Origin: Thermanaerothrix daxensis
Lineage (GTDB): Bacteria > Chloroflexota > Anaerolineae > Anaerolineales > Anaerolineaceae
Assembly: GCF_001306145.1 (NCBI RefSeq)
Contig: NZ_LGKO01000002.1
Coordinates: 620,001-684,000 of the forward strand
DNA: 64,000 nucleotides
Direction: 5' to 3'
Each line of letters begins with the position of its first letter. Position 1 is the stretch's first letter. Below the pieces are notes generated by a model. It was given only the letters and a program-made list of their open reading frames with translations, was not told where the DNA came from and made no database searches. The position numbers and the translations under genes are program-made. Of the stretch, positions 1 to 64,000 are shown piece after piece.

Positions 1-18
1 GGGAGCGGAGGTTGTGAG

Positions 19-3000
19 ATGCGCATTCTGGACAACGGGCTGACCACGGTGAACGGACACTTTCACGCCGCCTGGTGCGAGGTGGAGGATCAAGGGCGGC
101 GCTACTACCGCGCGGCGGTGCTGCGGGAGTTGGCGGTGCTGACGGATGACCCGCAGAGCCGGGTGCGGGGAAGCGAGGACGGGATTCTGGGCAAGATGTG
201 GGGAGCGGTGAGCGGGCTGTATAACGCCGGGGTGAACCTGGTGTATGCTGCCTGCGGGATTTACCGCCCGGAACATATCGGCGTGGTGCAGTTATACGGC
301 GCGGCGGCCACGGCGGAGACCAAGGCGCAGGCGATAGCGCGGGCGGAGCGGGACTTTGCGGCGGTGGCGGCGACCCTGGCCGGGTTTGCACAGTCGAAGC
401 TAGAACCGCCGGCGCTGGACGTGGTGCGCTGGTATGTGGAGTTTCTCTCGGCGGCGCGCAAACCGCTGTTGCTGTTGGGTCATCCCGACCCGCGGGTGAA
501 GCGGCGGGCGCACGGGCGGGACGGGGCGCTGCCGGAAGAGGCCGATGACCTTTCGGCGGAGCAGAACGAGATATTGTTCCGCGGTTTGGCGAAACTGCGG
601 GAGAACTTTGTCTTCCAGGTGGTGAGCGACCACGTGCCGCGGGGGGAACTGGTGCGGTACCTGGAAGACATGGCGCGGCTGGCGAGCAATTTCGCCTCGC
701 GCCGGCGGGGGAGCAAGAGCGTGGGCTTGTCGGTGAGTTTGCCGGTGTTCAACGCCCTGGCGCACGGGTATTCGGGCGGGGGCGGGCAGGCGGTAACGCG
801 GGCGCACGGGACGGCGGACGGCGTAACGCAGGGCTGGGGCGAATCCGAGACGCACTCACGCGCGCATTCGGTAACGAACGGCACGTCCGTGAGCGATGGC
901 GTAACCGAGGTGCAGAGCGCGGCGCAAACCCTGTCGCGGGCGCATACCGAGAGCGCGGCGCAGACGATCAGCTACGCGGTGAGCGACGGCACGAGCACGA
1001 CCAGGTCGAGCGGCGGGAGCACGACCGAAAGTTTCGGCCACGGCGTCAATCAATCCCTGACGCAGGGCGGATCGGCGGGGCTGGATTTCTCCGCCGGGAT
1101 CGGGATCATCAACGCCGGGGCGAAGTTCGGCGCAAACCGCGCCATGACCACGGGCGAGAGCACGAATTGGGGCGTGGCTAACACCAGCAGTTGGGGTGTC
1201 GCCAATTCCGTCAGCCACGTTGAGACCCACGGCGAGGCGACCACGCACGGCCAGGCCGACACCACCGGCGAGGCGACCACCAGCGGGACGAGCGTAGCCC
1301 ACAGCCGCGTGGTGACGAGCATGCACGCCGAGACCGAGAGCACGGGCTACGCGCGCAGTCAGTCGCAGTCCTGGGGACGCGGGCATACCGAGAGCGAGGT
1401 GCAGGGTAGCGGGCGGAGCGTGATGGGCGGCGAGACGCTGGGCGCGGGGCTGACCCTGGGGGTAGCGCCGGGGATCAGCGTCAACCGCACCTACCAGGTG
1501 GAGGACGACCTGGCGGATCGGCTGACGGAGGTGATGCGCGGATTTGAGGGCCTGCTCAACGCCGCGAGCCACGGCGGGGGCTTCATCACCAGCGCCTACC
1601 TGATCACGGAGAGCGAACCGGGCGCGCAGGCCGCGGCGGCGCTGGTGAGCGAGGCGTTCTACGGCGAAGCCACGCCGACGCCGGTGATGACGGTGGTACC
1701 AGCGGAGGACGAGCAAGAGGCGGTGATGGAGGCGGCGCGGGCGCTGGTGCCGTATGCCCAACCCGCGGGCGACCCTGCCGATCCCTTTGACGGATGGCTG
1801 TTCTGGAAGGGGGCGACTTTGCTTCCGGCCGACAAGGTGGCGGGGTATGTCGCGCCGGCGGTCATGCGCGAGGGGACGCTGAAGGTGATCGCGCCGATCC
1901 CGGAGGGGATGGGCTTCTACCCGCAGATGCCGGGCGAGGCAGTGCTGGGGCACCAATACAGCCCGGAGACGGGCGACCTGACCACGGCCCCGGTGCGGCT
2001 GGACAAGCCGCGGCTGATGCACACGCTCTTTGCGGGCGATACCGGGTGGGGCAAGAGCGTGGGAACGATGCGGATGGTGTATGAGATGGCGGTGAAGTGG
2101 GGGATGCGGGTGGTGGTGCTGGACTTTGGCTTTGCCTGGCGCATGCTGCTCAACGCGCCGGGGCTGGAAGGGCGGGTGGACATCCGCCAGTTGCGCCCGG
2201 ACGGGGTGCGGCCACTGCGCTGGAATCCCTTGCAGATCGGGCGCTACATCAACCCGGAGACGCAGCTCAAGGCGTTCGTGGACATATTCGGCGCGGTGGC
2301 GCAGTTAGGGCAGAAGCAACAACAGCACCGGTTGCTGGACGCCCTGCGGCAGGTGTATGTCAAGGCGGGGGTGATGGTGGACGATCCCGAAGTGCGCGCC
2401 TCGCCGCAGTGGGGGCGCGTCACGGCGCTGGAAGCGCACGCCTTGGGCTTGGCGGCGGACACGCCATTGGGCAATTTGAGCGCGGACGAGAGGCAGAGGT
2501 TAGCGGTGCACCGCAGCCGCGCGGTAGGTCTGGACGATCTGTATCGGGAGATCGAGCGGCAGTATGAAGCGCTGCCGCCGCGCGACCAGGTGGGGCGGAG
2601 CGTGCTGGAAGGTATCTTGTGGCGCTTGAAGAGCCTGGTGCGCGGCGCGCCGGCGGCGCAGTTTGCCGCCGGGCCGGATGCCGAGGTGGTGGAAGACCTG
2701 GGGCGTCCCAACGGCGTGGTGGTGCTGGAAGGCGGGAAGTTCCTGGACAACTTTGCCAAGGCGTGGCTGTTGGGCTGGGCGGGGTGGCTGATCTACTCGG
2801 ACATGGTGGCGCGGCGGGAGCGGCAGATCAACCGCGGCGAAGCGGATTTGTTCATGGTGTTCGAAGAGGCGAACATCATCTTCACCGGGCTGGACGGCGG
2901 CGATCCCGAAGCACGGCTGGGGCCGAGCGTGAGCGAGCAGTATGCCAACATGTTCAGGGACTCGCGCAAATACGGGGCGTATTTCGGCGTGGTGACGCAG

Positions 3001-3303
3001 AGTCCCTCACTCATTCCGGCGGGCATTATTTCATCCTGCAACAACCTGATGGTGGGGTTTTTGAAGACGCCGAAGGACAAAGACCTGGTGATCTCGGCGC
3101 TGGCGCGGAGCGAAAAGGGCTTTGTGGACGAACCCTGGCGGCGGTTTCTGGACGACCAGCCGATTGGGATGGTGATCGGGCGCTTCCCGTATGTGCACAA
3201 GCGCGAGTTGCAGTTGCCGTTTCTGTTCCGTCCGCTGATGCTGGACGTGCCGGAGCCGAGCGATGAGGAAATCGAAGCCAAACTGGGGAGGATCACGCTG
3301 TGA
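19..3303 (+). CDS. Large HerA/VirB4-superfamily conjugation-type ATPase with a repetitive insertion
   Basis: This 1,094-residue protein carries an additional-strand P-loop ATPase core in its C-terminal 450 residues. Walker A is GDTGWGKS near residue 673 and Walker B is LFMVFEEAN near residue 944, followed by the TQSPSLIP sensor segment typical of HerA, VirB4 and TraC enzymes. Such ATPases power DNA or protein transfer at the inner membrane. Residues about 250-472 are a low-complexity Ser/Thr/Gly/His-rich stretch, unlike ordinary VirB4, which runs about 800 residues. A GGAGG site lies just before the ATG. It heads a tightly overlapping Tad-like operon, so it may energise that machine. The ATPase family is clear; the exact role is inferred. 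Confidence 0.8.
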   Translation: MRILDNGLTTVNGHFHAAWCEVEDQGRRYYRAAVLRELAVLTDDPQSRVRGSEDGILGKMWGAVSGLYNAGVNLVYAACGIYRPEHIGVVQLYGAAATAETKAQAIARAERDFAAVAATLAGFAQSKLEPPALDVVRWYVEFLSAARKPLLLLGHPDPRVKRRAHGRDGALPEEADDLSAEQNEILFRGLAKLRENFVFQVVSDHVPRGELVRYLEDMARLASNFASRRRGSKSVGLSVSLPVFNALAHGYSGGGGQAVTRAHGTADGVTQGWGESETHSRAHSVTNGTSVSDGVTEVQSAAQTLSRAHTESAAQTISYAVSDGTSTTRSSGGSTTESFGHGVNQSLTQGGSAGLDFSAGIGIINAGAKFGANRAMTTGESTNWGVANTSSWGVANSVSHVETHGEATTHGQADTTGEATTSGTSVAHSRVVTSMHAETESTGYARSQSQSWGRGHTESEVQGSGRSVMGGETLGAGLTLGVAPGISVNRTYQVEDDLADRLTEVMRGFEGLLNAASHGGGFITSAYLITESEPGAQAAAALVSEAFYGEATPTPVMTVVPAEDEQEAVMEAARALVPYAQPAGDPADPFDGWLFWKGATLLPADKVAGYVAPAVMREGTLKVIAPIPEGMGFYPQMPGEAVLGHQYSPETGDLTTAPVRLDKPRLMHTLFAGDTGWGKSVGTMRMVYEMAVKWGMRVVVLDFGFAWRMLLNAPGLEGRVDIRQLRPDGVRPLRWNPLQIGRYINPETQLKAFVDIFGAVAQLGQKQQQHRLLDALRQVYVKAGVMVDDPEVRASPQWGRVTALEAHALGLAADTPLGNLSADERQRLAVHRSRAVGLDDLYREIERQYEALPPRDQVGRSVLEGILWRLKSLVRGAPAAQFAAGPDAEVVEDLGRPNGVVVLEGGKFLDNFAKAWLLGWAGWLIYSDMVARRERQINRGEADLFMVFEEANIIFTGLDGGDPEARLGPSVSEQYANMFRDSRKYGAYFGVVTQSPSLIPAGIISSCNNLMVGFLKTPKDKDLVISALARSEKGFVDEPWRRFLDDQPIGMVIGRFPYVHKRELQLPFLFRPLMLDVPEPSDEEIEAKLGRITL

Positions 3304-3455
3304 AACGCAGGACGATCCGCGATGAGAGCAAGACGATCCCACTGCGAGAGTGGGAAGTGGGTGAGCCGGCGAGCTTGACCTGGGCGTTCCTGGGCGGCGT
3401 GCTGGTGATCACCCTGCTGGTGGTGGCATTGTCGTTCCTGGGAGGCGGCGGATGA
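3300..3455 (+). CDS. Small single-pass membrane protein
   Basis: The 51-residue frame starts at a GTG that overlaps the stop of the upstream ATPase gene, and its TGA overlaps the ATG of the next gene, so it is translationally coupled on both sides. A charged N-terminal 28 residues precede one hydrophobic segment (about residues 29-47) ending in a Gly run. I recognise no family. Its place between the ATPase and pilus-assembly genes suggests a small membrane component of the same apparatus. The tight overlaps and uniform base composition are the main evidence that it is real. Confidence 0.6.
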   Translation: MKRRTIRDESKTIPLREWEVGEPASLTWAFLGGVLVITLLVVALSFLGGGG

Positions 3456-3712
3456 AAGGGCTGGGTGTGGGCGTGGTGGTGTTTGGGCTGGTGATGCTGG
3501 TCATCCTGGCCGGGTGGCTGGTGGGCGGCCTGCAAGCGGCGCAGGCCACGCCGACGCCGTGGGCGCAGCCGACCCTGGCGGCGGCCACCGCGACCGCGAC
3601 GGCTGAACCGGGCTGGTGGGCGACTCTGCCCACGCCGCTGGTGCTACCGACCTTGACGCCGACCTTGACCCCCAAGATCACTCCAACCCCAACGAACGGA
3701 GGGCGCAAGTGA
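3452..3712 (+). CDS. Membrane-anchored Pro/Thr/Ala-rich protein
   Basis: This 86-residue protein has one N-terminal hydrophobic segment (about residues 5-30) that could be a signal anchor. The rest is a low-complexity outer domain rich in Thr, Pro and Ala, with repeated TPT-type motifs. Such tails are common on surface proteins of Chloroflexota and probably cross or decorate the cell wall. The ATG overlaps the upstream stop (ATGA) and the gene ends inside the next start. Function is unknown; a structural part of the Tad-like apparatus is inferred from operon position. Confidence 0.6.
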   Translation: MKGLGVGVVVFGLVMLVILAGWLVGGLQAAQATPTPWAQPTLAAATATATAEPGWWATLPTPLVLPTLTPTLTPKITPTPTNGGRK

Positions 3713-3924
3713 ACGACCCGGAGACCCTGGTGCACGCGTTGAACCATGCCCTGGCGCAAGCGCAGCCGCGCTATGTGCTGGTGATCGTAACCGAGCGTCA
3801 GGGCGATCAGGCGCAGGTGGTGTATGCCGAATGGCGCGAATATGCCGAGGCGCTGGCGCTGTATGACGGCGCGCGGCGCTTGGCGGAGAAAACTAACCTT
3901 GCTCACGGAGAGGACAAGGCATGA
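3709..3924 (+). CDS. Small soluble protein of the element operon
   Basis: The 71-residue product begins at a GTG overlapping the upstream TGA and preceded by a good GGAGGG site. Longer upstream starts are rejected because they would run through the Pro/Thr-rich gene. It has no membrane segment or signal peptide and reads like a compact alpha/beta protein with an amphipathic C-terminal helix. I recognise no family. Its TGA overlaps the ATG of the CpaB-like gene, so it is almost certainly made together with the pilus proteins. Confidence 0.55.
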   Translation: MNDPETLVHALNHALAQAQPRYVLVIVTERQGDQAQVVYAEWREYAEALALYDGARRLAEKTNLAHGEDKA

Positions 3925-4760
3925 TCAAGAAAGTGCTTCCGTATCTACTGGCCGTATTGGTGTTTTTCGTGGCGCTGGCGCTTTTGCGCCCGGCCCCGCA
4001 AACGCAGGTGGTGGTGGCCGCCGCCGACCTGCCCGCCGGCCACACGCTGGCGGAGGGCGACCTAGCGCTCAAGCCAATGCCGCAAGACCTGCTCCCGACC
4101 GAGGGCGTCTTGACGGACGTGGCGCAGGCCGTGGGTCAGACCCTGCGGGTGGAGCGCACGGCGGGCGATGTGATCTTGCAGTCGCACCTGGGCGGCGAGG
4201 CGGTCAACCTGGCTTCGGACGAGCGGGCGGTGGCGGTGGAGGTGAACGACAGCGCCGGCCTGGCGGGCTTGCTCAAGCCCGGCGACCGCGTGGGCGTGAC
4301 GGCGATCCTGACCGCGGGCGACCTCACCACGCAGGGCGTGTTCAGCAAGGCGGTGGTGGAAAACCTGCGCGTGCTCTACATCCAGCCCTCGTTTGTGGCC
4401 GAAGAGCCGGGATCAAGCGCCGCGGTGGTAACGCCCGACCCGCTGACGGGGATCGCCTTGCAGCGTCAGCGCGAGAAGCAGGGCGTGGTGATCCTGGCCG
4501 TGCCGGTGAAGGCGCAGGCGGTGGTGTATGACTTCCCGTCCGTGGGCAGTCCGGCCACGGCGGCGGTGCGCCTGGTGAACGCCGTGGAACTGCTCACGGC
4601 GCTGGATCAGGCGGATAACGTGAAGTTGTCCCTGTATCTCATGCCCAAAGACCCACAACCGATGACATCCAGCGGTTTGTGGTTGCCCGATCTCGTGGTG
4701 CGGGACGTGACGCCGACGCCGACACCCACACCCATTGGCATGGTGGGAGGTGGGCGATGA
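3921..4760 (+). CDS. cpaB: CpaB/RcpC-like Flp pilus assembly protein
   Basis: This 279-residue protein has a single N-terminal membrane anchor (residues about 5-23) followed by an SAF-type domain. The AADLPAGHTLAEGDL segment near residues 34-48 is the hallmark of CpaB/RcpC, and a second RcpC-type region covers about residues 85-245. The last 15 residues are a TPTPTPTP-type tail. In Tad systems CpaB sits in the periplasm or cell wall and is thought to contact the secretin and pilus. No secretin gene occurs here, so in a single-membrane cell it would act in the wall. The start overlaps the upstream stop. Confidence 0.8.
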   Translation: MIKKVLPYLLAVLVFFVALALLRPAPQTQVVVAAADLPAGHTLAEGDLALKPMPQDLLPTEGVLTDVAQAVGQTLRVERTAGDVILQSHLGGEAVNLASDERAVAVEVNDSAGLAGLLKPGDRVGVTAILTAGDLTTQGVFSKAVVENLRVLYIQPSFVAEEPGSSAAVVTPDPLTGIALQRQREKQGVVILAVPVKAQAVVYDFPSVGSPATAAVRLVNAVELLTALDQADNVKLSLYLMPKDPQPMTSSGLWLPDLVVRDVTPTPTPTPIGMVGGGR

Positions 4761-6058
4761 TGTGGGGCAGTCCTCAACCACAGGGCAACCAGGATGCGGT
4801 AACCCTGCTTTTGGCCGGTCCCCCGGCGCGGCTGACGGCCTGGTCGCAGGCGTTCCAGATGGACAGCCGTTTCCGGGTGGTGACGCTGGCGACCGACCCG
4901 CAGGACTTGCAGGCGAAACTGTCGTATAACCCGGAGGCGATCCTGCTGGACGCGGCGATCTTCAGCGGGCCGGAGCCGCTGGTGCAGTTCCTGACCCGCG
5001 TGCAGGGCGCGGCGTATATCGTGCTTCCGCCGGGGGTGCCCGACGAGGTAGCGCGACCGATCCGCGAGTTGACCAGCGTCAAGGGCGTGTATATCGGGGA
5101 CGTGAACCTGCCCGATCTCACGGCGCGGATGCTCGGCGACATCCAGGCGCTGCGCCTGCAAGCGCCGGCGGCGGTGGGACGCCCGGCCTGGGCGCAGAGC
5201 CAAACGGCCATCGGCGGACTGCGGGTGGTGGCGGTGTGGAGCCGTCAGGGTGGGAGCGGTAAGAGCACCCTGGCGGCGGCGTTGGCGCTGGACGCAGCCC
5301 AGCGCGGCTACAAGACCTTGCTGGTGGGTCTCTCCACACCCGACATCAGTTTGCCCACCTTCCTGAACCTGAAAACCACGCCCAACCTGTCGCTGTGGCT
5401 CTCCCGTCCGACCTTTGCGGACGGCATTCAGCCGGCGGTGCAGTCAGTTGGCAACCTGGACGTGCTGGTGGGCTTGCAGGATAGTTTGCGCGAGAAAGAC
5501 CTGCTCTTGCGGCCCGAAGAGCAGGCGAGCGTGAACAACCTGGCGATTGCCGCGACCTACGGCGGCTACGCCGTGATCGTGTTCGATGCGCCGGTGAGCG
5601 GGTGCTACCCGGCGGCGATCAGCGCGAGCAACACGCTGGTCTTGGTGGCAACGCCCACGGTGGACGGCGCGGTGCTGACGGCCGAAGCCTACCGCGTGGT
5701 GTTCCAGAAACTTGCCGGCCAACATCGGGTGGGCGCAAGCAATGTGTTCATCGCCCTCAACCGCAGTCGAAGCGGGCTACTCGGCATGAACGAGTGGCAC
5801 GAGGCGGCGCGGACGTTTGCGCAGTCGGTGGGCGTGCAGGGCTTCCCGCCGGTGGCGGCGGTGATCCCGGAGGTGCCCGAGGTGGCGCTGGCGGCCAACG
5901 CCGGGCGGAGCGTGCTGACGGCGGGCGAGGCGTTTGCGCGCCCGGTGCACAAACTGGGCGACATGCTCTTTGGGCAGGGTGTGGGCAGCGCCGACGGGTT
6001 CAAATCCGCCGAGGGCAGCGTGCTCAAACTCGGCCCGATCCGCATTCGCAAAGGGTAG
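4757..6058 (+). CDS. cpaE: CpaE-like ParA/MinD-family ATPase
   Basis: The 433-residue protein resembles CpaE, the localisation factor of Tad pili. Residues 1-130 form a receiver-like domain without a clear phosphoacceptor site. Residues about 150-400 form a ParA/MinD-type ATPase with a P-loop GGSGKST near residue 165. I chose the ATG overlapping the CpaB stop (ATGATG) over an upstream GTG that would extend 26 residues into CpaB. The gene sits directly before tadA, as in known tad loci. Its likely role is to position the assembly machine at the membrane. Confidence 0.8.
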   Translation: MMWGSPQPQGNQDAVTLLLAGPPARLTAWSQAFQMDSRFRVVTLATDPQDLQAKLSYNPEAILLDAAIFSGPEPLVQFLTRVQGAAYIVLPPGVPDEVARPIRELTSVKGVYIGDVNLPDLTARMLGDIQALRLQAPAAVGRPAWAQSQTAIGGLRVVAVWSRQGGSGKSTLAAALALDAAQRGYKTLLVGLSTPDISLPTFLNLKTTPNLSLWLSRPTFADGIQPAVQSVGNLDVLVGLQDSLREKDLLLRPEEQASVNNLAIAATYGGYAVIVFDAPVSGCYPAAISASNTLVLVATPTVDGAVLTAEAYRVVFQKLAGQHRVGASNVFIALNRSRSGLLGMNEWHEAARTFAQSVGVQGFPPVAAVIPEVPEVALAANAGRSVLTAGEAFARPVHKLGDMLFGQGVGSADGFKSAEGSVLKLGPIRIRKG

Positions 6059-6061
6059 CCT

Positions 6062-7309
6062 ATGGCGTGGGACTTCTTTGAGCAGGCGGCGCTGTCCGCC
6101 GAAGAGCAGGAACAGATCGTGAGCGATGCCGCCGAACGGCTGGCGAATTCGCTGTCCTTCCGCCAAATGGTGGACATGGACGGGCTGGCGGCGCGGGCAT
6201 TGGGCGCGGTGGGCGAGGTGCTGGCGCAGCGGCGGCTGGACGTAGCCCGCGACCAGATGCTGGCGCTGGCCGAGCGGGTCACGGGACGTGTCAACGGCCT
6301 GGGCGTGCTCTTGCCATTACTGCGCCGGGATGACCTTTCGGAGATCACGATCACGCCGGAAGGGCGGGTGTTTGTGCTCAAGAAGGGCGCGGTGAACTTC
6401 ACGCCGGTGGACGGGATGAACCTGGATGCGCAGGGCTGTCAGCGCATGGTAGAAGCACTCCTGCGTCCCACCGGACGCGGGATCAGCGAGGCGATGCCGA
6501 CCGTGAGCGCCAAACTGCCGCGGATTGAATCGCTCCCTGGGCTGAAGGGCGGGGCGCGTGTTCACATCCTGCACCCGGCGATTGTGCCCTCGCGGGCGGG
6601 CATGTATTCGATCAACATCCGCCTGTTTGAACCCGCGCCGGTGAAACCGGAGAAACTCATCGAGTGGCAGATGGCACCGGAGAACGTCATCGCCGACCTG
6701 CTCGCGGCAGTGAGCCGTGGTGTGCGTCTGCTGGTGATCGGTGGAACCGCCAGCGGCAAGACCACGTTCCTCTCGGCCATGTGCACGGCGATCCCGAAGG
6801 ACGCGCGGGTGGTGAAGATCGAAGACCCGGAGGAAATCTGGATGGATCATCCGCACGTGGTAACGATTGAGGCGCGCAAAGCGCCGCTGGGGTCAACCAG
6901 CGTGCAGGACTACACCCTGCGCCACGGGGTAGATGACGCCATGCGCATGTCGCCGAAGTGGCTGATCGTGGGCGAGGTGCGCACGGGGGACGCGGCGGCG
7001 GCGCTCTTCCGGGCGCAGATGAGCGATCACCCTGGTTTGAGCACTTTCCACGCCGAGGGGCCGGACGCGGCGGTGAAGCGCATGGCGCTGATCATGGGCG
7101 TGGATGCCAAGATTGACCGCATGAACGCCAAAGAGTTGTTCGCCGCGGGCGTGGAGGTGGTGGCGCAGGTGGGCGTGCCCAAGAGCGGCGACAAGCGCCG
7201 CCTGATCGGGGTGTGGGAAGTCCAGCCCGACCTCAAAGGCGGAGACGTGGTCTTTGAACGGCTCTACGCCTACGGCGAAAGCAACATGAAGACGATCAGT
7301 CGGAGGTGA
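6062..7309 (+). CDS. tadA: TadA/CpaF secretion ATPase
   Basis: This 415-residue protein is a type II/IV secretion hexameric ATPase. Walker A GGTASGKTT lies near residue 227, an Asp box KIEDPEEI near 251, and a Walker B region WLIVGEVRTGDA and His box STFHAEG follow. The N-terminal all-alpha/beta domain (residues 1-190) is typical of CpaF. It should drive polymerisation of the Flp pilin from the cytoplasmic face together with TadB and TadC. The gene begins 3 bases after cpaE and overlaps a possible GTG of tadB. The same family powers conjugation (VirB11), which matters if the element uses this machine for transfer. Confidence 0.9.
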   Translation: MAWDFFEQAALSAEEQEQIVSDAAERLANSLSFRQMVDMDGLAARALGAVGEVLAQRRLDVARDQMLALAERVTGRVNGLGVLLPLLRRDDLSEITITPEGRVFVLKKGAVNFTPVDGMNLDAQGCQRMVEALLRPTGRGISEAMPTVSAKLPRIESLPGLKGGARVHILHPAIVPSRAGMYSINIRLFEPAPVKPEKLIEWQMAPENVIADLLAAVSRGVRLLVIGGTASGKTTFLSAMCTAIPKDARVVKIEDPEEIWMDHPHVVTIEARKAPLGSTSVQDYTLRHGVDDAMRMSPKWLIVGEVRTGDAAAALFRAQMSDHPGLSTFHAEGPDAAVKRMALIMGVDAKIDRMNAKELFAAGVEVVAQVGVPKSGDKRRLIGVWEVQPDLKGGDVVFERLYAYGESNMKTISRR

Positions 7310-7311
7310 GG

Positions 7312-8256
7312 ATGGAACTGACGGGCGTGCTGAACCAGGTCTTACCGCTAGTAGGCGCGGGAGCGCTGGGCTACGTGGGCTACCGCCTGGGCTTGACCCT
7401 AGCCAATGCCCGCGTGGGTGCGTCCAGGCGCGTGGCGGAACTGGCCGGGCTGGACGCGGCCAAAGCCGCCACCGGCGAGGGCGTGGAATTCGGTTCGGAG
7501 GCGCACAAAGTGCGATTGGCGTTCCAGCGCCTGGGGTTGAACGTGGCCGGGTGGGAAGGCGCAGCGGTCACCCTGGCGCGGGTGGTGAGCGCCGTGGTCA
7601 TCTTCCTGCTCTTGCGTATCCTCGGCATGCCGCCGCTGACGGCGGTGCTGGGGCTTGTGGCCGGCCCGATCCTGGTCAGCGGCTTTCTCACGGACGCCTG
7701 GAACAACGTGCAGAAGGACATCGAGCGGGAGATACCGCTGTTTTTGAGCGGTCTCTCGTCCACGGTGCAGGTCACGCCCAACGTCCTGCAAGCGGTGGAG
7801 GATGAGGCGCAGGCGCTGCGCGCCGGCAGTCCCTTGCAGACGTGGCTTCTCAAAGTCTTTCTCCCGCGCTGTCAGCGCGAGGGCTTTGAGGCGTTAGAGG
7901 CGCTGACGCGGGAAGCGGCGGCCTTGTCCTCGTCCCTGGGGATCGTGGTCTTCCTGATTGGGCGCATGTGGCAGACCGGCGGGGCGGAGTGGCGCAAGGC
8001 GTTCGAGACCGCCGCGGGCAACCTGGAAGGGGTGCTGGATGCGCGGGTGCTGGGACAGAGCATCGGCACCACGGCCAAGGGCAGCGTGAAACTGATTGCG
8101 GTGATCACGCTGGGGATCATTGTCATGATCGTGCGCACGCCGGCGCTGGCTAAGGTGGTGCAGCAGCCGGTGGTGCAGATCGCCTACGCGGCGATTGTGA
8201 TCGCCATGGTGTTCGGCTTGCAGTTCATGAACAAACTGATTGACGAGGCATTCTGA
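7312..8256 (+). CDS. tadB: TadB-like type II secretion F-domain membrane protein
   Basis: This 314-residue protein has an N-terminal membrane segment, a second pair near residues 85-120, and a C-terminal pair near residues 255-312. These flank a cytoplasmic helical T2SSF domain with the PLFLSGLSSTVQV motif near residue 142. TadB and TadC form the inner-membrane platform on which TadA acts. The ATG at 7312 is preferred over a GTG six bases upstream because CGGAGG overlaps that GTG and is well spaced for the ATG. The family is clear; TadB against TadC is assigned by order only. Confidence 0.8.
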   Translation: MELTGVLNQVLPLVGAGALGYVGYRLGLTLANARVGASRRVAELAGLDAAKAATGEGVEFGSEAHKVRLAFQRLGLNVAGWEGAAVTLARVVSAVVIFLLLRILGMPPLTAVLGLVAGPILVSGFLTDAWNNVQKDIEREIPLFLSGLSSTVQVTPNVLQAVEDEAQALRAGSPLQTWLLKVFLPRCQREGFEALEALTREAAALSSSLGIVVFLIGRMWQTGGAEWRKAFETAAGNLEGVLDARVLGQSIGTTAKGSVKLIAVITLGIIVMIVRTPALAKVVQQPVVQIAYAAIVIAMVFGLQFMNKLIDEAF

Positions 8257-8257
8257 C

Positions 8258-9124
8258 ATGGATGCGTATCAGATCCGGCAGATTGGGGCACTGATCTTTG
8301 CGCTGGTGGTGGCATTCCTGACCTATCGCCTGGCGCGCACGATTCGCATTGAGCGCGGCGCGGCGGCGCGGGTGAGCGGGATGATCGCCGGCGAGGAAAA
8401 GTCGCTTTTCGACCGCTACGGCGAAGCGTATATCAAGGCGCGTCCGGTGAGCCTGGCGGACAACCTGCGCCTGGCGCAGTTAGCAGGGCGCTACGTGGGC
8501 TGGACGGTGGGCGGGATCCTTGCCCGCAGTCTGGTTTACGGCGGTGTAGCGCTGGCCTACCTGCTTCTCACCCGTCCCGGTTTGGTCTTTTGGCTACTCG
8601 TGCCCTTGGCGGCGTATTACCCGCTCATGCGCGTCAACGGCGCGGCGGATGACGCGCGGCGGATGATCCAGCGCTCGCTACCCGAGGCGGCTACGGTGCT
8701 GGCCTCGGAGATGGCGGCAGGCGCAAGCCCGGAGCAGGCGCTGGTGCGGGCGGCGCAGATACCGGGGCCGCTGGGCACGATCCTGAGCCATGCGGTAGCC
8801 GAAACGCGCCGTTCGGCGCGTCCTGCCTTCAGCCGCGGGACGGCGGAGGGCGTGGTGCTGGACGTGCTCTCGCAATACAACCTGCCCTCGCTCACCCGTT
8901 TTGCCTTGCAGTTAGATCGCGTAGCAGGTAAGGGCGTGGAAGCGCCGCGGGTGATCGGCGAGGTGGCGCGGGGCTTTGCGCGGGAGTATCGGGCGCAGGT
9001 GCAGCAGGCGGCGGCAAGTTTGGACAACCAGTTGCTTGCGCCGATGACGCTGTTTTTCTTCTTCCCGTTCCTGGTAGCCATGCTTCTGCCGCTGATGCTG
9101 GCGCTGTTCGGAGCCTTTCAGTAG
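8258..9124 (+). CDS. tadC: TadC-like type II secretion F-domain membrane protein
   Basis: This is the second platform protein, 288 residues long. It has an N-terminal membrane segment (residues about 8-25), a pair near 85-125, the T2SSF segment RSLPEAATVLASEMAAG near 146-162, and a C-terminal hydrophobic pair at 260-288. I use the ATG at 8258, one base after the tadB stop. A start 18 bases upstream would overlap tadB without a ribosome site. With TadB it should form the platform at the base of the pilus. Confidence 0.8.
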   Translation: MDAYQIRQIGALIFALVVAFLTYRLARTIRIERGAAARVSGMIAGEEKSLFDRYGEAYIKARPVSLADNLRLAQLAGRYVGWTVGGILARSLVYGGVALAYLLLTRPGLVFWLLVPLAAYYPLMRVNGAADDARRMIQRSLPEAATVLASEMAAGASPEQALVRAAQIPGPLGTILSHAVAETRRSARPAFSRGTAEGVVLDVLSQYNLPSLTRFALQLDRVAGKGVEAPRVIGEVARGFAREYRAQVQQAAASLDNQLLAPMTLFFFFPFLVAMLLPLMLALFGAFQ

Positions 9125-9142
9125 TGCAAAGGGGAGGATGCG

Positions 9143-9424
9143 ATGAATCGGATTGAACGGACGGGTAGAAACGCAGAACGTATCGAGGAATTACGCCGCC
9201 TGTCGCCGCTGGGGTTCTGCCCGAACTGCCACATGGTGATGGGGATCGAAGAAGCGTTTGTGAGTAATTCTCATCTCCGCTGTGGTAATTGCGGCAACGT
9301 AGAGAATATTCGCCGCGTGACGCCCGAAGAGGCCTACGTCATCCTGGATACCGACCTGCTGGCCATGTTTTCGACCAGCCTTAAGATCCAGGAGATCGGG
9401 GAACCGCCTTACATGTGGGAGTAG
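9143..9424 (+). CDS. Small zinc-ribbon protein
   Basis: The 93-residue protein contains two CxxC pairs, CPNC near residue 27 and CGNC near residue 49, which can form one zinc ribbon. The N-terminal 22 residues are basic and the C-terminal 40 acidic. A GGGGAGG site precedes the ATG. It does not match a tad gene I know. A nucleic-acid or protein-binding role is possible for zinc ribbons but is not shown by the sequence. It follows tadC in the same direction with a short gap, so co-transcription is likely. Confidence 0.6.
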   Translation: MNRIERTGRNAERIEELRRLSPLGFCPNCHMVMGIEEAFVSNSHLRCGNCGNVENIRRVTPEEAYVILDTDLLAMFSTSLKIQEIGEPPYMWE

Positions 9425-9427
9425 CCG

Positions 9428-10000
9428 ATGATGGGACGCTGGCGCGTGGGTGATGTGATCGGTGCGGTAGTCTTTGGGCTTTTGGCGGGGGCGCGCCTGC
9501 GGCAGGCGCTGGCCGGTGAGGCGGCGCTGGTGGTGCTGGTGGCGCAGGCCGGGCTGGCGGCGTTCCTGATGCTGGCTCGGCGTCCCGAAAAGAGCACGGC
9601 GTCCCTCTCACAGCGGCTAACCGCCTGGGGCGCGGTGCTACTGCCTTTTGGTCTGCAGATCGCGGACGTGCCGCCGGCGGCGCTGTGGCTGTCCGTCCTG
9701 GGCGTGGCGTTCTCGGTGTGGGGACTTTTGAGCCTGGGGCGGAGTTTCGGCATTGCGCCGGCGGATCGCGGGCTGGTGACCCGCGGAGCCTACCGGATCG
9801 TGCGTCATCCCATGTATCTGGGCGAGATGGCGTCTTACCTTGCGCTGGGACTGGCGCGGGTAAGCCTGTGGAACGTCCTCTTGCTGGCGCTGATCCTGGC
9901 GCTGTTTGTGGTGCGGATACGCTGGGAAGAGGCGCTGATCGCGGGCTACGAGACCTACCGATCACAGGTGCGCTGGCGTCTTTTGCCCGGCGTGTGGTGA
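9428..10000 (+). CDS. Isoprenylcysteine carboxyl methyltransferase-like membrane protein
   Basis: This 190-residue protein has about five hydrophobic segments and the ICMT/phospholipid-methyltransferase signature GAYRIVRHPMYLGE near residues 119-132. A C-terminal RWEEALIAGY...Y...V pattern follows near residues 160-180. Family members are SAM-dependent membrane methylases, but bacterial substrates are mostly unknown. Its place inside the Tad-like operon is unusual and could mean modification of a pilin or a lipid. That is inference. Start at the first of two adjacent ATGs, three bases after the zinc-ribbon gene. Confidence 0.7.
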   Translation: MMGRWRVGDVIGAVVFGLLAGARLRQALAGEAALVVLVAQAGLAAFLMLARRPEKSTASLSQRLTAWGAVLLPFGLQIADVPPAALWLSVLGVAFSVWGLLSLGRSFGIAPADRGLVTRGAYRIVRHPMYLGEMASYLALGLARVSLWNVLLLALILALFVVRIRWEEALIAGYETYRSQVRWRLLPGVW

Positions 10001-10021
10001 GGGAGGTGGTGTGTGATTCAG

Positions 10022-10118
10022 TTGTGCGTCATGTTTTTTGGGGCTTACGGGGCCGAAAATGCGCAGTTGTGCGTCAAAAACGGGGTGTTTATGACGCACA
10101 AGAGTAGTTGTGCGTCAT
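10022..10118 (+). repeat. Cluster of TTGTGCGTCA repeats with a palindrome
   Basis: Three direct copies of TTGTGCGTCA lie at 10022, 10067 and 10108. One inverted copy (TGACGCACAA) lies at 10092-10101. The last two units form an 11-base perfect inverted repeat (10091-10101 and 10108-10118) around a 6-base centre. The cluster fills the only sizeable gap inside the Tad-like operon, just upstream of a small membrane-protein gene. It looks like a binding site for an element-encoded regulator or an iteron-like site. Confidence 0.6.
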
Positions 10119-10134
10119 GTTTGGGAGGGCAAAA

Positions 10135-10269
10135 ATGACCGCTTTCGCCGCCTTCGTTCAGGGCATTCTTCTGATCCTCGGCGGCTTGACCCTCATTGAC
10201 TTGGCCCACCGGTGTCCCGTGTGGGCTTATCAGCGTGCCCGGAAACGACAAAAAACGCGTAGGAGGTAG
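10135..10269 (+). CDS. 44-residue membrane peptide
   Basis: A GGGAGG site 8 bases upstream supports this short frame. It encodes one hydrophobic segment (residues about 3-24) followed by a strongly basic C-terminus with several Arg and Lys residues. The stop lies 4 bases before the next ATG, inside that gene's ribosome site, which suggests coupling. I recognise no family. It is the first gene after the TTGTGCGTCA repeat cluster. Confidence 0.5.
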   Translation: MTAFAAFVQGILLILGGLTLIDLAHRCPVWAYQRARKRQKTRRR

Positions 10270-10273
10270 CCGT

Positions 10274-10462
10274 ATGATGGCGTTCATGATCGGCCCGTGT
10301 GGCGAGGAATTACCGCTGGCCGCTGGAATACTGGTGATCTTGCTTGCCTTGACCCAACTCCCGCTGCCCACGATCTGGAAGATTGTGATTGTCATCCTGC
10401 TGACCGTGATCGCCGCGGTTGGCATTGTCATCTCGACCAGACCTGATCGGGATAAATCATGA
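10274..10462 (+). CDS. 62-residue membrane protein with two hydrophobic segments
   Basis: AGGAGG lies 7 bases before the first of two ATGs and decides the start; a longer frame reaching back to 10196 has no ribosome site and would overlap the preceding gene. The product has two predicted membrane segments (about residues 14-30 and 33-53) joined by a short turn, and a charged tail. The stop overlaps the next ATG. Unknown family; a small structural or regulatory component of the surface apparatus is possible. Confidence 0.55.
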
Positions 10463-11787
10463 ACCTGCGGCTTTTTCGTCTGCTCTTATCCCTGCTTCTT
10501 GCGCTGATCCTGATCCTGGTCTGGCCGGGCGGTGTGCGTTCGGCAGCGCCGCTTCCGCCCGGGCGCACGCTCAGCGTGGACGGGCACAACAACGGCTACA
10601 TTGACTGGGCGGGGCCGGTCAGCGTTCAGAGCCACTACCATGCGGACGCGATCTGTCCCACGGGATGCACGGAGACGGTGACCCGCCTGGAGCCGGGCGG
10701 GGTGGTCAGCGGCGCGCTTGCACCTTATCCCATTGCCATGTTCCGCGTGGGTGTGTCGCAGTCCTACGATCCCGGCGTAGGGATCGCCACGCTCACGGCG
10801 TGCACGGCCACGGCCAGCATGGATTTGTTCCTGCCCGGCGGCGGTGGTTCGGACGGGTATATCAACATCTATCTGCCCGTGCCCGCCGGGTGCACCACCT
10901 GGACGCTCACGGCCAGCCGCGGCTACGTTTACTTTCGCCATGTGGACGTGACCTATGCGCCGACCCCCACGCCGGCAGCACCGACCCCGACGTTCACCTT
11001 CACACCGGTTCCACCCACGCCCACGTTTACGCCGACCTTCACACCCACGTTCACGGCAACCTACACACCGACCTTCACGCCTACGTTCACGGCAACTTTC
11101 ACGCCCACGTTTACGCCGACGTACACACCTACGTTTACCCCAACCCCCACGGACACCCCGACCCCAACGCCAACCGATACCCCTACGCCAACACCGACCG
11201 ACACGCCGACACCAACGCCTACGGACACCCCGACGCCGACCCCCACGGACACCCCCACGCCAACGCCGACCGATACACCCACGCCCACAGCGACCTTCAC
11301 GGCCACGCCAACAGATACGCCGACACCCACGGCGACTTTCACGGCTACCCCGACTGCCACGGCAACGGCGACCTTTACGGCTACGCCGACTGCCGCGGCA
11401 ACGGCGACCTTCACACCGACTGCTATGGCCACGGCGGTGGTTGCGCCGCCCGCGCCGCTGAGGCGTGCAGTGACCACGGCCACAACCTCGGCCACTCCAA
11501 CGGCAACCGCTACGGATACCTCAACGCCGACCTCAACGGCTACGAGGGTTGCGGTCACACCAACACCCGTCCAGCCCACGCCCACGTTTTCACCCACGCC
11601 CACACCGGTCAGGGTGCAGGTGCAGCAGATCGTGCGCTCGGCGCGCTTGTTCTGGCAGTTCCTGACCCTGCTGGGCCTGGCGCTGGCGCTGGGCGTAGCG
11701 GCGGTGCGGGATCAGCGTCCGAAGATCATCCGCCGCCTGGCACGGCGGTTTGACGAGATCATTCGTTTGGAGAAGGAGGACAGATGA
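10459..11787 (+). CDS. Secreted wall-spanning protein with long Thr-Pro repeat stalk
   Basis: This 442-residue protein has a signal peptide (residues 1-28) and a folded N-terminal domain (about 29-168) with four Cys in CPTGC and isolated positions. A long Thr-Pro stalk follows (about 170-380), with TDTPTPTP and TPTFTPTF units, then a C-terminal membrane segment near 395-415 and a basic cytoplasmic tail. The topology suggests a globular head held outside the wall on a rigid stalk anchored in the membrane. Similar stalks are frequent in Chloroflexota. It could be an adhesin-like tip or mating-contact protein; that role is inferred. The DNA of the stalk is itself a degenerate tandem repeat. Confidence 0.7.
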
Positions 11788-12335
11788 TTGACGTTTTGGG
11801 CATTGCGACACTGGCCGCGGTCTTGCTGTTGGGCGCAATCCTGACCCTGTATAACTCGCGCCAAGCCTCTGCCCTGCGCGAAATGGAGCAGGTGCTTTCG
11901 GATTGGTATCTCATGCAGGTGGCCGAACGGCGCGAGAGGAAGCGACAGGCGATCCACGTGGATGACCCGCTGGCCTGGCTGAGCCAACAGGCCGGGGTCA
12001 AGGTGGTCTCTGCCGAGCGGCGGCTGGATCAACCGCCGGCGGCGGCGTTCCTGACCGAGAGCGCCGTGCGCCTGGTGGTCTCGCCGCTCCCGCCGGAGCG
12101 CCTCAAAGCGGCCTTGAAGCCGCTGGAAGCCAAAAACGGCAAGGTGGCTCATCTGGTGGATCCGCTTTTGGGTCGGAACATGCGGCGGGTCGAGGTGATC
12201 GAGCGCTCGATCCTGAACGCGGGCGAGTGGTTTGACGTGGAAGCCGGGCAGGCGCTCCAAGGGCTGGATTTGCCCTGGGGTGAACCCAAGCGCCTGTATT
12301 TCTACCGGGTACCACTGGTGGAGAAGAAGGCATGA
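11784..12335 (+). CDS. Membrane-anchored cytoplasmic protein, unknown function
   Basis: This 183-residue protein has one N-terminal membrane segment (about residues 4-24), a basic coiled region (28-56), and a soluble domain that looks alpha/beta (60-180). The ATG overlaps the upstream stop, and the TGA overlaps the prepilin-peptidase start. I recognise no family. Its topology resembles accessory proteins that link a membrane platform to cytoplasmic partners. It lies between the stalk protein and the prepilin peptidase, so a role in the pilus apparatus is reasonable but unproven. Confidence 0.55.
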
Positions 12336-12736
12336 TCCTACCCGGGCTGATCGTCCTGTGGCTGGTGGGGTGCGCCTGGTCAGACCTGCGTCGCCGGCAG
12401 GTCGGCAACCCCCTCACCCTGCCCGTCCTGGGCGCGGCGCTGGTGGCCGCGGTTGTGCAGGGCGGTGAGGCGCTCTTGCGCCTGGGACTGGTCGGTCTGG
12501 TGCTGGGCGTGCTGTGGCAGAAAGGAGGGATGGGCGGCGCAGATGTCAAAATCCTGCTGGCGCTGGCGGGCTTGTGGCCGGCGGGCCTGCTGGGGGCGCT
12601 CGCGGCTCTGCTGATCGCCGGCCTGGTGCGGATGCTCCGCCGTCAGGGACGGGTGCGCTACGCGGCGGTACCCGCCATGGCGGTGGGCAGTTTGCTGACC
12701 CTTTCAATCCAAATTCTGGTTCAAGGAGGTTTTTAG
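12332..12736 (+). CDS. tadV: Prepilin peptidase, A24 family (CpaA/TadV type)
   Basis: The 134-residue protein is a short A24 aspartic peptidase without the N-methylase region of PilD, as usual for CpaA/TadV. The two catalytic aspartates appear as Asp18 in WSDLRRRQVGN and Asp71 in GMGGADVK, and most of the rest is hydrophobic. It should cleave the Flp pilin encoded two bases downstream after its Gly and may also process TadE and TadG-like proteins. Its presence makes the operon self-sufficient for pilin maturation. Confidence 0.85.
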   Translation: MILPGLIVLWLVGCAWSDLRRRQVGNPLTLPVLGAALVAAVVQGGEALLRLGLVGLVLGVLWQKGGMGGADVKILLALAGLWPAGLLGALAALLIAGLVRMLRRQGRVRYAAVPAMAVGSLLTLSIQILVQGGF

Positions 12737-12738
12737 CC

Positions 12739-12888
12739 ATGTTCAAGTTCTTGCGCGATACCGAAGGTTCCAACATGGGTGAGTATGTCGTGATCGGCGC
12801 GCTGGTGCTCTTGGTGGCGCTGGTGGGCTTTCAAGCCCTGGGTGTGAACATCCTGGGCACGGTGCTCAAAGTGGCCGGTTCGATCTAG
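12739..12888 (+). CDS. flp: Flp-type pilin
   Basis: The 49-residue prepilin has the class IVb signature: a leader ending in Gly, then SNMGEY with Glu at +5 and Tyr at +6 of the mature form, then about 20 hydrophobic residues. Cleavage after Gly10 would leave a mature pilin of about 39 residues. AAGGAGG lies upstream at good spacing. It should be processed by the adjacent peptidase and polymerised by TadA/B/C. Longer upstream frames overlap the peptidase gene and are rejected. This gene shows that the operon builds a fibre rather than only a secretion platform. Confidence 0.85.
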   Translation: MFKFLRDTEGSNMGEYVVIGALVLLVALVGFQALGVNILGTVLKVAGSI

Positions 12889-12898
12889 GGAGGTGGGT

Positions 12899-13303
12899 AT
12901 GCGCTTTGCCCGGCGTGAACGCGGGAATGCGATGGCCGAGACCGCGGTGGTGCTGCCGGTGGTGCTGGTGCTCACCTTTGCCCTGGTCAACTTTGCCATT
13001 GCCGGGTATGCGTCCGTGGCGGCGGCGAACGCCGCCAACTACGGCGCGCGGGCCGGCTCGGTGGCGCAGCAGGGGGCGGCAGGGGTGGCGGCCTCTGCCG
13101 CCAACGCCGCGCTGGCCAAGACGATGATCGGGGAGTATGCGGTGGCCGCCTACGGCGGCGGGCGTCCCGGCGCGCAGGTCGTGGTGGTGGTCAACTGGCG
13201 TGCGCCCAACTTCATCGGCTCGATGCTGTCGCTACTCGGCGGCGGTGGGAACGTGGAGTTCAAGGGACAGGCGCGGAGCACCTTCCGACAGGAGGGCTGG
13301 TGA
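12899..13303 (+). CDS. tadE: TadE-like minor pilin
   Basis: This 134-residue protein has a basic N-terminus and the TadE signature RGNAMAETAVVLPVVL, with Glu in the pseudopilin position, followed by a hydrophobic helix (about residues 17-38). The rest is an Ala/Gly-rich extracellular domain. TadE proteins are minor pilins needed for Flp fibre formation. GGGAGG is well spaced for the ATG at 12899; a GTG six bases upstream is less likely. The gene overlaps the next by one base. Confidence 0.8.
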   Translation: MRFARRERGNAMAETAVVLPVVLVLTFALVNFAIAGYASVAAANAANYGARAGSVAQQGAAGVAASAANAALAKTMIGEYAVAAYGGGRPGAQVVVVVNWRAPNFIGSMLSLLGGGGNVEFKGQARSTFRQEGW

Positions 13304-13740
13304 TGACGCACAGGCGACTGGAACGCGGTCAGGTCTTGCCGTATGTGGCGGTGTTCCTGGCGCTGGTGGTGGTGCCGCTGGCGGTTTTGGCGGTGGACGT
13401 GGTGCGGGCGCTGTATGTGCGCACACACCTGCAAACCGCCACCGATGCCGCCTGTGAAGCCGCGGCGCAGGCGATTGACGCCGCGGCGTTCCGTAGCAGT
13501 GGCGCGGAGCGGATCAACCTGGGCTTGGGAGCCGGCTACGCCCAACGCGAGTTTGCCGCCACGGTGGCCGACCAGGGCATTGTCGGCTACGGCCCGGCGC
13601 TGACGGCGATCTGGCTTCAGTCGCCCACGGTGGTGGCGTGCCGTGCTACGGCTTCGGTGCACCTGCTCATCCCGGCCTCGCCGGTGGCGCTGAACGTCAG
13701 CGCCGTGTCGGTGTCGGAGATGCGGGTGCGGCGGCGCTAG
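13303..13740 (+). CDS. TadG-like pilus-associated protein
   Basis: The 145-residue protein starts with RGQVLPYVAVFLALVVVPL, the N-terminal hydrophobic motif of TadG-like and related pilus-assembly proteins. An ALYVRTHLQTATDAACEAAA segment matches the usual helix after it. It is much shorter than full TadG, which has a von Willebrand domain, so only the N-terminal module is present. The ATG overlaps the tadE stop (TGATG) and GGAGG lies 7 bases upstream. It is probably another minor pilin or wall component. Confidence 0.7.
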   Translation: MTHRRLERGQVLPYVAVFLALVVVPLAVLAVDVVRALYVRTHLQTATDAACEAAAQAIDAAAFRSSGAERINLGLGAGYAQREFAATVADQGIVGYGPALTAIWLQSPTVVACRATASVHLLIPASPVALNVSAVSVSEMRVRRR

Positions 13741-13823
13741 GACTGGCCGATGGCGCGCGGGTCGGTCAGGCGCACCGGCGCACGGAGACCGCCCCAATCC
13801 GAGCGAAAGGAGGTCTCCCCGCC

Positions 13824-13958
13824 ATGCGCAGCGCCGTAGCCACCCTGTGGCTCTACCTGATCCAGGTCGGAGCCGCCCTGGTGGTGGGCAACCTGCTGGC
13901 GAAGCGGTTGGCGCTGTCCCTGAACTTGCTTCTGTGGCAGTTGAACCGCTTCTTCTAG
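13824..13958 (+). CDS. 44-residue hydrophobic peptide
   Basis: A strong AAAGGAGG precedes this short frame. The product is almost entirely hydrophobic, with one long membrane helix (residues about 5-38), and ends in aromatic residues. The upstream leader contains GGAGACC (13784) and GGTCTCC (13812), an inverted repeat that overlaps the ribosome site and could limit translation. Unknown family. It follows the TadG-like gene after 83 bases and is probably in the same transcript. Confidence 0.5.
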   Translation: MRSAVATLWLYLIQVGAALVVGNLLAKRLALSLNLLLWQLNRFF

Positions 13959-14029
13959 GCCGCGGGCACGGCGGCGGTGGCACTGGCTACCTGCCGCCGC
14001 CCACCCACGGGTGACGCGAAAGGAGGCTC

Positions 14030-14473
14030 ATGGAGATCGAGGTTGACCTGAACGGACTGAAAATATCCAATCTGGCAGTCATAGCGCTGGTGGTAGTGCT
14101 GGTGATCCTGGGTATGGTGGGCTACCGGGTCACGCCGGAGGGCAACCGCATCCTGACCTGGGAGGACTGGCAGGTGCAGAAGGCGCACCTGGCATACCGC
14201 CGCGAGGTCGGCGTGTTGCAGAGCGCGCTTGACCGCCTGGCGCAGGTGATGAACCGCACGCCGGATCCTCTGCGGGCGCAGATGACGGCGGATCGCGTCC
14301 TGCGCGATCTGGACGAGGTGCGCCTGGCGGTGCTGGAGCCGGCCAAGGGTGCGGTGAGCGAGGCGGCGCTGGCGGTGCGCGCCTGGGCGCTGGGCGGCGA
14401 ACGGGACGCGGCGGTGCAGGCCGTTGCCCGCGCCGTGGAGGTTGTTCAGCAGGTCGCGGAGGAGGTGAAGTGA
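14030..14473 (+). CDS. Membrane-anchored helical protein, unknown function
   Basis: The 147-residue protein has a short N-terminal segment, one membrane helix (about residues 14-34), and a long mainly helical soluble part rich in Ala, Glu, Arg and Leu that could form a coiled coil. AAAGGAGG precedes the ATG, and the TGA overlaps the GTG of the next gene. It may tether the downstream nuclease-like protein to the membrane, because the two are translationally coupled. That link is inference; no family is recognised. Confidence 0.55.
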   Translation: MEIEVDLNGLKISNLAVIALVVVLVILGMVGYRVTPEGNRILTWEDWQVQKAHLAYRREVGVLQSALDRLAQVMNRTPDPLRAQMTADRVLRDLDEVRLAVLEPAKGAVSEAALAVRAWALGGERDAAVQAVARAVEVVQQVAEEVK

Positions 14474-15750
14474 GCGAGGTCTATCGCGAGCGAGCGCTTG
14501 CCGATCTCATTGCCGCCGAGCGCGACCTGCGGGAGAGCGCCGAGCGCCTGGCGCGGGACTACCGCGCGCTGGTGCTGGAACTGGCGCAGCGCCTGGCCGG
14601 TGAGGCGCTGGAAGCGCGGCGGCGGGAAGACCCTTCTGTGCCGCAGGGCTGGACGCCGGCGGAGTGGCGGGCGTTTTTCCTGACTGCTCTGCCCGGTACC
14701 GGCCAAAGCGGTTGGACAGCGTCCAACAACGGCCACCATGCGGCGCTGGAACGCAAGATCGAGCAGTTGGAGAAAGAGGTGGCGGGACTGCGCGAACGGC
14801 TGAACCAGGCGCAGATGGCGCTGACCAGGGTCGAGCGCGAGCGGGATCATGCCCAACGGGAAGCCGAGCGCTGGAAGGCCAAGGCAGAAGAGAAGCCCAA
14901 GGCGCAAGGCTCCGAGACGGCGGTGCAGCGCCGCCTGCCCACGCTGGATGACCTGCCCGACCTCTACCGAACGCTGGCGCGCGATTTGGAGCAGATGATC
15001 ATCCCGCAAGCGCCTGGGCGTTTTGAGCAGGCGCTGCGGCCCGAAGACGGCATCCGCTACCGCCGCAAGGTGCTGATCTTGAAGGCGATCTCGGCCATGG
15101 GCTTGTGCGCGCGGTTGGAGATTGACCGCGTGATCAGCGTGGTGGAAGGGATTTCGCCGCGCACCAACTCCGTGCGCCGCCCGGCGGAGGAACTGGTGGA
15201 GAGCGGCCTCTTGATCGGGGATAGTTTGCGCATCGAGCATCCGATCACCACGGGGCTGGCGGTGTATCGGCTGAGCGAGGACGGCAGGGCGCTGTGCCGA
15301 GAGTGGGGTTGGGCGGTGGTGGAAAACGAATGGGAGCGGGTGCTGCGCCTGCACCAGGGCGAGGCGCAGGAAGCGCACACGGTGATGATCTTGGCGTTTG
15401 CGCTGCATGCGCGCCTGCGGGGGTGGAACGCGGTGGTCTTGCCGGAGGTCGAGGGCACGAACGCTGCGCCGGATGTGCTGGTGGAGCGGGGCGAGGAACG
15501 CTGGTATGTGGAGGTGGAGCGCGGCGATGGCAGCCGCAGGAAGTGGAAGAACCTGGCCGGGCTGAACGGCGGGCAGGTGGCGCTGTGTGCGGCGGACGGC
15601 ATGGGACGGGCGCGGCTGGTGCGCGACTGCAAGGCGGAAGGGTTGAGCGGCGTGGCTACGGACTTGGAAGGCTTGATCTTTGAGGATGGTGCGCCGCGCG
15701 ACCTGGTGGAGATCACGCCGTCCGAACCGCTGTGGATCGAGCGCTGGTAG
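14470..15750 (+). CDS. Coiled-coil, winged-helix and nuclease-like protein (possible Replic_Relax-type relaxase)
   Basis: The 426-residue protein has a helical N-terminus, a coiled coil at about residues 95-150, and a winged-helix-like region near 195-285. The C-terminal domain (about 295-400) is organised like the Replic_Relax family of plasmid mobilisation proteins. It has a His in EAHTVMI, then AAPDVLV, then WYVEVERGD, reminiscent of a PD-(D/E)XK core. If correct, it would process DNA for transfer or replication of this element. The GTG start overlaps the upstream stop with GGAGG 4 bases before it. A hairpin-rich non-coding region follows. Family assignment is tentative. Confidence 0.5.
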   Translation: MSEVYRERALADLIAAERDLRESAERLARDYRALVLELAQRLAGEALEARRREDPSVPQGWTPAEWRAFFLTALPGTGQSGWTASNNGHHAALERKIEQLEKEVAGLRERLNQAQMALTRVERERDHAQREAERWKAKAEEKPKAQGSETAVQRRLPTLDDLPDLYRTLARDLEQMIIPQAPGRFEQALRPEDGIRYRRKVLILKAISAMGLCARLEIDRVISVVEGISPRTNSVRRPAEELVESGLLIGDSLRIEHPITTGLAVYRLSEDGRALCREWGWAVVENEWERVLRLHQGEAQEAHTVMILAFALHARLRGWNAVVLPEVEGTNAAPDVLVERGEERWYVEVERGDGSRRKWKNLAGLNGGQVALCAADGMGRARLVRDCKAEGLSGVATDLEGLIFEDGAPRDLVEITPSEPLWIERW

Positions 15751-15968
15751 CCTGGCCGGGGTGGTGAACGGGTGTTCACGATCCCGGTCAGGGGATCAGC
15801 CCGATCCTGATCCTCTGACGGCACCTTACCACGGCGTGGTGCAGCTCTCTGACCCGTTGGGTGGGCGCCGGCTGCCTTCACTCCGCAAGGGCGTGTGGGG
15901 GACATGCCTTTGCGGAGGGCAGCCGGCTAGGCTACCCGCCGAAACCCACTCACGAAAGGAGAGCCGCC
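15751..15968. other. Hairpin-rich non-coding region, candidate origin of transfer or replication
   Basis: This 218-base gap follows the possible relaxase gene. It contains a perfect short palindrome (GTGAAC at 15763, GTTCAC at 15773) and a large imperfect hairpin from 15867 to 15927. The outer arms of that hairpin are GCCGGCTGCC and GGCAGCCGGC, and its inner arms are CTCCGCAAGG and CCTTTGCGGAG. There is no U-run after the hairpin, so it is not a standard terminator. Position and structure suit an oriT or single-strand origin. No coding frame here is convincing. Confidence 0.4.
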
Positions 15969-16190
15969 ATGAAACGAACGCTGATTGCGCTGATCGCCGG
16001 GGCACTGCTGTATGTCTTGTTTGGGGTTGACCTCGAAACGCTGTTCAACCTCAACGGGGACGCGGTGCTGTTGGGGGTGGCCGGGGCACTTGCCCTGGGC
16101 TTCCTCGGGTACCTCGTCTGGGCAGCGATCTACCTGGTGCGGGACTATCCGATTGATCGGCGCTTGAACGAGTATGTGCGCCGTGGCTAG
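15969..16190 (+). CDS. 73-residue membrane protein
   Basis: AAAGGAGAG lies upstream of the chosen ATG; a longer frame would run back through the large hairpin and is rejected. The product has two hydrophobic segments (about residues 3-20 and 32-57) separated by a short acidic loop, and ends in a basic tail. It is followed by a strong terminator, so it is the last gene of this transcription unit. Unknown family. Confidence 0.5.
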   Translation: MKRTLIALIAGALLYVLFGVDLETLFNLNGDAVLLGVAGALALGFLGYLVWAAIYLVRDYPIDRRLNEYVRRG

Positions 16191-16198
16191 GGCCGGCC

Positions 16199-16232
16199 AA
16201 AGCCCGCCTGTTACCCCCCGCAGGCGGGCTTT
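16199..16232 (+). terminator. Intrinsic terminator
   Basis: AAAGCCCGCCTG and CAGGCGGGCTTT form a perfect 12-base stem around a 10-base loop. It ends the long Tad-like transcription unit. The palindrome could also work on the other strand. Confidence 0.8.
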
Positions 16233-16250
16233 GCAATTTTGAAAGGTGGC

Positions 16251-16279
16251 TTGCGTGTTGGGCAAAACGCGCATACAAT
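16251..16279 (+). promoter_or_regulatory. Sigma70-type promoter for the structured leader
   Basis: TTGCGT and TACAAT are separated by exactly 17 bases. Transcription would start near 16286, just upstream of a terminator-like hairpin and the long structured leader of the Rad52-like gene. Confidence 0.6.
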
Positions 16280-16332
16280 ACGCATAGACGACCTACCCGG
16301 TTGTCGGAGTGATTGTGGCAACGCGTAGGCTG

Positions 16333-16359
16333 ACCCGCCGAGGCTATCGGCGGGTTTTT
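16333..16359 (+). terminator. Attenuator-like terminator in the leader
   Basis: ACCCGCCGA and TCGGCGGGT form a perfect 9-base stem with a 5-base loop and a run of five T. It lies about 50 bases after the predicted start site and well before any gene, so it would stop most transcripts early. The 5' arm belongs to a 23-base sequence repeated exactly 100 bases later (16323-16345 and 16423-16445), which may let the second copy compete in folding. Confidence 0.6.
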
Positions 16360-16783
16360 GTATTTTGGCGGCTGTCGGTGAAAGCCGGCGGTGCGGTGCA
16401 AGTCCCACCGGTCGCAGTGAGAGCGTAGGCTGACCCGCCGAGGCTCTTGGAACCTTGACAGATGAGGCTGAAGCCACTGGGCGGACGCCGCGGATGGGTT
16501 CCCTTGTCCTCTCCGTGAGACAGGCCTACCCGGTCTGTCTCAATCCGCCACCCCGCAGAGTGCTTGAGGCGGTGCAAGTCCGCCGGGGTGATGTCCCGCA
16601 AGGGCAGAACTTTAACAACCGCATAGGCGGAAAGGGACGGGTACACCTCCTGGTCTCACGGTCTCCCTCTGCTGCTTACCGCTCGGTAGGCGGTAGAGCG
16701 AGACCGTGAGGCTCACCCTGCCGTACCAGGGCAATACACCCAATATTGCCCCGGGTACGGACGGGGCAAAAAGGAGGTTTACC
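16360..16783 (+). ncRNA. Long structured leader RNA upstream of the Rad52-like gene
   Basis: No good coding frame exists in these 424 bases, but many inverted repeats do. GAGACAG pairs with CTGTCTC (16517, 16535) and CTCACGGTCTC pairs with GAGACCGTGAG (16655, 16700), and the motif GGTGCAAGTCC occurs twice (16395, 16571). Near the gene, a stem pairing 16721-16736 with 16744-16760 shares bases with a stem pairing 16746-16753 with 16762-16769, just before the ribosome site at 16772. The two are mutually exclusive. This layout resembles a riboswitch or other regulated leader. The repeated motif recalls the cobalamin riboswitch core, but the B12 box is not evident, so I do not assign it. Confidence 0.45.
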
Positions 16784-17560
16784 ATGTCTCAGTTTGATTT
16801 CTCTCAAATCCTGGAGGCGCTCTCTGAGCCGTTCCCCTCACACGAGGTGGAGTTCAAGCCAGGCGCGACCAACCGTGAGAAGACCAAAGCGCTTGCGCTG
16901 GCCTACGTAGACAGCAGGCCATATATCCAACGGCTAAACCTGGTGTGTCCTGACTGGCAGGACGAGTACCAGGTGATGATGCTGCCGGATCGGGTGGTGG
17001 TGCTGTGCCGCTTGACCATCGCCGGGGTGACCCGTACGGGAGACGGTGAGTGCCTGCTGAGCGGCGGCGAGGAAGGCGAGCGGACAGAGCCCAATGCGGT
17101 TACGACCGCATCGGCGCAGGCCTTTAAGCGCGCGTGCGTGAAGTTTGGCTTGGGAGCGTACTTGTATGCTCTGCCGCAGGTGTGGTGTGACTACGATGCC
17201 CAAAAGCGCAAGATCGTCAACCCGCCGCAACTGCCCGAATGGGCGCTGCCGCCTGCGGAACGTCTGGAGAAAGCCACCAGCCGCGCCATCGAGCGCGAGG
17301 TGGAGGAGCACGGTGCCCAGCCACCTGAACCTGAGCCTGCCGCAGAGGAACTGCCGGAGCCCGGGGCATACAAACTGCCCTTCGGCAAACATAGCGGACG
17401 CACTCTGGCGGAACTATGGCAGAGCAAGGACGGGCAAGGCTATGTGCGCTGGCTGGCTGCGATGGATGGCAAGGGCTTTCAGCCCCGTAATCCCACTGAC
17501 CAACATGCTCAGCGCATGGCGCGCGCCTTCCTGACCTTGCAATCCGCCTATGCGGGCTAA
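16784..17560 (+). CDS. Rad52-like single-strand annealing protein with ExoX-like C-terminus
   Basis: The 258-residue protein carries a Rad52/DdrA-type annealing domain (about residues 1-160). It contains a VTTASAQAFKRACVKFG segment followed by LGAYLYALP, typical of phage and plasmid annealing proteins. A Pro/Glu-rich linker leads to a short C-terminal module (about 205-255), PFGKHSGRTLAEL, like the end of exodeoxyribonuclease X-type proteins. It likely anneals single-stranded DNA during recombination or after transfer. AGGAGG precedes the ATG at 16784; an upstream start at 16706 lies in the structured leader and is rejected. Two terminator-like hairpins follow. Confidence 0.75.
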   Translation: MSQFDFSQILEALSEPFPSHEVEFKPGATNREKTKALALAYVDSRPYIQRLNLVCPDWQDEYQVMMLPDRVVVLCRLTIAGVTRTGDGECLLSGGEEGERTEPNAVTTASAQAFKRACVKFGLGAYLYALPQVWCDYDAQKRKIVNPPQLPEWALPPAERLEKATSRAIEREVEEHGAQPPEPEPAAEELPEPGAYKLPFGKHSGRTLAELWQSKDGQGYVRWLAAMDGKGFQPRNPTDQHAQRMARAFLTLQSAYAG

Positions 17561-17574
17561 CCCCCTGCGGGAAC

Positions 17575-17602
17575 AGAGCCGGACTACCCAGTCCGGCTCT
17601 TT
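17575..17602 (+). terminator. Intrinsic terminator
   Basis: AGAGCCGGACT and AGTCCGGCTCT form a perfect 11-base stem with a 4-base loop followed by T-rich sequence. It ends the Rad52-like gene. Confidence 0.8.
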
Positions 17603-17631
17603 CCTTTCCTGTCAAGAGCGCCCAGTTGCCG

Positions 17632-17667
17632 AAAAAGAGGGCTTACCCAGCCCTCTTTTCTTTTTTT
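17632..17667 (+). terminator. Second intrinsic terminator
   Basis: AAAAGAGGGCT and AGCCCTCTTTT form a perfect stem with a 4-base loop, followed by a long T tract. It shares the TACC loop motif with the preceding terminator. Two terminators in series isolate the Rad52-like gene from the small RNA and integrase. Confidence 0.75.
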
Positions 17668-17676
17668 GCGCAAAAC

Positions 17677-17705
17677 TTGATTTTTTCCGAGATAACTGCT
17701 ATGAT
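17677..17705 (+). promoter_or_regulatory. Strong sigma70-type promoter
   Basis: TTGATT and TATGAT are separated by exactly 17 bases, with an AT-rich spacer start. The next transcribed unit is a short hairpin RNA, not a gene, which supports a dedicated small-RNA promoter. Confidence 0.65.
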
Positions 17706-17711
17706 AAAAGC

Positions 17712-17778
17712 GCTTCGACAGAGCATCCGTGAACTACGGAACACAAGAGAGGGCAGAAAAGCCCTCTCTTGTGTTTTT
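17712..17778 (+). ncRNA. Candidate small RNA of about 67 nucleotides
   Basis: A promoter ends at 17705 and a near-ideal terminator runs from 17741 to 17778 (14-base perfect stem, A-rich loop, five T). Between them is a 5-base hairpin (TCCGT, ACGGA at 17726-17740). No reading frame of useful size fits. It could be a free regulatory RNA controlling integrase or the annealing gene, or a leader that is almost always terminated. The unit is self-contained, which favours the first. Confidence 0.5.
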
Positions 17779-17944
17779 GCCGCAACGCGCCTTCACCGCG
17801 TTGCCTTCTCAGTCCCGCCGGTCTCCGCGGCGGGGCTGATTTGTCTTTGGGTATTAGTATAGCAAATTTTTTAACTTTCAGAGCCGTTTTGAGGTGGGAG
17901 AATCGCTCCTCGATACCAAAACTTACATCGTCGAGGAGGTAAAT
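17779..17944 (+). promoter_or_regulatory. Integrase leader with ribosome-site hairpin
   Basis: Base composition drops here from GC-rich to AT-rich. GCAACGCG and CGCGTTGC (17782-17804) form a hairpin, then an AT-rich stretch near 17855-17880 could hold a promoter. CTCCTCGA (17906-17913) is the exact complement of TCGAGGAG (17931-17938), which contains the integrase Shine-Dalgarno sequence, so the ribosome site can be hidden. Confidence 0.45.
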
Positions 17945-18811
17945 ATGATTACAAACAAAACCCCCACTGTCAAAGAATTGGTTGACGTATTTTTGGAGTC
18001 ACAAAAGGGTTTTATTTCAGATTCTACGCTGAGATGGTATGTCTTCTATCTGCGTCCCCTTGTGGCTCATCTTGGAGACAGAGAAACAAATTCTATAACT
18101 ACAAGCGACCTTATCAATCTGTTTCATTTGATGAGAACAGATGATCGTGAGCCTTATACCCTTTTTAATTTTATTAGAGGATGGAAAAGGCTGTTTCGCT
18201 GGGCAGTTGATGAGGGATACATTGCTATGAATCCAGCAAAAAAATTGAGGCGTCCGCCTCTTCCCCAGAAATCCCCGGCAGGAATTCAAGCAGAGGATTT
18301 ATCAAAAATGTTAGATGCGGCATCAAAAACAGGAACGCCGGAAAGGGATTTAGCGTTGGTTTTATTTGTAGCAGACACGGGTGTAAGATTAGGCGGTGTA
18401 GCCGGTCTCACCGTAGATCGCTTGGATATAAATAAGCGGCGTGCTATCGTGTTAGAAAAAGGGAGGGGAGGGCAAAAAGAGCGTGTGGTTTTCTTTTCTT
18501 CTCGCACTGCGATTGCCCTGGAGAACTGGTTAGAAAAGAGAGGGGAAACGGAAGATCAACGTGTCTTCTTGTTGAAGCCAAACGGAATTTACCAGTTGTT
18601 CAAACGATTGGCTCGCAAATCGGAAATAACTGGAAAATGGAACCCGCATTCTTTTCGTCACGCCTATGCCCGCAAATTGCTTAAGCAAGGTGTCAGTATC
18701 GGCGTGGTGAGTCATCTCATGGGACATTCCAATGTTCAGGTTACGATTGACTTCTACGGACGTTTTTCTCACGATGAACTTCAGGAAATCTACGATAAGA
18801 TCATGAACTAA
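17945..18811 (+). CDS. Tyrosine recombinase (integrase)
   Basis: This 288-residue protein has an N-terminal SAM-like core-binding domain (residues about 7-90) and a C-terminal catalytic domain. The catalytic set is visible: Arg in DTGVRLGG, HSFRHAYAR giving His-x-x-Arg, His in LMGHSN, and the nucleophile Tyr in DFYGRF. It should integrate and excise the element at a tRNA 3' end. The ATG at 17945 follows GAGGAGG; an upstream start would include the ribosome-site hairpin. Its base composition is clearly more AT-rich than the element's other genes, which suggests a separate origin. A tRNA fragment lies 60 bases downstream, the usual place for attR. Confidence 0.9.
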   Translation: MITNKTPTVKELVDVFLESQKGFISDSTLRWYVFYLRPLVAHLGDRETNSITTSDLINLFHLMRTDDREPYTLFNFIRGWKRLFRWAVDEGYIAMNPAKKLRRPPLPQKSPAGIQAEDLSKMLDAASKTGTPERDLALVLFVADTGVRLGGVAGLTVDRLDINKRRAIVLEKGRGGQKERVVFFSSRTAIALENWLEKRGETEDQRVFLLKPNGIYQLFKRLARKSEITGKWNPHSFRHAYARKLLKQGVSIGVVSHLMGHSNVQVTIDFYGRFSHDELQEIYDKIMN

Positions 18812-18827
18812 CCGATTTTATCAAGCT

Positions 18828-18858
18828 GCCTCTTCCTTTACTGGAAGAGGCGGCCTTT
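18828..18858 (+). terminator. Intrinsic terminator of the integrase gene
   Basis: GCCTCTTCC and GGAAGAGGC form a perfect 9-base stem with a 6-base loop, followed after three bases by a short T tract. Confidence 0.7.
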
Positions 18859-18865
18859 TAAGCCA

Positions 18866-18897
18866 TTGGTTCAGGGTTCGAGTCCCTGCACGCTCAC
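18866..18897 (+). other. tRNA 3' fragment, probable attachment site (att)
   Basis: The sequence contains a complete T-arm (CAGGG, TTCGAGT loop, CCCTG at 18872-18888) followed by a 3' acceptor strand CACGCTC plus A. There is no matching 5' acceptor, D-arm or anticodon arm upstream, where the integrase terminator lies instead. This is what remains of a tRNA gene at the distal end of an element that integrated by its 3' part. The intact tRNA should lie at the other end, beyond the left edge, and would begin GAGCGTG. Confidence 0.75.
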
Positions 18898-18904
18898 AAT
18901 TTTT

Positions 18905-18928
18905 CCCCGGCATAGGCCGGTTTTTTTT
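18905..18928 (+). terminator. Terminator of the original tRNA gene
   Basis: A short CCGG/CCGG stem with a 6-base loop is followed by eight T. It sits directly after the tRNA fragment and probably terminated the tRNA gene before integration. Confidence 0.5.
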
Positions 18929-19069
18929 ATTCTTACATGGAATGGGGGATTAGGGATGAGTGCACGCGGGGCTTTTACTGGCATAGGCTGAAATGCTTAT
19001 AACCAATGGGGAGTTTTATCGCTTGAGCCTTGGTTCTCACCCGACTATATTAGGAAATGGTCAGAAATC

Positions 19070-19435
19070 ATGAGTTCTCTAACCCCTTTTTTAATTTTGC
19101 ATCTTCCTTACTCCCAGGTGCGTGCATGGGTAGCGGAGTGTTTAAGTGCAGCGGGTCTGAATTTGGTCAGAACTTTTGATCTTCAAATGGCCCGTCGGGA
19201 TTCAATCCATTGTCTTTGTTCTCACGGCAAAACCCAAGATTGTGATTGTCAAATGGCGGTTTTCCTCGTTTGGCAAGGGAGTAATCCAGGAATAACTTTG
19301 ATCATTCATGGTTGGAGCAATTGTGCTTTTCTATCCCTGGCTTATCCAGGCCGGGAAAATGAAAACCCTTATTTGGCTTCCTTTATCCAGGATCTTCTAA
19401 GGCACCGTCTCACATCTTACCTTGAAGTGAGTTGA
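19070..19435 (+). CDS. Cysteine-containing hypothetical protein
   Basis: The 121-residue protein has no signal or membrane segment. A Cys/His cluster, CLCSHGKTQDCDC near residues 48-60, could bind a metal ion, and another Cys lies in WSNCAF. I recognise no family. No strong ribosome site is visible before the ATG, so the exact start is uncertain. It is the first chromosomal gene after the mobile element and precedes small membrane and redox genes on the same strand. Confidence 0.5.
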   Translation: MSSLTPFLILHLPYSQVRAWVAECLSAAGLNLVRTFDLQMARRDSIHCLCSHGKTQDCDCQMAVFLVWQGSNPGITLIIHGWSNCAFLSLAYPGRENENPYLASFIQDLLRHRLTSYLEVS

Positions 19436-19490
19436 TTTGGAATTAACTAATCGTTGATAATGAGTTCAGTATGTCGAAAGGAGGTATTCA

Positions 19491-19841
19491 ATGAGAAATA
19501 ATTTGAAGTGGGTGATTGCAATAGGAACTGTAATTGCCTTCATCGTGCTGATGTTTGGATTGACGGTGTATTGGGGGTGGAGGTCATGGGGTTGTTGTGG
19601 CTGGGGAGGATGGGGGCCATGGGGAATCATGGGTCATGGCATGATGATGACCTGGGGTTGGTGGGTAATGTTTCTGGTTTTAGGGCTTCCTTTGTTGATA
19701 GCGATTGGAGGAGCTCTATTGATACAGCGATTAATCAGCACACCTGGTTCCGCTAAAGCAATCCATTGCCCTAATTGTCAACGATCAGTACAGGTGGATT
19801 GGAGACACTGTCCTCATTGTGGGACGATTCTAAGGCAGTAA
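19491..19841 (+). CDS. Small membrane protein with C-terminal zinc ribbon
   Basis: The 116-residue protein has two hydrophobic segments (about residues 8-28 and 56-82) with a Gly/Trp/Met/His-rich loop between them. A short C-terminal zinc ribbon follows (CPNC near residue 94 and CPHC near 108). The MGHGMMM loop could bind copper, which would suit the nearby CuA-type redox proteins, but this is inference. AAAGGAGG precedes the ATG. Similar short proteins with TM pairs and zinc ribbons are common but uncharacterised. Confidence 0.6.
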   Translation: MRNNLKWVIAIGTVIAFIVLMFGLTVYWGWRSWGCCGWGGWGPWGIMGHGMMMTWGWWVMFLVLGLPLLIAIGGALLIQRLISTPGSAKAIHCPNCQRSVQVDWRHCPHCGTILRQ

Positions 19842-20061
19842 GCCTTTGAGATGGGCAGGTGGGCTGTGTGAACCATGATGGATATTTTGGCAGGGTTATA
19901 TAAATTCATGAGCCCTAGCCCGTCAAAGGTGTTTCTGATGGGGAAAGCCTGTAAGTAGCTGATGCCAGAATCATGCCATCGGGCCTTTGTTTGCCCAATC
20001 GTTGATGAAATGTCCTGGAACTCAGTTTGCCCATTTGAGTTAAAGCTCGTGAGGAACCCCT

Positions 20062-20553
20062 ATGAGCCCAAGACAACACAAACGGAAATACCCGCAACAT
20101 GGAAAGGGAAGGAATAAACCAAGTTACGTTTATCTTATTATCGTCGGAGGAGGGATCATCCTTCTTTTGGCGATTGCTGGGTGGTTTGTTCAGAATGCAT
20201 CGGTAAAAATAGAGGGGACTCCTTCCATTGCCGTAGATCCATCCCAAATCAATTTTGGGGATGTGAAATTAGGCACCCCCTTGAGTTTTACTATCAAGGT
20301 GACTAATAGGGGCAACGGGATTTTAAAGTTCGAGGAAAAACCTTACATTGAGGTTTTGGAGGGATGTTGACCGCCCGGATTGACCATCGGTTCGATGGTC
20401 CTTAAGCCAGGCGAAAGCACCACGATTCGCTCTGCCGTGTTCATGATGCATGAAGGGATGGCAGGTCCGCATGACTTTGCTGTTCACTTGATCACGAACG
20501 ATCCTCAGCAGCCTAAACTTGTTGTCCATGTCCTCTCGAACTGGGTGCCCTAG
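20062..20553 (+). CDS. DUF1573-like membrane-anchored protein, probable selenoprotein (in-frame UGA as Sec103)
   Basis: The frame reads 102 codons, a UGA at 20368, then 60 more coding codons to a UAG. Residues 22-45 form a membrane anchor. After it comes an immunoglobulin-like DUF1573-type domain (INFGDVKLGTPLSFTIKVTN). The UGA falls in EGC-UGA-PPG, where a Cys-Cys pair would be natural. The sequence after it continues the same domain (MMHEGMAGPHDF, then HLITNDPQQP). A perfect 8-base hairpin with a GUU loop lies 11 bases after the UGA, matching bacterial SECIS spacing. A Cys-Sec pair suggests a redox or metal-handling role outside the membrane. The alternative is a nonsense mutation; selenocysteine genes are not in this window. 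Confidence 0.7.
20371..20400 (+). promoter_or_regulatory. Candidate bacterial SECIS element
   Basis: GACCATCG (20382-20389), loop GTT, and CGATGGTC (20393-20400) form a perfect 8-base stem directly downstream of the in-frame TGA. The distance from TGA to the apical loop is 19 nucleotides, inside the range known for SelB-dependent SECIS elements, and the loop has the expected G and U. Confidence 0.65.
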
Positions 20554-20603
20554 ATTGACTCTCTGGGAATCGGCTCTGGTGCGTTAGAGGATATGAAACA
20601 CGT

Positions 20604-21224
20604 ATGATGAGACAATGGCGTCATTGGATTCCTTGGCTGCTTATGATGGGCTATAGTGTATGGGTCTTTGCCCCATTCCTGGCTCCGGTATTCATCGGGA
20701 TTGACTGGTTAACGGCAGCTAGAGGGATTTACTTCGTTTATTCTTTTTTCTGCCACCAATTGCCTGAACGCTCCTTTTTTCTTTTTGGTGAGAAGGCAAT
20801 GTATTCACTGGCTGAGACTCAGGCTGTTTGGGAGTATACAACCGATTCCCTTGGACTGCGTCAATTTTTGGGAACCCCCATGGGATGGAAAGCGGCCTGG
20901 TCAGATCGGATGGTGGCTTTCTATGCCAGCGTCTGGTTCTTTATGCTCTGGCGTTGGGGGGTGCGTAACAGAAAGACTTTGCGGGTTAATCCTAAAATGC
21001 TGATATTCTTATTGCCAATGGCGCTGGATGGAGCCTCCCATTTGCTCAGTGATCTGGAAAGTTTTGAACAGGGGTTTCGGGAGACCAACCAGCGGTTGGT
21101 CTTTTTAACCGGAAACACCTTGCCCTTCTGGTTTTATGAGGGAAACGCTTTGGGCTCGTTTAACTCGTGGATGCGCCTTGGTGAGTGGTGTAGCCAGCAG
21201 CCTGGGGAGTTGTGGAATTCTTAA
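20604..21224 (+). CDS. DUF2085 family membrane protein
   Basis: This 206-residue protein has an N-terminal membrane helix (about residues 8-28), the family motif FCHQLPERSFFLFGEK near 48-63, and further hydrophobic segments near 110-122 and 133-145. Members of DUF2085 are integral membrane proteins of unknown function, often near metal or redox genes. Two adjacent ATGs are possible starts. It follows the predicted selenoprotein by 50 bases and is probably co-transcribed with it. Confidence 0.7.
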   Translation: MMRQWRHWIPWLLMMGYSVWVFAPFLAPVFIGIDWLTAARGIYFVYSFFCHQLPERSFFLFGEKAMYSLAETQAVWEYTTDSLGLRQFLGTPMGWKAAWSDRMVAFYASVWFFMLWRWGVRNRKTLRVNPKMLIFLLPMALDGASHLLSDLESFEQGFRETNQRLVFLTGNTLPFWFYEGNALGSFNSWMRLGEWCSQQPGELWNS

Positions 21225-21267
21225 GGTCTTACCGGTTCTCTCTGAGTCAAACTTTCTTTTCAAAAGA

Positions 21268-21296
21268 TTCCGAATTGGGTCTAGATGGACTATAAT
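21268..21296 (+). promoter_or_regulatory. Promoter of the two-component operon
   Basis: A perfect TATAAT (21291-21296) lies 17 bases after TTCCGA, a weak -35. The start of transcription would be close to the response-regulator ATG at 21317, giving a very short leader. Confidence 0.45.
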
Positions 21297-21316
21297 CAAA
21301 ACATGGGTTTGTCGTT

Positions 21317-22012
21317 ATGGTAGCACGAATTTCTAAGCAGACCAGAATCCAAGTGCTCTTGGCGGATGATCATCGTGTTGTGCGAGCCGGTATTCGCCAA
21401 ATATTGGAAAGAGAAGCAGATATTCGGGTGATTGCTGAGGCCGAAGATGGTGAAGAGGCCCTGACGCTGATCGAAAAGCATAAACCCGATGTGGTCGTAC
21501 TGGATATTCAGATGCCCAAGATAAGCGGGATTGAGGTGACACATCGGGCGCGCATTCGTTTCCCAGAAGTGGGAATTCTGATCCTGACCGCTTATGATGA
21601 TACTCCCTATATCTTGGCCGTGCTACAAGCGGGGGCTAATGGCTACGTGCTGAAGACTGCCGATGCAAAAGAACTTGTTCAGGCTGTTCGAGATGTGTAT
21701 GAAGGAAAGTCGGTGTTGGATCCGACCATTGCTCGAAAAATTATGCCTGCCCTTTTTCAGCGTAGTGAACGTTTGATTGCTCCTCTGACCGAGAGGGAAC
21801 TAGAGGTTTTACGACTTGCGGCCAAGGGCTTTACCAATAAAGCCATCGGTGTGCAGTTGGGGATCAGCGACCGCACAGTGCAGGGACATTTGGGGCATAT
21901 CTTTGCCAAATTACAAGTCAATAGTCGGACTGAAGCCGTCATGCGTGCCATTGCATTAGGATTAATTCCCCAGCCGGCAGGTTTCCTGGGAGAAGACACC
22001 CCTTCATCATGA
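21317..22012 (+). CDS. NarL/FixJ-family response regulator
   Basis: The 231-residue regulator has a receiver domain (residues about 11-127) with acidic pocket ADDH at 16-19, phosphoacceptor Asp63 in VVLDIQMP, and a conserved Lys in VLKTADAKEL. A LuxR-type helix-turn-helix domain (about 155-215) follows with LTERELEVLRL. It should bind DNA when phosphorylated by the kinase encoded immediately downstream (ATGA overlap). Likely targets are the redox genes on either side, by position only. Confidence 0.9.
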   Translation: MVARISKQTRIQVLLADDHRVVRAGIRQILEREADIRVIAEAEDGEEALTLIEKHKPDVVVLDIQMPKISGIEVTHRARIRFPEVGILILTAYDDTPYILAVLQAGANGYVLKTADAKELVQAVRDVYEGKSVLDPTIARKIMPALFQRSERLIAPLTERELEVLRLAAKGFTNKAIGVQLGISDRTVQGHLGHIFAKLQVNSRTEAVMRAIALGLIPQPAGFLGEDTPSS

Positions 22013-23061
22013 AAAAGAGCACCACACTTCTCAGTGCTTCAAGTTTCCAGGCTCTGTTTTGGTTGGTATTGCCGATAACTCTGGTCTTGGTTTTGGTAGT
22101 TATTGGTAGCCTGGCTCTACACGAACAAGCAATGCGGCAACGTCTGCCTGAAGAGACCTGGGAGGCTGCCACGGATCCTGCTCTTGAACTCACATTAGTG
22201 GCACCATTGCTCCTGCTTGTGCCTTTAGCAGTGGCAGGGGCAGCCTTTTGGTTTGGTACCAAGCAGATTATTCGCCCCTTGCAGGCTTTGGAAAAACAGG
22301 CAACTGCTTTGGCTTGGGGGGATTTTGAATCAATCCGGCAACCGGTAGGGGGGATTGTGGAGATTCAGAACCTTCAGCAAGGGCTGGCTGAAATGGCCCG
22401 TAAAGTTCAGGCGTCGCAAGAAGGGTTACGTGATTACATTAACGCAATCACTACTGCCCAGGAGGAGGAACGTCGTCGCCTGGCCCGTGAACTCCACGAT
22501 GATACTATTCAGTCTCTAATTGCGCTCAAACATCGCGTTCAGTTTGCTCTTGATTCGGTCCGCGATCCGAGGAGCAGAAGGGTGCTCCAGGAACTTGGGG
22601 AGTTAGCGGAGAACACCATTGAAAACTTGCGTCGTTTGACGCGTGCCCTCCGCCCCATTTATCTTGAAGATTTGGGGCTTGTGACAGCGTTGGAAATGTT
22701 ATCTCGTGAAATTGAGCATGCCAGTGGTATTCGGGTTGGGTTTCAATGCATTGGGACGGAAAAACGCCTTGATCCACGCATCGAACTGTCCCTTTACCGC
22801 ATCGCTCAGGAGGCTTTGAACAATGTGCTGCGGCATTCGCGGGCGCAAGAAGCCCTCTTGACGATTGAATTTGGCGATCAGATCTGCCTGGAGATTCGAG
22901 ATAATGGGGTTGGCTTTCAGTTGCCTGCCAGCCTGACCGATTTTGCCACACGGGGACATTTTGGCCTTCTTGGCATGCGCGAACGCGCTGAACTAATTGG
23001 CGCCCGGCTTGAGGTGTTTTCGGCCCCGGGTGAAGGCACCCGAGTGCGGGTGAGGATATAA
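22009..23061 (+). CDS. NarX/DegS-type sensor histidine kinase
   Basis: The 350-residue kinase has two membrane segments (about residues 14-38 and 62-84) bounding a short external loop, a HAMP-like region, and the HisKA_3 motif RRLARELHDDTIQSL with the phosphorylated His near residue 166. The ATPase domain shows the N box AQEALNNVLRHS, DNGVGF, and GLLGMRERA. The sensing loop is only about 24 residues, so the signal may be sensed in the membrane. It forms a pair with the upstream regulator. It ends 15 bases before the convergent redox operon. Confidence 0.9.
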   Translation: MKKSTTLLSASSFQALFWLVLPITLVLVLVVIGSLALHEQAMRQRLPEETWEAATDPALELTLVAPLLLLVPLAVAGAAFWFGTKQIIRPLQALEKQATALAWGDFESIRQPVGGIVEIQNLQQGLAEMARKVQASQEGLRDYINAITTAQEEERRRLARELHDDTIQSLIALKHRVQFALDSVRDPRSRRVLQELGELAENTIENLRRLTRALRPIYLEDLGLVTALEMLSREIEHASGIRVGFQCIGTEKRLDPRIELSLYRIAQEALNNVLRHSRAQEALLTIEFGDQICLEIRDNGVGFQLPASLTDFATRGHFGLLGMRERAELIGARLEVFSAPGEGTRVRVRI

Positions 23062-23076
23062 CCCTTAATTTCAGAA

Positions 23077-24108
23077 CTAATGAGAGGAGGGGACAGTGGG
23101 GGGATGGAATGAACTGTTCCACGCGAAGTGATAAATATAGGCGATTAAAGCCTCAATCTGTTCTTGGGTAAAAATGGGGCCCCAATAAGGCATGCCTGTC
23201 CCCATACCGCCACGAATGATTTTTCCTTCGAGAAGGGCTGGGCTTGCCCCCAGCAGATAGCGGGGATTGCTAAAATCGGGCGGTCTGGTCCTCGTGCCAG
23301 AGAGGTGACTCTCGTGGGTGTACGCCGGAAGGCCACGCATCATCACACCATCCCCTTTGCCGGTTTCTCCGTGGCAGGCAGCGCAATTGGCCGAATATAG
23401 TTGTTGCCCCTCTGTCCAGGCCTGGGCAGAAGATAAGTGCTGCCAGAGCCAGGCTACAACATCCCACAATTCATCGTCACTCAGAGAGGCCAGGGTGGGT
23501 TCAGCGCGCAATTGCATCCAGAGCCTGGCTGGGCTGGTGGTCAGGTGGGTCTTTCGATCCAGCGCGTAAGCCGGCAGCTGATTAGCATACTGCGCACCAC
23601 GCTCTGGCATTGTAATCCGTGCGGGAATGACTTCTGCCAGATGAGGGGCATCGAGATCAAGCCCCAGCTCGAGGTACAGCGGTTGAGGTTCAGGTGTGGG
23701 GGCGGCGCTTTCACCGGTGACTTCGAGAATGCCTCGCATGCGCCAGTGGTTGGGACCGCACCAGCGGGTGCAGTAGAACGTATAGGTGCCGGGGTGGTCG
23801 AAGATGAGGGTGATTTCTGTAACCTCACCTGGATGGATTTCCACTGAGGGCTGATTTAGTTTACCAATGGCGAATCCATGGACGACATCTTCACTGGTGA
23901 AGCGTAGTTTCAAGGATTCGCCGACATGGATTGAAATATGATCGGGGTCCCAACCTCCACTTTCTGGCATGCGCGCATGAACTTCTAATATCCGGGACGG
24001 CTCCACGACCCTCGGGTAAAATTTGCCTATTAAGGGTATCGAAAAGGCCAGTGCAACCCCCAAAACCAGGATACTGCGAGCAAGAACTTCGTGTTTCATT
24101 GGTTTCAT
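23077..24108 (-). CDS. CuA-type cupredoxin fused to cytochrome c
   Basis: This 343-residue exported protein has an N-terminal membrane anchor (residues about 8-28). A cupredoxin domain like cytochrome oxidase subunit II carries a full CuA ligand set: His77, Cys113, Cys117, His121 and Met124. A c-type cytochrome domain with CAACH at 242-246 and a likely Met ligand in the C-terminal GGMGTGMP segment follows. It should pass electrons on the outer face of the membrane. The ATG at 24108 overlaps the stop of the upstream iron-sulfur gene, which decides the start. It is the last gene of a four-gene redox operon, but no oxidase subunit I or N2O reductase gene is adjacent. Confidence 0.8.
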   Translation of the reverse strand: MKPMKHEVLARSILVLGVALAFSIPLIGKFYPRVVEPSRILEVHARMPESGGWDPDHISIHVGESLKLRFTSEDVVHGFAIGKLNQPSVEIHPGEVTEITLIFDHPGTYTFYCTRWCGPNHWRMRGILEVTGESAAPTPEPQPLYLELGLDLDAPHLAEVIPARITMPERGAQYANQLPAYALDRKTHLTTSPARLWMQLRAEPTLASLSDDELWDVVAWLWQHLSSAQAWTEGQQLYSANCAACHGETGKGDGVMMRGLPAYTHESHLSGTRTRPPDFSNPRYLLGASPALLEGKIIRGGMGTGMPYWGPIFTQEQIEALIAYIYHFAWNSSFHPPTVPSSH

Positions 24109-25430
24109 CCAACTAATAACCACATCATGGAGATACCAACCCCTCCAATAAAGAAGAGCAATGGAACGACGGATCGGAGGGTTTCACCCTGGCGACAAGC
24201 AATGTTTGTGGACCAAAACATCCCAATTGCCAGGATGACTATTTGAAGAAGTGAGCCAAGGAATGGAACTTCACCTGGCCCAGGAGAGGTGCTGAGCCCT
24301 AGCAGGTTCCATCCCCATCCCAGCGGGTCAGAGATTACAGATGGAATATAAGTGAATTTGGTAAAGGCAAAATTAATGGTAAAAGCGATCCAGGCGGTCA
24401 GACCGAGCGGCAGCAGAATGGGACTGTAGTGGTTAAGGGCCCGTGGAAGGGATTGTGTGCTTCTCTGCAAGTTCAACGCAATGCTTACAGCGAGAGCGTA
24501 AAATCCTGGGATGAGGAAGATGGCAGTAACGAGGAAGGCAGTGGCAAATAACCACCAAGCAGGACTGCCAAGTGCATAGGCTGCAGATTTTAACGCTCCC
24601 CAAGGTCCTAGAAAAATAGCCGCATCTACCAGTGCCGTGGTGATCATTACCAACCCCAAGAAGGTTTCATCCAGATGCACCCTGCTGTTCAGGGTCATTT
24701 CGGCTCCCCAGGGACGTAGATTAACAGCGATGTTGTTGTAAGGACAGACGCGCAGGCATTCCATACATAGCCCACAATTAGCGCTGGATTTTAGGGCTAA
24801 TGGATACTGTCCCCAAGGACAGGCATGATAGCAGGTCTTTTCCGTATGAGTTGCACAAAGATATGTTTCTTTAACGCCGATCTTTGGGGGTGTTAGTTTG
24901 GCGTATAGTCCGGTGAACCCACCGATAGGACATAGGTAAAGACAGAAAGCCCGTCTTTCAAAAATTAGGCTGAGGATGGTAGCAAGGATAAATAATCCCA
25001 CCAGGATTAAGGCAGTGGCGTTAGGAGAGGTTAGGATTATGGCCCCAAACAAGCCAATCAGCAAAAAAGTGCCCACTTGCAACCAGTGACCTCGCAGGGC
25101 TTTGGGCCACGCCCTTCCCCTCAAAGTTTGTGGTCCCCGGGGGGATAAAATGCCCCGATTTTGCAACCACTCACCGGGTAGGGGAATGGGACATATACTG
25201 CACCAGGAACGCCCTCCCAATGGGATAAAAAAGAGCTTGAGGGCACTCCACCAGGCTATCCATACAAAGATGGTGGCAAAGTTATGGCTGCCTACCCGGG
25301 TGCCGAATAAACCGGCAAGAATGGTAAAGATCAGGCCAGCCAGAGCAATGGCACGGATGAGAAACTGTGGCCAACGATAGTGAAACAAGATGTTAAGGAG
25401 ACGATACTGGGTTAAATCAATTCGGTTCAT
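24105..25430 (-). CDS. NosR/NapH-like iron-sulfur membrane protein
   Basis: The 441-residue protein has many hydrophobic segments and several cysteine clusters. CSICPIP near residue 78 and CLYLCPIG near residue 160 match the CxxCP motifs of the NosR, NapH and CcoG group. A ferredoxin-like pair follows, CATHTEKTCYHACPWG and CGLCMECLRVCPYN (about residues 190-235). Family members move electrons from quinol to periplasmic reductases. It overlaps the upstream cupredoxin gene by 14 bases and the downstream CuA-cytochrome by an ATGA, so the three are made together. Confidence 0.8.
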   Translation of the reverse strand: MNRIDLTQYRLLNILFHYRWPQFLIRAIALAGLIFTILAGLFGTRVGSHNFATIFVWIAWWSALKLFFIPLGGRSWCSICPIPLPGEWLQNRGILSPRGPQTLRGRAWPKALRGHWLQVGTFLLIGLFGAIILTSPNATALILVGLFILATILSLIFERRAFCLYLCPIGGFTGLYAKLTPPKIGVKETYLCATHTEKTCYHACPWGQYPLALKSSANCGLCMECLRVCPYNNIAVNLRPWGAEMTLNSRVHLDETFLGLVMITTALVDAAIFLGPWGALKSAAYALGSPAWWLFATAFLVTAIFLIPGFYALAVSIALNLQRSTQSLPRALNHYSPILLPLGLTAWIAFTINFAFTKFTYIPSVISDPLGWGWNLLGLSTSPGPGEVPFLGSLLQIVILAIGMFWSTNIACRQGETLRSVVPLLFFIGGVGISMMWLLVG

Positions 25431-25929
25431 GGGCTGACCGCGTGGAAGTGCGGATGGGTTGGAAAAATCTACTCAGGGCGAGCAGGATTCCTAAACCTCC
25501 AAGTGCAGTGCCGCGCAGCAACGACATATTTGGACCCACCTGAAGCTTCCCAATCATGAAGGGGTGAAGGTTGCCACAAGTGATGGAACATCGAAAGCGG
25601 AAAACGCCGACCCGGTTAGCAGTAAAGGTGATCCTGGCGGGTTGTCCGGGTTCTGCTTTCAAGTTGATTGAATATCCATCCAGAGAGAGACCGTGGACAA
25701 CATCTGTGGATATCAGTTCAAGGGTGACACGATCACCGGGATTGAGGCGAATCTCCCCGGGTGTGAATTGGAAAGTCTGTGCCTCCACACGAATATGGCG
25801 ATCCGTGGGAGGCGGTGTGGGAAAAGGCAGAGGAAGCCAGAGAATTGCTCCAATGGTGATCATCAGGCTGCAATATTGTAAAAGCCCAAAGATTTTTTGG
25901 CGCCTGTTGATGCCTATTTGCGTAGCCAT
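25417..25929 (-). CDS. Membrane-anchored CuA-type cupredoxin
   Basis: This 170-residue protein has two membrane segments (about residues 14-34 and 135-150) around a COX2-like cupredoxin domain. The CuA ligands His79, Cys114, Cys118, His122 and Met125 are all present (FRCSITCGNLHPFM). It is a stand-alone CuA protein without cytochrome c, and a second CuA domain is encoded in the same operon. It could relay electrons from the NosR-like protein to the CuA-cytochrome. It lies 5 bases after the PCYCGC gene. Confidence 0.8.
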   Translation of the reverse strand: MATQIGINRRQKIFGLLQYCSLMITIGAILWLPLPFPTPPPTDRHIRVEAQTFQFTPGEIRLNPGDRVTLELISTDVVHGLSLDGYSINLKAEPGQPARITFTANRVGVFRFRCSITCGNLHPFMIGKLQVGPNMSLLRGTALGGLGILLALSRFFQPIRTSTRSAHEPN

Positions 25930-25934
25930 GGCTT

Positions 25935-26405
25935 TCAGCGCGGGGGAGTGTTAGGCGGACCGTACTGGGAGTAGATTCGATCAATGGTTGTTTGGATTTC
26001 TGATAACGATTTGCCCTCCCGCATTAGTCGCATGACATCCCGGGTAATGTCCACGCAGATGGAGCACCCCAATGCGTGGGAATCAAAAATAACTTCCCCT
26101 GATGAGGAGTTGATGGTTTCTACATAGCACGCGTAGTTTGAGGTATGCCCTATGGCATTGCATCCGCAGTAGCAGGGAATGTGTTGAAGAACTTCAGGAT
26201 TAGCCAGGGCAAAACGGTAAGCCTCTTGGACGGATATCGGCGCTTTTTGCACAGTTGGGGGCATAGCAGAGAGAGGTGCCATATCTAGATCGGCCCTAGA
26301 GGCGCCAGTCCCAGTACAGGCGCTCAGTGGGATTGAGATCATGGAGAGCAAAAGCGCCAGCAAGCCGGCAAACTTGGCATGAGACGAAGAATGATGTTGA
26401 GGCAT
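25935..26405 (-). CDS. PCYCGC-motif lipoprotein
   Basis: The 156-residue protein has a signal peptide ending in a lipobox (SIPLSAC, Cys near residue 30) and the PCYCGC motif near residue 79, which defines a small extracytoplasmic family. Further Cys residues in YACY and LGCSICVD give a Cys-rich, probably metal-binding surface. It is the first gene of the redox operon. A role in copper delivery to the downstream CuA sites is plausible but inferred. Confidence 0.75.
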   Translation of the reverse strand: MPQHHSSSHAKFAGLLALLLSMISIPLSACTGTGASRADLDMAPLSAMPPTVQKAPISVQEAYRFALANPEVLQHIPCYCGCNAIGHTSNYACYVETINSSSGEVIFDSHALGCSICVDITRDVMRLMREGKSLSEIQTTIDRIYSQYGPPNTPPR

Positions 26406-26546
26406 GCTGTTGGGGATCCTCCCTCCCCATTAAAAATCTTTCTGCCATGAGTATAAAGAGAGATACGCTGATCTTTAAGCGCTGTATCACTTGGGATGGA
26501 ATGCGCAAAATGGCTTAGGAAGCGTTTTTACGAGGCACAAATGATG

Positions 26547-26575
26547 TTGCACTTTCAATCAAAATATCGTACAAT
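26547..26575 (+). promoter_or_regulatory. Promoter of the DeoR/tagatose operon
   Basis: TTGCAC and TACAAT are separated by exactly 17 bases, 54 bases before the DeoR-family ATG. Downstream, GGTC and GACC flank an AT-rich 14-base centre at 26577-26598, a possible operator. Confidence 0.65.
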
Positions 26576-26629
26576 CGGTCATAATCATTCATCTGACCGG
26601 GTGTTTTGCAAAACCAAGAGGGTGAGAAG

Positions 26630-27418
26630 ATGAGAACGAACGCACAAAAAACGGCTTTCCCCGGTCCCGATCGTCAGGGGCTGATTCTGGATTTGATTAA
26701 CCGCCGTCAGCGTGTTAGTATTGCGGAGATCTGTGAGGCGTTTGGCATCAGCGAGGCGACTGCTCGCCGAGATTTAGAGGCCCTGGATCAGCGAGGGTTA
26801 ATTTGTAAAGTGCGCGGTGGCGCGATCCCTGCCCGACGGGCCCCGGCGGAGCCGCCTATCCTCCAGCGTTCCAATCAGCATTTGGAGGAGAAGCAGCGGA
26901 TTGCACGAGCGGCGGCTGCTCTGATCCAGGAAGGGGAGACGGTTTTTCTGGGTTCTGGTTCGACAGTCCTGGAATTAGCCCGTTTATTACGCTCTTACAA
27001 CAATTTGACGGTGATCACCAATTCTCTCCCGGTCATTAACGAACTGGCTTCTTCGGGAGGGATTACGTTGGTGGGGTTGGGTGGGGTATTGCGCTCCACT
27101 GAACTTTCCTTTATCGGCCATATCACAGAACAGGCATTGAGTGAGGTGCGAGCGGATAAAGTCTTCATTGGGATTCATGCCGTTGATGTTGGCGAAGGTT
27201 TAACCAATGCCTACTTGCCCGAAACACTCACCGATCGGGCTATCTTGAAAATTGGGCGTGAAATCATCGTGCTGGCCGACCACTCCAAGTGTGGTCGCGT
27301 TTCGACTGCCCGGGTGGCCCCCATTAACGCCGTTCACACCCTGATCACTGATACGGGCGCGCCCCAGGAATTCGTGGAGGCCTTGCGCCAGGTTGGCGTC
27401 CGGGTGATCCTGGCTTGA
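26630..27418 (+). CDS. DeoR-family transcriptional regulator
   Basis: The 262-residue regulator has an N-terminal DeoR helix-turn-helix (about residues 12-68, with VSIAEICEAFGISEATARRD) and a C-terminal sugar-phosphate sensing domain with the GSGSTVLELA loop near 110-120. Such proteins usually repress sugar operons until a phosphorylated sugar binds. The ATG at 26630 is preceded by GAGGGTGAG; a start 24 bases upstream would contain that ribosome site. It heads the ketohexose operon that follows and probably controls it. Confidence 0.85.
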   Translation: MRTNAQKTAFPGPDRQGLILDLINRRQRVSIAEICEAFGISEATARRDLEALDQRGLICKVRGGAIPARRAPAEPPILQRSNQHLEEKQRIARAAAALIQEGETVFLGSGSTVLELARLLRSYNNLTVITNSLPVINELASSGGITLVGLGGVLRSTELSFIGHITEQALSEVRADKVFIGIHAVDVGEGLTNAYLPETLTDRAILKIGREIIVLADHSKCGRVSTARVAPINAVHTLITDTGAPQEFVEALRQVGVRVILA

Positions 27419-27512
27419 ATGATTATGAGGCGGCCGATCCCCATTGGGGGATACTAGATGGGTGTTTTGTAGTCATAAGTTACTCTTATTCGACTTTGTG
27501 AGGACTCGTTTT

Positions 27513-28472
27513 ATGGAAAAGCGCTCAATTGGTAAATTACGTGGCTTACAACAATGCAGCAGCCCCCGGCATACTTTTACGGTTTTGGCGCTTGATCATC
27601 GTCAGAACTTACGACGTGCGCTCAATCCGCAAGATCCCAGTGCAGTGAGTGATGCTGAACTGTCCCGGTTTAAACTGGAGGTGCTAAGCGCACTGGCTGA
27701 TACAGCAACTGCGGTGCTACTGGATCCTGAGGTTTCGGCAGCACAAGCCATTGCGACTCGGGCTTTGCCTGGTCGGGTGGGGTTAGTGGTAGCAGTGGAA
27801 GCCACTGGATATACCGGTGAACCGGGTGCCCGGCGCTCTCAAATTCTACCGGGGTGGAGTGTGGAAAAGGCGCGGCGTATGGGAGCCAATATGATCAAGT
27901 TGCTGGTTTATTATCATCCTCAAGCTCCCACCGCTGGCGAGATTGAAGCGTTTGTGGCTCAGGTAGGGGAGGAGAGCCTGAAATATGATCTCCCCCTTAT
28001 GTTAGAACCCCTCTCCTATCCCTTGCAGGGCACTGCACTGAGCGATGAAGAAAAGCGCTGGGTGGTGGTAGAGACGGCCCGTCGCTTAAGCCCCATTCCC
28101 GGCGTTGACGTGCTTAAAGCCGAATTCCCGCTGACCGCCCATAATCAGGATGAACAAGTATGGCGTGAGGCATTGGAGGAACTCCATGCTGCCTTGGCGG
28201 TCCCCTGGATATTGCTCTCGGCGGCAGTGAGTTTTGAAACCTATTTGCGTCAGGTGGCCCTGGCGTGCCAGAGTGGGGCGAGTGGAATCGCCGTGGGGCG
28301 GGCTGTGTGGCAGGAAGCCGTCGGCATGAATCCAACCGCTCGAAGCACGTTTTTGCACACGGTTGCCCGGGAGCGTCTGGAACGTCTGGCGGCTTTGTGT
28401 TATGCCCTGGCACGCCCCTGGACGGAAATTTTTACGTGTGAGGCTCCCCTGGATTGGTATAAGACCTATTAA
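27513..28472 (+). CDS. lacD: Tagatose 1,6-bisphosphate aldolase, class I (LacD-like)
   Basis: The 319-residue protein matches the LacD type of class I aldolase. It has LALDHRQNLRR near residue 26, a Lys in GANMIKLLVYY as the likely Schiff-base residue, and the LPLMLEPLSYP segment. It splits tagatose 1,6-bisphosphate to dihydroxyacetone phosphate and glyceraldehyde 3-phosphate. I chose the ATG at 27513, preceded by TGAGGA, over a start 69 bases earlier whose product would begin with an unrelated extension. It is followed by a transporter, a PfkB kinase and a GatZ-like protein, which suits ketohexose breakdown. Confidence 0.8.
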   Translation: MEKRSIGKLRGLQQCSSPRHTFTVLALDHRQNLRRALNPQDPSAVSDAELSRFKLEVLSALADTATAVLLDPEVSAAQAIATRALPGRVGLVVAVEATGYTGEPGARRSQILPGWSVEKARRMGANMIKLLVYYHPQAPTAGEIEAFVAQVGEESLKYDLPLMLEPLSYPLQGTALSDEEKRWVVVETARRLSPIPGVDVLKAEFPLTAHNQDEQVWREALEELHAALAVPWILLSAAVSFETYLRQVALACQSGASGIAVGRAVWQEAVGMNPTARSTFLHTVARERLERLAALCYALARPWTEIFTCEAPLDWYKTY

Positions 28473-28519
28473 GGTGCTCACTGTTCTGAGGCAAGCGTAA
28501 AGACTCTCTGGCATCTTAC

Positions 28520-29650
28520 ATGTACTGGCCCGTTCTGTATTTTATTTACTATGCCGCGATGGCGGCCTTGTATCCTTACCTGCCGGTGTACTATCGTCAA
28601 TTGGGGCTGGGTGGGGAGCAAATTGGGATATTGACGGCAGCGGTGCCACTGATCAACCTGGTCAGCGGGCCGCTATGGGGTTGGCTGGCGGACTCGCGCC
28701 AGCGGCATAAACAGGTGTTGATAATATCGCTGGTCAGCGTGGCCATTTTCGGGGTGCTCCTGGCATTACCACGCTCATTTTTGGGCCTTTTGGTTGTGAT
28801 TGTTCCTTTGGCGCTGTTTTTGTCTCCCATTGTGCCGATTCTGGATAGTTCAGTGCTGCAATCTCTGGGAGAACACCGCGATCGTTATGGGCGCATTCGC
28901 TTGTGGGGGGCTATTGGGTGGGGCATTTGTGCTCCGTTAGCCGGACGATTGGCAGAAAAAGTAGGGTTGCAGGGGTTGTTTATCGTCTTTGGGGCCCTGA
29001 TGGGACTGAGCGCGCTGTTGGCTGCACGCCAACCCGTGCGTTCCACCTTGATGCGCCCCTTGGGAGCAGGAGCACTCTCGCTTTTCTGGGCCGATCCACG
29101 CTGGCGCGCATTCTTGTTTACGGCATTCAGTGGTGGGGTTGTCCTCTCCGTGATCAGTAATTTTCTATTCCTTTTCCTTCAGGATTTGGGGGCTTCTCAA
29201 TCGCTTCTCGGTTTTAGCCTGACCGTAGCGACTGTTTCCGAGGTGTCTTTGCTCTATGTCTCCAGTGGATTACTCAAACGTTGGTCCCCCCAATGGCTGA
29301 TGATAGCAGGATTGATCCTTTTTGCTGTGCGGGCTTTACTTTACTCGTTTATCTCGCAGCCCTGGATGGCAATGCCGATTCAATTGATGCATGGGTTGAC
29401 TTATGCCTTGATGTGGGTCTCGGGTGTCTCGTATGCGGGGATGATGGCTCCCCCTGGCCTCAATGCAACGGCTCAGGGGTTGTTTTCCAGTGCTATTATG
29501 GGGGTGGGCATGGTGGTGGGTTCTCTACTGGGAGGGTTTCTGCTGGCTCATGTGGGCGCCATATGGATGTTTCGCATCACCAGTGGTGTGGGAGTGCTTG
29601 GAGCGCTAATCTTGTGGAGCACGAGAAATGAACACACAAAAAGCATTTGA
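28520..29650 (+). CDS. MFS sugar transporter
   Basis: The 376-residue protein has about twelve hydrophobic segments and a LacY/nucleoside-symporter-like N-terminus ([19 protein letters not shown]). A conserved inter-helix motif [11 protein letters not shown] lies near residue 54. It likely imports the sugar used by the surrounding enzymes with a proton. No ribosome site is obvious, so coupling to the upstream gene is likely. The 3' end overlaps the kinase gene by 23 bases. Confidence 0.8.
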
Positions 29651-30578
29651 TCTTCTGGTCGTGGGTGAAATCAACCCGGATCTCATCCTGGCGGGTGATG
29701 TCGAACCGGTTTTTGGACAGGTAGAGAAATTGGTAGATAGCGCCACGTTGACAGTGGGTTCATCGTCGGCCATTTTTGCCTGTGGTGCGGCGCGTTTGGG
29801 GCTGAAGACCGCCTTTGTAGGCCTATGTGGAGCCGATGTATTCGGCCATTTCATGTTGGAGCAAATGCGTTTACGCAATATAAATACTGACTATGTGCAG
29901 GTGCGGGCTGAGGGAACTACCGGGCTAAGCGTCATTCTGGCACGGGGAGCAGACCGGGCCATTTTGACCTATCCAGGGCTGATCCCGATGCTGCGGGCTG
30001 AGGATGTCCCTTGGGAAGTTCTGGAACAGGCAAGGCATATCCATGTGGCTTCCTATTTTCTGCAGACCAATCTTCAACCCGGCTTGCCCGATCTGTTCCG
30101 GCAGGCGCGCGCTCGGGGAGCGACTACCTCGTTGGATACTAACTATGACCCCAGCGGACAATGGCAGGGCTTTGAGACCTTGCTGGCCGAAACCGATGTT
30201 CTCTTTCTGAATGAGGTTGAGGCTTGTTCATTGAGCCGTGAAGGGGATATTGAAACAGCGGCGCGAAAACTGGCAATGCAAGTCGAAACCGTGGCAATCA
30301 AACTGGGTGCACGGGGAGCCCTGGCCGTGCAAGGGCAACGCATGGTATATGCTCCGGGTTTATCTGTGGACGTTGTGGATACGGTAGGCGCAGGTGATAG
30401 CTTTGATGCCGGCTTTATTTATGGCTATCTTAACACCTGGGACCTGGAGCGAACTCTGCGCTTGGCCGTCATCTGCGGCTCACTTTCAACTCGGGCTGCA
30501 GGGGGTACTGCGGCTCAGCCCACGCTTGCGGAGGCAATAGCGATTTTAACGCGCTGGGAGCAGGTGGGACTTCCGTAA
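29628..30578 (+). CDS. PfkB-family carbohydrate kinase
   Basis: The 316-residue kinase has the ribokinase fold, with an N-terminal [13 protein letters not shown] segment and the C-terminal PfkB signature [13 protein letters not shown], whose GAGD Asp is the catalytic base. In this operon it probably phosphorylates tagatose-6-phosphate or a related ketohexose to feed the aldolases. The exact substrate cannot be read from sequence. It starts inside the transporter gene and is followed 17 bases later by the GatZ-like gene. Confidence 0.85.
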
Positions 30579-30595
30579 TCCCCGGGAGGAGGACA

Positions 30596-31876
30596 ATGGT
30601 TACCTATTTGGATTTTGTGGTGCTTTCTCATCGTTTTAGGCGCCCCCTGGGCATTACCTCAGTGTGTTCGGCGCATCCGTATGTCATTGAGGCGGCGCTG
30701 CGTAATGGGATGATGACCCATACACCGGTCCTAATCGAGGCCACTTGCAATCAAGTCAATCAGTATGGGGGATATACGGGGATGACCCCGGCAGATTTCG
30801 TGCGGTATGTGGAGAATATTGCTGCACGGGTAGGCTCTCCACGTGAAAACCTCCTTTTGGGTGGCGATCATTTGGGACCCCTGGTCTGGGCTCATGAACC
30901 TGCTGAGAGTGCCATGGAAAAAGCTCGAGCTCTGGTCAAAGCCTATGTAGAGGCTGGTTTTCGCAAAATTCATCTGGATTGCTCAATGCCCTGTGCGGAT
31001 GATCGCGATTTTTCTCCAAAGGTCATTGCTGAGCGGGCAGCCGAATTGGCTCAGGTGGCAGAGTCAACTTGTGATGTTATGGGCTTGCCCTTGCCCAACT
31101 ACGTCATTGGAACCGAGGTGCCCCCAGCAGGTGGCGCCAAGGCTGAAGCCGAAACTTTGAGGGTAACCCGTCCGGAGGATGCAGCGGAGACCATTGCACT
31201 GACCAGAGCGGCTTTTTTCAAGCGAGGTTTAGAGTCTGCCTGGGAACGTGTAGTGGCGTTAGTAGTGCAACCCGGTGTTGAATTCGGAGATCATCAGATT
31301 CATGTTTACCGCCGTGAGGAAGCGCAGGCTCTTTCCCGCTTCATTGAAAGCCAGCCCGGCTTAGTCTATGAGGCTCACTCCACCGACTATCAGCCCCGTG
31401 ATGCGCTGCGGGCTTTGGTTGAGGATCATTTCGCAATCCTGAAGGTGGGTCCGGCGCTAACCTTTGCTTTTCGTGAGGCAGTTTTTGCCCTGGCCAGTAT
31501 CGAGGATTGGGTATGCGATTCACCCAGTCGCATCCTGGAAGTTTTGGAAACAACCATGCTGGCCAACCCGGTCTACTGGCAAAAGTATTACTTGGGCGAT
31601 GAGCGAGCGCGTCGGATTGCCAGAGGGTATAGTTTCAGCGATCGCATTCGTTATTATTGGAGTGCACCAGCGGTTGAACAGGCCTTTGAACGCTTGCGGG
31701 CAAATCTGAATCGTGTTTCGATCCCCCTTGTCCTTCTCAGTCAGTATTTGCCGGATCAATATCGCAAAGTGCGGGATGGACGGCTGCCTAACCAGTTTGA
31801 TGCTTTGATTCTGGATAAAATCCAAGCCGTACTGGAAGACTACAATGTGGCGTGTGGTGTGAGGATAGGGGAGTGA
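30596..31876 (+). CDS. gatZ: GatZ/KbaZ-like tagatose-bisphosphate aldolase subunit
   Basis: The 426-residue protein matches the GatZ/KbaZ family, with SVCSAHPYVIEAAL near residue 23, GGDHLGP near residue 97 and HLDCSMPC near residue 124. In enteric bacteria this subunit is required by the class II aldolase GatY/KbaY but has no activity alone. No GatY homologue is seen nearby, and a class I aldolase (LacD-like) is in the same operon. It may act alone on another sugar phosphate, as proposed for related proteins. GGAGG precedes the ATG. Confidence 0.75.
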   Translation: MVTYLDFVVLSHRFRRPLGITSVCSAHPYVIEAALRNGMMTHTPVLIEATCNQVNQYGGYTGMTPADFVRYVENIAARVGSPRENLLLGGDHLGPLVWAHEPAESAMEKARALVKAYVEAGFRKIHLDCSMPCADDRDFSPKVIAERAAELAQVAESTCDVMGLPLPNYVIGTEVPPAGGAKAEAETLRVTRPEDAAETIALTRAAFFKRGLESAWERVVALVVQPGVEFGDHQIHVYRREEAQALSRFIESQPGLVYEAHSTDYQPRDALRALVEDHFAILKVGPALTFAFREAVFALASIEDWVCDSPSRILEVLETTMLANPVYWQKYYLGDERARRIARGYSFSDRIRYYWSAPAVEQAFERLRANLNRVSIPLVLLSQYLPDQYRKVRDGRLPNQFDALILDKIQAVLEDYNVACGVRIGE

Positions 31877-31913
31877 AAAGGGACGCTTCCGTGGTTTTCT
31901 GGAAAATTAGCCC

Positions 31914-31941
31914 TTGACAAACTGGCATTCCTGTATAGAAT
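31914..31941 (+). promoter_or_regulatory. Promoter of the pyrimidine operon
   Basis: A perfect TTGACA and a TAGAAT are separated by 16 bases. Transcription would start near 31948 and produce a leader of about 180 bases before pyrC. Confidence 0.7.
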
Positions 31942-31985
31942 TGCCCCGAAATGAGCGTACAAACCCTAACCAGAGACTTCGTGAT

Positions 31986-32022
31986 GGAACGGCGGAACCC
32001 CTTCCGCGTTCCTGGGGTTTTT
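31986..32022 (+). promoter_or_regulatory. Attenuator with competing hairpins in the pyr leader
   Basis: A first stem pairs GGAAC/GCGGAA with TTCCGC/GTTCC (31986-32012). A second pairs AACCCC (31996) with GGGGTT (32014) and ends in five T, a short terminator. The two share bases and cannot form together. This is the layout of transcription attenuation, as known for PyrR control in other bacteria. I do not see a convincing PyrR binding loop and the regulator is unknown. Confidence 0.5.
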
Positions 32023-32026
32023 AGGG

Positions 32027-32107
32027 AGAGAGCCTTAAAAGGCTCTTTCTTTTTACTTCTTGATTTGTCGTTGCCCTGGGAAAGAGAGCCGTTTTCAGGC
32101 TCTCTTT
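32027..32107 (+). terminator. Two tandem terminator-like hairpins in the pyr leader
   Basis: AGAGCC/GGCTCT (32029-32046, followed by a T-rich tract) and AAAGAGAGCC/GGCTCTCTTT (32081-32107) are near copies of each other. The 3' arm of either could pair with the 5' arm of the other, so they may form an antiterminator. The second lies just before the pyrC ribosome site. Confidence 0.5.
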
Positions 32108-32125
32108 CTCTGTATGGAGGTGGAA

Positions 32126-33193
32126 ATGCTATTGCGACTTCCTGGCCTGATTGACCCTCACGTGCACTTACGCGAGCCCGGGGCCACCCATAAAGAAGAC
32201 TGGCAGAGCGGCACCTCTGCTGCGCTGGCCGGTGGAGTAACCCTGGTGCTGGCCATGCCAAACACCCAGCCGCCCATTACTGACACCGATACCCTGAATC
32301 TTGTATTACAGGCTGCCCGTCGCAAGGCGCTCTGCGATTATGCCCAGTACCTGGGGGCTACCCCTGAGAACGTGCACCTGGCCCCTGGATTAGCATCGCG
32401 GGTTGCGGGACTAAAGATGTATCTGGATCACACCTATGGACCTTTGCGCCTGGCGGACATGATGACTTGGATGGGACATCTCGCGCACTGGCCGGCTGAA
32501 GTCCCTTTGGCGGTGCACGCCGAGGGACGTACTCTGGCAGCGGTCATCCTTTTAGCGTCCTTTTATAGTCGTCCGGTTCATCTCTGTCATGTCTCGCGGC
32601 GCGAGGAAATCGTCATTATTCGGGCGGCTAAAGAGCGTGGGTTAAAGGTAACCTGTGAAGTAACTCCTCATCATCTGTTCTTGAGTGAAGAGGATATTCC
32701 AGCCATTGGGCAGGGGCGGGCAGAGGTTCGTCCTGTGTTGGCCAGCCCGGTAGATCGTCAGGCGCTATGGGACAATTTGGAAGTCATTGATTGTTTTGCC
32801 ACCGATCACGCCCCCCATACCCTGGCCGAGAAAGACGGCCCTACGCCCCCGCCGGGTTTTCCCGGACTGGAGACGGCTTTGCCGCTCTTGCTGACCGCGG
32901 TGTCCGAAGGGCGTTTGACCCTGGATGATATTGTTCAACGCTACTATGTTAATCCTCAACGCATCTTTCGTTTACCCTCACAACCGGAGACATGGGTCGA
33001 GGTAGATGCTGAGGCTGCTTGGGAGATCCAGGGCGCCAATCTGCTGACCCGCGCGGGCTGGACGCCTTTTGAGGGCTGGCGCGTACGGGGACGGATCGTA
33101 CGTGTTGTCGTACGCGGAACCGAGGCATTTCGGGATGGAAAGGTCCTGGTTTCGCCGGGATTTGGTCGCAATGTGCGCGAAGAATTAGCGTAA
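32126..33193 (+). CDS. pyrC: Dihydroorotase (PyrC, CAD-type)
   Basis: The 355-residue enzyme makes dihydroorotate from carbamoyl aspartate. Metal-binding DPHVHLREPG starts at residue 10, and VLAMPNTQPPITD, HLCHVSRREE, TPHHLFLSEED and the catalytic ATDHAPH follow. Overall it resembles the dihydroorotase domain of animal CAD more than the 420-residue bacterial class. GGAGG lies 5 bases before the ATG at 32126; the longer frame from 32060 runs through the leader hairpins and is rejected. It is first in pyrC-pyrB-pyrFE-pyrD. Confidence 0.9.
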   Translation: MLLRLPGLIDPHVHLREPGATHKEDWQSGTSAALAGGVTLVLAMPNTQPPITDTDTLNLVLQAARRKALCDYAQYLGATPENVHLAPGLASRVAGLKMYLDHTYGPLRLADMMTWMGHLAHWPAEVPLAVHAEGRTLAAVILLASFYSRPVHLCHVSRREEIVIIRAAKERGLKVTCEVTPHHLFLSEEDIPAIGQGRAEVRPVLASPVDRQALWDNLEVIDCFATDHAPHTLAEKDGPTPPPGFPGLETALPLLLTAVSEGRLTLDDIVQRYYVNPQRIFRLPSQPETWVEVDAEAAWEIQGANLLTRAGWTPFEGWRVRGRIVRVVVRGTEAFRDGKVLVSPGFGRNVREELA

Positions 33194-33247
33194 GTCCTAG
33201 TGGGCTGAATGCTCGCTATAACAAATCTTTTACCAGAGGAGTGAGAA

Positions 33248-34237
33248 ATGGCAACTTATACCCCGTATCAAGAAAAAAGTCCTTACCTGCCGTTTGGTGA
33301 AAATAAAAATGCTTCCTGGTACGGCAAGGACATTCTCTCAGTCAAACAATTTGATCGCAGTGATTTGGAATATATCTTTGGGGTTGCCCACGAAATGGCC
33401 GAAATGGTGCGCCGTATCGGCACCTTTGATCTGCTGAAAGGCAAAATTTTAGCCAACCTCTTCTATGAACCTTCGACCCGCACCTCGGCCTCGTTTACCG
33501 CGGCCATGGAGCGTTTGGGAGGTAGCGTGATCCCCATCAACGAAGTGCGCTATTCCTCAGTAGCAAAGGGGGAATCGCTACCGGATACGGTACGTACCCT
33601 GGAAGCCTATGCCGACGTGATCGTTTTGCGCCATCCGGAAGTAGGGGCGGCGGCGCTGGCGGCCAAATACGCTCGCAAGCCGATTATCAATGCTGGTGAT
33701 GGTGTGGGAGAGCATCCTACCCAGGCCCTTCTGGACCTCTTTACCATCCAGGAGGAACTGGGGCGGGTGGATCATATCACGGTGACCATGTTGGGGGATT
33801 TGAAATACGGTCGCACGGTCCACTCGCTGGCCCGTTTGCTCTCCCTTTATAATGTCAAACTCAATTATGTGTCCCCCGATATCTTGCGTATGCCGCGAGA
33901 GATTATTACCGAGATTCAAGCGACCGGGACGCCACAGTTTGAATATACCTCCTTAGAACCCGTACTGGCAGAGACCGATGTGCTCTATGTGACCCGTGTA
34001 CAAAAGGAGCGTTTCGAAGATCCTGAACAGTATGAATCGGTCAAGGATGCCTATGTGATCACACCGGAAATCATGCAGGCGGCCAAGAAAACCATGATCC
34101 TGATGCATCCGCTTCCACGCGTGGGTGAGATTGCCATGGAAGTAGATCAGGATCCACGGGCGGCTTATTTCCGCCAGGTGGAGTATGGACTCTACGTGCG
34201 TATGGCACTTCTGGCAATGGTATTAGGGAAAGCCTGA
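33248..34237 (+). CDS. pyrB: Aspartate carbamoyltransferase catalytic chain
   Basis: The 329-residue enzyme condenses carbamoyl phosphate and aspartate. The carbamoyl-phosphate site [11 protein letters not shown] lies near residues 74-84, then [10 protein letters not shown] and [15 protein letters not shown], and [10 protein letters not shown] near the C-terminus. No regulatory chain gene (pyrI) is adjacent. AGGAGTGAG precedes the ATG. The stop overlaps the start of the next gene (TGATG), so the operon is translationally coupled from here on. Confidence 0.93.
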
Positions 34238-35664
34238 TGAGTGGTAATTTTTTCACTAGACTGGAAACTCGTGCACGGCAAATTGATTCGTTGCTCTGCG
34301 TAGGATTGGATCCGCATTTGCAGGACCTACCTGAACCTACCCCAGCGGCCGCAGGTGCGTTTTGCCAGCGCCTGATTGAGGCCACGCTTGATCTGGCGCT
34401 GGCTTACAAACCCAATGCGGCCTTCTTCGAGGCTTTTGGGCCGGAGGGCTGGCAGGTGCTCAAAGATGTGATTGCCAGCATCCCAAAGGATATTCCGGTA
34501 ATCCTGGATGCCAAACGGGGAGATATTGCTTCCACGGCCGAGGCTTATGCGCGCTCCGCTTTTGAAACCCTGGGAGTGGATGCTATTACCCTGAACCCCT
34601 ATCTCGGCCAGGATAGCATACAGCCTTTCCTGCGCGATCCCGGGCATGGGGTGTTCCTGCTGTGCAAGACTTCTAATCCGGGTGCGGGGGACTTTCAGGA
34701 TCTTCCCCTGGGAGGGGCAGATGCAGACCTGCTGCTTTACGAGAAGGTGGCGCTCAAAGCCCAGGCCTGGAATGCCCAGGGTAATATCGGACTGGTAGTG
34801 GGGGCGACTTACCCCGAGGCGCTGGCGCGCTTGCGCAGTCTGGTGCCGGATATGTGGTTTTTGGCGCCGGGGGTAGGGGCGCAGGGGGGTGACCTGGCGG
34901 CCGCGCTTCAGGCTGGCCTGCGCGCAGATGGAATGGGGCTGTTGCTGCCGGTTTCGCGTGCTATCTCGCGCGCCGAGTCACCTCGTCAGGCGGCCCTAGA
35001 TTGGGTTGCGAACCTGCGCCGTGAGCGTGCGATTGCCATGGCCGCGCGGAATTCAATGCCAACGTTTCCGCCTGGGTTAGCCATTCTGGCCGAGGCGCTG
35101 TTACAAGCCGGTTGCGTGCGTTTCGGCAGTTTTACCTTGAAATCGGGGTTGCAATCTCCTATTTACATTGATTTGCGTCAACTCGTTTCGCATCCCAGGT
35201 TGCTGGCTCAGGTCAGCCGGGCTTATCTGGGGGTGTTGCGAAACCTCTCGTTTGATCGTCTGGCCGCGTTGCCCTATGCGGCGCTTCCGATTGCCACCAC
35301 ACTCAGCCTCCTGGGAGATTGGCCTCTTATCTACCCACGGAAGGAAGTCAAAGAATACGGTACGCGTGCTGAGATCGAGGGTGAATACCATCCGGGGGAG
35401 CGGGTGGTGGTGATTGATGATTTGGCTACAACGGGCGGAAGTAAGTTTGAGGCAATTGAACGGCTGACCCAGGCCGGTTTGCTTGTGCAGGATGTGGTGG
35501 TGCTCATAGACCGGCAATCTGGTGCGGCGGAAGCGCTGGCGGCTGCCGGGTACCGTCTGCACGCTGTATTGAGCTTGAGCCAATTACTGGATTATTGGGA
35601 AGCCACTGACCGCATCGCGCGTGAAAAAATTGCCGAGGTACGAGCGTTTCTGAAAAGCACATGA
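34237..35664 (+). CDS. Fused orotidine 5'-phosphate decarboxylase and orotate phosphoribosyltransferase
   Basis: This 475-residue fusion covers the last two steps to UMP. Residues about 1-270 are a PyrF domain of the LDAKRGDIAST type (near residue 89). Residues about 275-475 are a PyrE domain with the PRPP loop VVVIDDLATTGGSKFEA and YPRKEVKEYGT. The order, PyrF then PyrE, is opposite to animal UMP synthase. Fusion would allow channelling of OMP. It overlaps pyrB by one base and pyrD by four. Confidence 0.9.
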   Translation: MSGNFFTRLETRARQIDSLLCVGLDPHLQDLPEPTPAAAGAFCQRLIEATLDLALAYKPNAAFFEAFGPEGWQVLKDVIASIPKDIPVILDAKRGDIASTAEAYARSAFETLGVDAITLNPYLGQDSIQPFLRDPGHGVFLLCKTSNPGAGDFQDLPLGGADADLLLYEKVALKAQAWNAQGNIGLVVGATYPEALARLRSLVPDMWFLAPGVGAQGGDLAAALQAGLRADGMGLLLPVSRAISRAESPRQAALDWVANLRRERAIAMAARNSMPTFPPGLAILAEALLQAGCVRFGSFTLKSGLQSPIYIDLRQLVSHPRLLAQVSRAYLGVLRNLSFDRLAALPYAALPIATTLSLLGDWPLIYPRKEVKEYGTRAEIEGEYHPGERVVVIDDLATTGGSKFEAIERLTQAGLLVQDVVVLIDRQSGAAEALAAAGYRLHAVLSLSQLLDYWEATDRIAREKIAEVRAFLKST

Positions 35665-36707
35665 ACCTTTACGCATTTTTACGTCCGCTCATCTTTCGTC
35701 TTACCCCTGAAGCGGCGCACCATTGGGTGATTGCCTTGCTACGTTTGGGGGGGGACAACCCTGTTACACGGGCTGTGCTCAGAGCCTGGTTTGAGCCGAA
35801 GATTCAGGGGCCGCCTGTGCAGGTGTTTGGGCTTTCTTTTCGTAACCCGTTGGGTTTAGCCGCTGGTTTTGATAAGGACGGCCTGGGATGGCGTGGATTG
35901 GCCTGCCTGGGGTTTGGCCACCTGGAACTGGGCACGGTGACTCCCCGCCCCCAGCCGGGCAACCCACCCCCGCGCGTCTTTCGCCTGGTGGAGGATCAGG
36001 CGATCATCAACCGAATGGGCTTTCCAAGCCGTGGGGCTGAATTTCTGGCGCGGCGTTTACGGGGAAAGCGGCCCCAGGGGATCATATTAGGAGTCAACAT
36101 CGGTAAGAATCGCCAAACGCCACTGGAAGAAGCCGCACAGGACTATCTCAGCCTGCTTCAGGTTTTTGCTCCTCTTTGCGACTATCTCGCGATCAATGTC
36201 AGTTCACCAAACACGCCGGGGTTGCGCCAATTGCAACAACGACAACTGCTGGAAGATCTGCTTAATCCTCTGGCAGAAGCACGCAAGGCGCAAGAGCAGT
36301 CTCTGAGGCGACGAATTCCCCTATTGGTAAAGATTGCCCCCGACCTGGATGACGAAGGGTTAGATGCGGCGCTAGAAGCGATCCTTCGTTGTGGGATGGA
36401 CGGCGTCATTGTTAGTAATACGACCGTTCGGCGGGAGGGGCTGCGCTCCCCCTTGGCCGCCGAGACAGGCGGGTTAAGCGGGTTGCCCCTGAATGATCTC
36501 AACACACGTTTGGTGGCTGAAGTGGTCCGACGCACTGGTGGTAAACTGCCCGTCGTGGCAAGCGGCGGAGTCATGGGGCCTGCCCAGGCCCAGGAAAAAC
36601 TGGATGCGGGCGCGGTGTTGGTGCAATTATATAGCGGCCTGATTTACGAAGGGCCAGCACTGGTCAAGCGCATCCTGGAGAGCGGTTTGAGAATTCCGCG
36701 AGCATAA
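35661..36707 (+). CDS. pyrD: Dihydroorotate dehydrogenase, class 2 (quinone)
   Basis: The 348-residue enzyme oxidises dihydroorotate with quinone as acceptor. The hydrophobic N-terminal segment (residues about 1-35) is the membrane-associated part of class 2 enzymes. FMN-binding and catalytic segments follow: NPLGLAAGFDKDG near residue 62, INVSSPNTPGLR with the catalytic Ser, and VSNTTVRREGL. There is no pyrK-like electron-transfer gene, which fits class 2. It is the last gene of the operon and converges on the ABC importer 27 bases away. Confidence 0.93.
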   Translation: MNLYAFLRPLIFRLTPEAAHHWVIALLRLGGDNPVTRAVLRAWFEPKIQGPPVQVFGLSFRNPLGLAAGFDKDGLGWRGLACLGFGHLELGTVTPRPQPGNPPPRVFRLVEDQAIINRMGFPSRGAEFLARRLRGKRPQGIILGVNIGKNRQTPLEEAAQDYLSLLQVFAPLCDYLAINVSSPNTPGLRQLQQRQLLEDLLNPLAEARKAQEQSLRRRIPLLVKIAPDLDDEGLDAALEAILRCGMDGVIVSNTTVRREGLRSPLAAETGGLSGLPLNDLNTRLVAEVVRRTGGKLPVVASGGVMGPAQAQEKLDAGAVLVQLYSGLIYEGPALVKRILESGLRIPRA

Positions 36708-36734
36708 AAAGCCCCGCCTGTCGTGTGGGGACGG

Positions 36735-37739
36735 CTAGCCGGGGTTCCCCTGCCGTGTGCGCTGTTCGGTATAGGCAAGGGGGTTCAGGGGGGTGGCAGA
36801 TGGTTCGTAGTGGACACAGGCGACGAGATGATCGGCATCTACCTCTGCTAGCGGAGGGCGGTAAGCAGCACAAATTTTCTCCGCAACTGGGCAGCGTTCG
36901 TAATAAGGGCATCCGCCCTGAAACGCTTCGGCCTGGCGCTCCAGGAGGGTGGTGCCTTTTTCCCATTTGCGATCTAGACGGGGAACGGATTCCATGAGCA
37001 TGCGCGTATAGGGATGGAGTGGGGTGTGGAAAATTTTTTCAGCGGCACCCCGTTCAACCACATAACCCTTATAGAGAATGATGGCACGGTCGCTGATGTA
37101 ATAAGCCAACGAGAGATCGTGGGTGATGAAGAGGATTGAAAGTCCACGTGATTTAAGGTCCGCCAAAAGATTGAGTACATCAATGCGGGTTGAGGCGTCT
37201 AGCATGCTGATAATCTCATCGGCGACCAGGAATTGAATATCTAACAGTAAGGCGCGCGCGATCAAAAAACGCTGTAATTGCCCACCACTTAACTGGTGGG
37301 GATACTTGTTGAGGACGTGGGCCGGATTGAGCCCCACTGAAAAGAGGGCGTTTTCGACCCGATGCTGCCATTCAGTGGCAGATAGGCCGGGAAAAAATTC
37401 CTCATGGAGCACTTCAAAGATCCGATCGGCCTTGAAAATGGGATTGTAGGAACTGAATGGATCTTGAAAAACGCCCTGCACTTGACGGTAGTAGTTTTTT
37501 AGGGTTTCACCCTTAAAAACGGAAATATCCTCGCCGTTATAAGTGATTTTCCCTTCGGTGACCTCGAGCAAACGCAGGATCATTTTGCCAATGGTGCTCT
37601 TGCCGCTCCCGCTTTCTCCAATCAGAGCAACCACTTCGCCTTTCTGTACCTCAAAACTTACGTTGTTAACGGCGTGTAGGGCCTTTCCTCCGAATGCACC
37701 AATCCGGTAGACCTTAGAAACGTTATCCAATCTAAGCAT
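36735..37739 (-). CDS. Dpp/Opp-type ABC importer ATPase (second)
   Basis: The 334-residue ATPase has Walker A GESGSGKST, signature LSGGQLQRF, and Walker B LVADEIISMLD, in which the usual DEP reads DEI. The C-terminal oligopeptide-transporter domain carries CPYYERCPVAEKIC, typical of an iron-sulfur-like Cys cluster seen in DppF-type proteins. It pairs with the ATPase encoded just upstream, which it overlaps by 8 bases. The ligand may be an oligosaccharide, because a LacI regulator and GH130 enzyme lie nearby. Confidence 0.88.
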   Translation of the reverse strand: MLRLDNVSKVYRIGAFGGKALHAVNNVSFEVQKGEVVALIGESGSGKSTIGKMILRLLEVTEGKITYNGEDISVFKGETLKNYYRQVQGVFQDPFSSYNPIFKADRIFEVLHEEFFPGLSATEWQHRVENALFSVGLNPAHVLNKYPHQLSGGQLQRFLIARALLLDIQFLVADEIISMLDASTRIDVLNLLADLKSRGLSILFITHDLSLAYYISDRAIILYKGYVVERGAAEKIFHTPLHPYTRMLMESVPRLDRKWEKGTTLLERQAEAFQGGCPYYERCPVAEKICAAYRPPLAEVDADHLVACVHYEPSATPLNPLAYTEQRTRQGNPG

Positions 37740-38694
37740 GATTTTCGAACTCCCTCCAACAAGCCACGTAATGATCTTTTGCTACTTCTATGAAGGGCGG
37801 CTCTTCAAGGCATCGCTCAAAAGCCAGCGGGCAGCGATCCCTGAAACGACAACCAATGGGTGGGTCCAAAAGCAGGGGGGGATTACCGGGGATACCACTC
37901 AGACGCTTATCGGCAAAGCGCACCCCAACTTCAGGCAATGAGGAAATCAACAAGCGTGTATAGGGATGACGTGGGGACTCAATAATGGATTGGGTGGGGG
38001 CTTTTTCAGCCAGCACGCCAGCATACATGATGAGAATGCTATCGGCAACCTGATAAAGGATGGAAATATCATGGGTGATAACAATCATGGATTTAACAAA
38101 CTGGCGGTCGCGGAATTCGACCAGCATTTCGGCCACAGCTTTTTGAGTGGCTACGTCCAGGGCCGAGGTGATCTCATCGGCGATTAACAGGGAGGGATTA
38201 AGCAGGGAGGAGATCACCATCACCATGCGCTGCTTCATCCCTCCTGAGAGTTCAATGGGATACATTTGCAAGACATCATGAGGTAATGCGACCAGATCTA
38301 GACGCCGTTTCAGTTCTGGCAATACCTCTTTGTAATCCACTTTACGTGATTCGAGCAGTTCCTGGATCATTTTCCCGATCTTGCGAATCGGGTTCATGGC
38401 GTTCATGGCGTATTGTGGGATGAGCGATACTTTATGAAAGCGATAGGCATTCATCCGTTCGCTGTCCCAAATGGGCAGCTCTTCGTTGTCCAACCATACC
38501 TGGCCGCCTATATATTTCATTGGGGGGAAGAGCACAATTAGACTGTGTCCCAGCGTGGTTTTACCGCATCCCGATTCGCCAGCCAGACCCATGATCTCAC
38601 CATCTGCGATTTGAAAGGTGGCATGTTCCAGCGCGTGGACGTCTCCCCGCAAGGTTTGATAGTAAACTGTCAGGTTTTCTACCTTCAAGGCCAT
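37732..38694 (-). CDS. Dpp/Opp-type ABC importer ATPase (first)
   Basis: The 320-residue ATPase has Walker A GESGCGKTT, signature ELSGGMKQRM, and Walker B LIADEITSALD (again DEI instead of DEP). The C-terminal CRFRDRCPLAFERC is the Cys cluster of this subfamily. It forms a heterodimer with the following ATPase and powers the two permeases encoded upstream. The gap to the upstream permease is three bases. Confidence 0.88.
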   Translation of the reverse strand: MALKVENLTVYYQTLRGDVHALEHATFQIADGEIMGLAGESGCGKTTLGHSLIVLFPPMKYIGGQVWLDNEELPIWDSERMNAYRFHKVSLIPQYAMNAMNPIRKIGKMIQELLESRKVDYKEVLPELKRRLDLVALPHDVLQMYPIELSGGMKQRMVMVISSLLNPSLLIADEITSALDVATQKAVAEMLVEFRDRQFVKSMIVITHDISILYQVADSILIMYAGVLAEKAPTQSIIESPRHPYTRLLISSLPEVGVRFADKRLSGIPGNPPLLLDPPIGCRFRDRCPLAFERCLEEPPFIEVAKDHYVACWREFENHA

Positions 38695-38697
38695 GGT

Positions 38698-39549
38698 TTA
38701 TATCTCGCGCAATTTGGGGTTAAAGATTTCATCCAGTCCCACATTCATGCTATAAAGGGCACCTACGATGGCGGTGATGGCCAGGCCGGGGGGAACAAAC
38801 CACCACCACATTCCGAGAGGGAGTGCTCCCCATAAGACGGCGTATTGCATCATCAAGCCAAGAGAGATGGTGTTGGTAGGACCCAGACCGATAAAATCCA
38901 GGGTGGCGGCCGTGAGAATGGCGCCACCGAACTGCAAGATGAAAACCAGCACCAGGTACGACATCATATTAGGGGCGATCTCTTTGCGCACGATTTTGAA
39001 AGGCTTCATGCCGCTAAGCCTGGCCAGGTCGACAAAGTCGCGCGTGCGCAGGGAGAAAGTCTGTGCACGAATGGCGCGGGCTGCCCAGGGCCAGGCGGTC
39101 AATCCGATGAACAGACATTCCATCAACAGGCTACGTACCTGTAAATAAGCCGCGATAATCAACAAAACCGCTAATGTTGGGATGACCAGCACAATATTCG
39201 TAAAAGCGTTCAGAATCTCATCTAAAATGCCACCGCGGTAGCCGGCAGTAAAACCGATGAGCATTCCCACTAATGTTCCCAGACCACCCCCCAAGAGACC
39301 CACGATGAAGGTGGCTCGTAAGCCGTTAACAAACTGTGAGAAAACATCTTGTCCAAAAAAGGTGGTTCCAAACCAGTATTTTGCCGAAGGGGGTTCAGCA
39401 CCGAGGGGGCTGGCATAATCGAAGGGCTTGTATTTGGCAAGGGTTGGGCCAACTAACGCCAGGATAAGGAAAACCAGAATGATGCCGCTACCAATGAGCA
39501 GTTTATTGTTACGCAAGGCGAAGTAAAGCACCTCGTTTCGCTTTTTCAT
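38698..39549 (-). CDS. Dpp/Opp-type ABC permease (DppC-like)
   Basis: The 283-residue permease has an N-terminal membrane helix (about 17-35), five more membrane segments, and the binding-protein-dependent transport motif in ARAIRAQTFSLRTRDFVDLA (about residues 166-185). The short external segment PPSAKYWFGTTFFGQDVFSQ before the second helix is typical of DppC. It overlaps DppB-like by four bases. Together they form the membrane channel. Confidence 0.88.
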   Translation of the reverse strand: MKKRNEVLYFALRNNKLLIGSGIILVFLILALVGPTLAKYKPFDYASPLGAEPPSAKYWFGTTFFGQDVFSQFVNGLRATFIVGLLGGGLGTLVGMLIGFTAGYRGGILDEILNAFTNIVLVIPTLAVLLIIAAYLQVRSLLMECLFIGLTAWPWAARAIRAQTFSLRTRDFVDLARLSGMKPFKIVRKEIAPNMMSYLVLVFILQFGGAILTAATLDFIGLGPTNTISLGLMMQYAVLWGALPLGMWWWFVPPGLAITAIVGALYSMNVGLDEIFNPKLREI

Positions 39550-40544
39550 GCCGACTCTCCCACCATGCCTCTTCGGGTTCGTGGGTCTACCACAATATAG
39601 ACCAGGTCAATTACGAAGTTAGCGATCAAGACGCCGAGAATGATGAAGAGGAAGCAGCCCTGGATAAGGAAGTAGTCCTGATTCTGAATGGCTGCCAGAA
39701 GCAAATAACCAATGCCAGGGTAGGAGAAAACCACCTCAGTGACTAACGCTCCAGCAACGATAACCCCTAATTTAAGGGCTAGCCCGGTGATTTGGGGCAA
39801 AATGGCGTTGTTGAAAGCGTATCTTCGAATAAGGTGCTGAGGGGCTCCCAGGGCTGTCAGATAGCGGGAGTATTCCGCTTCCAATTCGTAGATGATCATG
39901 TTGCGCATCCCGATGGCCCAGCCGCCGAAGTCGATAATAAAGAGGGAGGCAAAAGGGAGAAACCAATGATGAAGCAGGTCAAGCAGGAAGGTCCATGACC
40001 AGGTAGGACGCAGAGAAAAACTATAGGCCCCAGCAATGGGAAAGAGACCCAGGACGATGCCGAAAAACCAGGCCAACAAAATTCCCAGCCACATGTAGGG
40101 CGTTGCCGTTAGCACGTAACTGAGGGGAAGAACGAAATTATCCAATCGCTTTGAGCGGGCTGCAAAGGCCCCAAAATTATTGCCGGCGTACCAGGCTAAG
40201 AGGATGGAGGGAACGAGTAAGAACACATCATAGGGCACCGCGCGCTTTAGAACCTCGATGACCGGGGTGGGAAAGAGGTAGGTGCTGATGCCCAGGTTTC
40301 CCTGGAAAAGGGCTTTCCAGAAGTTGAGATACTGCTGCCAGAGGGGCAGATCGAGGCCGAAGAGACGTGCGTAGTAGTCGTACATCATTTGAATGGCAGA
40401 TGCATTGGAAGCCACCGAGACACGCGCCAGCATATTGCGTATTGGGTCACCAGGCATAAAGCGCGGGATTAACCAGTCAATTGTGACTGCGAGAAAGAAA
40501 GTAAGTAAGTAGATGAGGATTTTCCTTGTCAGGTAACGCCGCAT
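39546..40544 (-). CDS. Dpp/Opp-type ABC permease (DppB-like)
   Basis: The 332-residue permease starts with the usual RRYLTRKILIYLLTFFLAV helix and has six membrane segments. A large external region after the first helix contains PGDPIRNMLARVS. The EAA-like loop YLTALGAPQHLIRRYAFNN lies near residue 225. It is the first permease of the importer and follows the solute-binding protein gene after a stable stem-loop. Confidence 0.88.
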   Translation of the reverse strand: MRRYLTRKILIYLLTFFLAVTIDWLIPRFMPGDPIRNMLARVSVASNASAIQMMYDYYARLFGLDLPLWQQYLNFWKALFQGNLGISTYLFPTPVIEVLKRAVPYDVFLLVPSILLAWYAGNNFGAFAARSKRLDNFVLPLSYVLTATPYMWLGILLAWFFGIVLGLFPIAGAYSFSLRPTWSWTFLLDLLHHWFLPFASLFIIDFGGWAIGMRNMIIYELEAEYSRYLTALGAPQHLIRRYAFNNAILPQITGLALKLGVIVAGALVTEVVFSYPGIGYLLLAAIQNQDYFLIQGCFLFIILGVLIANFVIDLVYIVVDPRTRRGMVGESA

Positions 40545-40606
40545 GAGGGAAACTCCTGGGCTTTTGATCTATTGTAGTCTGGAAAACCACGGATAAACAA
40601 TGAGGG

Positions 40607-40641
40607 GATGCCGCCTCTCCCCATACGGGAGAGGCGGCATC
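40607..40641 (-). other. Stable intergenic stem-loop between binding protein and permease genes
   Basis: GATGCCGCCTCTCC and GGAGAGGCGGCATC form a perfect 14-base stem with a 7-base loop. No T-run follows on the minus strand, so it probably does not fully terminate. Such stems often protect the upstream binding-protein message and raise its level over the permeases. Confidence 0.6.
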
Positions 40642-40656
40642 TTGAGACCGTTGCGG

Positions 40657-42459
40657 TTATGGCTGAGCCACCGGCTTCAGGTTGATCAGAGTTTGCAGAC
40701 CGCCCATCTGCCAGTAACCCGACCAAGTGGTAGGTAGGGACACGGGATTCTTTTCGTTGGGCCAGTTTGTCCAGGTGGTCTCGGTCCATTGTGCCCACAA
40801 GCCGTTGTACCACAGCGGGATCACGGGCATTTCGGTGAGCATGAGTTCCTGAATCTTGCTGACAGCAGCCTTCATCCCGGCCTCGTCGGTGGTGGGCACA
40901 CGGGCCAGAGCATCTACCAGGTCAAACATTTGCTGGTTAACATAGCGCCCGAAGTTGCCCGATTGCATCTGCTCCTGAATGGGGTGCCGGAAGAGCAGGT
41001 TGTAGAGCGTCCAGGGGGTATTGCTCATTTGAGCCCAGTTATTGAGGGTCATGTCAAAGGTGCCCCCTTGCAAGGCAGTGTTCCAGGCGCCGTAGTCAGG
41101 GTATGCGGCTTTAATGTTGATTCCTGCGGCCTGGGCGCTGGAGGCGATAATGTCAATGGCTGCCATCCAGTCTGTCCACCCATTCGGGCAGGTCACCTGG
41201 AGCTCGATCTTGGAGCCATCCGGTGCTTCGACAAAACCGTCCCCGTTCACGTCCCTGTAACCGGCATCTGCCAGCATTTGCTTGGCTTTCTGGGTGTCGA
41301 AGGTGTAGCCCAGGCGGGCAATGACTTCCTGGTCATCGTACTTGCTCATTGTTGGCAGTAAGCCCGATGGGCTGGCGGCCTTAACCAGATTGGCATATGC
41401 CACATTGACAATGGAGGGCACATCAATGGCGAAGGCCAGGGCACGGCGGAACTTGGCATCATCCATGGGTTTCTTGGTGGTGTTCAAGAAGAGGACGGCG
41501 GTGTTGGCCGAGAGCATGTAAGGGGCCTTCTCGTAGAAGGTCTTCACATACCCCTTTTCAGCCAGCGTGGCGATGCCAGGCAGGAAGTTGTTGCTCAGGT
41601 CCAACTCTCCCTTAACCACCATACCCAAAGCAACATTGTTGCTGGAAGTGCGGATGTCAACGATGTATTTGGGCGCGGGCTTCCCGAAAATTGAGATGCC
41701 CCACCAATTCTCATTACGCACCCAGACATTGCGGTCCTCGGCGTGAGTGAGGTACAGGTATGCGCCAGAACCGACCGGATTCTCATTGGCACCAGTGGTA
41801 ATCTCTTCCTCGCTTCGATTCTCCCACAAGTGTTTAGGAACAATGGGCAGATTGAAGAGATAGTTTTCCCATTCCTGGTACAGTGGATCCTTAAAGGTCA
41901 GCGTTAGATGGGTCTCGTCTTCCACGACCACGTCGGTCAAACCGGTGTTGGTCCAGACGGGCGAGAACCACAGGGCGGGGTACTTTTTGCCCAGTTCAAG
42001 CGTGAACTTGACATCCTCGGCGGTCAGGGGCTGACCATCACTCCAGGTTAATCCTTTGCGCAGAGTGACCGCGTAGGTGGTGGGATCGGTCCACTCTCCC
42101 TTTTCAGCCAGCCAGGGGATGAATTTATCGGTCAGCGGGTCATAGAAGAAGAGGAATTCATAGAGCAGGCCGATGGTACCGGTGGTGTTGGCGAGCATCC
42201 CCGGCTGGAAGGGGTTCCAGGTTGAGGCGGGGCCCCAGGCGGCACCACTGATGTAGAGGGTCTCGTTGCGCGGGTAGGCGGTGGGTGCTGCTTGACCGGT
42301 TGGGGTGACCTCTACAATTTGGGTCTCGACAACCTTTTTCTCCACCTCCACGGTTTGAATGATGGTTTCGGGGGTGGGGGTGGCGGCTGGACCACAGGCC
42401 GCCAAAAGCAGGCTAGCCAGGATCAGCACTGTGAAGACAGATAGGGCAAGTTTACGCAT
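40657..42459 (-). CDS. ABC importer solute-binding lipoprotein, family 5
   Basis: The 600-residue lipoprotein has a signal peptide with lipobox SLLLAAC (Cys about residue 22), a Thr-Pro-rich linker, then the SBP_bac_5 fold with DVKFTLELGKKY and DAKFRRALAFAIDVPSIV. It captures the ligand for the importer encoded downstream. Start at the ATG at 42459, preceded by AAAGGAGAAAGGA; the longer frame would include this ribosome site. Family 5 proteins bind peptides or oligosaccharides. Control by LacI-type operators favours sugar. Confidence 0.88.
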   Translation of the reverse strand: MRKLALSVFTVLILASLLLAACGPAATPTPETIIQTVEVEKKVVETQIVEVTPTGQAAPTAYPRNETLYISGAAWGPASTWNPFQPGMLANTTGTIGLLYEFLFFYDPLTDKFIPWLAEKGEWTDPTTYAVTLRKGLTWSDGQPLTAEDVKFTLELGKKYPALWFSPVWTNTGLTDVVVEDETHLTLTFKDPLYQEWENYLFNLPIVPKHLWENRSEEEITTGANENPVGSGAYLYLTHAEDRNVWVRNENWWGISIFGKPAPKYIVDIRTSSNNVALGMVVKGELDLSNNFLPGIATLAEKGYVKTFYEKAPYMLSANTAVLFLNTTKKPMDDAKFRRALAFAIDVPSIVNVAYANLVKAASPSGLLPTMSKYDDQEVIARLGYTFDTQKAKQMLADAGYRDVNGDGFVEAPDGSKIELQVTCPNGWTDWMAAIDIIASSAQAAGINIKAAYPDYGAWNTALQGGTFDMTLNNWAQMSNTPWTLYNLLFRHPIQEQMQSGNFGRYVNQQMFDLVDALARVPTTDEAGMKAAVSKIQELMLTEMPVIPLWYNGLWAQWTETTWTNWPNEKNPVSLPTTWSGYWQMGGLQTLINLKPVAQP

Positions 42460-42614
42460 GGTTCCTTTCTCCTTTCTTCCTTTCACAAGTTACAAATGTG
42501 AGACGACATGGTTTTGGATTAGGCGGTGAAGGGTTTATTGGTGCGCTTCTCGTGGGGTACCTCCTCCGAACTGATCACCTCCTCATCTAAAAATTTTTGA
42601 AATCTCAACATTCA

Positions 42615-42630
42615 TTGGGAGCGCTCCCAA
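42615..42630. promoter_or_regulatory. LacI-type operator upstream of the importer operon
   Basis: TTGGGAGCGCTCCCAA is a perfect 16-base palindrome with the central GCGC of LacI-family operators. It lies 156 bases upstream of the solute-binding protein start and 23 bases after the end of the LacI-family gene. Confidence 0.75.
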
Positions 42631-42652
42631 TCTAGAGCAAAAAATTTCATCT

Positions 42653-43681
42653 CTAAGGACTGCGGCGCTTAAGCGCACCGCAGGAATCGCGGACAATGAG
42701 CTCGGTGTCCATAATGATGCGTCGAGGAGGTTGTACTCCGTTTTCGATCAGATCGAGCAGTACCTCGACTGCTTTGAACCCCAAGGGGGCGATGGGCTGA
42801 CGCACGGTAGTAAGGGGTGGCATAGCCGTTGCTGCAAAGGGGAGATCATCAAAGCCGACCACGGCGATGTCTTCGGGGATGCGCAACCCCGCTTCACGGA
42901 TGGCGCGCATGGCGCCTAGGGCCATGGCGTCGGAGGCTGCAAAGACGGCATCGGGTCGGATGGGAAGCAGGGCTTGCATGGCATAGTATCCCCCTGCTTC
43001 GGTGAAGTCTCCCTCAACGATCAGGGAGGGGTCAATTTTCCGACCGCGCTCGAGGAGGGCGCGCGTGTAACCTTCCTTTCGATCTATGCTGACGGTAGAG
43101 TTGTTGGGACCGGCAATGGTGGCGATGCGCTGATAGCCCAGGCGCACCAGGTGGCTGACAGCGTTGTAAGCCGCATTGACGTTGTCTACATCCACGTAGC
43201 TTACCCCCTCCGGGTTGAAAGGGCGGCCAATCACAACCAAAGGAATGTTGGAAGCCAGTAGTCGGTCCATGAGTTGGTCGCCAATCTGGCCCGATTGAAG
43301 CAGAACGCCATCCAGCAGGCCGCGCCGCGAGATTCGCGGGTAGATTTTCGTTTCGTCCTCGGCGCTACTGACCAGGAAAAGTGCCAGGGTGTAGTTGTAG
43401 TGGTTGCATGCCTGGGCAATTCCTTGGGTCAGGCGGGGAAAGTAGGGGTCGCTAAAGAAGGAGCTGACGCTGCGCGGTAGAACCAACCCCAGCATTAGCG
43501 AGCGCTGTGAAGCAAGGGTGCGGGCAGCGGCGTTGGGGTGGTAGCCGGTTTGGCGGATCACCTCCAGAACACGCCGCCTCACTTCCTCGCGCACGTTGGG
43601 GTGGTCGTTGAGGACACGTGAAACGGTGGATCGAGAGACGCCTGCCTGTCGAGCGATATCTTCCAGGGTAAGATTGGACAT
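42653..43681 (-). CDS. LacI-family transcriptional regulator of the importer
   Basis: The 342-residue regulator has the LacI helix-turn-helix (TLEDIARQAGVSRSTVSRVL, residues 4-23) and hinge, followed by a periplasmic-binding-protein-like sensing domain. I chose the ATG at 43681 because the longer frame would translate across the operator and promoter. A matching operator overlaps its own transcription start and another precedes the importer operon, so it likely represses both until the sugar binds. Confidence 0.88.
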   Translation of the reverse strand: MSNLTLEDIARQAGVSRSTVSRVLNDHPNVREEVRRRVLEVIRQTGYHPNAAARTLASQRSLMLGLVLPRSVSSFFSDPYFPRLTQGIAQACNHYNYTLALFLVSSAEDETKIYPRISRRGLLDGVLLQSGQIGDQLMDRLLASNIPLVVIGRPFNPEGVSYVDVDNVNAAYNAVSHLVRLGYQRIATIAGPNNSTVSIDRKEGYTRALLERGRKIDPSLIVEGDFTEAGGYYAMQALLPIRPDAVFAASDAMALGAMRAIREAGLRIPEDIAVVGFDDLPFAATAMPPLTTVRQPIAPLGFKAVEVLLDLIENGVQPPRRIIMDTELIVRDSCGALKRRSP

Positions 43682-43724
43682 GGTAATCCCGGTGGGCGGT
43701 GGTATAGGGAGCGGGAGGGACTTT

Positions 43725-43740
43725 TTGGAAGCGCTCCCAA
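43725..43740. promoter_or_regulatory. LacI-type operator at the lacI promoter
   Basis: TTGGAAGCGCTCCCAA matches the operator at 42615 except for one base. It lies 8 bases downstream of the minus-strand TATAAT, so the bound repressor would block its own transcription. Confidence 0.75.
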
Positions 43741-43748
43741 CCAATTTC

Positions 43749-43777
43749 ATTATAGAGAGATTGGATGCAAAAGTCAA
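43749..43777 (-). promoter_or_regulatory. Promoter of the LacI-family gene
   Basis: On the minus strand TTGACT and a perfect TATAAT are separated by exactly 17 bases. The operator follows at once. Confidence 0.8.
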
Positions 43778-44038
43778 TCGGGTTAAGCCTAAAATCAACC
43801 AAGTAAAATTTTAAAAAACGCTTTTTGGGGTATTCATTCCCGTTTTAGAGAAATGCAATCCCACAAGATGATAGGGGGAGAGGAAACAGGTGAAAAAAGA
43901 AGCCACCAAGCGGGAACTTCCACGCAAGATCTATGTGTGGGTAGAGCAAAGCCTTTTGTGGTTTACTTCACTTTTGTGAAAAAACTGCACTCCAAAGCGT
44001 TTGCATAAAATTTTAAGAAAAATTTTTCTGTTTCTCGC
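43778..44038. other. AT-rich divergent intergenic region
   Basis: This stretch between the two LacI-family genes holds no convincing gene. It contains A/T tracts near its ends and a 29-codon frame at 43890-43979 with a moderate ribosome site that I do not accept. Regulatory sequence for the divergent genes is the likely content. Confidence 0.5.
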
Positions 44039-44066
44039 TTGACTTTGGCAGTTGAGAGTATACAAT
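44039..44066 (+). promoter_or_regulatory. Promoter of the second LacI/GH130 operon
   Basis: TTGACT and TACAAT are separated by 16 bases. It overlaps a possible TTG start codon at 44039, which argues that translation begins further downstream, at 44108. Confidence 0.7.
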
Positions 44067-44107
44067 TACTAAAAATACTTGAAATATTTCATGGATGGTG
44101 GGCCGGG

Positions 44108-45160
44108 ATGACCAAAAAAGTTAAGATTGCCGAGATTGCACGTCGCTGTGGCGTTTCGGTTTCGACGGTTTCTTTGGTTCTGAATAACCGCCCTGGTGTA
44201 GCGCGTGAAACGCGTGAGCGTGTGTTGGCGGTTGCTACGGCCCTGGGCTATTCTCTGCCCGTTCCTACTATTGAAGATCAAACTCCCCGGCTTTCCACCA
44301 TTCGCATGCTGGTCAAACTCGATCCCGGATTGCCACCTCAGGCTAATCCCTTTTATTCCAAGGTGATTTTAGGCATTGAAGAGGCTTGCCGTCGCAAGGG
44401 TATTAACTTGTTGTTTAATTCTTTGCCTGTTGACGAGAACAACCAGCCGTTAGAGATCCCCCCGGGGCTGAGCAATAGCAACGTGGACGGAATGTTACTG
44501 GTGGGGGTCTACGTAGATGAGAGATTAATGGATGCGCTGGCGCAGTATGGCGGTCCGGTGGTTCTGGTGGACGGTTATGCCGCTCGCGAGGGCTACGATG
44601 CCGTGCTTTCAGACAACTTTCGGGCTGCCTTTCAGGCAATGGAGTATTTATTGGCAAAAGGGCACCGCCATATCGGATTGATCGGAGGGGGTGAGCATTG
44701 CTATCCCAGCCTGCGTGACCGTCGTAACGGCTATCTGCGAGCGCTTAAAGAGCATGGGATCTCCCAGGTTTATACTGCCAATTTCAACATTAGCCGTTCA
44801 CGGGGTTTTGAAGAAACCCTGGATTTACTGAAAACCCATCCACAGATTACAGCACTCTTTTGCATGAACGATGGGATAGCCAGTGTTGCCATGCAGGCGG
44901 CCCAGAGTCTGGGGCGGCGAGTACCGGATGACCTTTCCATTGTGGGCTTTGATGATACTTACATTGCAGTTAATACTCATCCTGCTCTTACCACTCTGCA
45001 TGTGGATACCCTGGCCATGGGACGTGCAGCGGTGGAGTTGTTGGATTTGCGGCGACAGAACCCCGAGTCTGCGCGTATGACCCTACTCATTCACCCAATT
45101 CTGATTGAACGTGAATCGGTAGCGTCCCCACTTCCCCAACAGGAGGCTTTCACCCCATGA
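44108..45160 (+). CDS. LacI-family transcriptional regulator next to GH130
   Basis: The 350-residue regulator has a LacI helix-turn-helix ([20 protein letters not shown], about residues 5-24) and a sugar-binding domain with [15 protein letters not shown] and [15 protein letters not shown]. It overlaps the glycoside phosphorylase gene by four bases, so it probably controls its own operon. The ATG at 44108 is used because an upstream TTG lies within the promoter. I see no copy of the GCGC palindrome in front of this gene, so its operator differs from that of the other regulator. Confidence 0.82.
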
Positions 45161-46128
45161 ATTCTTCAGCTCTACCCAATATCCCCTGGGAGGATCGTCC
45201 TCACGGCTGCTCCGAGGTGGTGTGGCGATACAGTCGGAATCCAATCATTCCCCGCAATTTGATCCCTTCTTCCAATAGCATTTTCAACAGTGCTGTTGTG
45301 CCCTTCAATGGGCGTTTTGCGGGGGTCTTTCGCTGTGATAATAAAAAACGCGAGATGAACTTGCACCGTGGTTTTAGTGAGGATGGCATTCAATGGCACC
45401 TGGATGATACACCGATTACTTGGCAGTGTAAGGACCCGGAACTGGCGCGCTTTGAATATCGGTACGATCCCCGTGTGGTATGGTTGGAGGATCGCTATTA
45501 CATCACCTGGTGCAATGGGTATCATGGCCCTACCATTGGCATTGGCTATACCTTTGATTTTGAAACTTTTTACTTCCTGGAGAACGCCTTTCTCCCTTAT
45601 AACCGCAATGGGGTGCTCTTCCCACGCAAAATCAATGGGCATTATATGATGCTCAGCCGACCCAGTGACCGCGGCCATACACCCTTCGGGGATATTTTTC
45701 TCAGTCAGAGCCCGGATCTTATTCACTGGGGACAACATCGTTTTGTGATGCGCCCAAAGGAAGGCTGGCAAAGTACCAAAATTGGGGCTGGCCCGATCCC
45801 AATCGAGACTTCTGAAGGATGGTTGCTTTTTTACCATGGTGTTCTAACCTCATGCAACGGGTTCGTGTACTCCTTCGGAGCCGCTCTCCTTGATCTCGAT
45901 CAACCTTGGAAGGTGATTGCCCGTGGAGGCCCATACTTAATGTCTCCGCAAACCCTGTATGAGTGCGTGGGAGATGTGCCAAATGTGGTCTTTCCCTGTG
46001 CCACTCTTTACGATCCGCCTACCGGCCGGCTGGCGATCTATTATGGTGCTGCGGATACGGTCGTCGCGCTGGCTTTCGCCTACATTGACGAGGTGGTGGA
46101 TTTTGTCAAATCCACCAACGACCTCTAG
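45157..46128 (+). CDS. Glycoside hydrolase family 130 (mannoside phosphorylase)
   Basis: The 323-residue protein has the five-bladed beta-propeller pattern of GH130. The proton-donor Asp is likely in [14 protein letters not shown] (near residue 105), and phosphate- or sugar-contacting segments are [13 protein letters not shown] and [19 protein letters not shown]130 enzymes phosphorolyse beta-mannosides to mannose 1-phosphate. Substrate (mannosyl-glucose, mannobiose or mannosyl-N-acetylglucosamine) cannot be told from sequence alone. The adjacent importer could supply manno-oligosaccharides. Confidence 0.82.
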
Positions 46129-46165
46129 CCCAAATTCCTTGGGGGATGGGAAGAACTGGTTGCCG

Positions 46166-46195
46166 AAGCGATGAACGACGCCTCATCGCTTTGAG
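46166..46195 (+). terminator. Intrinsic terminator after GH130
   Basis: AAGCGATGA and TCATCGCTT form a perfect 9-base stem with an 8-base loop, followed by a T-rich tract. Confidence 0.65.
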
Positions 46196-46278
46196 TTTTA
46201 TTTTCGGGAGAAGCGCGCTGCAACTTTTACGGGCCCTCTACGTATTTAAGAATGGCATTTTTTCGAGAAAGGGGCGCA

Positions 46279-47223
46279 GTGATTCCTATGATACGGGTGC
46301 AGAATCTGACCAAGTGTTTTGGAAGCCTGGTAGCGGTTGATAACTTGAGTTTTGAGGTCAATGAGGGGGAAATCTTCAGCCTTCTGGGGCCCAATGGTGC
46401 CGGAAAGACCACAACCATTTCCATTTTGTCCACGCTTCTCCTTCCGAGTTCTGGTGAAGCCTGGATTGGTGCATATTCCGTCACCCGGCAGCCCCTGGAA
46501 GTTCGCCGTCTGATTGGGGTGGTACCTCAAGAGATCGCGCTTTATCAGGACCTGAGCGGCTATGAGAATCTATGGTTTTGGGGTCAGATGTATGGGCTGA
46601 GCGGTGCTGAATTGCGTCGGCGAATTGTGGAAACCCTGGAGCAAGTGGGGTTAAGCGAAAAAGCCGGGCAGAAAGTGCGCACGTATTCGGGTGGGATGAA
46701 GCGCCGTCTCAACCTGGCGGCAGGGCTCCTACACCGTCCACGGGTGCTCTTTTTAGATGAGCCAACGGTGGGCATTGATCCTCAATCACGGCGTGCCATC
46801 TTGGATTTCATCAAAGTCCTGAATCGCGAAGGGATGACCATCCTCTACACCACTCACTATATGGAAGAGGCCCAGGAACTTTCGCACCGTGTGGGAATTT
46901 TGGATTATGGGCATTTGATTGCAATCGGGAAGCAGGCTGAACTCCTACAGCAGGTAGGTGAGCATGATACCGTCGTTCTAAGCTTTGAAGATGAGGTGGA
47001 TACCGCGCCGCTTTTGGAGGTTTTGCAGCGCTTACCGGGGGTGGTGCAGGTGGGGCGCGAAGATCAGTCTCTAAAGGTGCTTGCCACAACCTCGGAACAG
47101 ATCTTGCCCTTGGTGGTTGCAAGATGCCTTGAGCATCAACTCCGCCTTCGCAGCGTTGAGATCATTGAGCCCAATCTGGAAACCGTCTTTTTGAAACTGA
47201 CCGGGCGCGCGCTGAGAGACTAG
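46279..47223 (+). CDS. ABC-2-type exporter ATPase
   Basis: The 314-residue ATPase has Walker A GPNGAGKTT, signature YSGGMKRRL, Walker B LFLDEPTVGID and the switch His in YTTHYMEEA. It is of the daunorubicin/CcmA type. I prefer the GTG at 46279, with GAAAGGGG four bases upstream, but an ATG at 46288 or 46252 is possible. It energises the two ABC-2 permeases encoded downstream. The substrate is unknown; drugs, lipids or polysaccharides are usual in this group. Confidence 0.85.
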   Translation: MIPMIRVQNLTKCFGSLVAVDNLSFEVNEGEIFSLLGPNGAGKTTTISILSTLLLPSSGEAWIGAYSVTRQPLEVRRLIGVVPQEIALYQDLSGYENLWFWGQMYGLSGAELRRRIVETLEQVGLSEKAGQKVRTYSGGMKRRLNLAAGLLHRPRVLFLDEPTVGIDPQSRRAILDFIKVLNREGMTILYTTHYMEEAQELSHRVGILDYGHLIAIGKQAELLQQVGEHDTVVLSFEDEVDTAPLLEVLQRLPGVVQVGREDQSLKVLATTSEQILPLVVARCLEHQLRLRSVEIIEPNLETVFLKLTGRALRD

Positions 47224-47234
47224 GGAGAGCGAGT

Positions 47235-48515
47235 ATGAGGCCGATTCTGCTGATTGCGCTCAAGGACTTAATTTTGATTTTTCGCGACCGGGCCATGCTT
47301 TTGATGATTGTGATCGGTCCATTTCTTTTGACCCTTGGCATGGGCCTGGTGGGTGGAAGGTTCGGTGGCAGTGGGGGCAGTTCCAGCGGGCCTACGGATA
47401 TTCCGGTTGTAGTGGTCAATCAGGATGGCGAAGAACTGGGAAATGCGCTGGTCAAAGTGCTGGACTCACCCGAATTGGATGACCTGTTGGCTCCCACTTT
47501 TATTTCTGATCCCGATATGGCAAAGCAATGGGTAAATGAAGATCAAATGGCGGCAGCCGTCATTATCCCTCCGGGCTTCACCCGTAGTGTGTTCCCGTCT
47601 GCGGGGGAGGCGGGGGCATGGGGGTTAGTTCCATCCTCGGAGGTTTCGATTTTGTTATATGCCAACCCGCAGCGCCCCAATAGTGTTGCAATTGTCGAGA
47701 GCATTTTACGGGCGTTCCTCTTTCGAGTCGAAAAGGGGCGCATCTTGGGCTGGACGACAGTTGCCTCGCTGGTTTTACATGGCGAGATCCAACCAGAGCA
47801 AGCAGAGGTCGTTGGGCGCGCATTGGGTGAATCGCTAGCGCGTGTGGACAACCCCCAGGACCTTATCCGGGTGGTGGCCTTAGAAGCCGGGAAATCAGAA
47901 GCAACGCGGGTGGACATTATGACCGCTCTTGCACCAGGCATGGCTTTACTCTTTCTCATGTTCACGGCTACCTATGGAGCGCGTTCGCTTCTTGCTGAAC
48001 GGCGTCAGCAGACTCTCCAACGATTGATGATCACGCCCATCACTCCCGCCCAAATCCTGATAGGCAAAGGAATTGGCGTTTATTTGAGTGGGGTGATCCA
48101 GCAGGTTTTGCTGATCGGGGCATCTACTTTGCTTTTCACCCTGCGTTGGGGGGATTTTTGGGGGGTTCTGGTCTTGATTCTCTGTGCCTCGTTTGCGGCG
48201 GTAGGTTGGGGATTGCTCATCGCGGCACTTGCGCGAACCCCGGGGCAAGTGGCCTCGATGGGGTCAGCACTCATGTTGGTCTTTGGTCTGCTGGGAGGGA
48301 GTTTTGTGGATTTACAAAATTTATCTCCAGCAATTTACTGGTTAAGTCGCATCACCCCTAATGCCTGGGGGATGGACGGGTTTTCAATCCTGGCTGGAGG
48401 TGGCTCGCTTGCTCAAATTATCCGTCCCCTTCTGGCGCTCATCTTCATGGGGGGCGGTTTGACCGCGGTGGCGGGATGGTTGCTGGCACGGTCTCGTCAT
48501 CTTCTACAGGCCTGA
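47235..48515 (+). CDS. ABC-2-type exporter permease 1
   Basis: The 426-residue permease follows the NatB/YhgE-like plan. One N-terminal membrane helix (about 18-38) is followed by a large extracellular domain (about 50-230), then five membrane helices (about 235-425) with a conserved AERRQQTLQRLMITP segment before the second. It is the partner of a second similar permease 13 bases downstream. Confidence 0.85.
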   Translation: MRPILLIALKDLILIFRDRAMLLMIVIGPFLLTLGMGLVGGRFGGSGGSSSGPTDIPVVVVNQDGEELGNALVKVLDSPELDDLLAPTFISDPDMAKQWVNEDQMAAAVIIPPGFTRSVFPSAGEAGAWGLVPSSEVSILLYANPQRPNSVAIVESILRAFLFRVEKGRILGWTTVASLVLHGEIQPEQAEVVGRALGESLARVDNPQDLIRVVALEAGKSEATRVDIMTALAPGMALLFLMFTATYGARSLLAERRQQTLQRLMITPITPAQILIGKGIGVYLSGVIQQVLLIGASTLLFTLRWGDFWGVLVLILCASFAAVGWGLLIAALARTPGQVASMGSALMLVFGLLGGSFVDLQNLSPAIYWLSRITPNAWGMDGFSILAGGGSLAQIIRPLLALIFMGGGLTAVAGWLLARSRHLLQA

Positions 48516-48528
48516 GAGGGAGAAACCC

Positions 48529-49725
48529 ATGCGCGCAATTTGGGCAATCGTTCGTAAAGATGTGATATTGCGTTTTGCCTCTCCTGGTGAATGGTTGTTC
48601 TTTATCGTCTTGCCCATCCTTTTTACATTTGTTTTGGGTACGGCAAACTTCGGCTCTGATGGGAGGGTGTCTTTACCGGTGGTGGACGAGGCAGGAAGTG
48701 ATTTGGCGCTCCGAGTCATTCGGGCTTTGGAAGCCGCCCCTGGCTTACGACCGGAAAAACTCAGTCGCGTAGAAGCCGAAGAGCGCTTTCAGGCACGGAA
48801 GGTAGATTTCTGGCTCTACTTACCGCCGGAACTAGAGGAAGAACGCTTACTGGAAGGGGAGCCGGTGCAGGTCGTGCTCTATCAACGTCCCAATAATTTG
48901 CGCGCCTTGGCCGTGCAACGTGCCGTTGAGGCGGCGGTGGGCAAGGAAAGTTTGACCATTGAGGCTGCCCAGATCGCTGTTCGCATGGCTGAGTACTACA
49001 CCCGTTTTGATACCGATGCCGAGCGTCAACAGTATTTTGATGAATCTGCTCAGTTAGCACAAACGCTTATAGCCCAGAGCCCTGAGCGGTTGGAAGTGGT
49101 TCGCCCACCCAGTGCTCCAGTTTATGATCCTCGGGCAAGTGCATCGGCTGGTCAGCTCATCTCCTGGGTATTCATTCCCTTGTTTGGGATCTCTGCGCTT
49201 TTTGCCTATGAACGAAATACTGGCACCCTGGCACGGATCTTGACCACACCCACTTCTCGGGCCATTTTTCTGATAGGGACAATCGGTGGGCAGGTACTGG
49301 TAGCGCTGGGTCAGATGCTTCTTCTGATAGGTTTTGGTATTCTGGTCCTGAAATTGCCCTGGGGCCGTGATCCCTTGAGCCTGGCCCTTTTGCTTCTTAC
49401 CTCGGCACTGGCTGCAGCGGCTATTGGGGTCTTTATGGGAACGTGGATCAAGAATGAGGCTCAGGCTAACAACCTCAGCATTCTGATGGGAATGGTTATG
49501 GCCCTTTTGGGCGGTTGCTGGTATCCGCTGGAATTCTTCCCCGAACCAGTCAAGGTTGTTGTTCATGTGCTCCCGACCACCTGGGCGTTGGAAGGCATGC
49601 TCAACTACCTGTTGCGCGGGAGCACGGGGGTGGTGCTGTTCCCCTATCTGGGAGCGCTCCTGACCTTCGCCGTTCTCTTTTTTACGCTTGGGGTTTGGCG
49701 ATTACGTCGCGAGCAACAGGTCTGA
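48529..49725 (+). CDS. ABC-2-type exporter permease 2
   Basis: The 398-residue permease has the same topology as the preceding one: one N-terminal helix (about 18-38), an external domain (40-195), and five to six C-terminal helices. It carries FAYERNTGTLARILTTP, equivalent to the loop of its partner. The pair probably forms a heterodimeric exporter. It ends before a bidirectional terminator. Confidence 0.85.
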   Translation: MRAIWAIVRKDVILRFASPGEWLFFIVLPILFTFVLGTANFGSDGRVSLPVVDEAGSDLALRVIRALEAAPGLRPEKLSRVEAEERFQARKVDFWLYLPPELEEERLLEGEPVQVVLYQRPNNLRALAVQRAVEAAVGKESLTIEAAQIAVRMAEYYTRFDTDAERQQYFDESAQLAQTLIAQSPERLEVVRPPSAPVYDPRASASAGQLISWVFIPLFGISALFAYERNTGTLARILTTPTSRAIFLIGTIGGQVLVALGQMLLLIGFGILVLKLPWGRDPLSLALLLLTSALAAAAIGVFMGTWIKNEAQANNLSILMGMVMALLGGCWYPLEFFPEPVKVVVHVLPTTWALEGMLNYLLRGSTGVVLFPYLGALLTFAVLFFTLGVWRLRREQQV

Positions 49726-49735
49726 TTTTGAGACA

Positions 49736-49773
49736 GGATGAGGGGACTGCAAGCAGATAGCAGCCCCTCATCC
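49736..49773. terminator. Bidirectional terminator between convergent operons
   Basis: GGATGAGGGG and CCCCTCATCC form a perfect 10-base stem. It separates the exporter operon from the convergent importer operon. Confidence 0.65.
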
Positions 49774-49782
49774 TTGGAGCGA

Positions 49783-50799
49783 TTATCGGGTTTGGGCCAT
49801 TTCCAGAATTTGGGTTGTGAAGGCCCCCTTTACTTCGGTCGTGGGAAGCACGTCATACTGGTGGAGCATATCGGCCAGTGCCTGCCATTGTTCCTGCGTT
49901 TGCCAACCCCATCCATGCGCGCGGGTTACATCGCTTTGCGCGTCTTTGAGTTCAGTTTCTAGCATGTAACGCATGTGTTCTGGATTGGTCTCAGGGCCGG
50001 TGTACTTCAGGACGGATTGGACGGCTTCGTCAGGATGTTGTGCGGCATAGTCAATGCCTCGTAGGGCGGCGCGTAAGAAGCGCGCCAGCACTTCGGGGTG
50101 CTCCTGAAGGTAGGACTCACTAGTCGCATAAGTCAGGCCGAGGGTGGGCACCCCGTAATCCGCAGCATCCCATAGGATGATTTCGTACCCCCAGGAGCGG
50201 AGTAGAAACGGCTCGTTGGACTTAAAGAGAGGGTAAACATCTACCTTACCCTCAACCAGTAGCCGGGGATCAAACCCAACGTTGACCAGATTAACTTTAT
50301 TGACATCTGCGCCCGCTGCATGGAGTAGCGCAAAAAGGTCAGGCGGTGGGGTGCCCTTGTAACCAACCAGATGGCCTTCCCAATCCTTTGGGGTCACCAT
50401 TCCGGAATCTTTGAGGGCGGCAAAGGCTTGCTGGCCGCGTTGCCCGATCAGGGCAATGGCAACTAAGGGCAAGCCGGGGTCTGCCCGACGCTGGAGCAGG
50501 ACGGCGGCATCCTGGGTGGTTACCTGGATTTTGCCAGCGGCGAGCAATTGAAGGTGCTGGCCTTGACCGGGGGAGTGCTCGATGGTGACATCCAGTCCTT
50601 CGGCTTCGAAATAGCCCTTTTCCTGTGCTACGTAGACTCCTACAAAGGGCAGATTGGCCTGGGGTTTGTAACCTGCCATAAAGGTTAGAGCAACTCGGGG
50701 CGGCGTGGGAGAAGATTGGACGGGTTGACAAGCCACCAGGAGATTAGAGATGAAGGTGAGTGAGAGCACAAGCAATAATGAGAAGGAACGGTGCTTCAT
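49783..50799 (-). CDS. NMT1/THI5-like ABC solute-binding lipoprotein
   Basis: The 338-residue lipoprotein has a lipobox NLLVAC (Cys about residue 24) and the NMT1/THI5-like fold, with FVGVYVAQEKGYFEAEGLDV near residue 52. Relatives bind thiamine pyrimidine precursors, riboflavin, taurine or nitrate. It resembles the ThiY branch in overall plan. The three-gene importer and the PNPOx-fusion regulator beside it favour a vitamin precursor, but this is inference. It is last in the operon. Confidence 0.8.
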   Translation of the reverse strand: MKHRSFSLLLVLSLTFISNLLVACQPVQSSPTPPRVALTFMAGYKPQANLPFVGVYVAQEKGYFEAEGLDVTIEHSPGQGQHLQLLAAGKIQVTTQDAAVLLQRRADPGLPLVAIALIGQRGQQAFAALKDSGMVTPKDWEGHLVGYKGTPPPDLFALLHAAGADVNKVNLVNVGFDPRLLVEGKVDVYPLFKSNEPFLLRSWGYEIILWDAADYGVPTLGLTYATSESYLQEHPEVLARFLRAALRGIDYAAQHPDEAVQSVLKYTGPETNPEHMRYMLETELKDAQSDVTRAHGWGWQTQEQWQALADMLHQYDVLPTTEVKGAFTTQILEMAQTR

Positions 50800-50818
50800 G
50801 GTTGGAGAACCTCCAGGA

Positions 50819-51577
50819 TCATTGGGATGAAAGGTACCAGAACGCCAGGCGCTGTTCGACCTGGGTGGTTAACCAATATAAGAGAATTCCCGCTGCTGCC
50901 AGGATGAAAATGGCGGCAAAGAGGTGGGGTAAATTTAGATTGGTGTAGGCCAGCCACATCTGACGTCCCAACCCACCTGAGGCGCCGGTCCATTCCGCTA
51001 CAATGGCACCAATTAATGCCAGAGGAGTGCTGACTTTCAGGGCGGCGAAGATGTAGGGCAGGCTGTGGGGGAGTCTCAGGTGCCACAAGAATTCCCATCG
51101 GCTGGCCCGCCATGAGCGGAACAGATCCAGTAGGCTAGCATCAATGGTTTGCAGACCAACCAGGACGTTTATTAGAACCGGGAAAAAGGTGACCAAAGCC
51201 GTGATCACCACTTTGGGTTGCCAGCCAAACCCCAACCAGATGGTGAGTAGAGGAGCAATGGCCACCAGTGGCGTGGACTTAACCAGAATCGCCAGGCTCA
51301 TGACCCCGTGCTCCAAAGTAGGCCAAAAGGTGACCAGCACGGCGATGCATATGCCTATGCAGGTACCCAGGCAGAGACCTAGCAGAGCCTCGCCGAAAGT
51401 CACCAGCGAGGCGTGGAGGTATACTGGGGCATTTTGAATCAGGGTGCGCAGAATTAAACTGGGAGGTGGAAGCAGATAGACGGGGACATGCCAGAAGTAC
51501 ACCCCGGCTTCCCAGGCTGCCAATGTGCCGAGCATAAAGGCCCAGGTTATGCGTCTACTGTTGGCTGATCCCGGCAT
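50819..51577 (-). CDS. ABC importer permease, SsuC/ThiX-like
   Basis: The 252-residue permease has six membrane segments and the EAA-like loop DLFRSWRASRWEFLWHLRLP (about residues 158-177). It belongs to the nitrate/sulfonate/thiamine-precursor permease family. It overlaps the ATPase gene by 23 bases and is followed 19 bases later by the binding protein. Confidence 0.85.
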   Translation of the reverse strand: MPGSANSRRITWAFMLGTLAAWEAGVYFWHVPVYLLPPPSLILRTLIQNAPVYLHASLVTFGEALLGLCLGTCIGICIAVLVTFWPTLEHGVMSLAILVKSTPLVAIAPLLTIWLGFGWQPKVVITALVTFFPVLINVLVGLQTIDASLLDLFRSWRASRWEFLWHLRLPHSLPYIFAALKVSTPLALIGAIVAEWTGASGGLGRQMWLAYTNLNLPHLFAAIFILAAAGILLYWLTTQVEQRLAFWYLSSQ

Positions 51578-52337
51578 GAGCGAGATCTCCTGAAGGGGAT
51601 GCAGAGAAGAGCGTATTTCGTAGTTGGGTCACATAAGCATTGAAACCGCGAGAATTTTCATGGCGTGGGCGCGGTAGGGCTACCGTGATATCTTCGATTA
51701 CCTGAGCAGGCTGGGGCGAAAGCACCAAAATGCGGTCGGCAAGCCGGACTGCCTCGTAAATGTGATGGGTCACCCAAATTACGGTGGGGTGTAACCATTG
51801 CCAGAGGTCCAGGAGTGTATTGCTGAGGTGCTCGCGGGTTAATTCATCCAACGCAGCAAAGGGCTCGTCCATGAGCCAGATTGCAGCCCCCTGAACCAGC
51901 AGGCGGGCCAGGGCAACTCGCTGTTGCATTCCCCCTGAAAGATGGTGAGGATACTCGTCGCTGTATGCAGCCAGACCCACCCGCTCAAGCGCCTCTTCTG
52001 GTTCCAACAGGGCGGTGGAGCCGTTTCTTTGAAACCGCAAGGGCAGGGCCACGTTCTGGCGCGCAGTCAGCCAGGGCAGTAACGCAGGGGATTGTGCCAT
52101 CCAGGCAACGGCTGGGTGATTTGAACGAAGCGAGGCATCCTTACCATTAAGATGGATTTCTCCATGGATGGGTTGGAGCAGACCAGCTAGTAAGCGCAAA
52201 AGGGTGGATTTGCCGCAACCACTTTGACCAATGATGGCTACAAACTGTCCTGAGGGAATGTAAAGGTTAATCTCTTGCAAGACAGTTGAGGAGGAACCTG
52301 GGTAACTGAAAGTTAGATTCTTAATGAGAATTTCCAT
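51555..52337 (-). CDS. ABC importer ATPase, SsuB/ThiZ-like
   Basis: The 260-residue ATPase has Walker A GQSGCGKST (about residues 37-45), signature LSGGMQQRVALARLL, Walker B IWLMDEPFAALDE and the switch His in VTHHIYEAV. It drives the permease encoded next. It is the first importer gene and lies 15 bases after the fusion regulator, so the four genes form one unit. Confidence 0.87.
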   Translation of the reverse strand: MEILIKNLTFSYPGSSSTVLQEINLYIPSGQFVAIIGQSGCGKSTLLRLLAGLLQPIHGEIHLNGKDASLRSNHPAVAWMAQSPALLPWLTARQNVALPLRFQRNGSTALLEPEEALERVGLAAYSDEYPHHLSGGMQQRVALARLLVQGAAIWLMDEPFAALDELTREHLSNTLLDLWQWLHPTVIWVTHHIYEAVRLADRILVLSPQPAQVIEDITVALPRPRHENSRGFNAYVTQLRNTLFSASPSGDLAHAGISQQ

Positions 52338-52352
52338 CTGGAACCTGGGCGA

Positions 52353-53486
52353 TTACGAGGGGGTAGGAGGATTGGCCAGACCACGCCAACCCCGCAGATG
52401 TTCCACTTCGATTTTGAAGACCTGGGCAACCTGGTGTAAATAAGGTTGGGCGAGATCTCGCCCCAGGTAGCGGCGTGCCAGACGATTGAGCAGGTGTTGT
52501 AAATCGTGCTGGCTCAGGTTCTCCATAGGGATAGCCTGCCCGCGTGCCACCACACGGCGCAAGGGGGGCCAGGGTTCATCAACGGTCAAAGAAACTGCGG
52601 GATTCTGACGCACGTATTCGGGCCAACGCGATCCCTGCCAGGCAATGACCGTAAAAGAATGGCCGTTCCACTCCTGCCAGAGGGGGATCACGTGGGGCTG
52701 TCCATCCGGGCGCACGCACGCCAGGCGAGCCGAAACGGGACCGCGCAAAAACACCTCGATTTGAGAAGGGGAAAGGGGTTCCAGGGGGTGCAAATCCTGA
52801 ATGGGTAGGGGCTGGAAGGGGGAGTAGGTCAGGGCTCCCATGCGGTAGGAGATACGCGCGGCCAGGTTTCTTAAGTCCGCGCCCAGTGTGGTTTTAAGGG
52901 TGTGAGGTTCCCACCGGTGGGCTGGTGCGCTCAGGAGCAGTGCTGCGCGGGGCTGAAAGCCATCTGGGCAGATGGGGGCGGCGAGATCGAGCGTTTCGGG
53001 GGAAGCACTAAATGCAAGGCCCTCTTCAATTTCAATCGCAGCCGGTATGGAAGTAAAAAGGGCTTGCGCGGCTTCTAGTTGGGGATAGAGTTTTCCAACC
53101 TGGAAGACACGACGGATTTCGTGTTCTCCCTCAGTTTGGGCTAGAACAAGCAAACCTCCTGAGACGGGGACCAGTAGGGCGATTGTCTCGGGCCAGGCAA
53201 ACTGAGCAGCCTCCTGGTAAAACGCGGCTAATAATTCTTGCTGGCTCAGATCTCCTCGCGCCTGCCAGGCAAGCAGGCGCGGGCCGGGCAGGTAGCGCCC
53301 CCGTTTCTCTGACTGTTCCAGGTAGCCCATGGCTTTTAGGGTTTTGAGCAAGACGAACAGAGAGGAGCGCGAGAGCCCCAGTTCCTTCATCAGTGCCTGG
53401 GGAGTGAGTCCTTCGGGATGGGTCAAAATGGTTTCAAGTAAACGGAGGGTACGCTCGGCGCTGCGTGCTAGTTGTAGGTCTTCCAT
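52353..53486 (-). CDS. IclR-type regulator fused to a PNPOx-like flavin-binding domain
   Basis: The 377-residue protein begins with an IclR-type winged helix (residues about 5-65, RTLRLLETILTHPEGLTPQA). A central part (about 70-215) only loosely resembles an IclR sensing domain. It ends with a split-barrel PNPOx-like domain (about 235-365) carrying VSARLACVRPDGQPHVIPLW. This combination is unusual. The barrel usually binds FMN, F420 or heme and could make the regulator sense a cofactor. It is first in an operon with a vitamin-type importer, which it may control. Confidence 0.7.
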   Translation of the reverse strand: MEDLQLARSAERTLRLLETILTHPEGLTPQALMKELGLSRSSLFVLLKTLKAMGYLEQSEKRGRYLPGPRLLAWQARGDLSQQELLAAFYQEAAQFAWPETIALLVPVSGGLLVLAQTEGEHEIRRVFQVGKLYPQLEAAQALFTSIPAAIEIEEGLAFSASPETLDLAAPICPDGFQPRAALLLSAPAHRWEPHTLKTTLGADLRNLAARISYRMGALTYSPFQPLPIQDLHPLEPLSPSQIEVFLRGPVSARLACVRPDGQPHVIPLWQEWNGHSFTVIAWQGSRWPEYVRQNPAVSLTVDEPWPPLRRVVARGQAIPMENLSQHDLQHLLNRLARRYLGRDLAQPYLHQVAQVFKIEVEHLRGWRGLANPPTPS

Positions 53487-53500
53487 AAGATATCTCGTAT

Positions 53501-53531
53501 ATTGTACTTTGGTCTATTATATTGGACTTTG
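53501..53531. promoter_or_regulatory. Direct repeats upstream of the fusion regulator
   Basis: ATTGTACTTTG (53501) and ATTGGACTTTG (53521) are 20 bases apart, two helical turns, inside the AT-rich promoter region of the regulator operon. They look like paired half-sites for a regulator, possibly the operon's own. Confidence 0.5.
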
Positions 53532-53572
53532 CAAGGGAGTCAAGATAGAATGCCTGGTGCTAGATGGCTTTC

Positions 53573-54117
53573 TCAAAGTCGCGAATGACCCGAGAGAAGG
53601 AGGGCAAAAGCCTGGGCAAGATGTCCGGCTTGCTTGATCAGCGCCAGGACAACGTTATGCACCGTGGCCAGTATCCGGGCCGTAGCCCCTTTCGTCATTC
53701 GCGTGGCATCTTCCCGAAAGGTCACCTCCTGGCGATAATGCAAGCCGGTTTCAACAACCAATGCTTGCGTCTGATTTGCATCATCTGCTTGGGTGAGGCT
53801 TTTTCGCAGGTCAGGCGGGTGATGCCGTGTTCTACTGCCTGGCTGGTTTAGACCACTTTTCCCTGACGTATCCAAAGGAAACACCGTTCCAACCGATAGA
53901 CTTGTCCTAGACCGGGCCAATCGAGATAGTTGTTGAGCATGGCGCTGGTCTGGATATGACGCTTCTCAATCCGTTCATGTCCCTTATTGAGGGTCTCTGC
54001 CTGCAGAAAGTCGGTGGGGATCTTCCCAAGCCTCGGTTTGGGAGGGTCTGCCGCAAACAAGCGCTCAAGATTTTGATACAGATGCCCTTGGTTTTCCTTC
54101 ACCACCCAGATGAGATT
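53573..54117 (-). pseudogene. ISAs1-like transposase remnant
   Basis: Two overlapping frames on the minus strand encode the middle and end of an ISAs1-type DDE transposase. The first has NLIWVVKENQGHLYQNLERLF, HERIEKRHIQTS and DWPGLGQVYRLER. The second has GLHYRQEVTFREDATRMTKG. The reading frame shifts near 53865, and the N-terminal part is missing. Upstream it joins an unrelated PTS fragment at about 54117. No terminal inverted repeats are clear. The copy is inactive. Confidence 0.75.
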
Positions 54118-54330
54118 CTCGAGGCAGAGGGCATTAAGGCCGAAGTTGTCCCGTGGGATTTGGGATCCTTCAAGGGCCAGAACGCTGATCTCATTGTTGC
54201 GCCCATGGATATGGAACAGCATTTACGCTCCGCATCGGCAAAAGTGGTATTGATCAAGAATCTTGTAGACAAAACGGAGGTTAAGGAAAAGGTTCTGGCA
54301 GCGATCCGCGAGTTCAACCAGGGGCAGTAG
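54118..54330 (+). pseudogene. Truncated PTS EIIB-like gene fragment
   Basis: The last 70 or so codons of a PTS IIB-type protein remain (ADLIVAPMDMEQHL, then LIKNLVDKTEVKEKVL). The N-terminal part with the active-site Cys is lost where the transposase remnant begins. The longer open frame back to 53956 is only antisense to the transposase. It precedes remnants of other operon genes and an intact SIS-domain gene. Confidence 0.6.
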
Positions 54331-54500
54331 ACAGGAAAGGAGGTGAGTATTTTAGTGAAACGTTGGATGCAAAAGCCCATTATTTAAATGCGTCCGAGAA
54401 ACTGTTATTCTAAGTCTAGCGGGAGGTCAAAGAGGAAGGAAAGATGGTCTATAAAAGAGACTTCATGAACCTCAGGGGTTAAGAAAGGAGATAAAATTTT
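54331..54500 (+). other. Decayed operon spacer with relic starts
   Basis: After the EIIB stop an AAAGGAGGTGAG site precedes an 11-codon frame (GTG at 54355). A second GGAAGGAAAG site precedes a 13-codon frame (ATG at 54444). Both look like leftovers of deleted genes, perhaps a PTS EIIC. A good AAAGGAG then serves the intact SIS gene. Confidence 0.4.
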
Positions 54501-55247
54501 ATGTCTGCTTTCACGTTTGAATATCTCAATTGTTTGATTGAGTTACTGGCTCGAATTCGAGACGAGGAAAGCGAAGCCCTTGAGCAAGCAGCTCAGATCA
54601 TGGCAGATGCGATTGAGCACGGACACAGTATATTCGCTTTCGGATGCACACATTCGTCATTACCAATCCAGGATCTGGTTTATCGGGCGGGCGGGTTGAT
54701 GTTGATCAACCCCATTCTCGCGCCAGGTATTGCATCACTTGATGTGCATCCTGCGACGCTATCTTCGGCCATGGAGCAGATGACCGGATACGCCAAAGTT
54801 ATCCTGGATAACACCCCAATCCAATCCGGAGACGTACTCATTCTGGTTTCGGTCTCAGGACGCAACGCAGTACCCATTGAGATGGCTCAAATTGCGTGTG
54901 AGCGCGGTATCAAGGTTATTGGAGTAACCTCAAAAGAGTACACTGAAGCCGTTACTTCCCGCCATCCCAGTGGAAAGAAAATGCGAGATTTTGCAGACGT
55001 AGTCTTGGATAACAAAGCCCCGAAAGGGGACGCAGTCCTCTATGATCCGCGAGTGCCCCAGAAGTTTGTCCCTGTTTCAGGAGTAACCTCTAATGCACTT
55101 CTTCAAGCGTTAGTTGCTGCGACAATCGAAGAGTTGCTTGAACGAGGGGTTACACCCCCCGTTTTATTGGCGGCTAATCTGGATGGGGGGGCTGAATATA
55201 ATGCGCGGCTTTTTGCTCAGTATCGTGAGCGGATCCATTATCTATAG
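54501..55247 (+). CDS. SIS-domain sugar isomerase-like protein
   Basis: The 248-residue protein has one SIS domain of the UPF0309 type. FAFGCTHSSLPIQDL near residue 47 and ILVSVSGRNAVPIEMAQ near residue 115 bind the sugar phosphate in this family. It resembles proteins found next to PTS components, which fits the truncated EIIB upstream. It may isomerise or sense a phosphosugar such as N-acetylmuramate-type compounds; substrate unknown. With its transporter broken it may be losing function. Confidence 0.75.
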   Translation: MSAFTFEYLNCLIELLARIRDEESEALEQAAQIMADAIEHGHSIFAFGCTHSSLPIQDLVYRAGGLMLINPILAPGIASLDVHPATLSSAMEQMTGYAKVILDNTPIQSGDVLILVSVSGRNAVPIEMAQIACERGIKVIGVTSKEYTEAVTSRHPSGKKMRDFADVVLDNKAPKGDAVLYDPRVPQKFVPVSGVTSNALLQALVAATIEELLERGVTPPVLLAANLDGGAEYNARLFAQYRERIHYL

Positions 55248-55267
55248 GAGAAAATGACCTTGTAAGC

Positions 55268-55302
55268 AAAAAAGCGCCTGTCCATTTGACAGGCGCTTTT
55301 TT
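55268..55302 (+). terminator. Intrinsic terminator after the SIS gene
   Basis: AAAAGCGCCTGTC and GACAGGCGCTTTT form a perfect stem of about 13 bases, followed by T residues. It may serve both strands. Confidence 0.8.
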
Positions 55303-55346
55303 AGCCACGTCTTTTCTTTGGGTGGCCAGAGATGGGGGAAAAGTCT

Positions 55347-55574
55347 TTAGCGCAAAATGAACGAGAGGATGATCAGGATAACGAAGAAAGTTCCTGCCAG
55401 GGTCCCAATGCGCTTAAGATCTTTGATCACGTAGGAGTAATCAGGGTTGAATTCGGCGCTAGAGGTGCTACTCCGCGTCACGGGGCCTGGTCGGGCCTCG
55501 GCGGGTTGTGCAGGGACGGGGCGTTGGGGCGTTGTTTTAGTAGATGAGACGCGGCGTTTTTGTTTCTTGCTCAT
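55347..55574 (-). CDS. Small C-terminal membrane-anchored protein
   Basis: The 75-residue protein has a basic, Pro/Thr/Ser-rich N-terminal half (residues 1-45) and one membrane helix near the C-terminus (about 56-74). A GGAGAA site precedes the ATG. It follows the sortase gene in the same direction after 27 bases, so the two are probably one unit. Similar short proteins occur in Chloroflexota without known role; a sortase accessory is possible. Confidence 0.6.
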   Translation of the reverse strand: MSKKQKRRVSSTKTTPQRPVPAQPAEARPGPVTRSSTSSAEFNPDYSYVIKDLKRIGTLAGTFFVILIILSFILR

Positions 55575-55601
55575 ATGGTTTTCTCCTGAAAAGGTTGAAC
55601 T

Positions 55602-56504
55602 TTATTCTTGCAACCGAGCGGTCACAACAATGCGCTGGTTATCTACCATATAAGGATAACACGAAATCAGGGTAACGATGGGTTCTTGGGAGGGCGCCAT
55701 GACCTCAACTCGTGTTGGCTCGACAATCTGGGTTTGTTGCACAATGTAAACGTAGGCTCTCTGATTGCTGTAAAGGATTACCTGATCCCCGGGTTTGAGT
55801 TTATCCAGGTCGCGGAAAATTTCGCCAAAGATGTCATTATGCGCTGAGAGGACAATGTTACCCCGTTGCCCCGGGTTCGGTGTTCCCAGGCGTTGTCCTA
55901 CCCCTTTCTTCAATTGCTCCCAACCATCACCCTGAACAACAGGCGCGTCTACATTAATAGCCGGGATTTGGATGCGCACGGCTTGTTCAACACTGGGGGT
56001 GGGCACGGGAGGTTCGGGCAAGGAAAGCATGACCGGGCGCAGGTGCTCGGGGATCTCAGCCTCGTTGGGACGTGCTCCGCCGGGAGCATTGGGAGGGGTG
56101 TGCCCGCCGGGCAGGACAATCGCCGTAATCGCCGGTGTGGGGGTTAATGTGGGCTGGTTAATCAGGGAGACCACTTCGCGATTAAGGTCGCGGATGAGGG
56201 TGAAGCCGTTTAACAGCACAAAAGCAAGCCCAAGCACAGCCAATATCTCAACAGCCAGCAACAGGCGATCCAGCCAGGAACGCTTATGGGGTTTTTCCGT
56301 CGGCCCGGTTTTCTCATCATCCCCAAGTGGACGGCTGTGCAGGTCTTCCAGTGGAACCGCCGCTGGCTGGTCTTCAATGAGCACCAAACGGCCACTGCGC
56401 CGGTAGTGCTCTAAACGCCGCTGGCGTCGGGCGCGCTGCTTTTCTATCAGCAACAGGCGCAATTCTTCTACGGAAAGGTCCTCGGCTGAACGCTTACGTG
56501 CCAT
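55602..56504 (-). CDS. Sortase (class D/E-like)
   Basis: The 300-residue protein has a basic cytoplasmic N-terminus (residues 1-78), a membrane helix (about 82-104), and a Pro-rich linker. The sortase domain is about 175-300. The catalytic residues are visible: His222 in VLSAHND, Cys282 in TLISCYPY and Arg291 in NQRIVV. It should attach or link surface proteins at the cell wall. The ATG at 56504 follows GGGGAG; a TTG 18 bases upstream is less likely. No obvious LPXTG substrate is encoded in this window. Confidence 0.85.
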   Translation of the reverse strand: MARKRSAEDLSVEELRLLLIEKQRARRQRRLEHYRRSGRLVLIEDQPAAVPLEDLHSRPLGDDEKTGPTEKPHKRSWLDRLLLAVEILAVLGLAFVLLNGFTLIRDLNREVVSLINQPTLTPTPAITAIVLPGGHTPPNAPGGARPNEAEIPEHLRPVMLSLPEPPVPTPSVEQAVRIQIPAINVDAPVVQGDGWEQLKKGVGQRLGTPNPGQRGNIVLSAHNDIFGEIFRDLDKLKPGDQVILYSNQRAYVYIVQQTQIVEPTRVEVMAPSQEPIVTLISCYPYMVDNQRIVVTARLQE

Positions 56505-56680
56505 TTCGGCTCCCCGGGGCAAGCCCCAACTTGCGTCTGATTATACCGTATCCTGAGAGCGATCCTTATTTCTGAATCTTTCGACTTCCTGAGAGGTGCA
56601 ACGAAAGTGCCAGGTGAGAGCGAAGGGCAGAGATTATGGTAATATTTGACCAATAAGGTTGCCCAACTTGGAGGTCTTGC

Positions 56681-57613
56681 ATGTTCAAGCGTTTAGGATT
56701 GGGATTGGCACTTGTGGTCATAGGGCTCTGGCTCGGGATGGGGCGCGCGTTTGCCCAAACGGGGATTTCGTTTGAAGCCCTGGAGATTGACCTGTGGCCC
56801 GAATATGATCGCCCTGAGATGTTGGTTATCTATCGAATATGGCTAGCAAATACGGTTAAGTTGCCAGCACAGATTGATTTGCGTATTCCTGCGGCTGCTA
56901 AGATTCCATATAACGTGGCTTATGAAGATACCGATGGGATGCTTTACAATCTGAACTACACTACCAAAGTAGAGGGGGAGTGGCTGAGGGTGACATTTAC
57001 TACACCGGCACCTGTGCTTCAAGTGGAGTACTATGATCCGGGTCTTAAGAAGGAAGGTGCGAAACGCACTTACGAATACCTCTGGCCGGGAGATTATCCG
57101 GTTAAAGATCTCAATGTTGTGGTTCAGCAGCCCCCCACGGCCACGGCCTGGAATCTAAGCCCGAGTATGGGAAGCGCTGTTAAGGGCAATGATGGGTTGG
57201 TGTATTACCACTACGCAGTGGGAGAACTAAAGGCTGGCACCTCGTTTGTACTGCGTTTGCAGTACGAAAAACCAGACGATCGGCTGAGCGCTCCCATGCA
57301 ATCTGTACAACCCATTACGCCCATTGAAAAGGCGGCTTCGGATTTGGGGAGCACATGGTATACCCAACCCTGGGTCATGGCAATGGGGGTGGGGTTGGTT
57401 TTGATCCTGGGGGGGATGGTATGGTGGTTAACGCTGACCCGACAGCGACCAGGCACAGCGACCAGGCGCTCGCGACATGCTTCACGTGCTACCTCCTTCC
57501 GTCCAGTGGAAATTTCCACAACCCAGACAATGTACTGTCCTTCATGTGGGCGTCGGGTGCAGCCGGGCGATCGCTTCTGTCGAATTTGCGGAGCACGACT
57601 ACGGCAGGAGTAA
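56681..57613 (+). CDS. Exported protein with membrane anchor and C-terminal zinc ribbon
   Basis: The 310-residue protein has a signal peptide (cleavage near residue 26) and an extracellular beta-rich domain (about 28-205). A membrane helix (about 228-250) and a basic linker lead to a cytoplasmic zinc ribbon (CPSCG and CRICG, about 284-306). This inside-outside plan suggests a signalling or quality-control role at the membrane, but no family is known to me. It lies between the sortase and signal peptidase genes, which suggests a link to surface-protein export. Confidence 0.65.
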   Translation: MFKRLGLGLALVVIGLWLGMGRAFAQTGISFEALEIDLWPEYDRPEMLVIYRIWLANTVKLPAQIDLRIPAAAKIPYNVAYEDTDGMLYNLNYTTKVEGEWLRVTFTTPAPVLQVEYYDPGLKKEGAKRTYEYLWPGDYPVKDLNVVVQQPPTATAWNLSPSMGSAVKGNDGLVYYHYAVGELKAGTSFVLRLQYEKPDDRLSAPMQSVQPITPIEKAASDLGSTWYTQPWVMAMGVGLVLILGGMVWWLTLTRQRPGTATRRSRHASRATSFRPVEISTTQTMYCPSCGRRVQPGDRFCRICGARLRQE

Positions 57614-57644
57614 AGGGCTGGTAGTGTGATTGATCGTGTTGCCC

Positions 57645-57673
57645 TTGCCGTGAGTGGGGTGGTGGCATATAAT
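57645..57673 (+). promoter_or_regulatory. Promoter of lepB
   Basis: TTGCCG and a perfect TATAAT are separated by exactly 17 bases, about 39 bases before the lepB ATG. Confidence 0.7.
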
Positions 57674-57711
57674 CGAGGGGAACTTACGGGTAAGGTCAGA
57701 CGAAGGATAAA

Positions 57712-58305
57712 ATGACGGATAAACCATCTACGGAGACAATTACGCAACCCACCTTACCTCGGCGTGATTCGGTGGGTTGGTTAAGAATGCTTTCAGAAGC
57801 GCTTCAGGTGATCGTCCTGGCGCTATTATTGTATTTTGTGATTGACACCTTTATCGCTCGGGTGCGGGTTGAGAATATCAGCATGCAACCTACTCTCAAA
57901 CCAGGGGAATTTGTGATTGTCAACAAAGTGGCTTATCGCACCGGCCAGGTGCAGCGGGGAGATGTGATTGTGTTCCGTTATCCCATGAACCCGCGTGAGG
58001 ATTACATCAAACGCGTCATTGGCTTGCCAGGGGATCACATTGAAATTCAAAATGGTAAAGTCTTTGTCAACGGCCAGGCCCTTGAAGAGCCCTATGTCGC
58101 TGCCTCTCCCAGTTACAACGGGGTATGGGACGTTCCGCCGGGCCAGTTATTTGTGTTGGGCGACAATCGAAATCAATCTTCCGATTCACACTCGTGGGGA
58201 TTTGTGCCCATGGAAAACGTGGTCGGCAAGGCCCTCCTGGTGTATTGGCCGCCCAATGAGATCAAACTATTAACCCCCTCCTCAATTGTTAACGCTGCCA
58301 GATAG
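57712..58305 (+). CDS. lepB: Signal peptidase I
   Basis: The 197-residue enzyme removes signal peptides on the outer face of the membrane. It has one membrane helix (about 30-48), the catalytic Ser57 in NISMQPTLKPGE, the catalytic Lys100 in DYIKRVIGLPGD, and the C-terminal GDNRNQSSDSHSWGFV. The length is typical for Gram-positive-type enzymes. It is followed 18 bases later by deoC. Confidence 0.93.
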   Translation: MTDKPSTETITQPTLPRRDSVGWLRMLSEALQVIVLALLLYFVIDTFIARVRVENISMQPTLKPGEFVIVNKVAYRTGQVQRGDVIVFRYPMNPREDYIKRVIGLPGDHIEIQNGKVFVNGQALEEPYVAASPSYNGVWDVPPGQLFVLGDNRNQSSDSHSWGFVPMENVVGKALLVYWPPNEIKLLTPSSIVNAAR

Positions 58306-58323
58306 ACCTCTAAGGAGCCTCCT

Positions 58324-59076
58324 ATGGATTTCTCGCTGAACGATCTCATTGTTCAGGCTCATCGGTTTGCTCAGGAGCCACCCCCTCTTGAAGTGCCCCC
58401 TGGACTGAAAGAGCAGCCAATCACAGCGCTCATTGATCACACGCTGCTTAAACCCGAAGCCACCCCTATCCAGATTGAGCAATTGTGTACGGAAGCGCGG
58501 CGCTATGGGTTTGCTGCCGTTTGTGTGAACCCGGTCTATGTTTCTCGTGCGGTGCGAGCCTTGGCGGGGTCGGGCGTGCGCGTGGCTACGGTGACCGGTT
58601 TTCCATTAGGTGCCAGTGGGCGCCGAGCCAAGCTAGCGGAAACGCAAATCGTGATTGAAGAGGGCGCGGTTGAGGTGGATACCGTCATTGCTATTGGATT
58701 GCTCAAAGGGGGGGAATATGCCGCTGTTTATGATGAACTAAGTGCTTTAAGTGAGCTTTGCCACCGCTCCGGGGTGGTGCTTAAGGTGATCATCGAAACT
58801 GCGCTCCTGGAACGCGAGGAGAAGATTCTGGCTTGTTTGCTGGCCAAAGCAGCCGGTGCAGACTTTGTGAAAACCTCCACTGGATTTAGCACTGGCGGAG
58901 CAACCCTGGAGGATGTAGAATTAATGCGGAGAGTGGTTGGACCGCACATGGGTGTCAAGGCCGCAGGCGGCATTCGTACGCTAGCAGACGCGCAAGCCAT
59001 GGTTCAGGCGGGTGCTAATCGGCTTGGCACCAGTGCGGGGGTTAAAATTGCTGAGGCGTTAGTGGTTGGAAAATGA
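58324..59076 (+). CDS. deoC: Deoxyribose-phosphate aldolase
   Basis: The 250-residue enzyme splits 2-deoxyribose 5-phosphate to glyceraldehyde 3-phosphate and acetaldehyde. Catalytic positions are Asp119 in VEVDTVI, the Schiff-base Lys183 in DFVKTSTGF, and Lys212 in VKAAGGIR. An N-terminal extension of about 30 residues precedes the core. It overlaps the zinc-finger gene downstream by four bases. No other deoxynucleoside genes are next to it. Confidence 0.93.
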   Translation: MDFSLNDLIVQAHRFAQEPPPLEVPPGLKEQPITALIDHTLLKPEATPIQIEQLCTEARRYGFAAVCVNPVYVSRAVRALAGSGVRVATVTGFPLGASGRRAKLAETQIVIEEGAVEVDTVIAIGLLKGGEYAAVYDELSALSELCHRSGVVLKVIIETALLEREEKILACLLAKAAGADFVKTSTGFSTGGATLEDVELMRRVVGPHMGVKAAGGIRTLADAQAMVQAGANRLGTSAGVKIAEALVVGK

Positions 59077-59375
59077 GAAAGATGTTTGTTTCTCCGGGTT
59101 TCCCTGTTCGGCCTTGCCCAGAGTGTCAGGCAGGACAATTGCATCGCCAGTACCTGGCTTACTACACCTGGCTGGGCAATGATTTAATCACCGTGCCGGA
59201 TTTTCCGGCCTGGGTGTGTGATTTATGCGGGCATCGAGAATATGACGCAAATGCCCTTAACCGCCTTTCGCTGATTCTAAGCCCCACGGCTGGTAGTGCA
59301 CCCAAACGGCGACGCCGGGTGCGCCCACAGGTGCGTCAACGCGTCAAAAATCCGCGCCCCAGCCAGCCCGAGTAA
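59073..59375 (+). CDS. YgiT-type zinc-finger protein
   Basis: The 100-residue protein has two CxxC pairs, CPECQAG near residue 15 and CDLCGHREYD near residue 50, matching the N-terminal zinc-binding part of YgiT/MqsA. The C-terminal 25 residues are strongly basic. Unlike an MqsA antitoxin it lacks a helix-turn-helix and has no toxin gene next to it. The ATG overlaps the deoC stop. Confidence 0.7.
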   Translation: MRKMFVSPGFPVRPCPECQAGQLHRQYLAYYTWLGNDLITVPDFPAWVCDLCGHREYDANALNRLSLILSPTAGSAPKRRRRVRPQVRQRVKNPRPSQPE

Positions 59376-59397
59376 TATATCTGATGTTAGTATTGCG

Positions 59398-59434
59398 GCG
59401 GTTGACTCCTCATGAGTCAACCGCTGTGTTTTTT
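59398..59434 (+). terminator. Intrinsic terminator
   Basis: GCGGTTGACTC and GAGTCAACCGC form a perfect 11-base stem with a 5-base loop, followed by a T-rich tract. Confidence 0.85.
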
Positions 59435-59460
59435 GAATTGAAAAATTGTGAGTTGAATCA

Positions 59461-59491
59461 TTGACACGCCAAACGGGTGTTGGGCTATAAT
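59461..59491 (+). promoter_or_regulatory. Promoter of the MalK-type ATPase gene
   Basis: Perfect TTGACA and TATAAT boxes are present, but the spacing is 19 bases, which may weaken the promoter or leave room for an activator. Confidence 0.6.
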
Positions 59492-59528
59492 AAAGGCACG
59501 ATACTCTTTCCGGAAGGAGGAAGAATTC

Positions 59529-60641
59529 ATGGCGAGCGTTACATTTGAGCATGTCACCAAGCGCTTTGGTGACTTTGTGGCGGTCAACGATCTCAATTTG
59601 CACATCGAAGATCGCGAGTTTCTGGTCCTGGTTGGCCCTTCGGGTTGTGGGAAAACCACAACGTTGCGCTGTCTGGCCGGCCTGGAGGACGTGACAGAGG
59701 GCATTATCAAGATTGGCGATACGGTGGTCAACGATGTGCCACCTAAGGACCGCGACATTGCGATGGTGTTCCAGTCTTATGCGCTTTACCCGCATATGAC
59801 CGTTTTTGACAATATGGCGTTTGGACTCAAATTGCGCAAGGTACCAAAGGAAGAGATTAAGCGCCGTGTTGAGGAAGCTGCACAGATTCTTGGCATCGAA
59901 AACCTGTTGAAACGCAAACCCCGTGAACTCTCGGGCGGACAGCGCCAGCGTGTGGCGGTTGGCCGGGCAATTGTGCGTGAGCCCAAGGTCTTTCTATTTG
60001 ATGAGCCGCTTTCCAACCTGGACGCCAAACTTCGCGTGCAGACACGGGCAGAATTGAGCAAGTTGCATCAGCGGTTGCAAACAACGTTTGTCTACGTGAC
60101 CCATGATCAGATGGAAGCCATGACGATGGCTACTCGCATCGCGGTCATGAACAAAGGGGTGTTACAGCAACTGGATACACCGCAGAATCTGTATGATCGG
60201 CCCGCCAATTTGTTTGTGGCTGGCTTCATTGGATCGCCGTCCATGAATTTCTTCCCCGCTCACATCCGGAAAGACGGCAGTGATCTCTATGTGGATGCCG
60301 ATTCGTTCAAGGTCAAAATCCCAGAGCAACGCGCCAAACCTTATTACAACTATGCAGGGCGTGAGGTAATCTTTGGGATTCGGCCTGAGGATATCCACAA
60401 CCCGCAATTCGCACCGCCGGGCATTCATGCGGAACCTGTAGAAGCACGGGTTGACGTGATTGAGTTAATGGGGAATGAGATCTTCCTCTATCTGGTCAAT
60501 GGGCGTCACAATTTCGTAGCCCGTGTTGATCCACGCACTCGCTTCAAGGTGGGGGAGCAGGTGCAGGTGGTCTTCAACATGGACAACTTCCACATTTTTG
60601 ACCCAGCCGTTGACCGCGAAAACCCGGTCGCTGTGCGCTAA
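59529..60641 (+). CDS. ugpC: UgpC/MalK-family sugar ABC importer ATPase (orphan)
   Basis: The 370-residue ATPase has Walker A GPSGCGKTT (about 37-45), signature LSGGQRQRV, Walker B VFLFDEPLSNLDA and the switch His in YVTHDQMEA. The C-terminal TOBE/MalK regulatory region follows (about 240-365). It is monocistronic with its own promoter and terminator, without permease genes. Such orphan ATPases often serve several sugar importers encoded elsewhere, as MsmK does in streptococci. GGAAGGAGG precedes the ATG. Confidence 0.9.
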   Translation: MASVTFEHVTKRFGDFVAVNDLNLHIEDREFLVLVGPSGCGKTTTLRCLAGLEDVTEGIIKIGDTVVNDVPPKDRDIAMVFQSYALYPHMTVFDNMAFGLKLRKVPKEEIKRRVEEAAQILGIENLLKRKPRELSGGQRQRVAVGRAIVREPKVFLFDEPLSNLDAKLRVQTRAELSKLHQRLQTTFVYVTHDQMEAMTMATRIAVMNKGVLQQLDTPQNLYDRPANLFVAGFIGSPSMNFFPAHIRKDGSDLYVDADSFKVKIPEQRAKPYYNYAGREVIFGIRPEDIHNPQFAPPGIHAEPVEARVDVIELMGNEIFLYLVNGRHNFVARVDPRTRFKVGEQVQVVFNMDNFHIFDPAVDRENPVAVR

Positions 60642-60663
60642 AAAGACTCGGTCAGACCAATTG

Positions 60664-60694
60664 GGCGCAGAGACAACCACTCTGCGCCTTTTTA
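60664..60694. terminator. Intrinsic terminator, probably bidirectional
   Basis: GGCGCAGAG and CTCTGCGCC form a perfect 9-base stem with a 7-base loop, followed by T5. The minus-strand gene stops just to its right. Confidence 0.8.
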
Positions 60695-61363
60695 TTTTCT
60701 TTGGGCTAATCTCTTTCCGCCGAATGCGGCTACGAGAGCCATGCTGATGGTGAGCAAGCCCATGGCGGTAAAGGCATCTTGCCAGAAGCGCAATGGGAAA
60801 AGGCGGATAAGGGTATCCGAATAATAGAACAGCCAGGTATCGCCCTCAAAAAAGAGACGGTGAAACGCTGTAAACAGCCAGTTGAAACTGACCATGACTC
60901 CCATGAGGATGAGCAGAACAAGACCTAATGTAAGCCATCCTCCTCGCGAAATAGCCAGCCAGAAGGCGCGAGTCTGCTGGATACGCCATGCCCAAAGACC
61001 AACTACCAGGTAGAGAAGGAGTAATCCTGCCCAGACGCGGATCATTAACTGCACCAGGTTTTTCACATCTACCATATGACGCAGTTCACGGGGGTTGTAG
61101 AGGGGCTGTCCGTTTGAAAGGCTTTGCGAGGATAGGAACGATATATCGGCTTGGTTGAGTAAATAAGAGAGTGAGTAGTTAGCCCAATGAAGGCGTTCTT
61201 CCAGAGTGAACCCAAAAGGGTCAGGGGGAAAGCCAGGCAGGTGATAGGCCACTTGAAGGTAGAGCGGAGTAAGCAACATGCGAATGGATGTGGTAATTAG
61301 CAAGAGAGGGAGCAGAACGATTAGCAATCCAAATAACCAGCGGGATGCACCCTTCATCATCAT
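60692..61363 (-). CDS. TIGR01906-type (DUF1461) membrane protein
   Basis: The 223-residue protein has four to five membrane helices and the conserved segment FHRLFFEGDTWLFYYSDTLI near residues 168-187, typical of this family, plus RELRHMVDVKNLV near 92-104. No function is established for the family. It overlaps the upstream gene by four bases (ATGA), so it is translated together with it. Confidence 0.78.
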   Translation of the reverse strand: MMMKGASRWLFGLLIVLLPLLLITTSIRMLLTPLYLQVAYHLPGFPPDPFGFTLEERLHWANYSLSYLLNQADISFLSSQSLSNGQPLYNPRELRHMVDVKNLVQLMIRVWAGLLLLYLVVGLWAWRIQQTRAFWLAISRGGWLTLGLVLLILMGVMVSFNWLFTAFHRLFFEGDTWLFYYSDTLIRLFPLRFWQDAFTAMGLLTISMALVAAFGGKRLAQRK

Positions 61364-62907
61364 TGCCCTCCGGGATTAAAGAGCAGGTAGTCGAGTACCA
61401 TGGTGTTGGTAATTTGTTCAACAGGGGCGAGATCATCCGTAAAGAAGGGACCGTCTGGAGGGGTGGGTTGAAGATTTGCCAAAGCGATTTCCATGGTCCT
61501 CAGGAGCAGGGGGGGTGTCTGAGGATTCTGGCGAAGAAGATCGTAATTGACTCGCAAGTTAGCCGCATTTGTAGGCTGACGGCTCGCATAGAGCAGGCTG
61601 TTGAAGGTACCTGGCAAATCCACCACATGAACGGATGGGAAAACACGATGCAGGGTGCTGCTCAATCGTTCAAGCAGGCGCCGGTCTTGAGGACCCCGTC
61701 CTACATTCACCACTGCCACACCATCTGGGGTCAGGTGATCGTAAACAATTTGGAAAAATTCCACGGTGGTCATGTGCCAGGGAATATAGGGGGGACGGTA
61801 GGCATCCAGGCTGATAATCTGGTAGCGGTGTGGACTGGTAGCCAACCCCCAACGTCCATCCTGAACGATGACGCTTAAGTTGGGTTCGTTCATACCGAAG
61901 TACTGGCGAGCGACTTCAACGATGCGCGGATCAATTTCAAAACCATCTATCTGGGCATTGGGATAGACCTCAGCGGCTTGCAGGGCGGTAGTGCCTGCGG
62001 CCAGGCCAACGATTGCAATCCGGGTGACCACATCTGTTGTGACAGGGGGTGGGTTAAAGAACGGTGCGACGAGAACCTGTTCCCAGGGACCGCCGAAGAA
62101 GCGCTGAGTAGGATGATAGACCGAATGGATGCCTTGCCCTTCGTTCAAGCGGAGCAAGCGGTATTCTCCTTCTTGAAGAACCTGGATGTAGTTGTAAGCC
62201 GATTCTGTCTCGTAGATTAACCCGCGGGTTGCTTTATCACTCCCTTGTAGCCCCAGCAAAAATACCAGCAGAGGGACTATCGGGGTCCAGGCGTAGGCCA
62301 GAACTCGTCGCCAACCGCTGCTAATCCCTAACCCGACCAGCCCAGTAACAAGGAGGATAACACTGCAAACCAGGAAGGTGCGATAAGTGCCCAGGGTGGG
62401 AATCCACCACAGAGGAGGGAGAAATGTGCCCAGAAACGACCCCAGGGTTGAAATGGCGTAGATACGTCCGGAAATGCTCCCGGCCTGGCGAGAATCGTGC
62501 AGGGCCAGTCGAATGGCAAATGGGGAGGCTGTTCCCAGCAAGGTGATCGGAATGCTGAAAAGGACCATGACCCCCGCGAACGAACCGAAGAGCACCCCCA
62601 ATTGCAGGGCATCGAAGGCATCCGCGGCCAGCCGAAGAACCGGGCGAGCAATCATGGGAATTACAGCAATCGCCAGGGCGCTCCATATCAAAATCTGGTA
62701 GAACGTGATGAATTTTGGAGATCGGTCTGCCCAGACACCACCCAAGAAGTAGCCAGCTGTGAGGTAAATGAGAATCAGGCCAATGATGCTGGCCCAGACA
62801 AGGTTGCTGGTACCGAAATAATTGCCCAGAAGTCGTGAGGCGCTCATCTCCAGGGCCAGCGTGGTCAGTCCGGCAAAGAAGACCGTCACATACAAAAGTC
62901 TGCGCAT
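61360..62907 (-). CDS. Fused membrane/spermidine synthase-like protein
   Basis: The 515-residue protein has an MFS-like membrane region with about seven to eight helices (residues 1-230) and a C-terminal Rossmann domain like spermidine synthase (about 265-490). The cofactor loop reads IVGLAAGTTALQAA instead of the GGGDGG type. DGFEIDPRIVEVAR and SLDAYRPPYIP are present. The changed loop suggests it may not make polyamines. I use the ATG at 62907; a TTG 30 bases upstream would include a TATAAT box. Confidence 0.78.
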   Translation of the reverse strand: MRRLLYVTVFFAGLTTLALEMSASRLLGNYFGTSNLVWASIIGLILIYLTAGYFLGGVWADRSPKFITFYQILIWSALAIAVIPMIARPVLRLAADAFDALQLGVLFGSFAGVMVLFSIPITLLGTASPFAIRLALHDSRQAGSISGRIYAISTLGSFLGTFLPPLWWIPTLGTYRTFLVCSVILLVTGLVGLGISSGWRRVLAYAWTPIVPLLVFLLGLQGSDKATRGLIYETESAYNYIQVLQEGEYRLLRLNEGQGIHSVYHPTQRFFGGPWEQVLVAPFFNPPPVTTDVVTRIAIVGLAAGTTALQAAEVYPNAQIDGFEIDPRIVEVARQYFGMNEPNLSVIVQDGRWGLATSPHRYQIISLDAYRPPYIPWHMTTVEFFQIVYDHLTPDGVAVVNVGRGPQDRRLLERLSSTLHRVFPSVHVVDLPGTFNSLLYASRQPTNAANLRVNYDLLRQNPQTPPLLLRTMEIALANLQPTPPDGPFFTDDLAPVEQITNTMVLDYLLFNPGGQ

Positions 62908-63016
62908 GGTAGAGATTATACCCGTTTGAGGTTTCAAAGAGGCAGATTGAAATGTTTGAGGATAAAATTGAAAAAGGAGTGAGCATTAAGCACAAGGGTT
63001 AACTGACGAGGTGGGC

Positions 63017-64000
63017 ATGGAAGCAATACGTGTGGTCAGTGTGAGTGAAATGCGGGCTATTGAGCAAGAAGCCGATGCACGAGGAGTAACCTATGCGCTG
63101 ATGATGCAGCGTGCGGGCGAGGGGGTGGCCAGGGTGGTACAGCGCCGTTACCAAGGCGAGGGGCAGAGGGTGGCCTTGGGGCTGGTGGGCTCGGGGAACA
63201 ACGGTGGGGATACCCTGGTTGCCCTGACCCATCTGGCTCGATGGGGGTGGCGCGCGGGGGCCTACCTGGTTCGTCCACGAGCCGTTAACGATCCCCTGGT
63301 GAGCGAATTGGAATCAGCAGGGGGCGTTATCTTGAGATTAGCCGAGGATCCCCATCGGGAGCATTTGCATCACTGGGTCAACCAAGCCCATGTTTTGCTT
63401 GATGGGATCTTTGGCACGGGGGTCAAACTGCCGCTCCGTGGCGAGGTGGCCGAATTGCTAGGTGAGTTGAGGGGGTGTCATCCGTTACCGGCTGTGGTGG
63501 CCGTAGATTGTCCTTCTGGGGTTGATTGTGATACCGGCGAGGTTGATGAGGTTACCCTTCCGGCCGAGGTTACCATTTGCATGGAAGCCGTCAAGACGGG
63601 CTTGTTGCGTTTTCCGGCTTTTGAATATGTAGGAGAATTGGAAATTGTTCCCCTGGGCTTGCCGCAGGACCTTCAGGCTTTGCAAGGTTTGAACCTCTTC
63701 ATGGCCGAGGCAAATTACTGCCGCTCACGTCTTCCGACGCGGCCGCGCCAAGCGCACAAGGGCACTTTTGGCACGGCAATGGTCATTGCTGGGTCGGTGA
63801 ACTACACTGGCGCAGTGTGGTTATCCGCAAAGGCCGCTTACCGCATTGGGGCAGGGCTGGTGCGGGTGGCGCTCCCGGGTAGCCTGCATCCAGCTCTTGC
63901 CGGGCACCTGCCTGAGGCCACCTGGGTGCTCTTGCCCAGCGAATTGGGGGTTATTGACCGCGATGCTGCTGAGGTGGTACTGGAGTCTTTGGAGCGCGTC
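63017..64000 (+). CDS. nnr: Bifunctional NAD(P)HX epimerase/dehydratase, truncated by window edge
   Basis: The frame is open for 328 codons to the window end. The N-terminal YjeF_N domain (about residues 1-215) has LVGSGNNGGDTLVAL, the GNNGGD motif of NAD(P)HX epimerase, and VAVDCPSGVDCDTG. The C-terminal YjeF_C domain begins near residue 235, with HKGTFGTAMVIAGS and AAYRIGAGLVRVALP, the start of the ATP/ADP-dependent dehydratase. Together they repair hydrated NAD(P)H. GAGG precedes the ATG. Confidence 0.9.
   Translation, partial: MEAIRVVSVSEMRAIEQEADARGVTYALMMQRAGEGVARVVQRRYQGEGQRVALGLVGSGNNGGDTLVALTHLARWGWRAGAYLVRPRAVNDPLVSELESAGGVILRLAEDPHREHLHHWVNQAHVLLDGIFGTGVKLPLRGEVAELLGELRGCHPLPAVVAVDCPSGVDCDTGEVDEVTLPAEVTICMEAVKTGLLRFPAFEYVGELEIVPLGLPQDLQALQGLNLFMAEANYCRSRLPTRPRQAHKGTFGTAMVIAGSVNYTGAVWLSAKAAYRIGAGLVRVALPGSLHPALAGHLPEATWVLLPSELGVIDRDAAEVVLESLERV

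Follow-up and report, generated by a model that had tools for sequence, protein, structure and literature searches.

A gene at 20062-20553 on the plus strand of the DNA analysed here, a 64,000-nucleotide stretch of the Thermanaerothrix daxensis genome that we call the window, very probably encodes a selenoprotein of 163 amino acids with selenocysteine (Sec) at residue 103, a conclusion drawn from sequence comparison without protein or selenium data. The product combines a membrane helix (residues 22-44) with a DUF1573/ASH-type beta-sandwich (about 52-163). The frame opens with ATG at 20062, closes with TAG at 20551-20553 and gives 163 residues if its lone in-frame TGA, codon 103 (20368-20370), is read through; in the plain ORF list the gene stops at residue 102. 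The site motif is L-E-G-C-U-P-P-G (codons GAG GGA TGT TGA CCG CCC), and Cys102 and Sec103, encoded by TGT-TGA at 20365-20370 on the plus strand, are the only Cys or Sec residues in the protein. Third codon positions take 54% of the substitutions before the UGA and 52% after it, shares near enough to equal that both halves look protein-coding. The initial annotation, which had described a 163-codon frame with a single UGA in EGC-UGA-PP and coherent protein on both sides, was therefore correct on both counts.

A hairpin kept in UGA genes and broken in Cys genes

At 20382-20400 on the plus strand, immediately downstream of the Sec codon, the strands GACCAUCG GUU CGAUGGUC form eight of eight possible pairs around a GUU loop (20390-20392) that starts 19 nt past the UGA, which is the 8-base hairpin, with its apex at 19 nt, that had been proposed. 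We take this hairpin to be the SECIS element on the evidence of pairing, conservation and covariation. Alone it folds with -10.5 kcal/mol, and none of 200 shuffles was equally stable. When the values for loop (GUU), stem (8 bp), distance (19 nt) and energy (-10.5 kcal/mol) were compared directly with the published bSECIS model, as given in the part of PMC13188914 available to us (Fig 2), they satisfied its constraints of a loop of 3-9 nt, a stem of 4-16 bp, a G in the first two loop positions, a distance of 16-37 nt from the UGA and an MFE of -7.5 or below. The 45-nt piece that includes the flanks is less striking (z -2.0, with 10 of 200 shuffles as stable, and z -0.7 to -1.6 in five relatives), so the SECIS case rests on conservation and not on energy. 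A scan of the whole window against Rfam gave no matches at gathering scores, and hence the hairpin falls under no known RNA family.

To compare the stem across homologues, we collected 75 loci (the window, 63 loci from named records and 11 from relatives), of which 61 were distinct over 120 nt, 57 with UGA and four with TGC at the site. All eight pairs are kept in 25 of the UGA genes, seven in 30 and six in the remaining two; in the four Cys genes 1, 4, 5 and 5 pairs are left. At offset +14 within the 120 nt that surround the site, six or more of the eight pairs form in 57/57 UGA loci and 0/4 Cys loci; such a stem stands at any other offset in at most 40 of the 57. Codon usage in the UGA loci points the same way: wherever the commonest residue is kept, the stem codons are fixed (Thr ACC 39/39, Ile ATC 56/56, Gly GGT 56/56, Ser TCG 54/54), whereas outside the stem several codons are in use for conserved residues. 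The Cys locus L108 retains the peptide I-G-S-M with the codons ATT GGA TCT ATG, which break the stem. Diverged UGA genes use different codons and restore the pairing, as in GUCGUAG-GUC-CUACGAC of L145.

Covariation was assessed in an alignment of 33 chosen UGA rows against 500 shuffles. Two-sided changes occur in five of the eight pairs, 38 cells in all, with a covariation score of 0.386, and none of the shuffles reached this cell count, this score or the observed share of pairs. Two of the five measures did not rise above the shuffles, the number of double-change pairs being matched by 83/500 and the further pair types by 198/500. The outermost pair is weak (unpaired in 16 of the 33 rows), and 65.5% of cells still pair when the stem register is slid by +3.

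Sec machinery and distribution of the gene

The genome (3.0 Mb, 6 contigs) contains a tRNA-Sec (76.9 bits; called SeC with anticodon tca by ARAGORN) together with selA (532.9 bits), selB (342.6 bits) and selD (356.9 bits), and so holds all four of the components that the initial annotation had proposed to look for, including selA, selB and the tRNA-Sec gene (selC), whose absence would by its account have refuted the proposal. The selD gene (L112:1501-2433; G000:C1:770652-771584) has an in-frame UGA of its own in ACAG-UGA-ASK, a UxxK motif; SelD selenoproteins of the UxxK type are a known kind, listed in the accessible part of Table 1 of PMC13188914.

At the codon of interest, 59 of the 63 named-record loci have UGA and four (L104, L106, L107, L108) have Cys (TGC), and every homologue in this set thus bears Cys or Sec where that was anticipated. 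One of the two peptide patterns behind these loci has Cys at the site and the other is neutral; both miss diverged members, and since the Cys-bearing pattern should favour Cys forms, the bias runs against the result obtained. All 57 distinct UGA loci have a Cys codon before the UGA and read G-C-U-P at the site, with Pro as the following residue in 56 of them.

Searching the T. daxensis genome and 60 relatives, we found the gene in 11 of the 61 genomes, with exactly one TGA in 12 of 13 matches, the thirteenth being a partial piece. Both tRNA-Sec and selB score over the cut-off in 10 of the 11 carriers; in carrier G038, an assembly of 640 contigs, neither does, which counts against the selenoprotein reading. 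Presence of the gene is not significantly associated with tRNA-Sec (10/11 carriers versus 35/50 non-carriers, p 0.26) because most of the relatives use Sec anyway. A profile search of 400 Chloroflexota genomes gave matches in 21, spread over more than one order, with one TGA in 27 of 29 matches and none in two partial ones. The site could be read in 26 of the 27 single-TGA matches; the other, L152, is apparently frameshifted. Some record titles lie outside Chloroflexota (Acidobacteria L089, Actinomycetes L100, Pseudomonadota L061, Clostridiales L103), mostly metagenome bins that are possibly misassigned, and related loci are in any case not independent events.

For a tree, 10 of the 63 loci were omitted and 10 of the 29 from the phylum search were added. 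The nearest relative of the window gene is L049, labelled Thermanaerothrix (Anaerolineaceae). Cys forms occur in about three places, and L108 falls within a Sec group of good support (99/97), by which at least its Cys looks derived. The earliest-branching rows are all Sec, a pattern which suggests that Sec is the older state in the family; many deep forks are poorly supported and several branches are long. We rejected the idea that Cys forms are confined to Sec-less genomes, since two of the four Cys genomes (L104, L107) have tRNA-Sec; L106 and L108 have none over the cut-off.

Extra copies of the gene were seen in a few places. Broken ones occur in G047 (L021, L157) and G177 (L152, L156), among them a partial piece and an apparently frameshifted copy, which suggests duplication and decay. 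Contig DYHT01000004.1 carries two copies, L050 and L110, one reading GCU-PP and the other GCU-PL.

A distant DUF1573-type beta-sandwich

Alignment and structure prediction were carried out on 45 rows, the window protein and 44 of the 63 loci. The AlphaFold2 model (mean pLDDT 85.8) has a helix at residues 22-44 and beta strands from residue 56 on. In a fold search, 2qsv was the best realigned solved structure (Z 13.2, rmsd 2.0 over 103 residues). The next matches included ASH/PapD/HYDIN-type domains, and the matches listed contained neither an SCO nor a cupredoxin structure. The modelled fold is ASH/PapD-like, which says nothing on function. A sequence search of the PDB with E up to 1 returned only HYDIN, other ciliary and OCRL domains. 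Residues invariant in the 45-row alignment include C102, U103, P104, P105, M129, M133, H137 and H142, and H130 is nearly so; from this we infer that the conserved Cys-Sec, Met and His residues plausibly make up a soft-metal or thiol site.

The description of the protein as DUF1573-like holds through its relatives and through profile comparison; the window protein taken alone scores 15.9 bits against the Pfam model (PF07610), below its cut-off of 26.1. Six carriers were among the 31 genomes searched with this model: three score over the cut-off (39.1, 39.0 and 35.5), G001 reaches 21.7, and at E 0.001 the model matches nothing in G000 or G047. Aligned by hhalign with canonical DUF1573 proteins (probability 97.9, E 4.8e-13, 99 columns), the selenoprotein places E100 opposite the first Cys of C-G-C and Cys102 opposite the second, with Sec103 in a short insertion. 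The canonical motif is C-G-C in four of five rows and C-R-C in the fifth, and the selenoprotein has G-C-U instead. We conclude that the protein consists of one membrane helix followed by a distant beta-sandwich of the DUF1573 type. Canonical proteins (L114, L115, L116, L124) share the fold family and, in G002 and G041, PCYCGC neighbours but have two cysteines in C-G-C, no UGA and no strand resembling MMHxGMxGPHxF.

Relation to described selenoproteins

No described selenoprotein of the DUF1573 family had been known to the initial annotation, and here it has to be corrected. A DUF1573 selenoprotein with the motif UGC appears in Table 1 of PMC13188914, and OS_HP2 (pfam07610) is given the Sec motif UxC in PMC2398784, both sources having been available in part. 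The novelty accordingly lies in where Sec sits and in the lineage; the presence of Sec in such a fold is not in itself new. OS_HP2/NF041425 belongs to the same domain superfamily by profile comparison, and its Sec likewise lies in a cysteine-bearing loop; but our protein scores only 13.6 bits against NF041425 (cut-off 100), and its Sec follows the second Cys of C-G-C, whereas UGC/UxC in the partly available sources implies the first, an inference made without a direct alignment to OS_HP2. No NCBIfam model scored over its cut-off with the window protein.

The 2026 review (PMC13188914) counts 119 families and assigns proteins whose Sec stands elsewhere in the same domain to a subfamily of their own, a rule by which, so far as the accessible portion of the review goes, Sec in CU and not in UGC makes this a new subfamily. 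Among the CU entries in that portion, none has a DUF1573 domain. SaoL, HgcA, MbdU and the CopZ-family form 2, all in its Table 1, likewise have adjacent Cys-Sec in a metal context but are different families by their domain identifiers. Literature searches on Chloroflexota selenoproteins, PCYCGC, DUF1573 with copper, and selenoproteins with CuA turned up no title on this protein among the matches listed. Those on DUF1573 selenoproteins found reviews giving UGC only, and an earlier mention of CU is excluded no further than the available table of PMC13188914 reaches.

A copper electron-transfer module in the neighbourhood

Downstream of the selenoprotein gene on the plus strand lie a DUF2085 membrane protein gene (20604-21224; a neighbour in 15 of the 63 loci) and a two-component system made up of a LuxR-type response regulator (21317-22012; a similar regulator near in 33/63) and a HisKA_3 histidine kinase (22009-23061; a similar kinase near in 20/63). 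This system separates the gene from a core module on the minus strand (23077-26405) that comprises a fusion of cytochrome c with a cupredoxin bearing the CuA motif CTRWCGPNHWRM (23077-24123), a NapH-like membrane ferredoxin (24105-25430), a cupredoxin with the CuA motif CSITCGNLHPFM (25417-25929) and a Cys-rich PCYCGC protein (PF13798; 25935-26405). The PCYCGC protein scores 71.6 bits against the NCBIfam CYCXC family, under the model cut-off of 90.

The CuA and PCYCGC surroundings noted at the outset proved genuine, and near relatives keep them. Across the 63 loci, CuA-cytochrome c is a neighbour in 54, the NapH-like protein in 53, PCYCGC in 48, the cupredoxin in 48 and all four in 46; seven show none of the core genes, some contigs being short. 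Neither near-identical loci nor short contigs were removed before this counting. For the CuA-motif and cluster counts, we used a reduced set of 55 loci from which eight near-identical ones were excluded. In this set CxxxCxxxHxxM, which we take to be the CuA motif, is found in 42/42 cupredoxins and 45/46 CuA-cytochrome c proteins, the exception being a matched piece that ends earlier. Also near the gene in the 55 loci are CcdA (8), TlpA-like (6), HMA (9) and P-type ATPase-like (15) genes; in the last case the Pfam match is to the HAD domain of an incomplete ORF.

Ten diverged loci have PCYCGC in six, NapH in two and the CuA proteins in none, making PCYCGC the neighbour that diverged relatives retain most often. 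This indicates that PCYCGC is the recurring partner and that the CuA chain belongs to nearer relatives. Genome by genome, PCYCGC is present in 10/11 carriers versus 3/50 non-carriers (p 3e-8) and COX1 over cut-off in 10/11 versus 21/50 (p 0.006), with kinship ignored in both tests. SCO, which lies near COX1 in the T. daxensis genome, is over cut-off in 10/11 carriers and 20/50 non-carriers.

Several other features of the neighbourhood were recorded. Canonical DUF1573 genes (L114, L116, L124, L115; C-G-C) adjoin PCYCGC genes in G002 and G041, DUF1573 and PCYCGC forming a recurring gene pair, and in G008 a canonical DUF1573 gene and the selenoprotein gene are about 2 kb apart. Just upstream in the window, at 16706-18811, a recombination gene of the Rad52/22 family and an integrase of the phage type suggest an integrated mobile element beside the module. 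The gene at 19491-19841 encodes a small membrane protein that has a zinc ribbon at its C-terminus, and a similar gene is near in 6/63 loci.

Possible roles and alternative explanations

On comparative evidence only, SelB would recognize the hairpin right after the UGA and insert Sec at residue 103 beside Cys102. The product would be held by its one N-terminal helix, with the beta-sandwich probably outside the cytoplasm and carrying the Cys-Sec pair along with the conserved Met and His residues (M129, H130, M133, H137, H142). Together with the PCYCGC protein, it may handle thiols and copper for the CuA/NapH/cytochrome c electron-transfer module, either by keeping the cysteines of the PCYCGC and CuA proteins reduced or by passing copper to them. 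We tentatively favour such a role, that of a membrane-anchored Cys-Sec factor for copper loading or thiol reduction in PCYCGC/CuA proteins, as inferred and not shown. The nearby CcdA, TlpA-like, HMA and P-type ATPase-like genes fit thiol and metal traffic. We also infer a possible shared role with the SCO and PCuAC chaperones in the form of reduced S/Se plus Met/His ligands near CuA proteins. SCO, ordinarily the loader of CuA, has a thioredoxin fold with CxxxC, whereas the selenoprotein is predicted to be an all-beta sandwich with CU (one helix plus strands in the AlphaFold2 model) and co-occurs with SCO in 10/11 carriers. That co-occurrence led us to reject, as stated, the idea that the selenoprotein replaces SCO; taken with the diverged loci in which CuA genes are missing, it also argues against a strict CuA loader. 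Beta-sandwiches of the ASH/PapD type are often merely scaffolds, which counts against a copper role, as do the seven loci that show no core gene. In a wider form, which we put forward with still more reserve, a Sec-dependent copper/thiol factor acting with PCYCGC would mature or protect the CuA chain in Chloroflexota, Sec being ancestral and Cys derived.

The same selenoprotein might instead use its Cys-Sec pair to capture or detoxify a soft metal or metalloid (Hg, Ag, As or excess Cu), the CuA module being merely co-regulated. HMA, P-type ATPase-like and YtkA genes nearby are in keeping with this, as is a regulator resembling the ArsR type near 7/55 loci (judged from the neighbour list alone), and adjacent CU is found in the metal/organometal selenoproteins SaoL, HgcA and MbdU in the part of Table 1 of PMC13188914 at our disposal. 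We nevertheless think metal capture unlikely, given that the gene is linked most strongly to those for CuA electron transfer and PCYCGC and that no mer transport or reductase gene was recognised in the neighbour clusters, for which Pfam was run on 10 neighbour representatives only.

More doubtful still is a catalytic selenol that would reduce peroxides or disulfides with electrons from CuA, cytochrome c and NapH, as the terminal enzyme of the module. No other terminal enzyme was recognised in the conserved cluster, whose annotation is incomplete, and section 7 of the 2026 review, a source available in part (PMC13188914), considers most uncharacterised selenoproteins likely to be redox proteins; but the sandwich fold is PapD/ASH-like, and the heme-copper oxidase in 10/11 carriers could accept the electrons.

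The remaining alternatives deny the selenocysteine itself. Bacteria do read through some stop codons, and the UGA could in principle be decoded as a different residue by near-cognate read-through, for instance as Trp, but this is very improbable when 4/4 non-UGA homologues in the named-record loci have Cys and not Trp, when a covarying hairpin is kept in UGA forms and broken in Cys forms, and when the Sec machinery is complete. An interrupted gene, whether a pseudogene or two separate ORFs, is scarcely credible despite a plain ORF that ends at residue 102 and the broken extra copies in G047 and G177, for the same UGA recurs in 59/63 loci with coding-type substitution on both sides.

The gene thus represents a further selenoprotein subfamily, which is well supported and goes unnamed by current models, and it ties selenium to copper electron-transfer genes. 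Sec forms have been published for DUF1573 and also for PCYCGC-type proteins (OS_HP4), going by the available part of Table 1 of PMC13188914, which makes the function of this little-known pair testable. If the proposed role of the Cys-Sec factor in copper loading or thiol reduction is true, copper-site assembly would depend on selenium.
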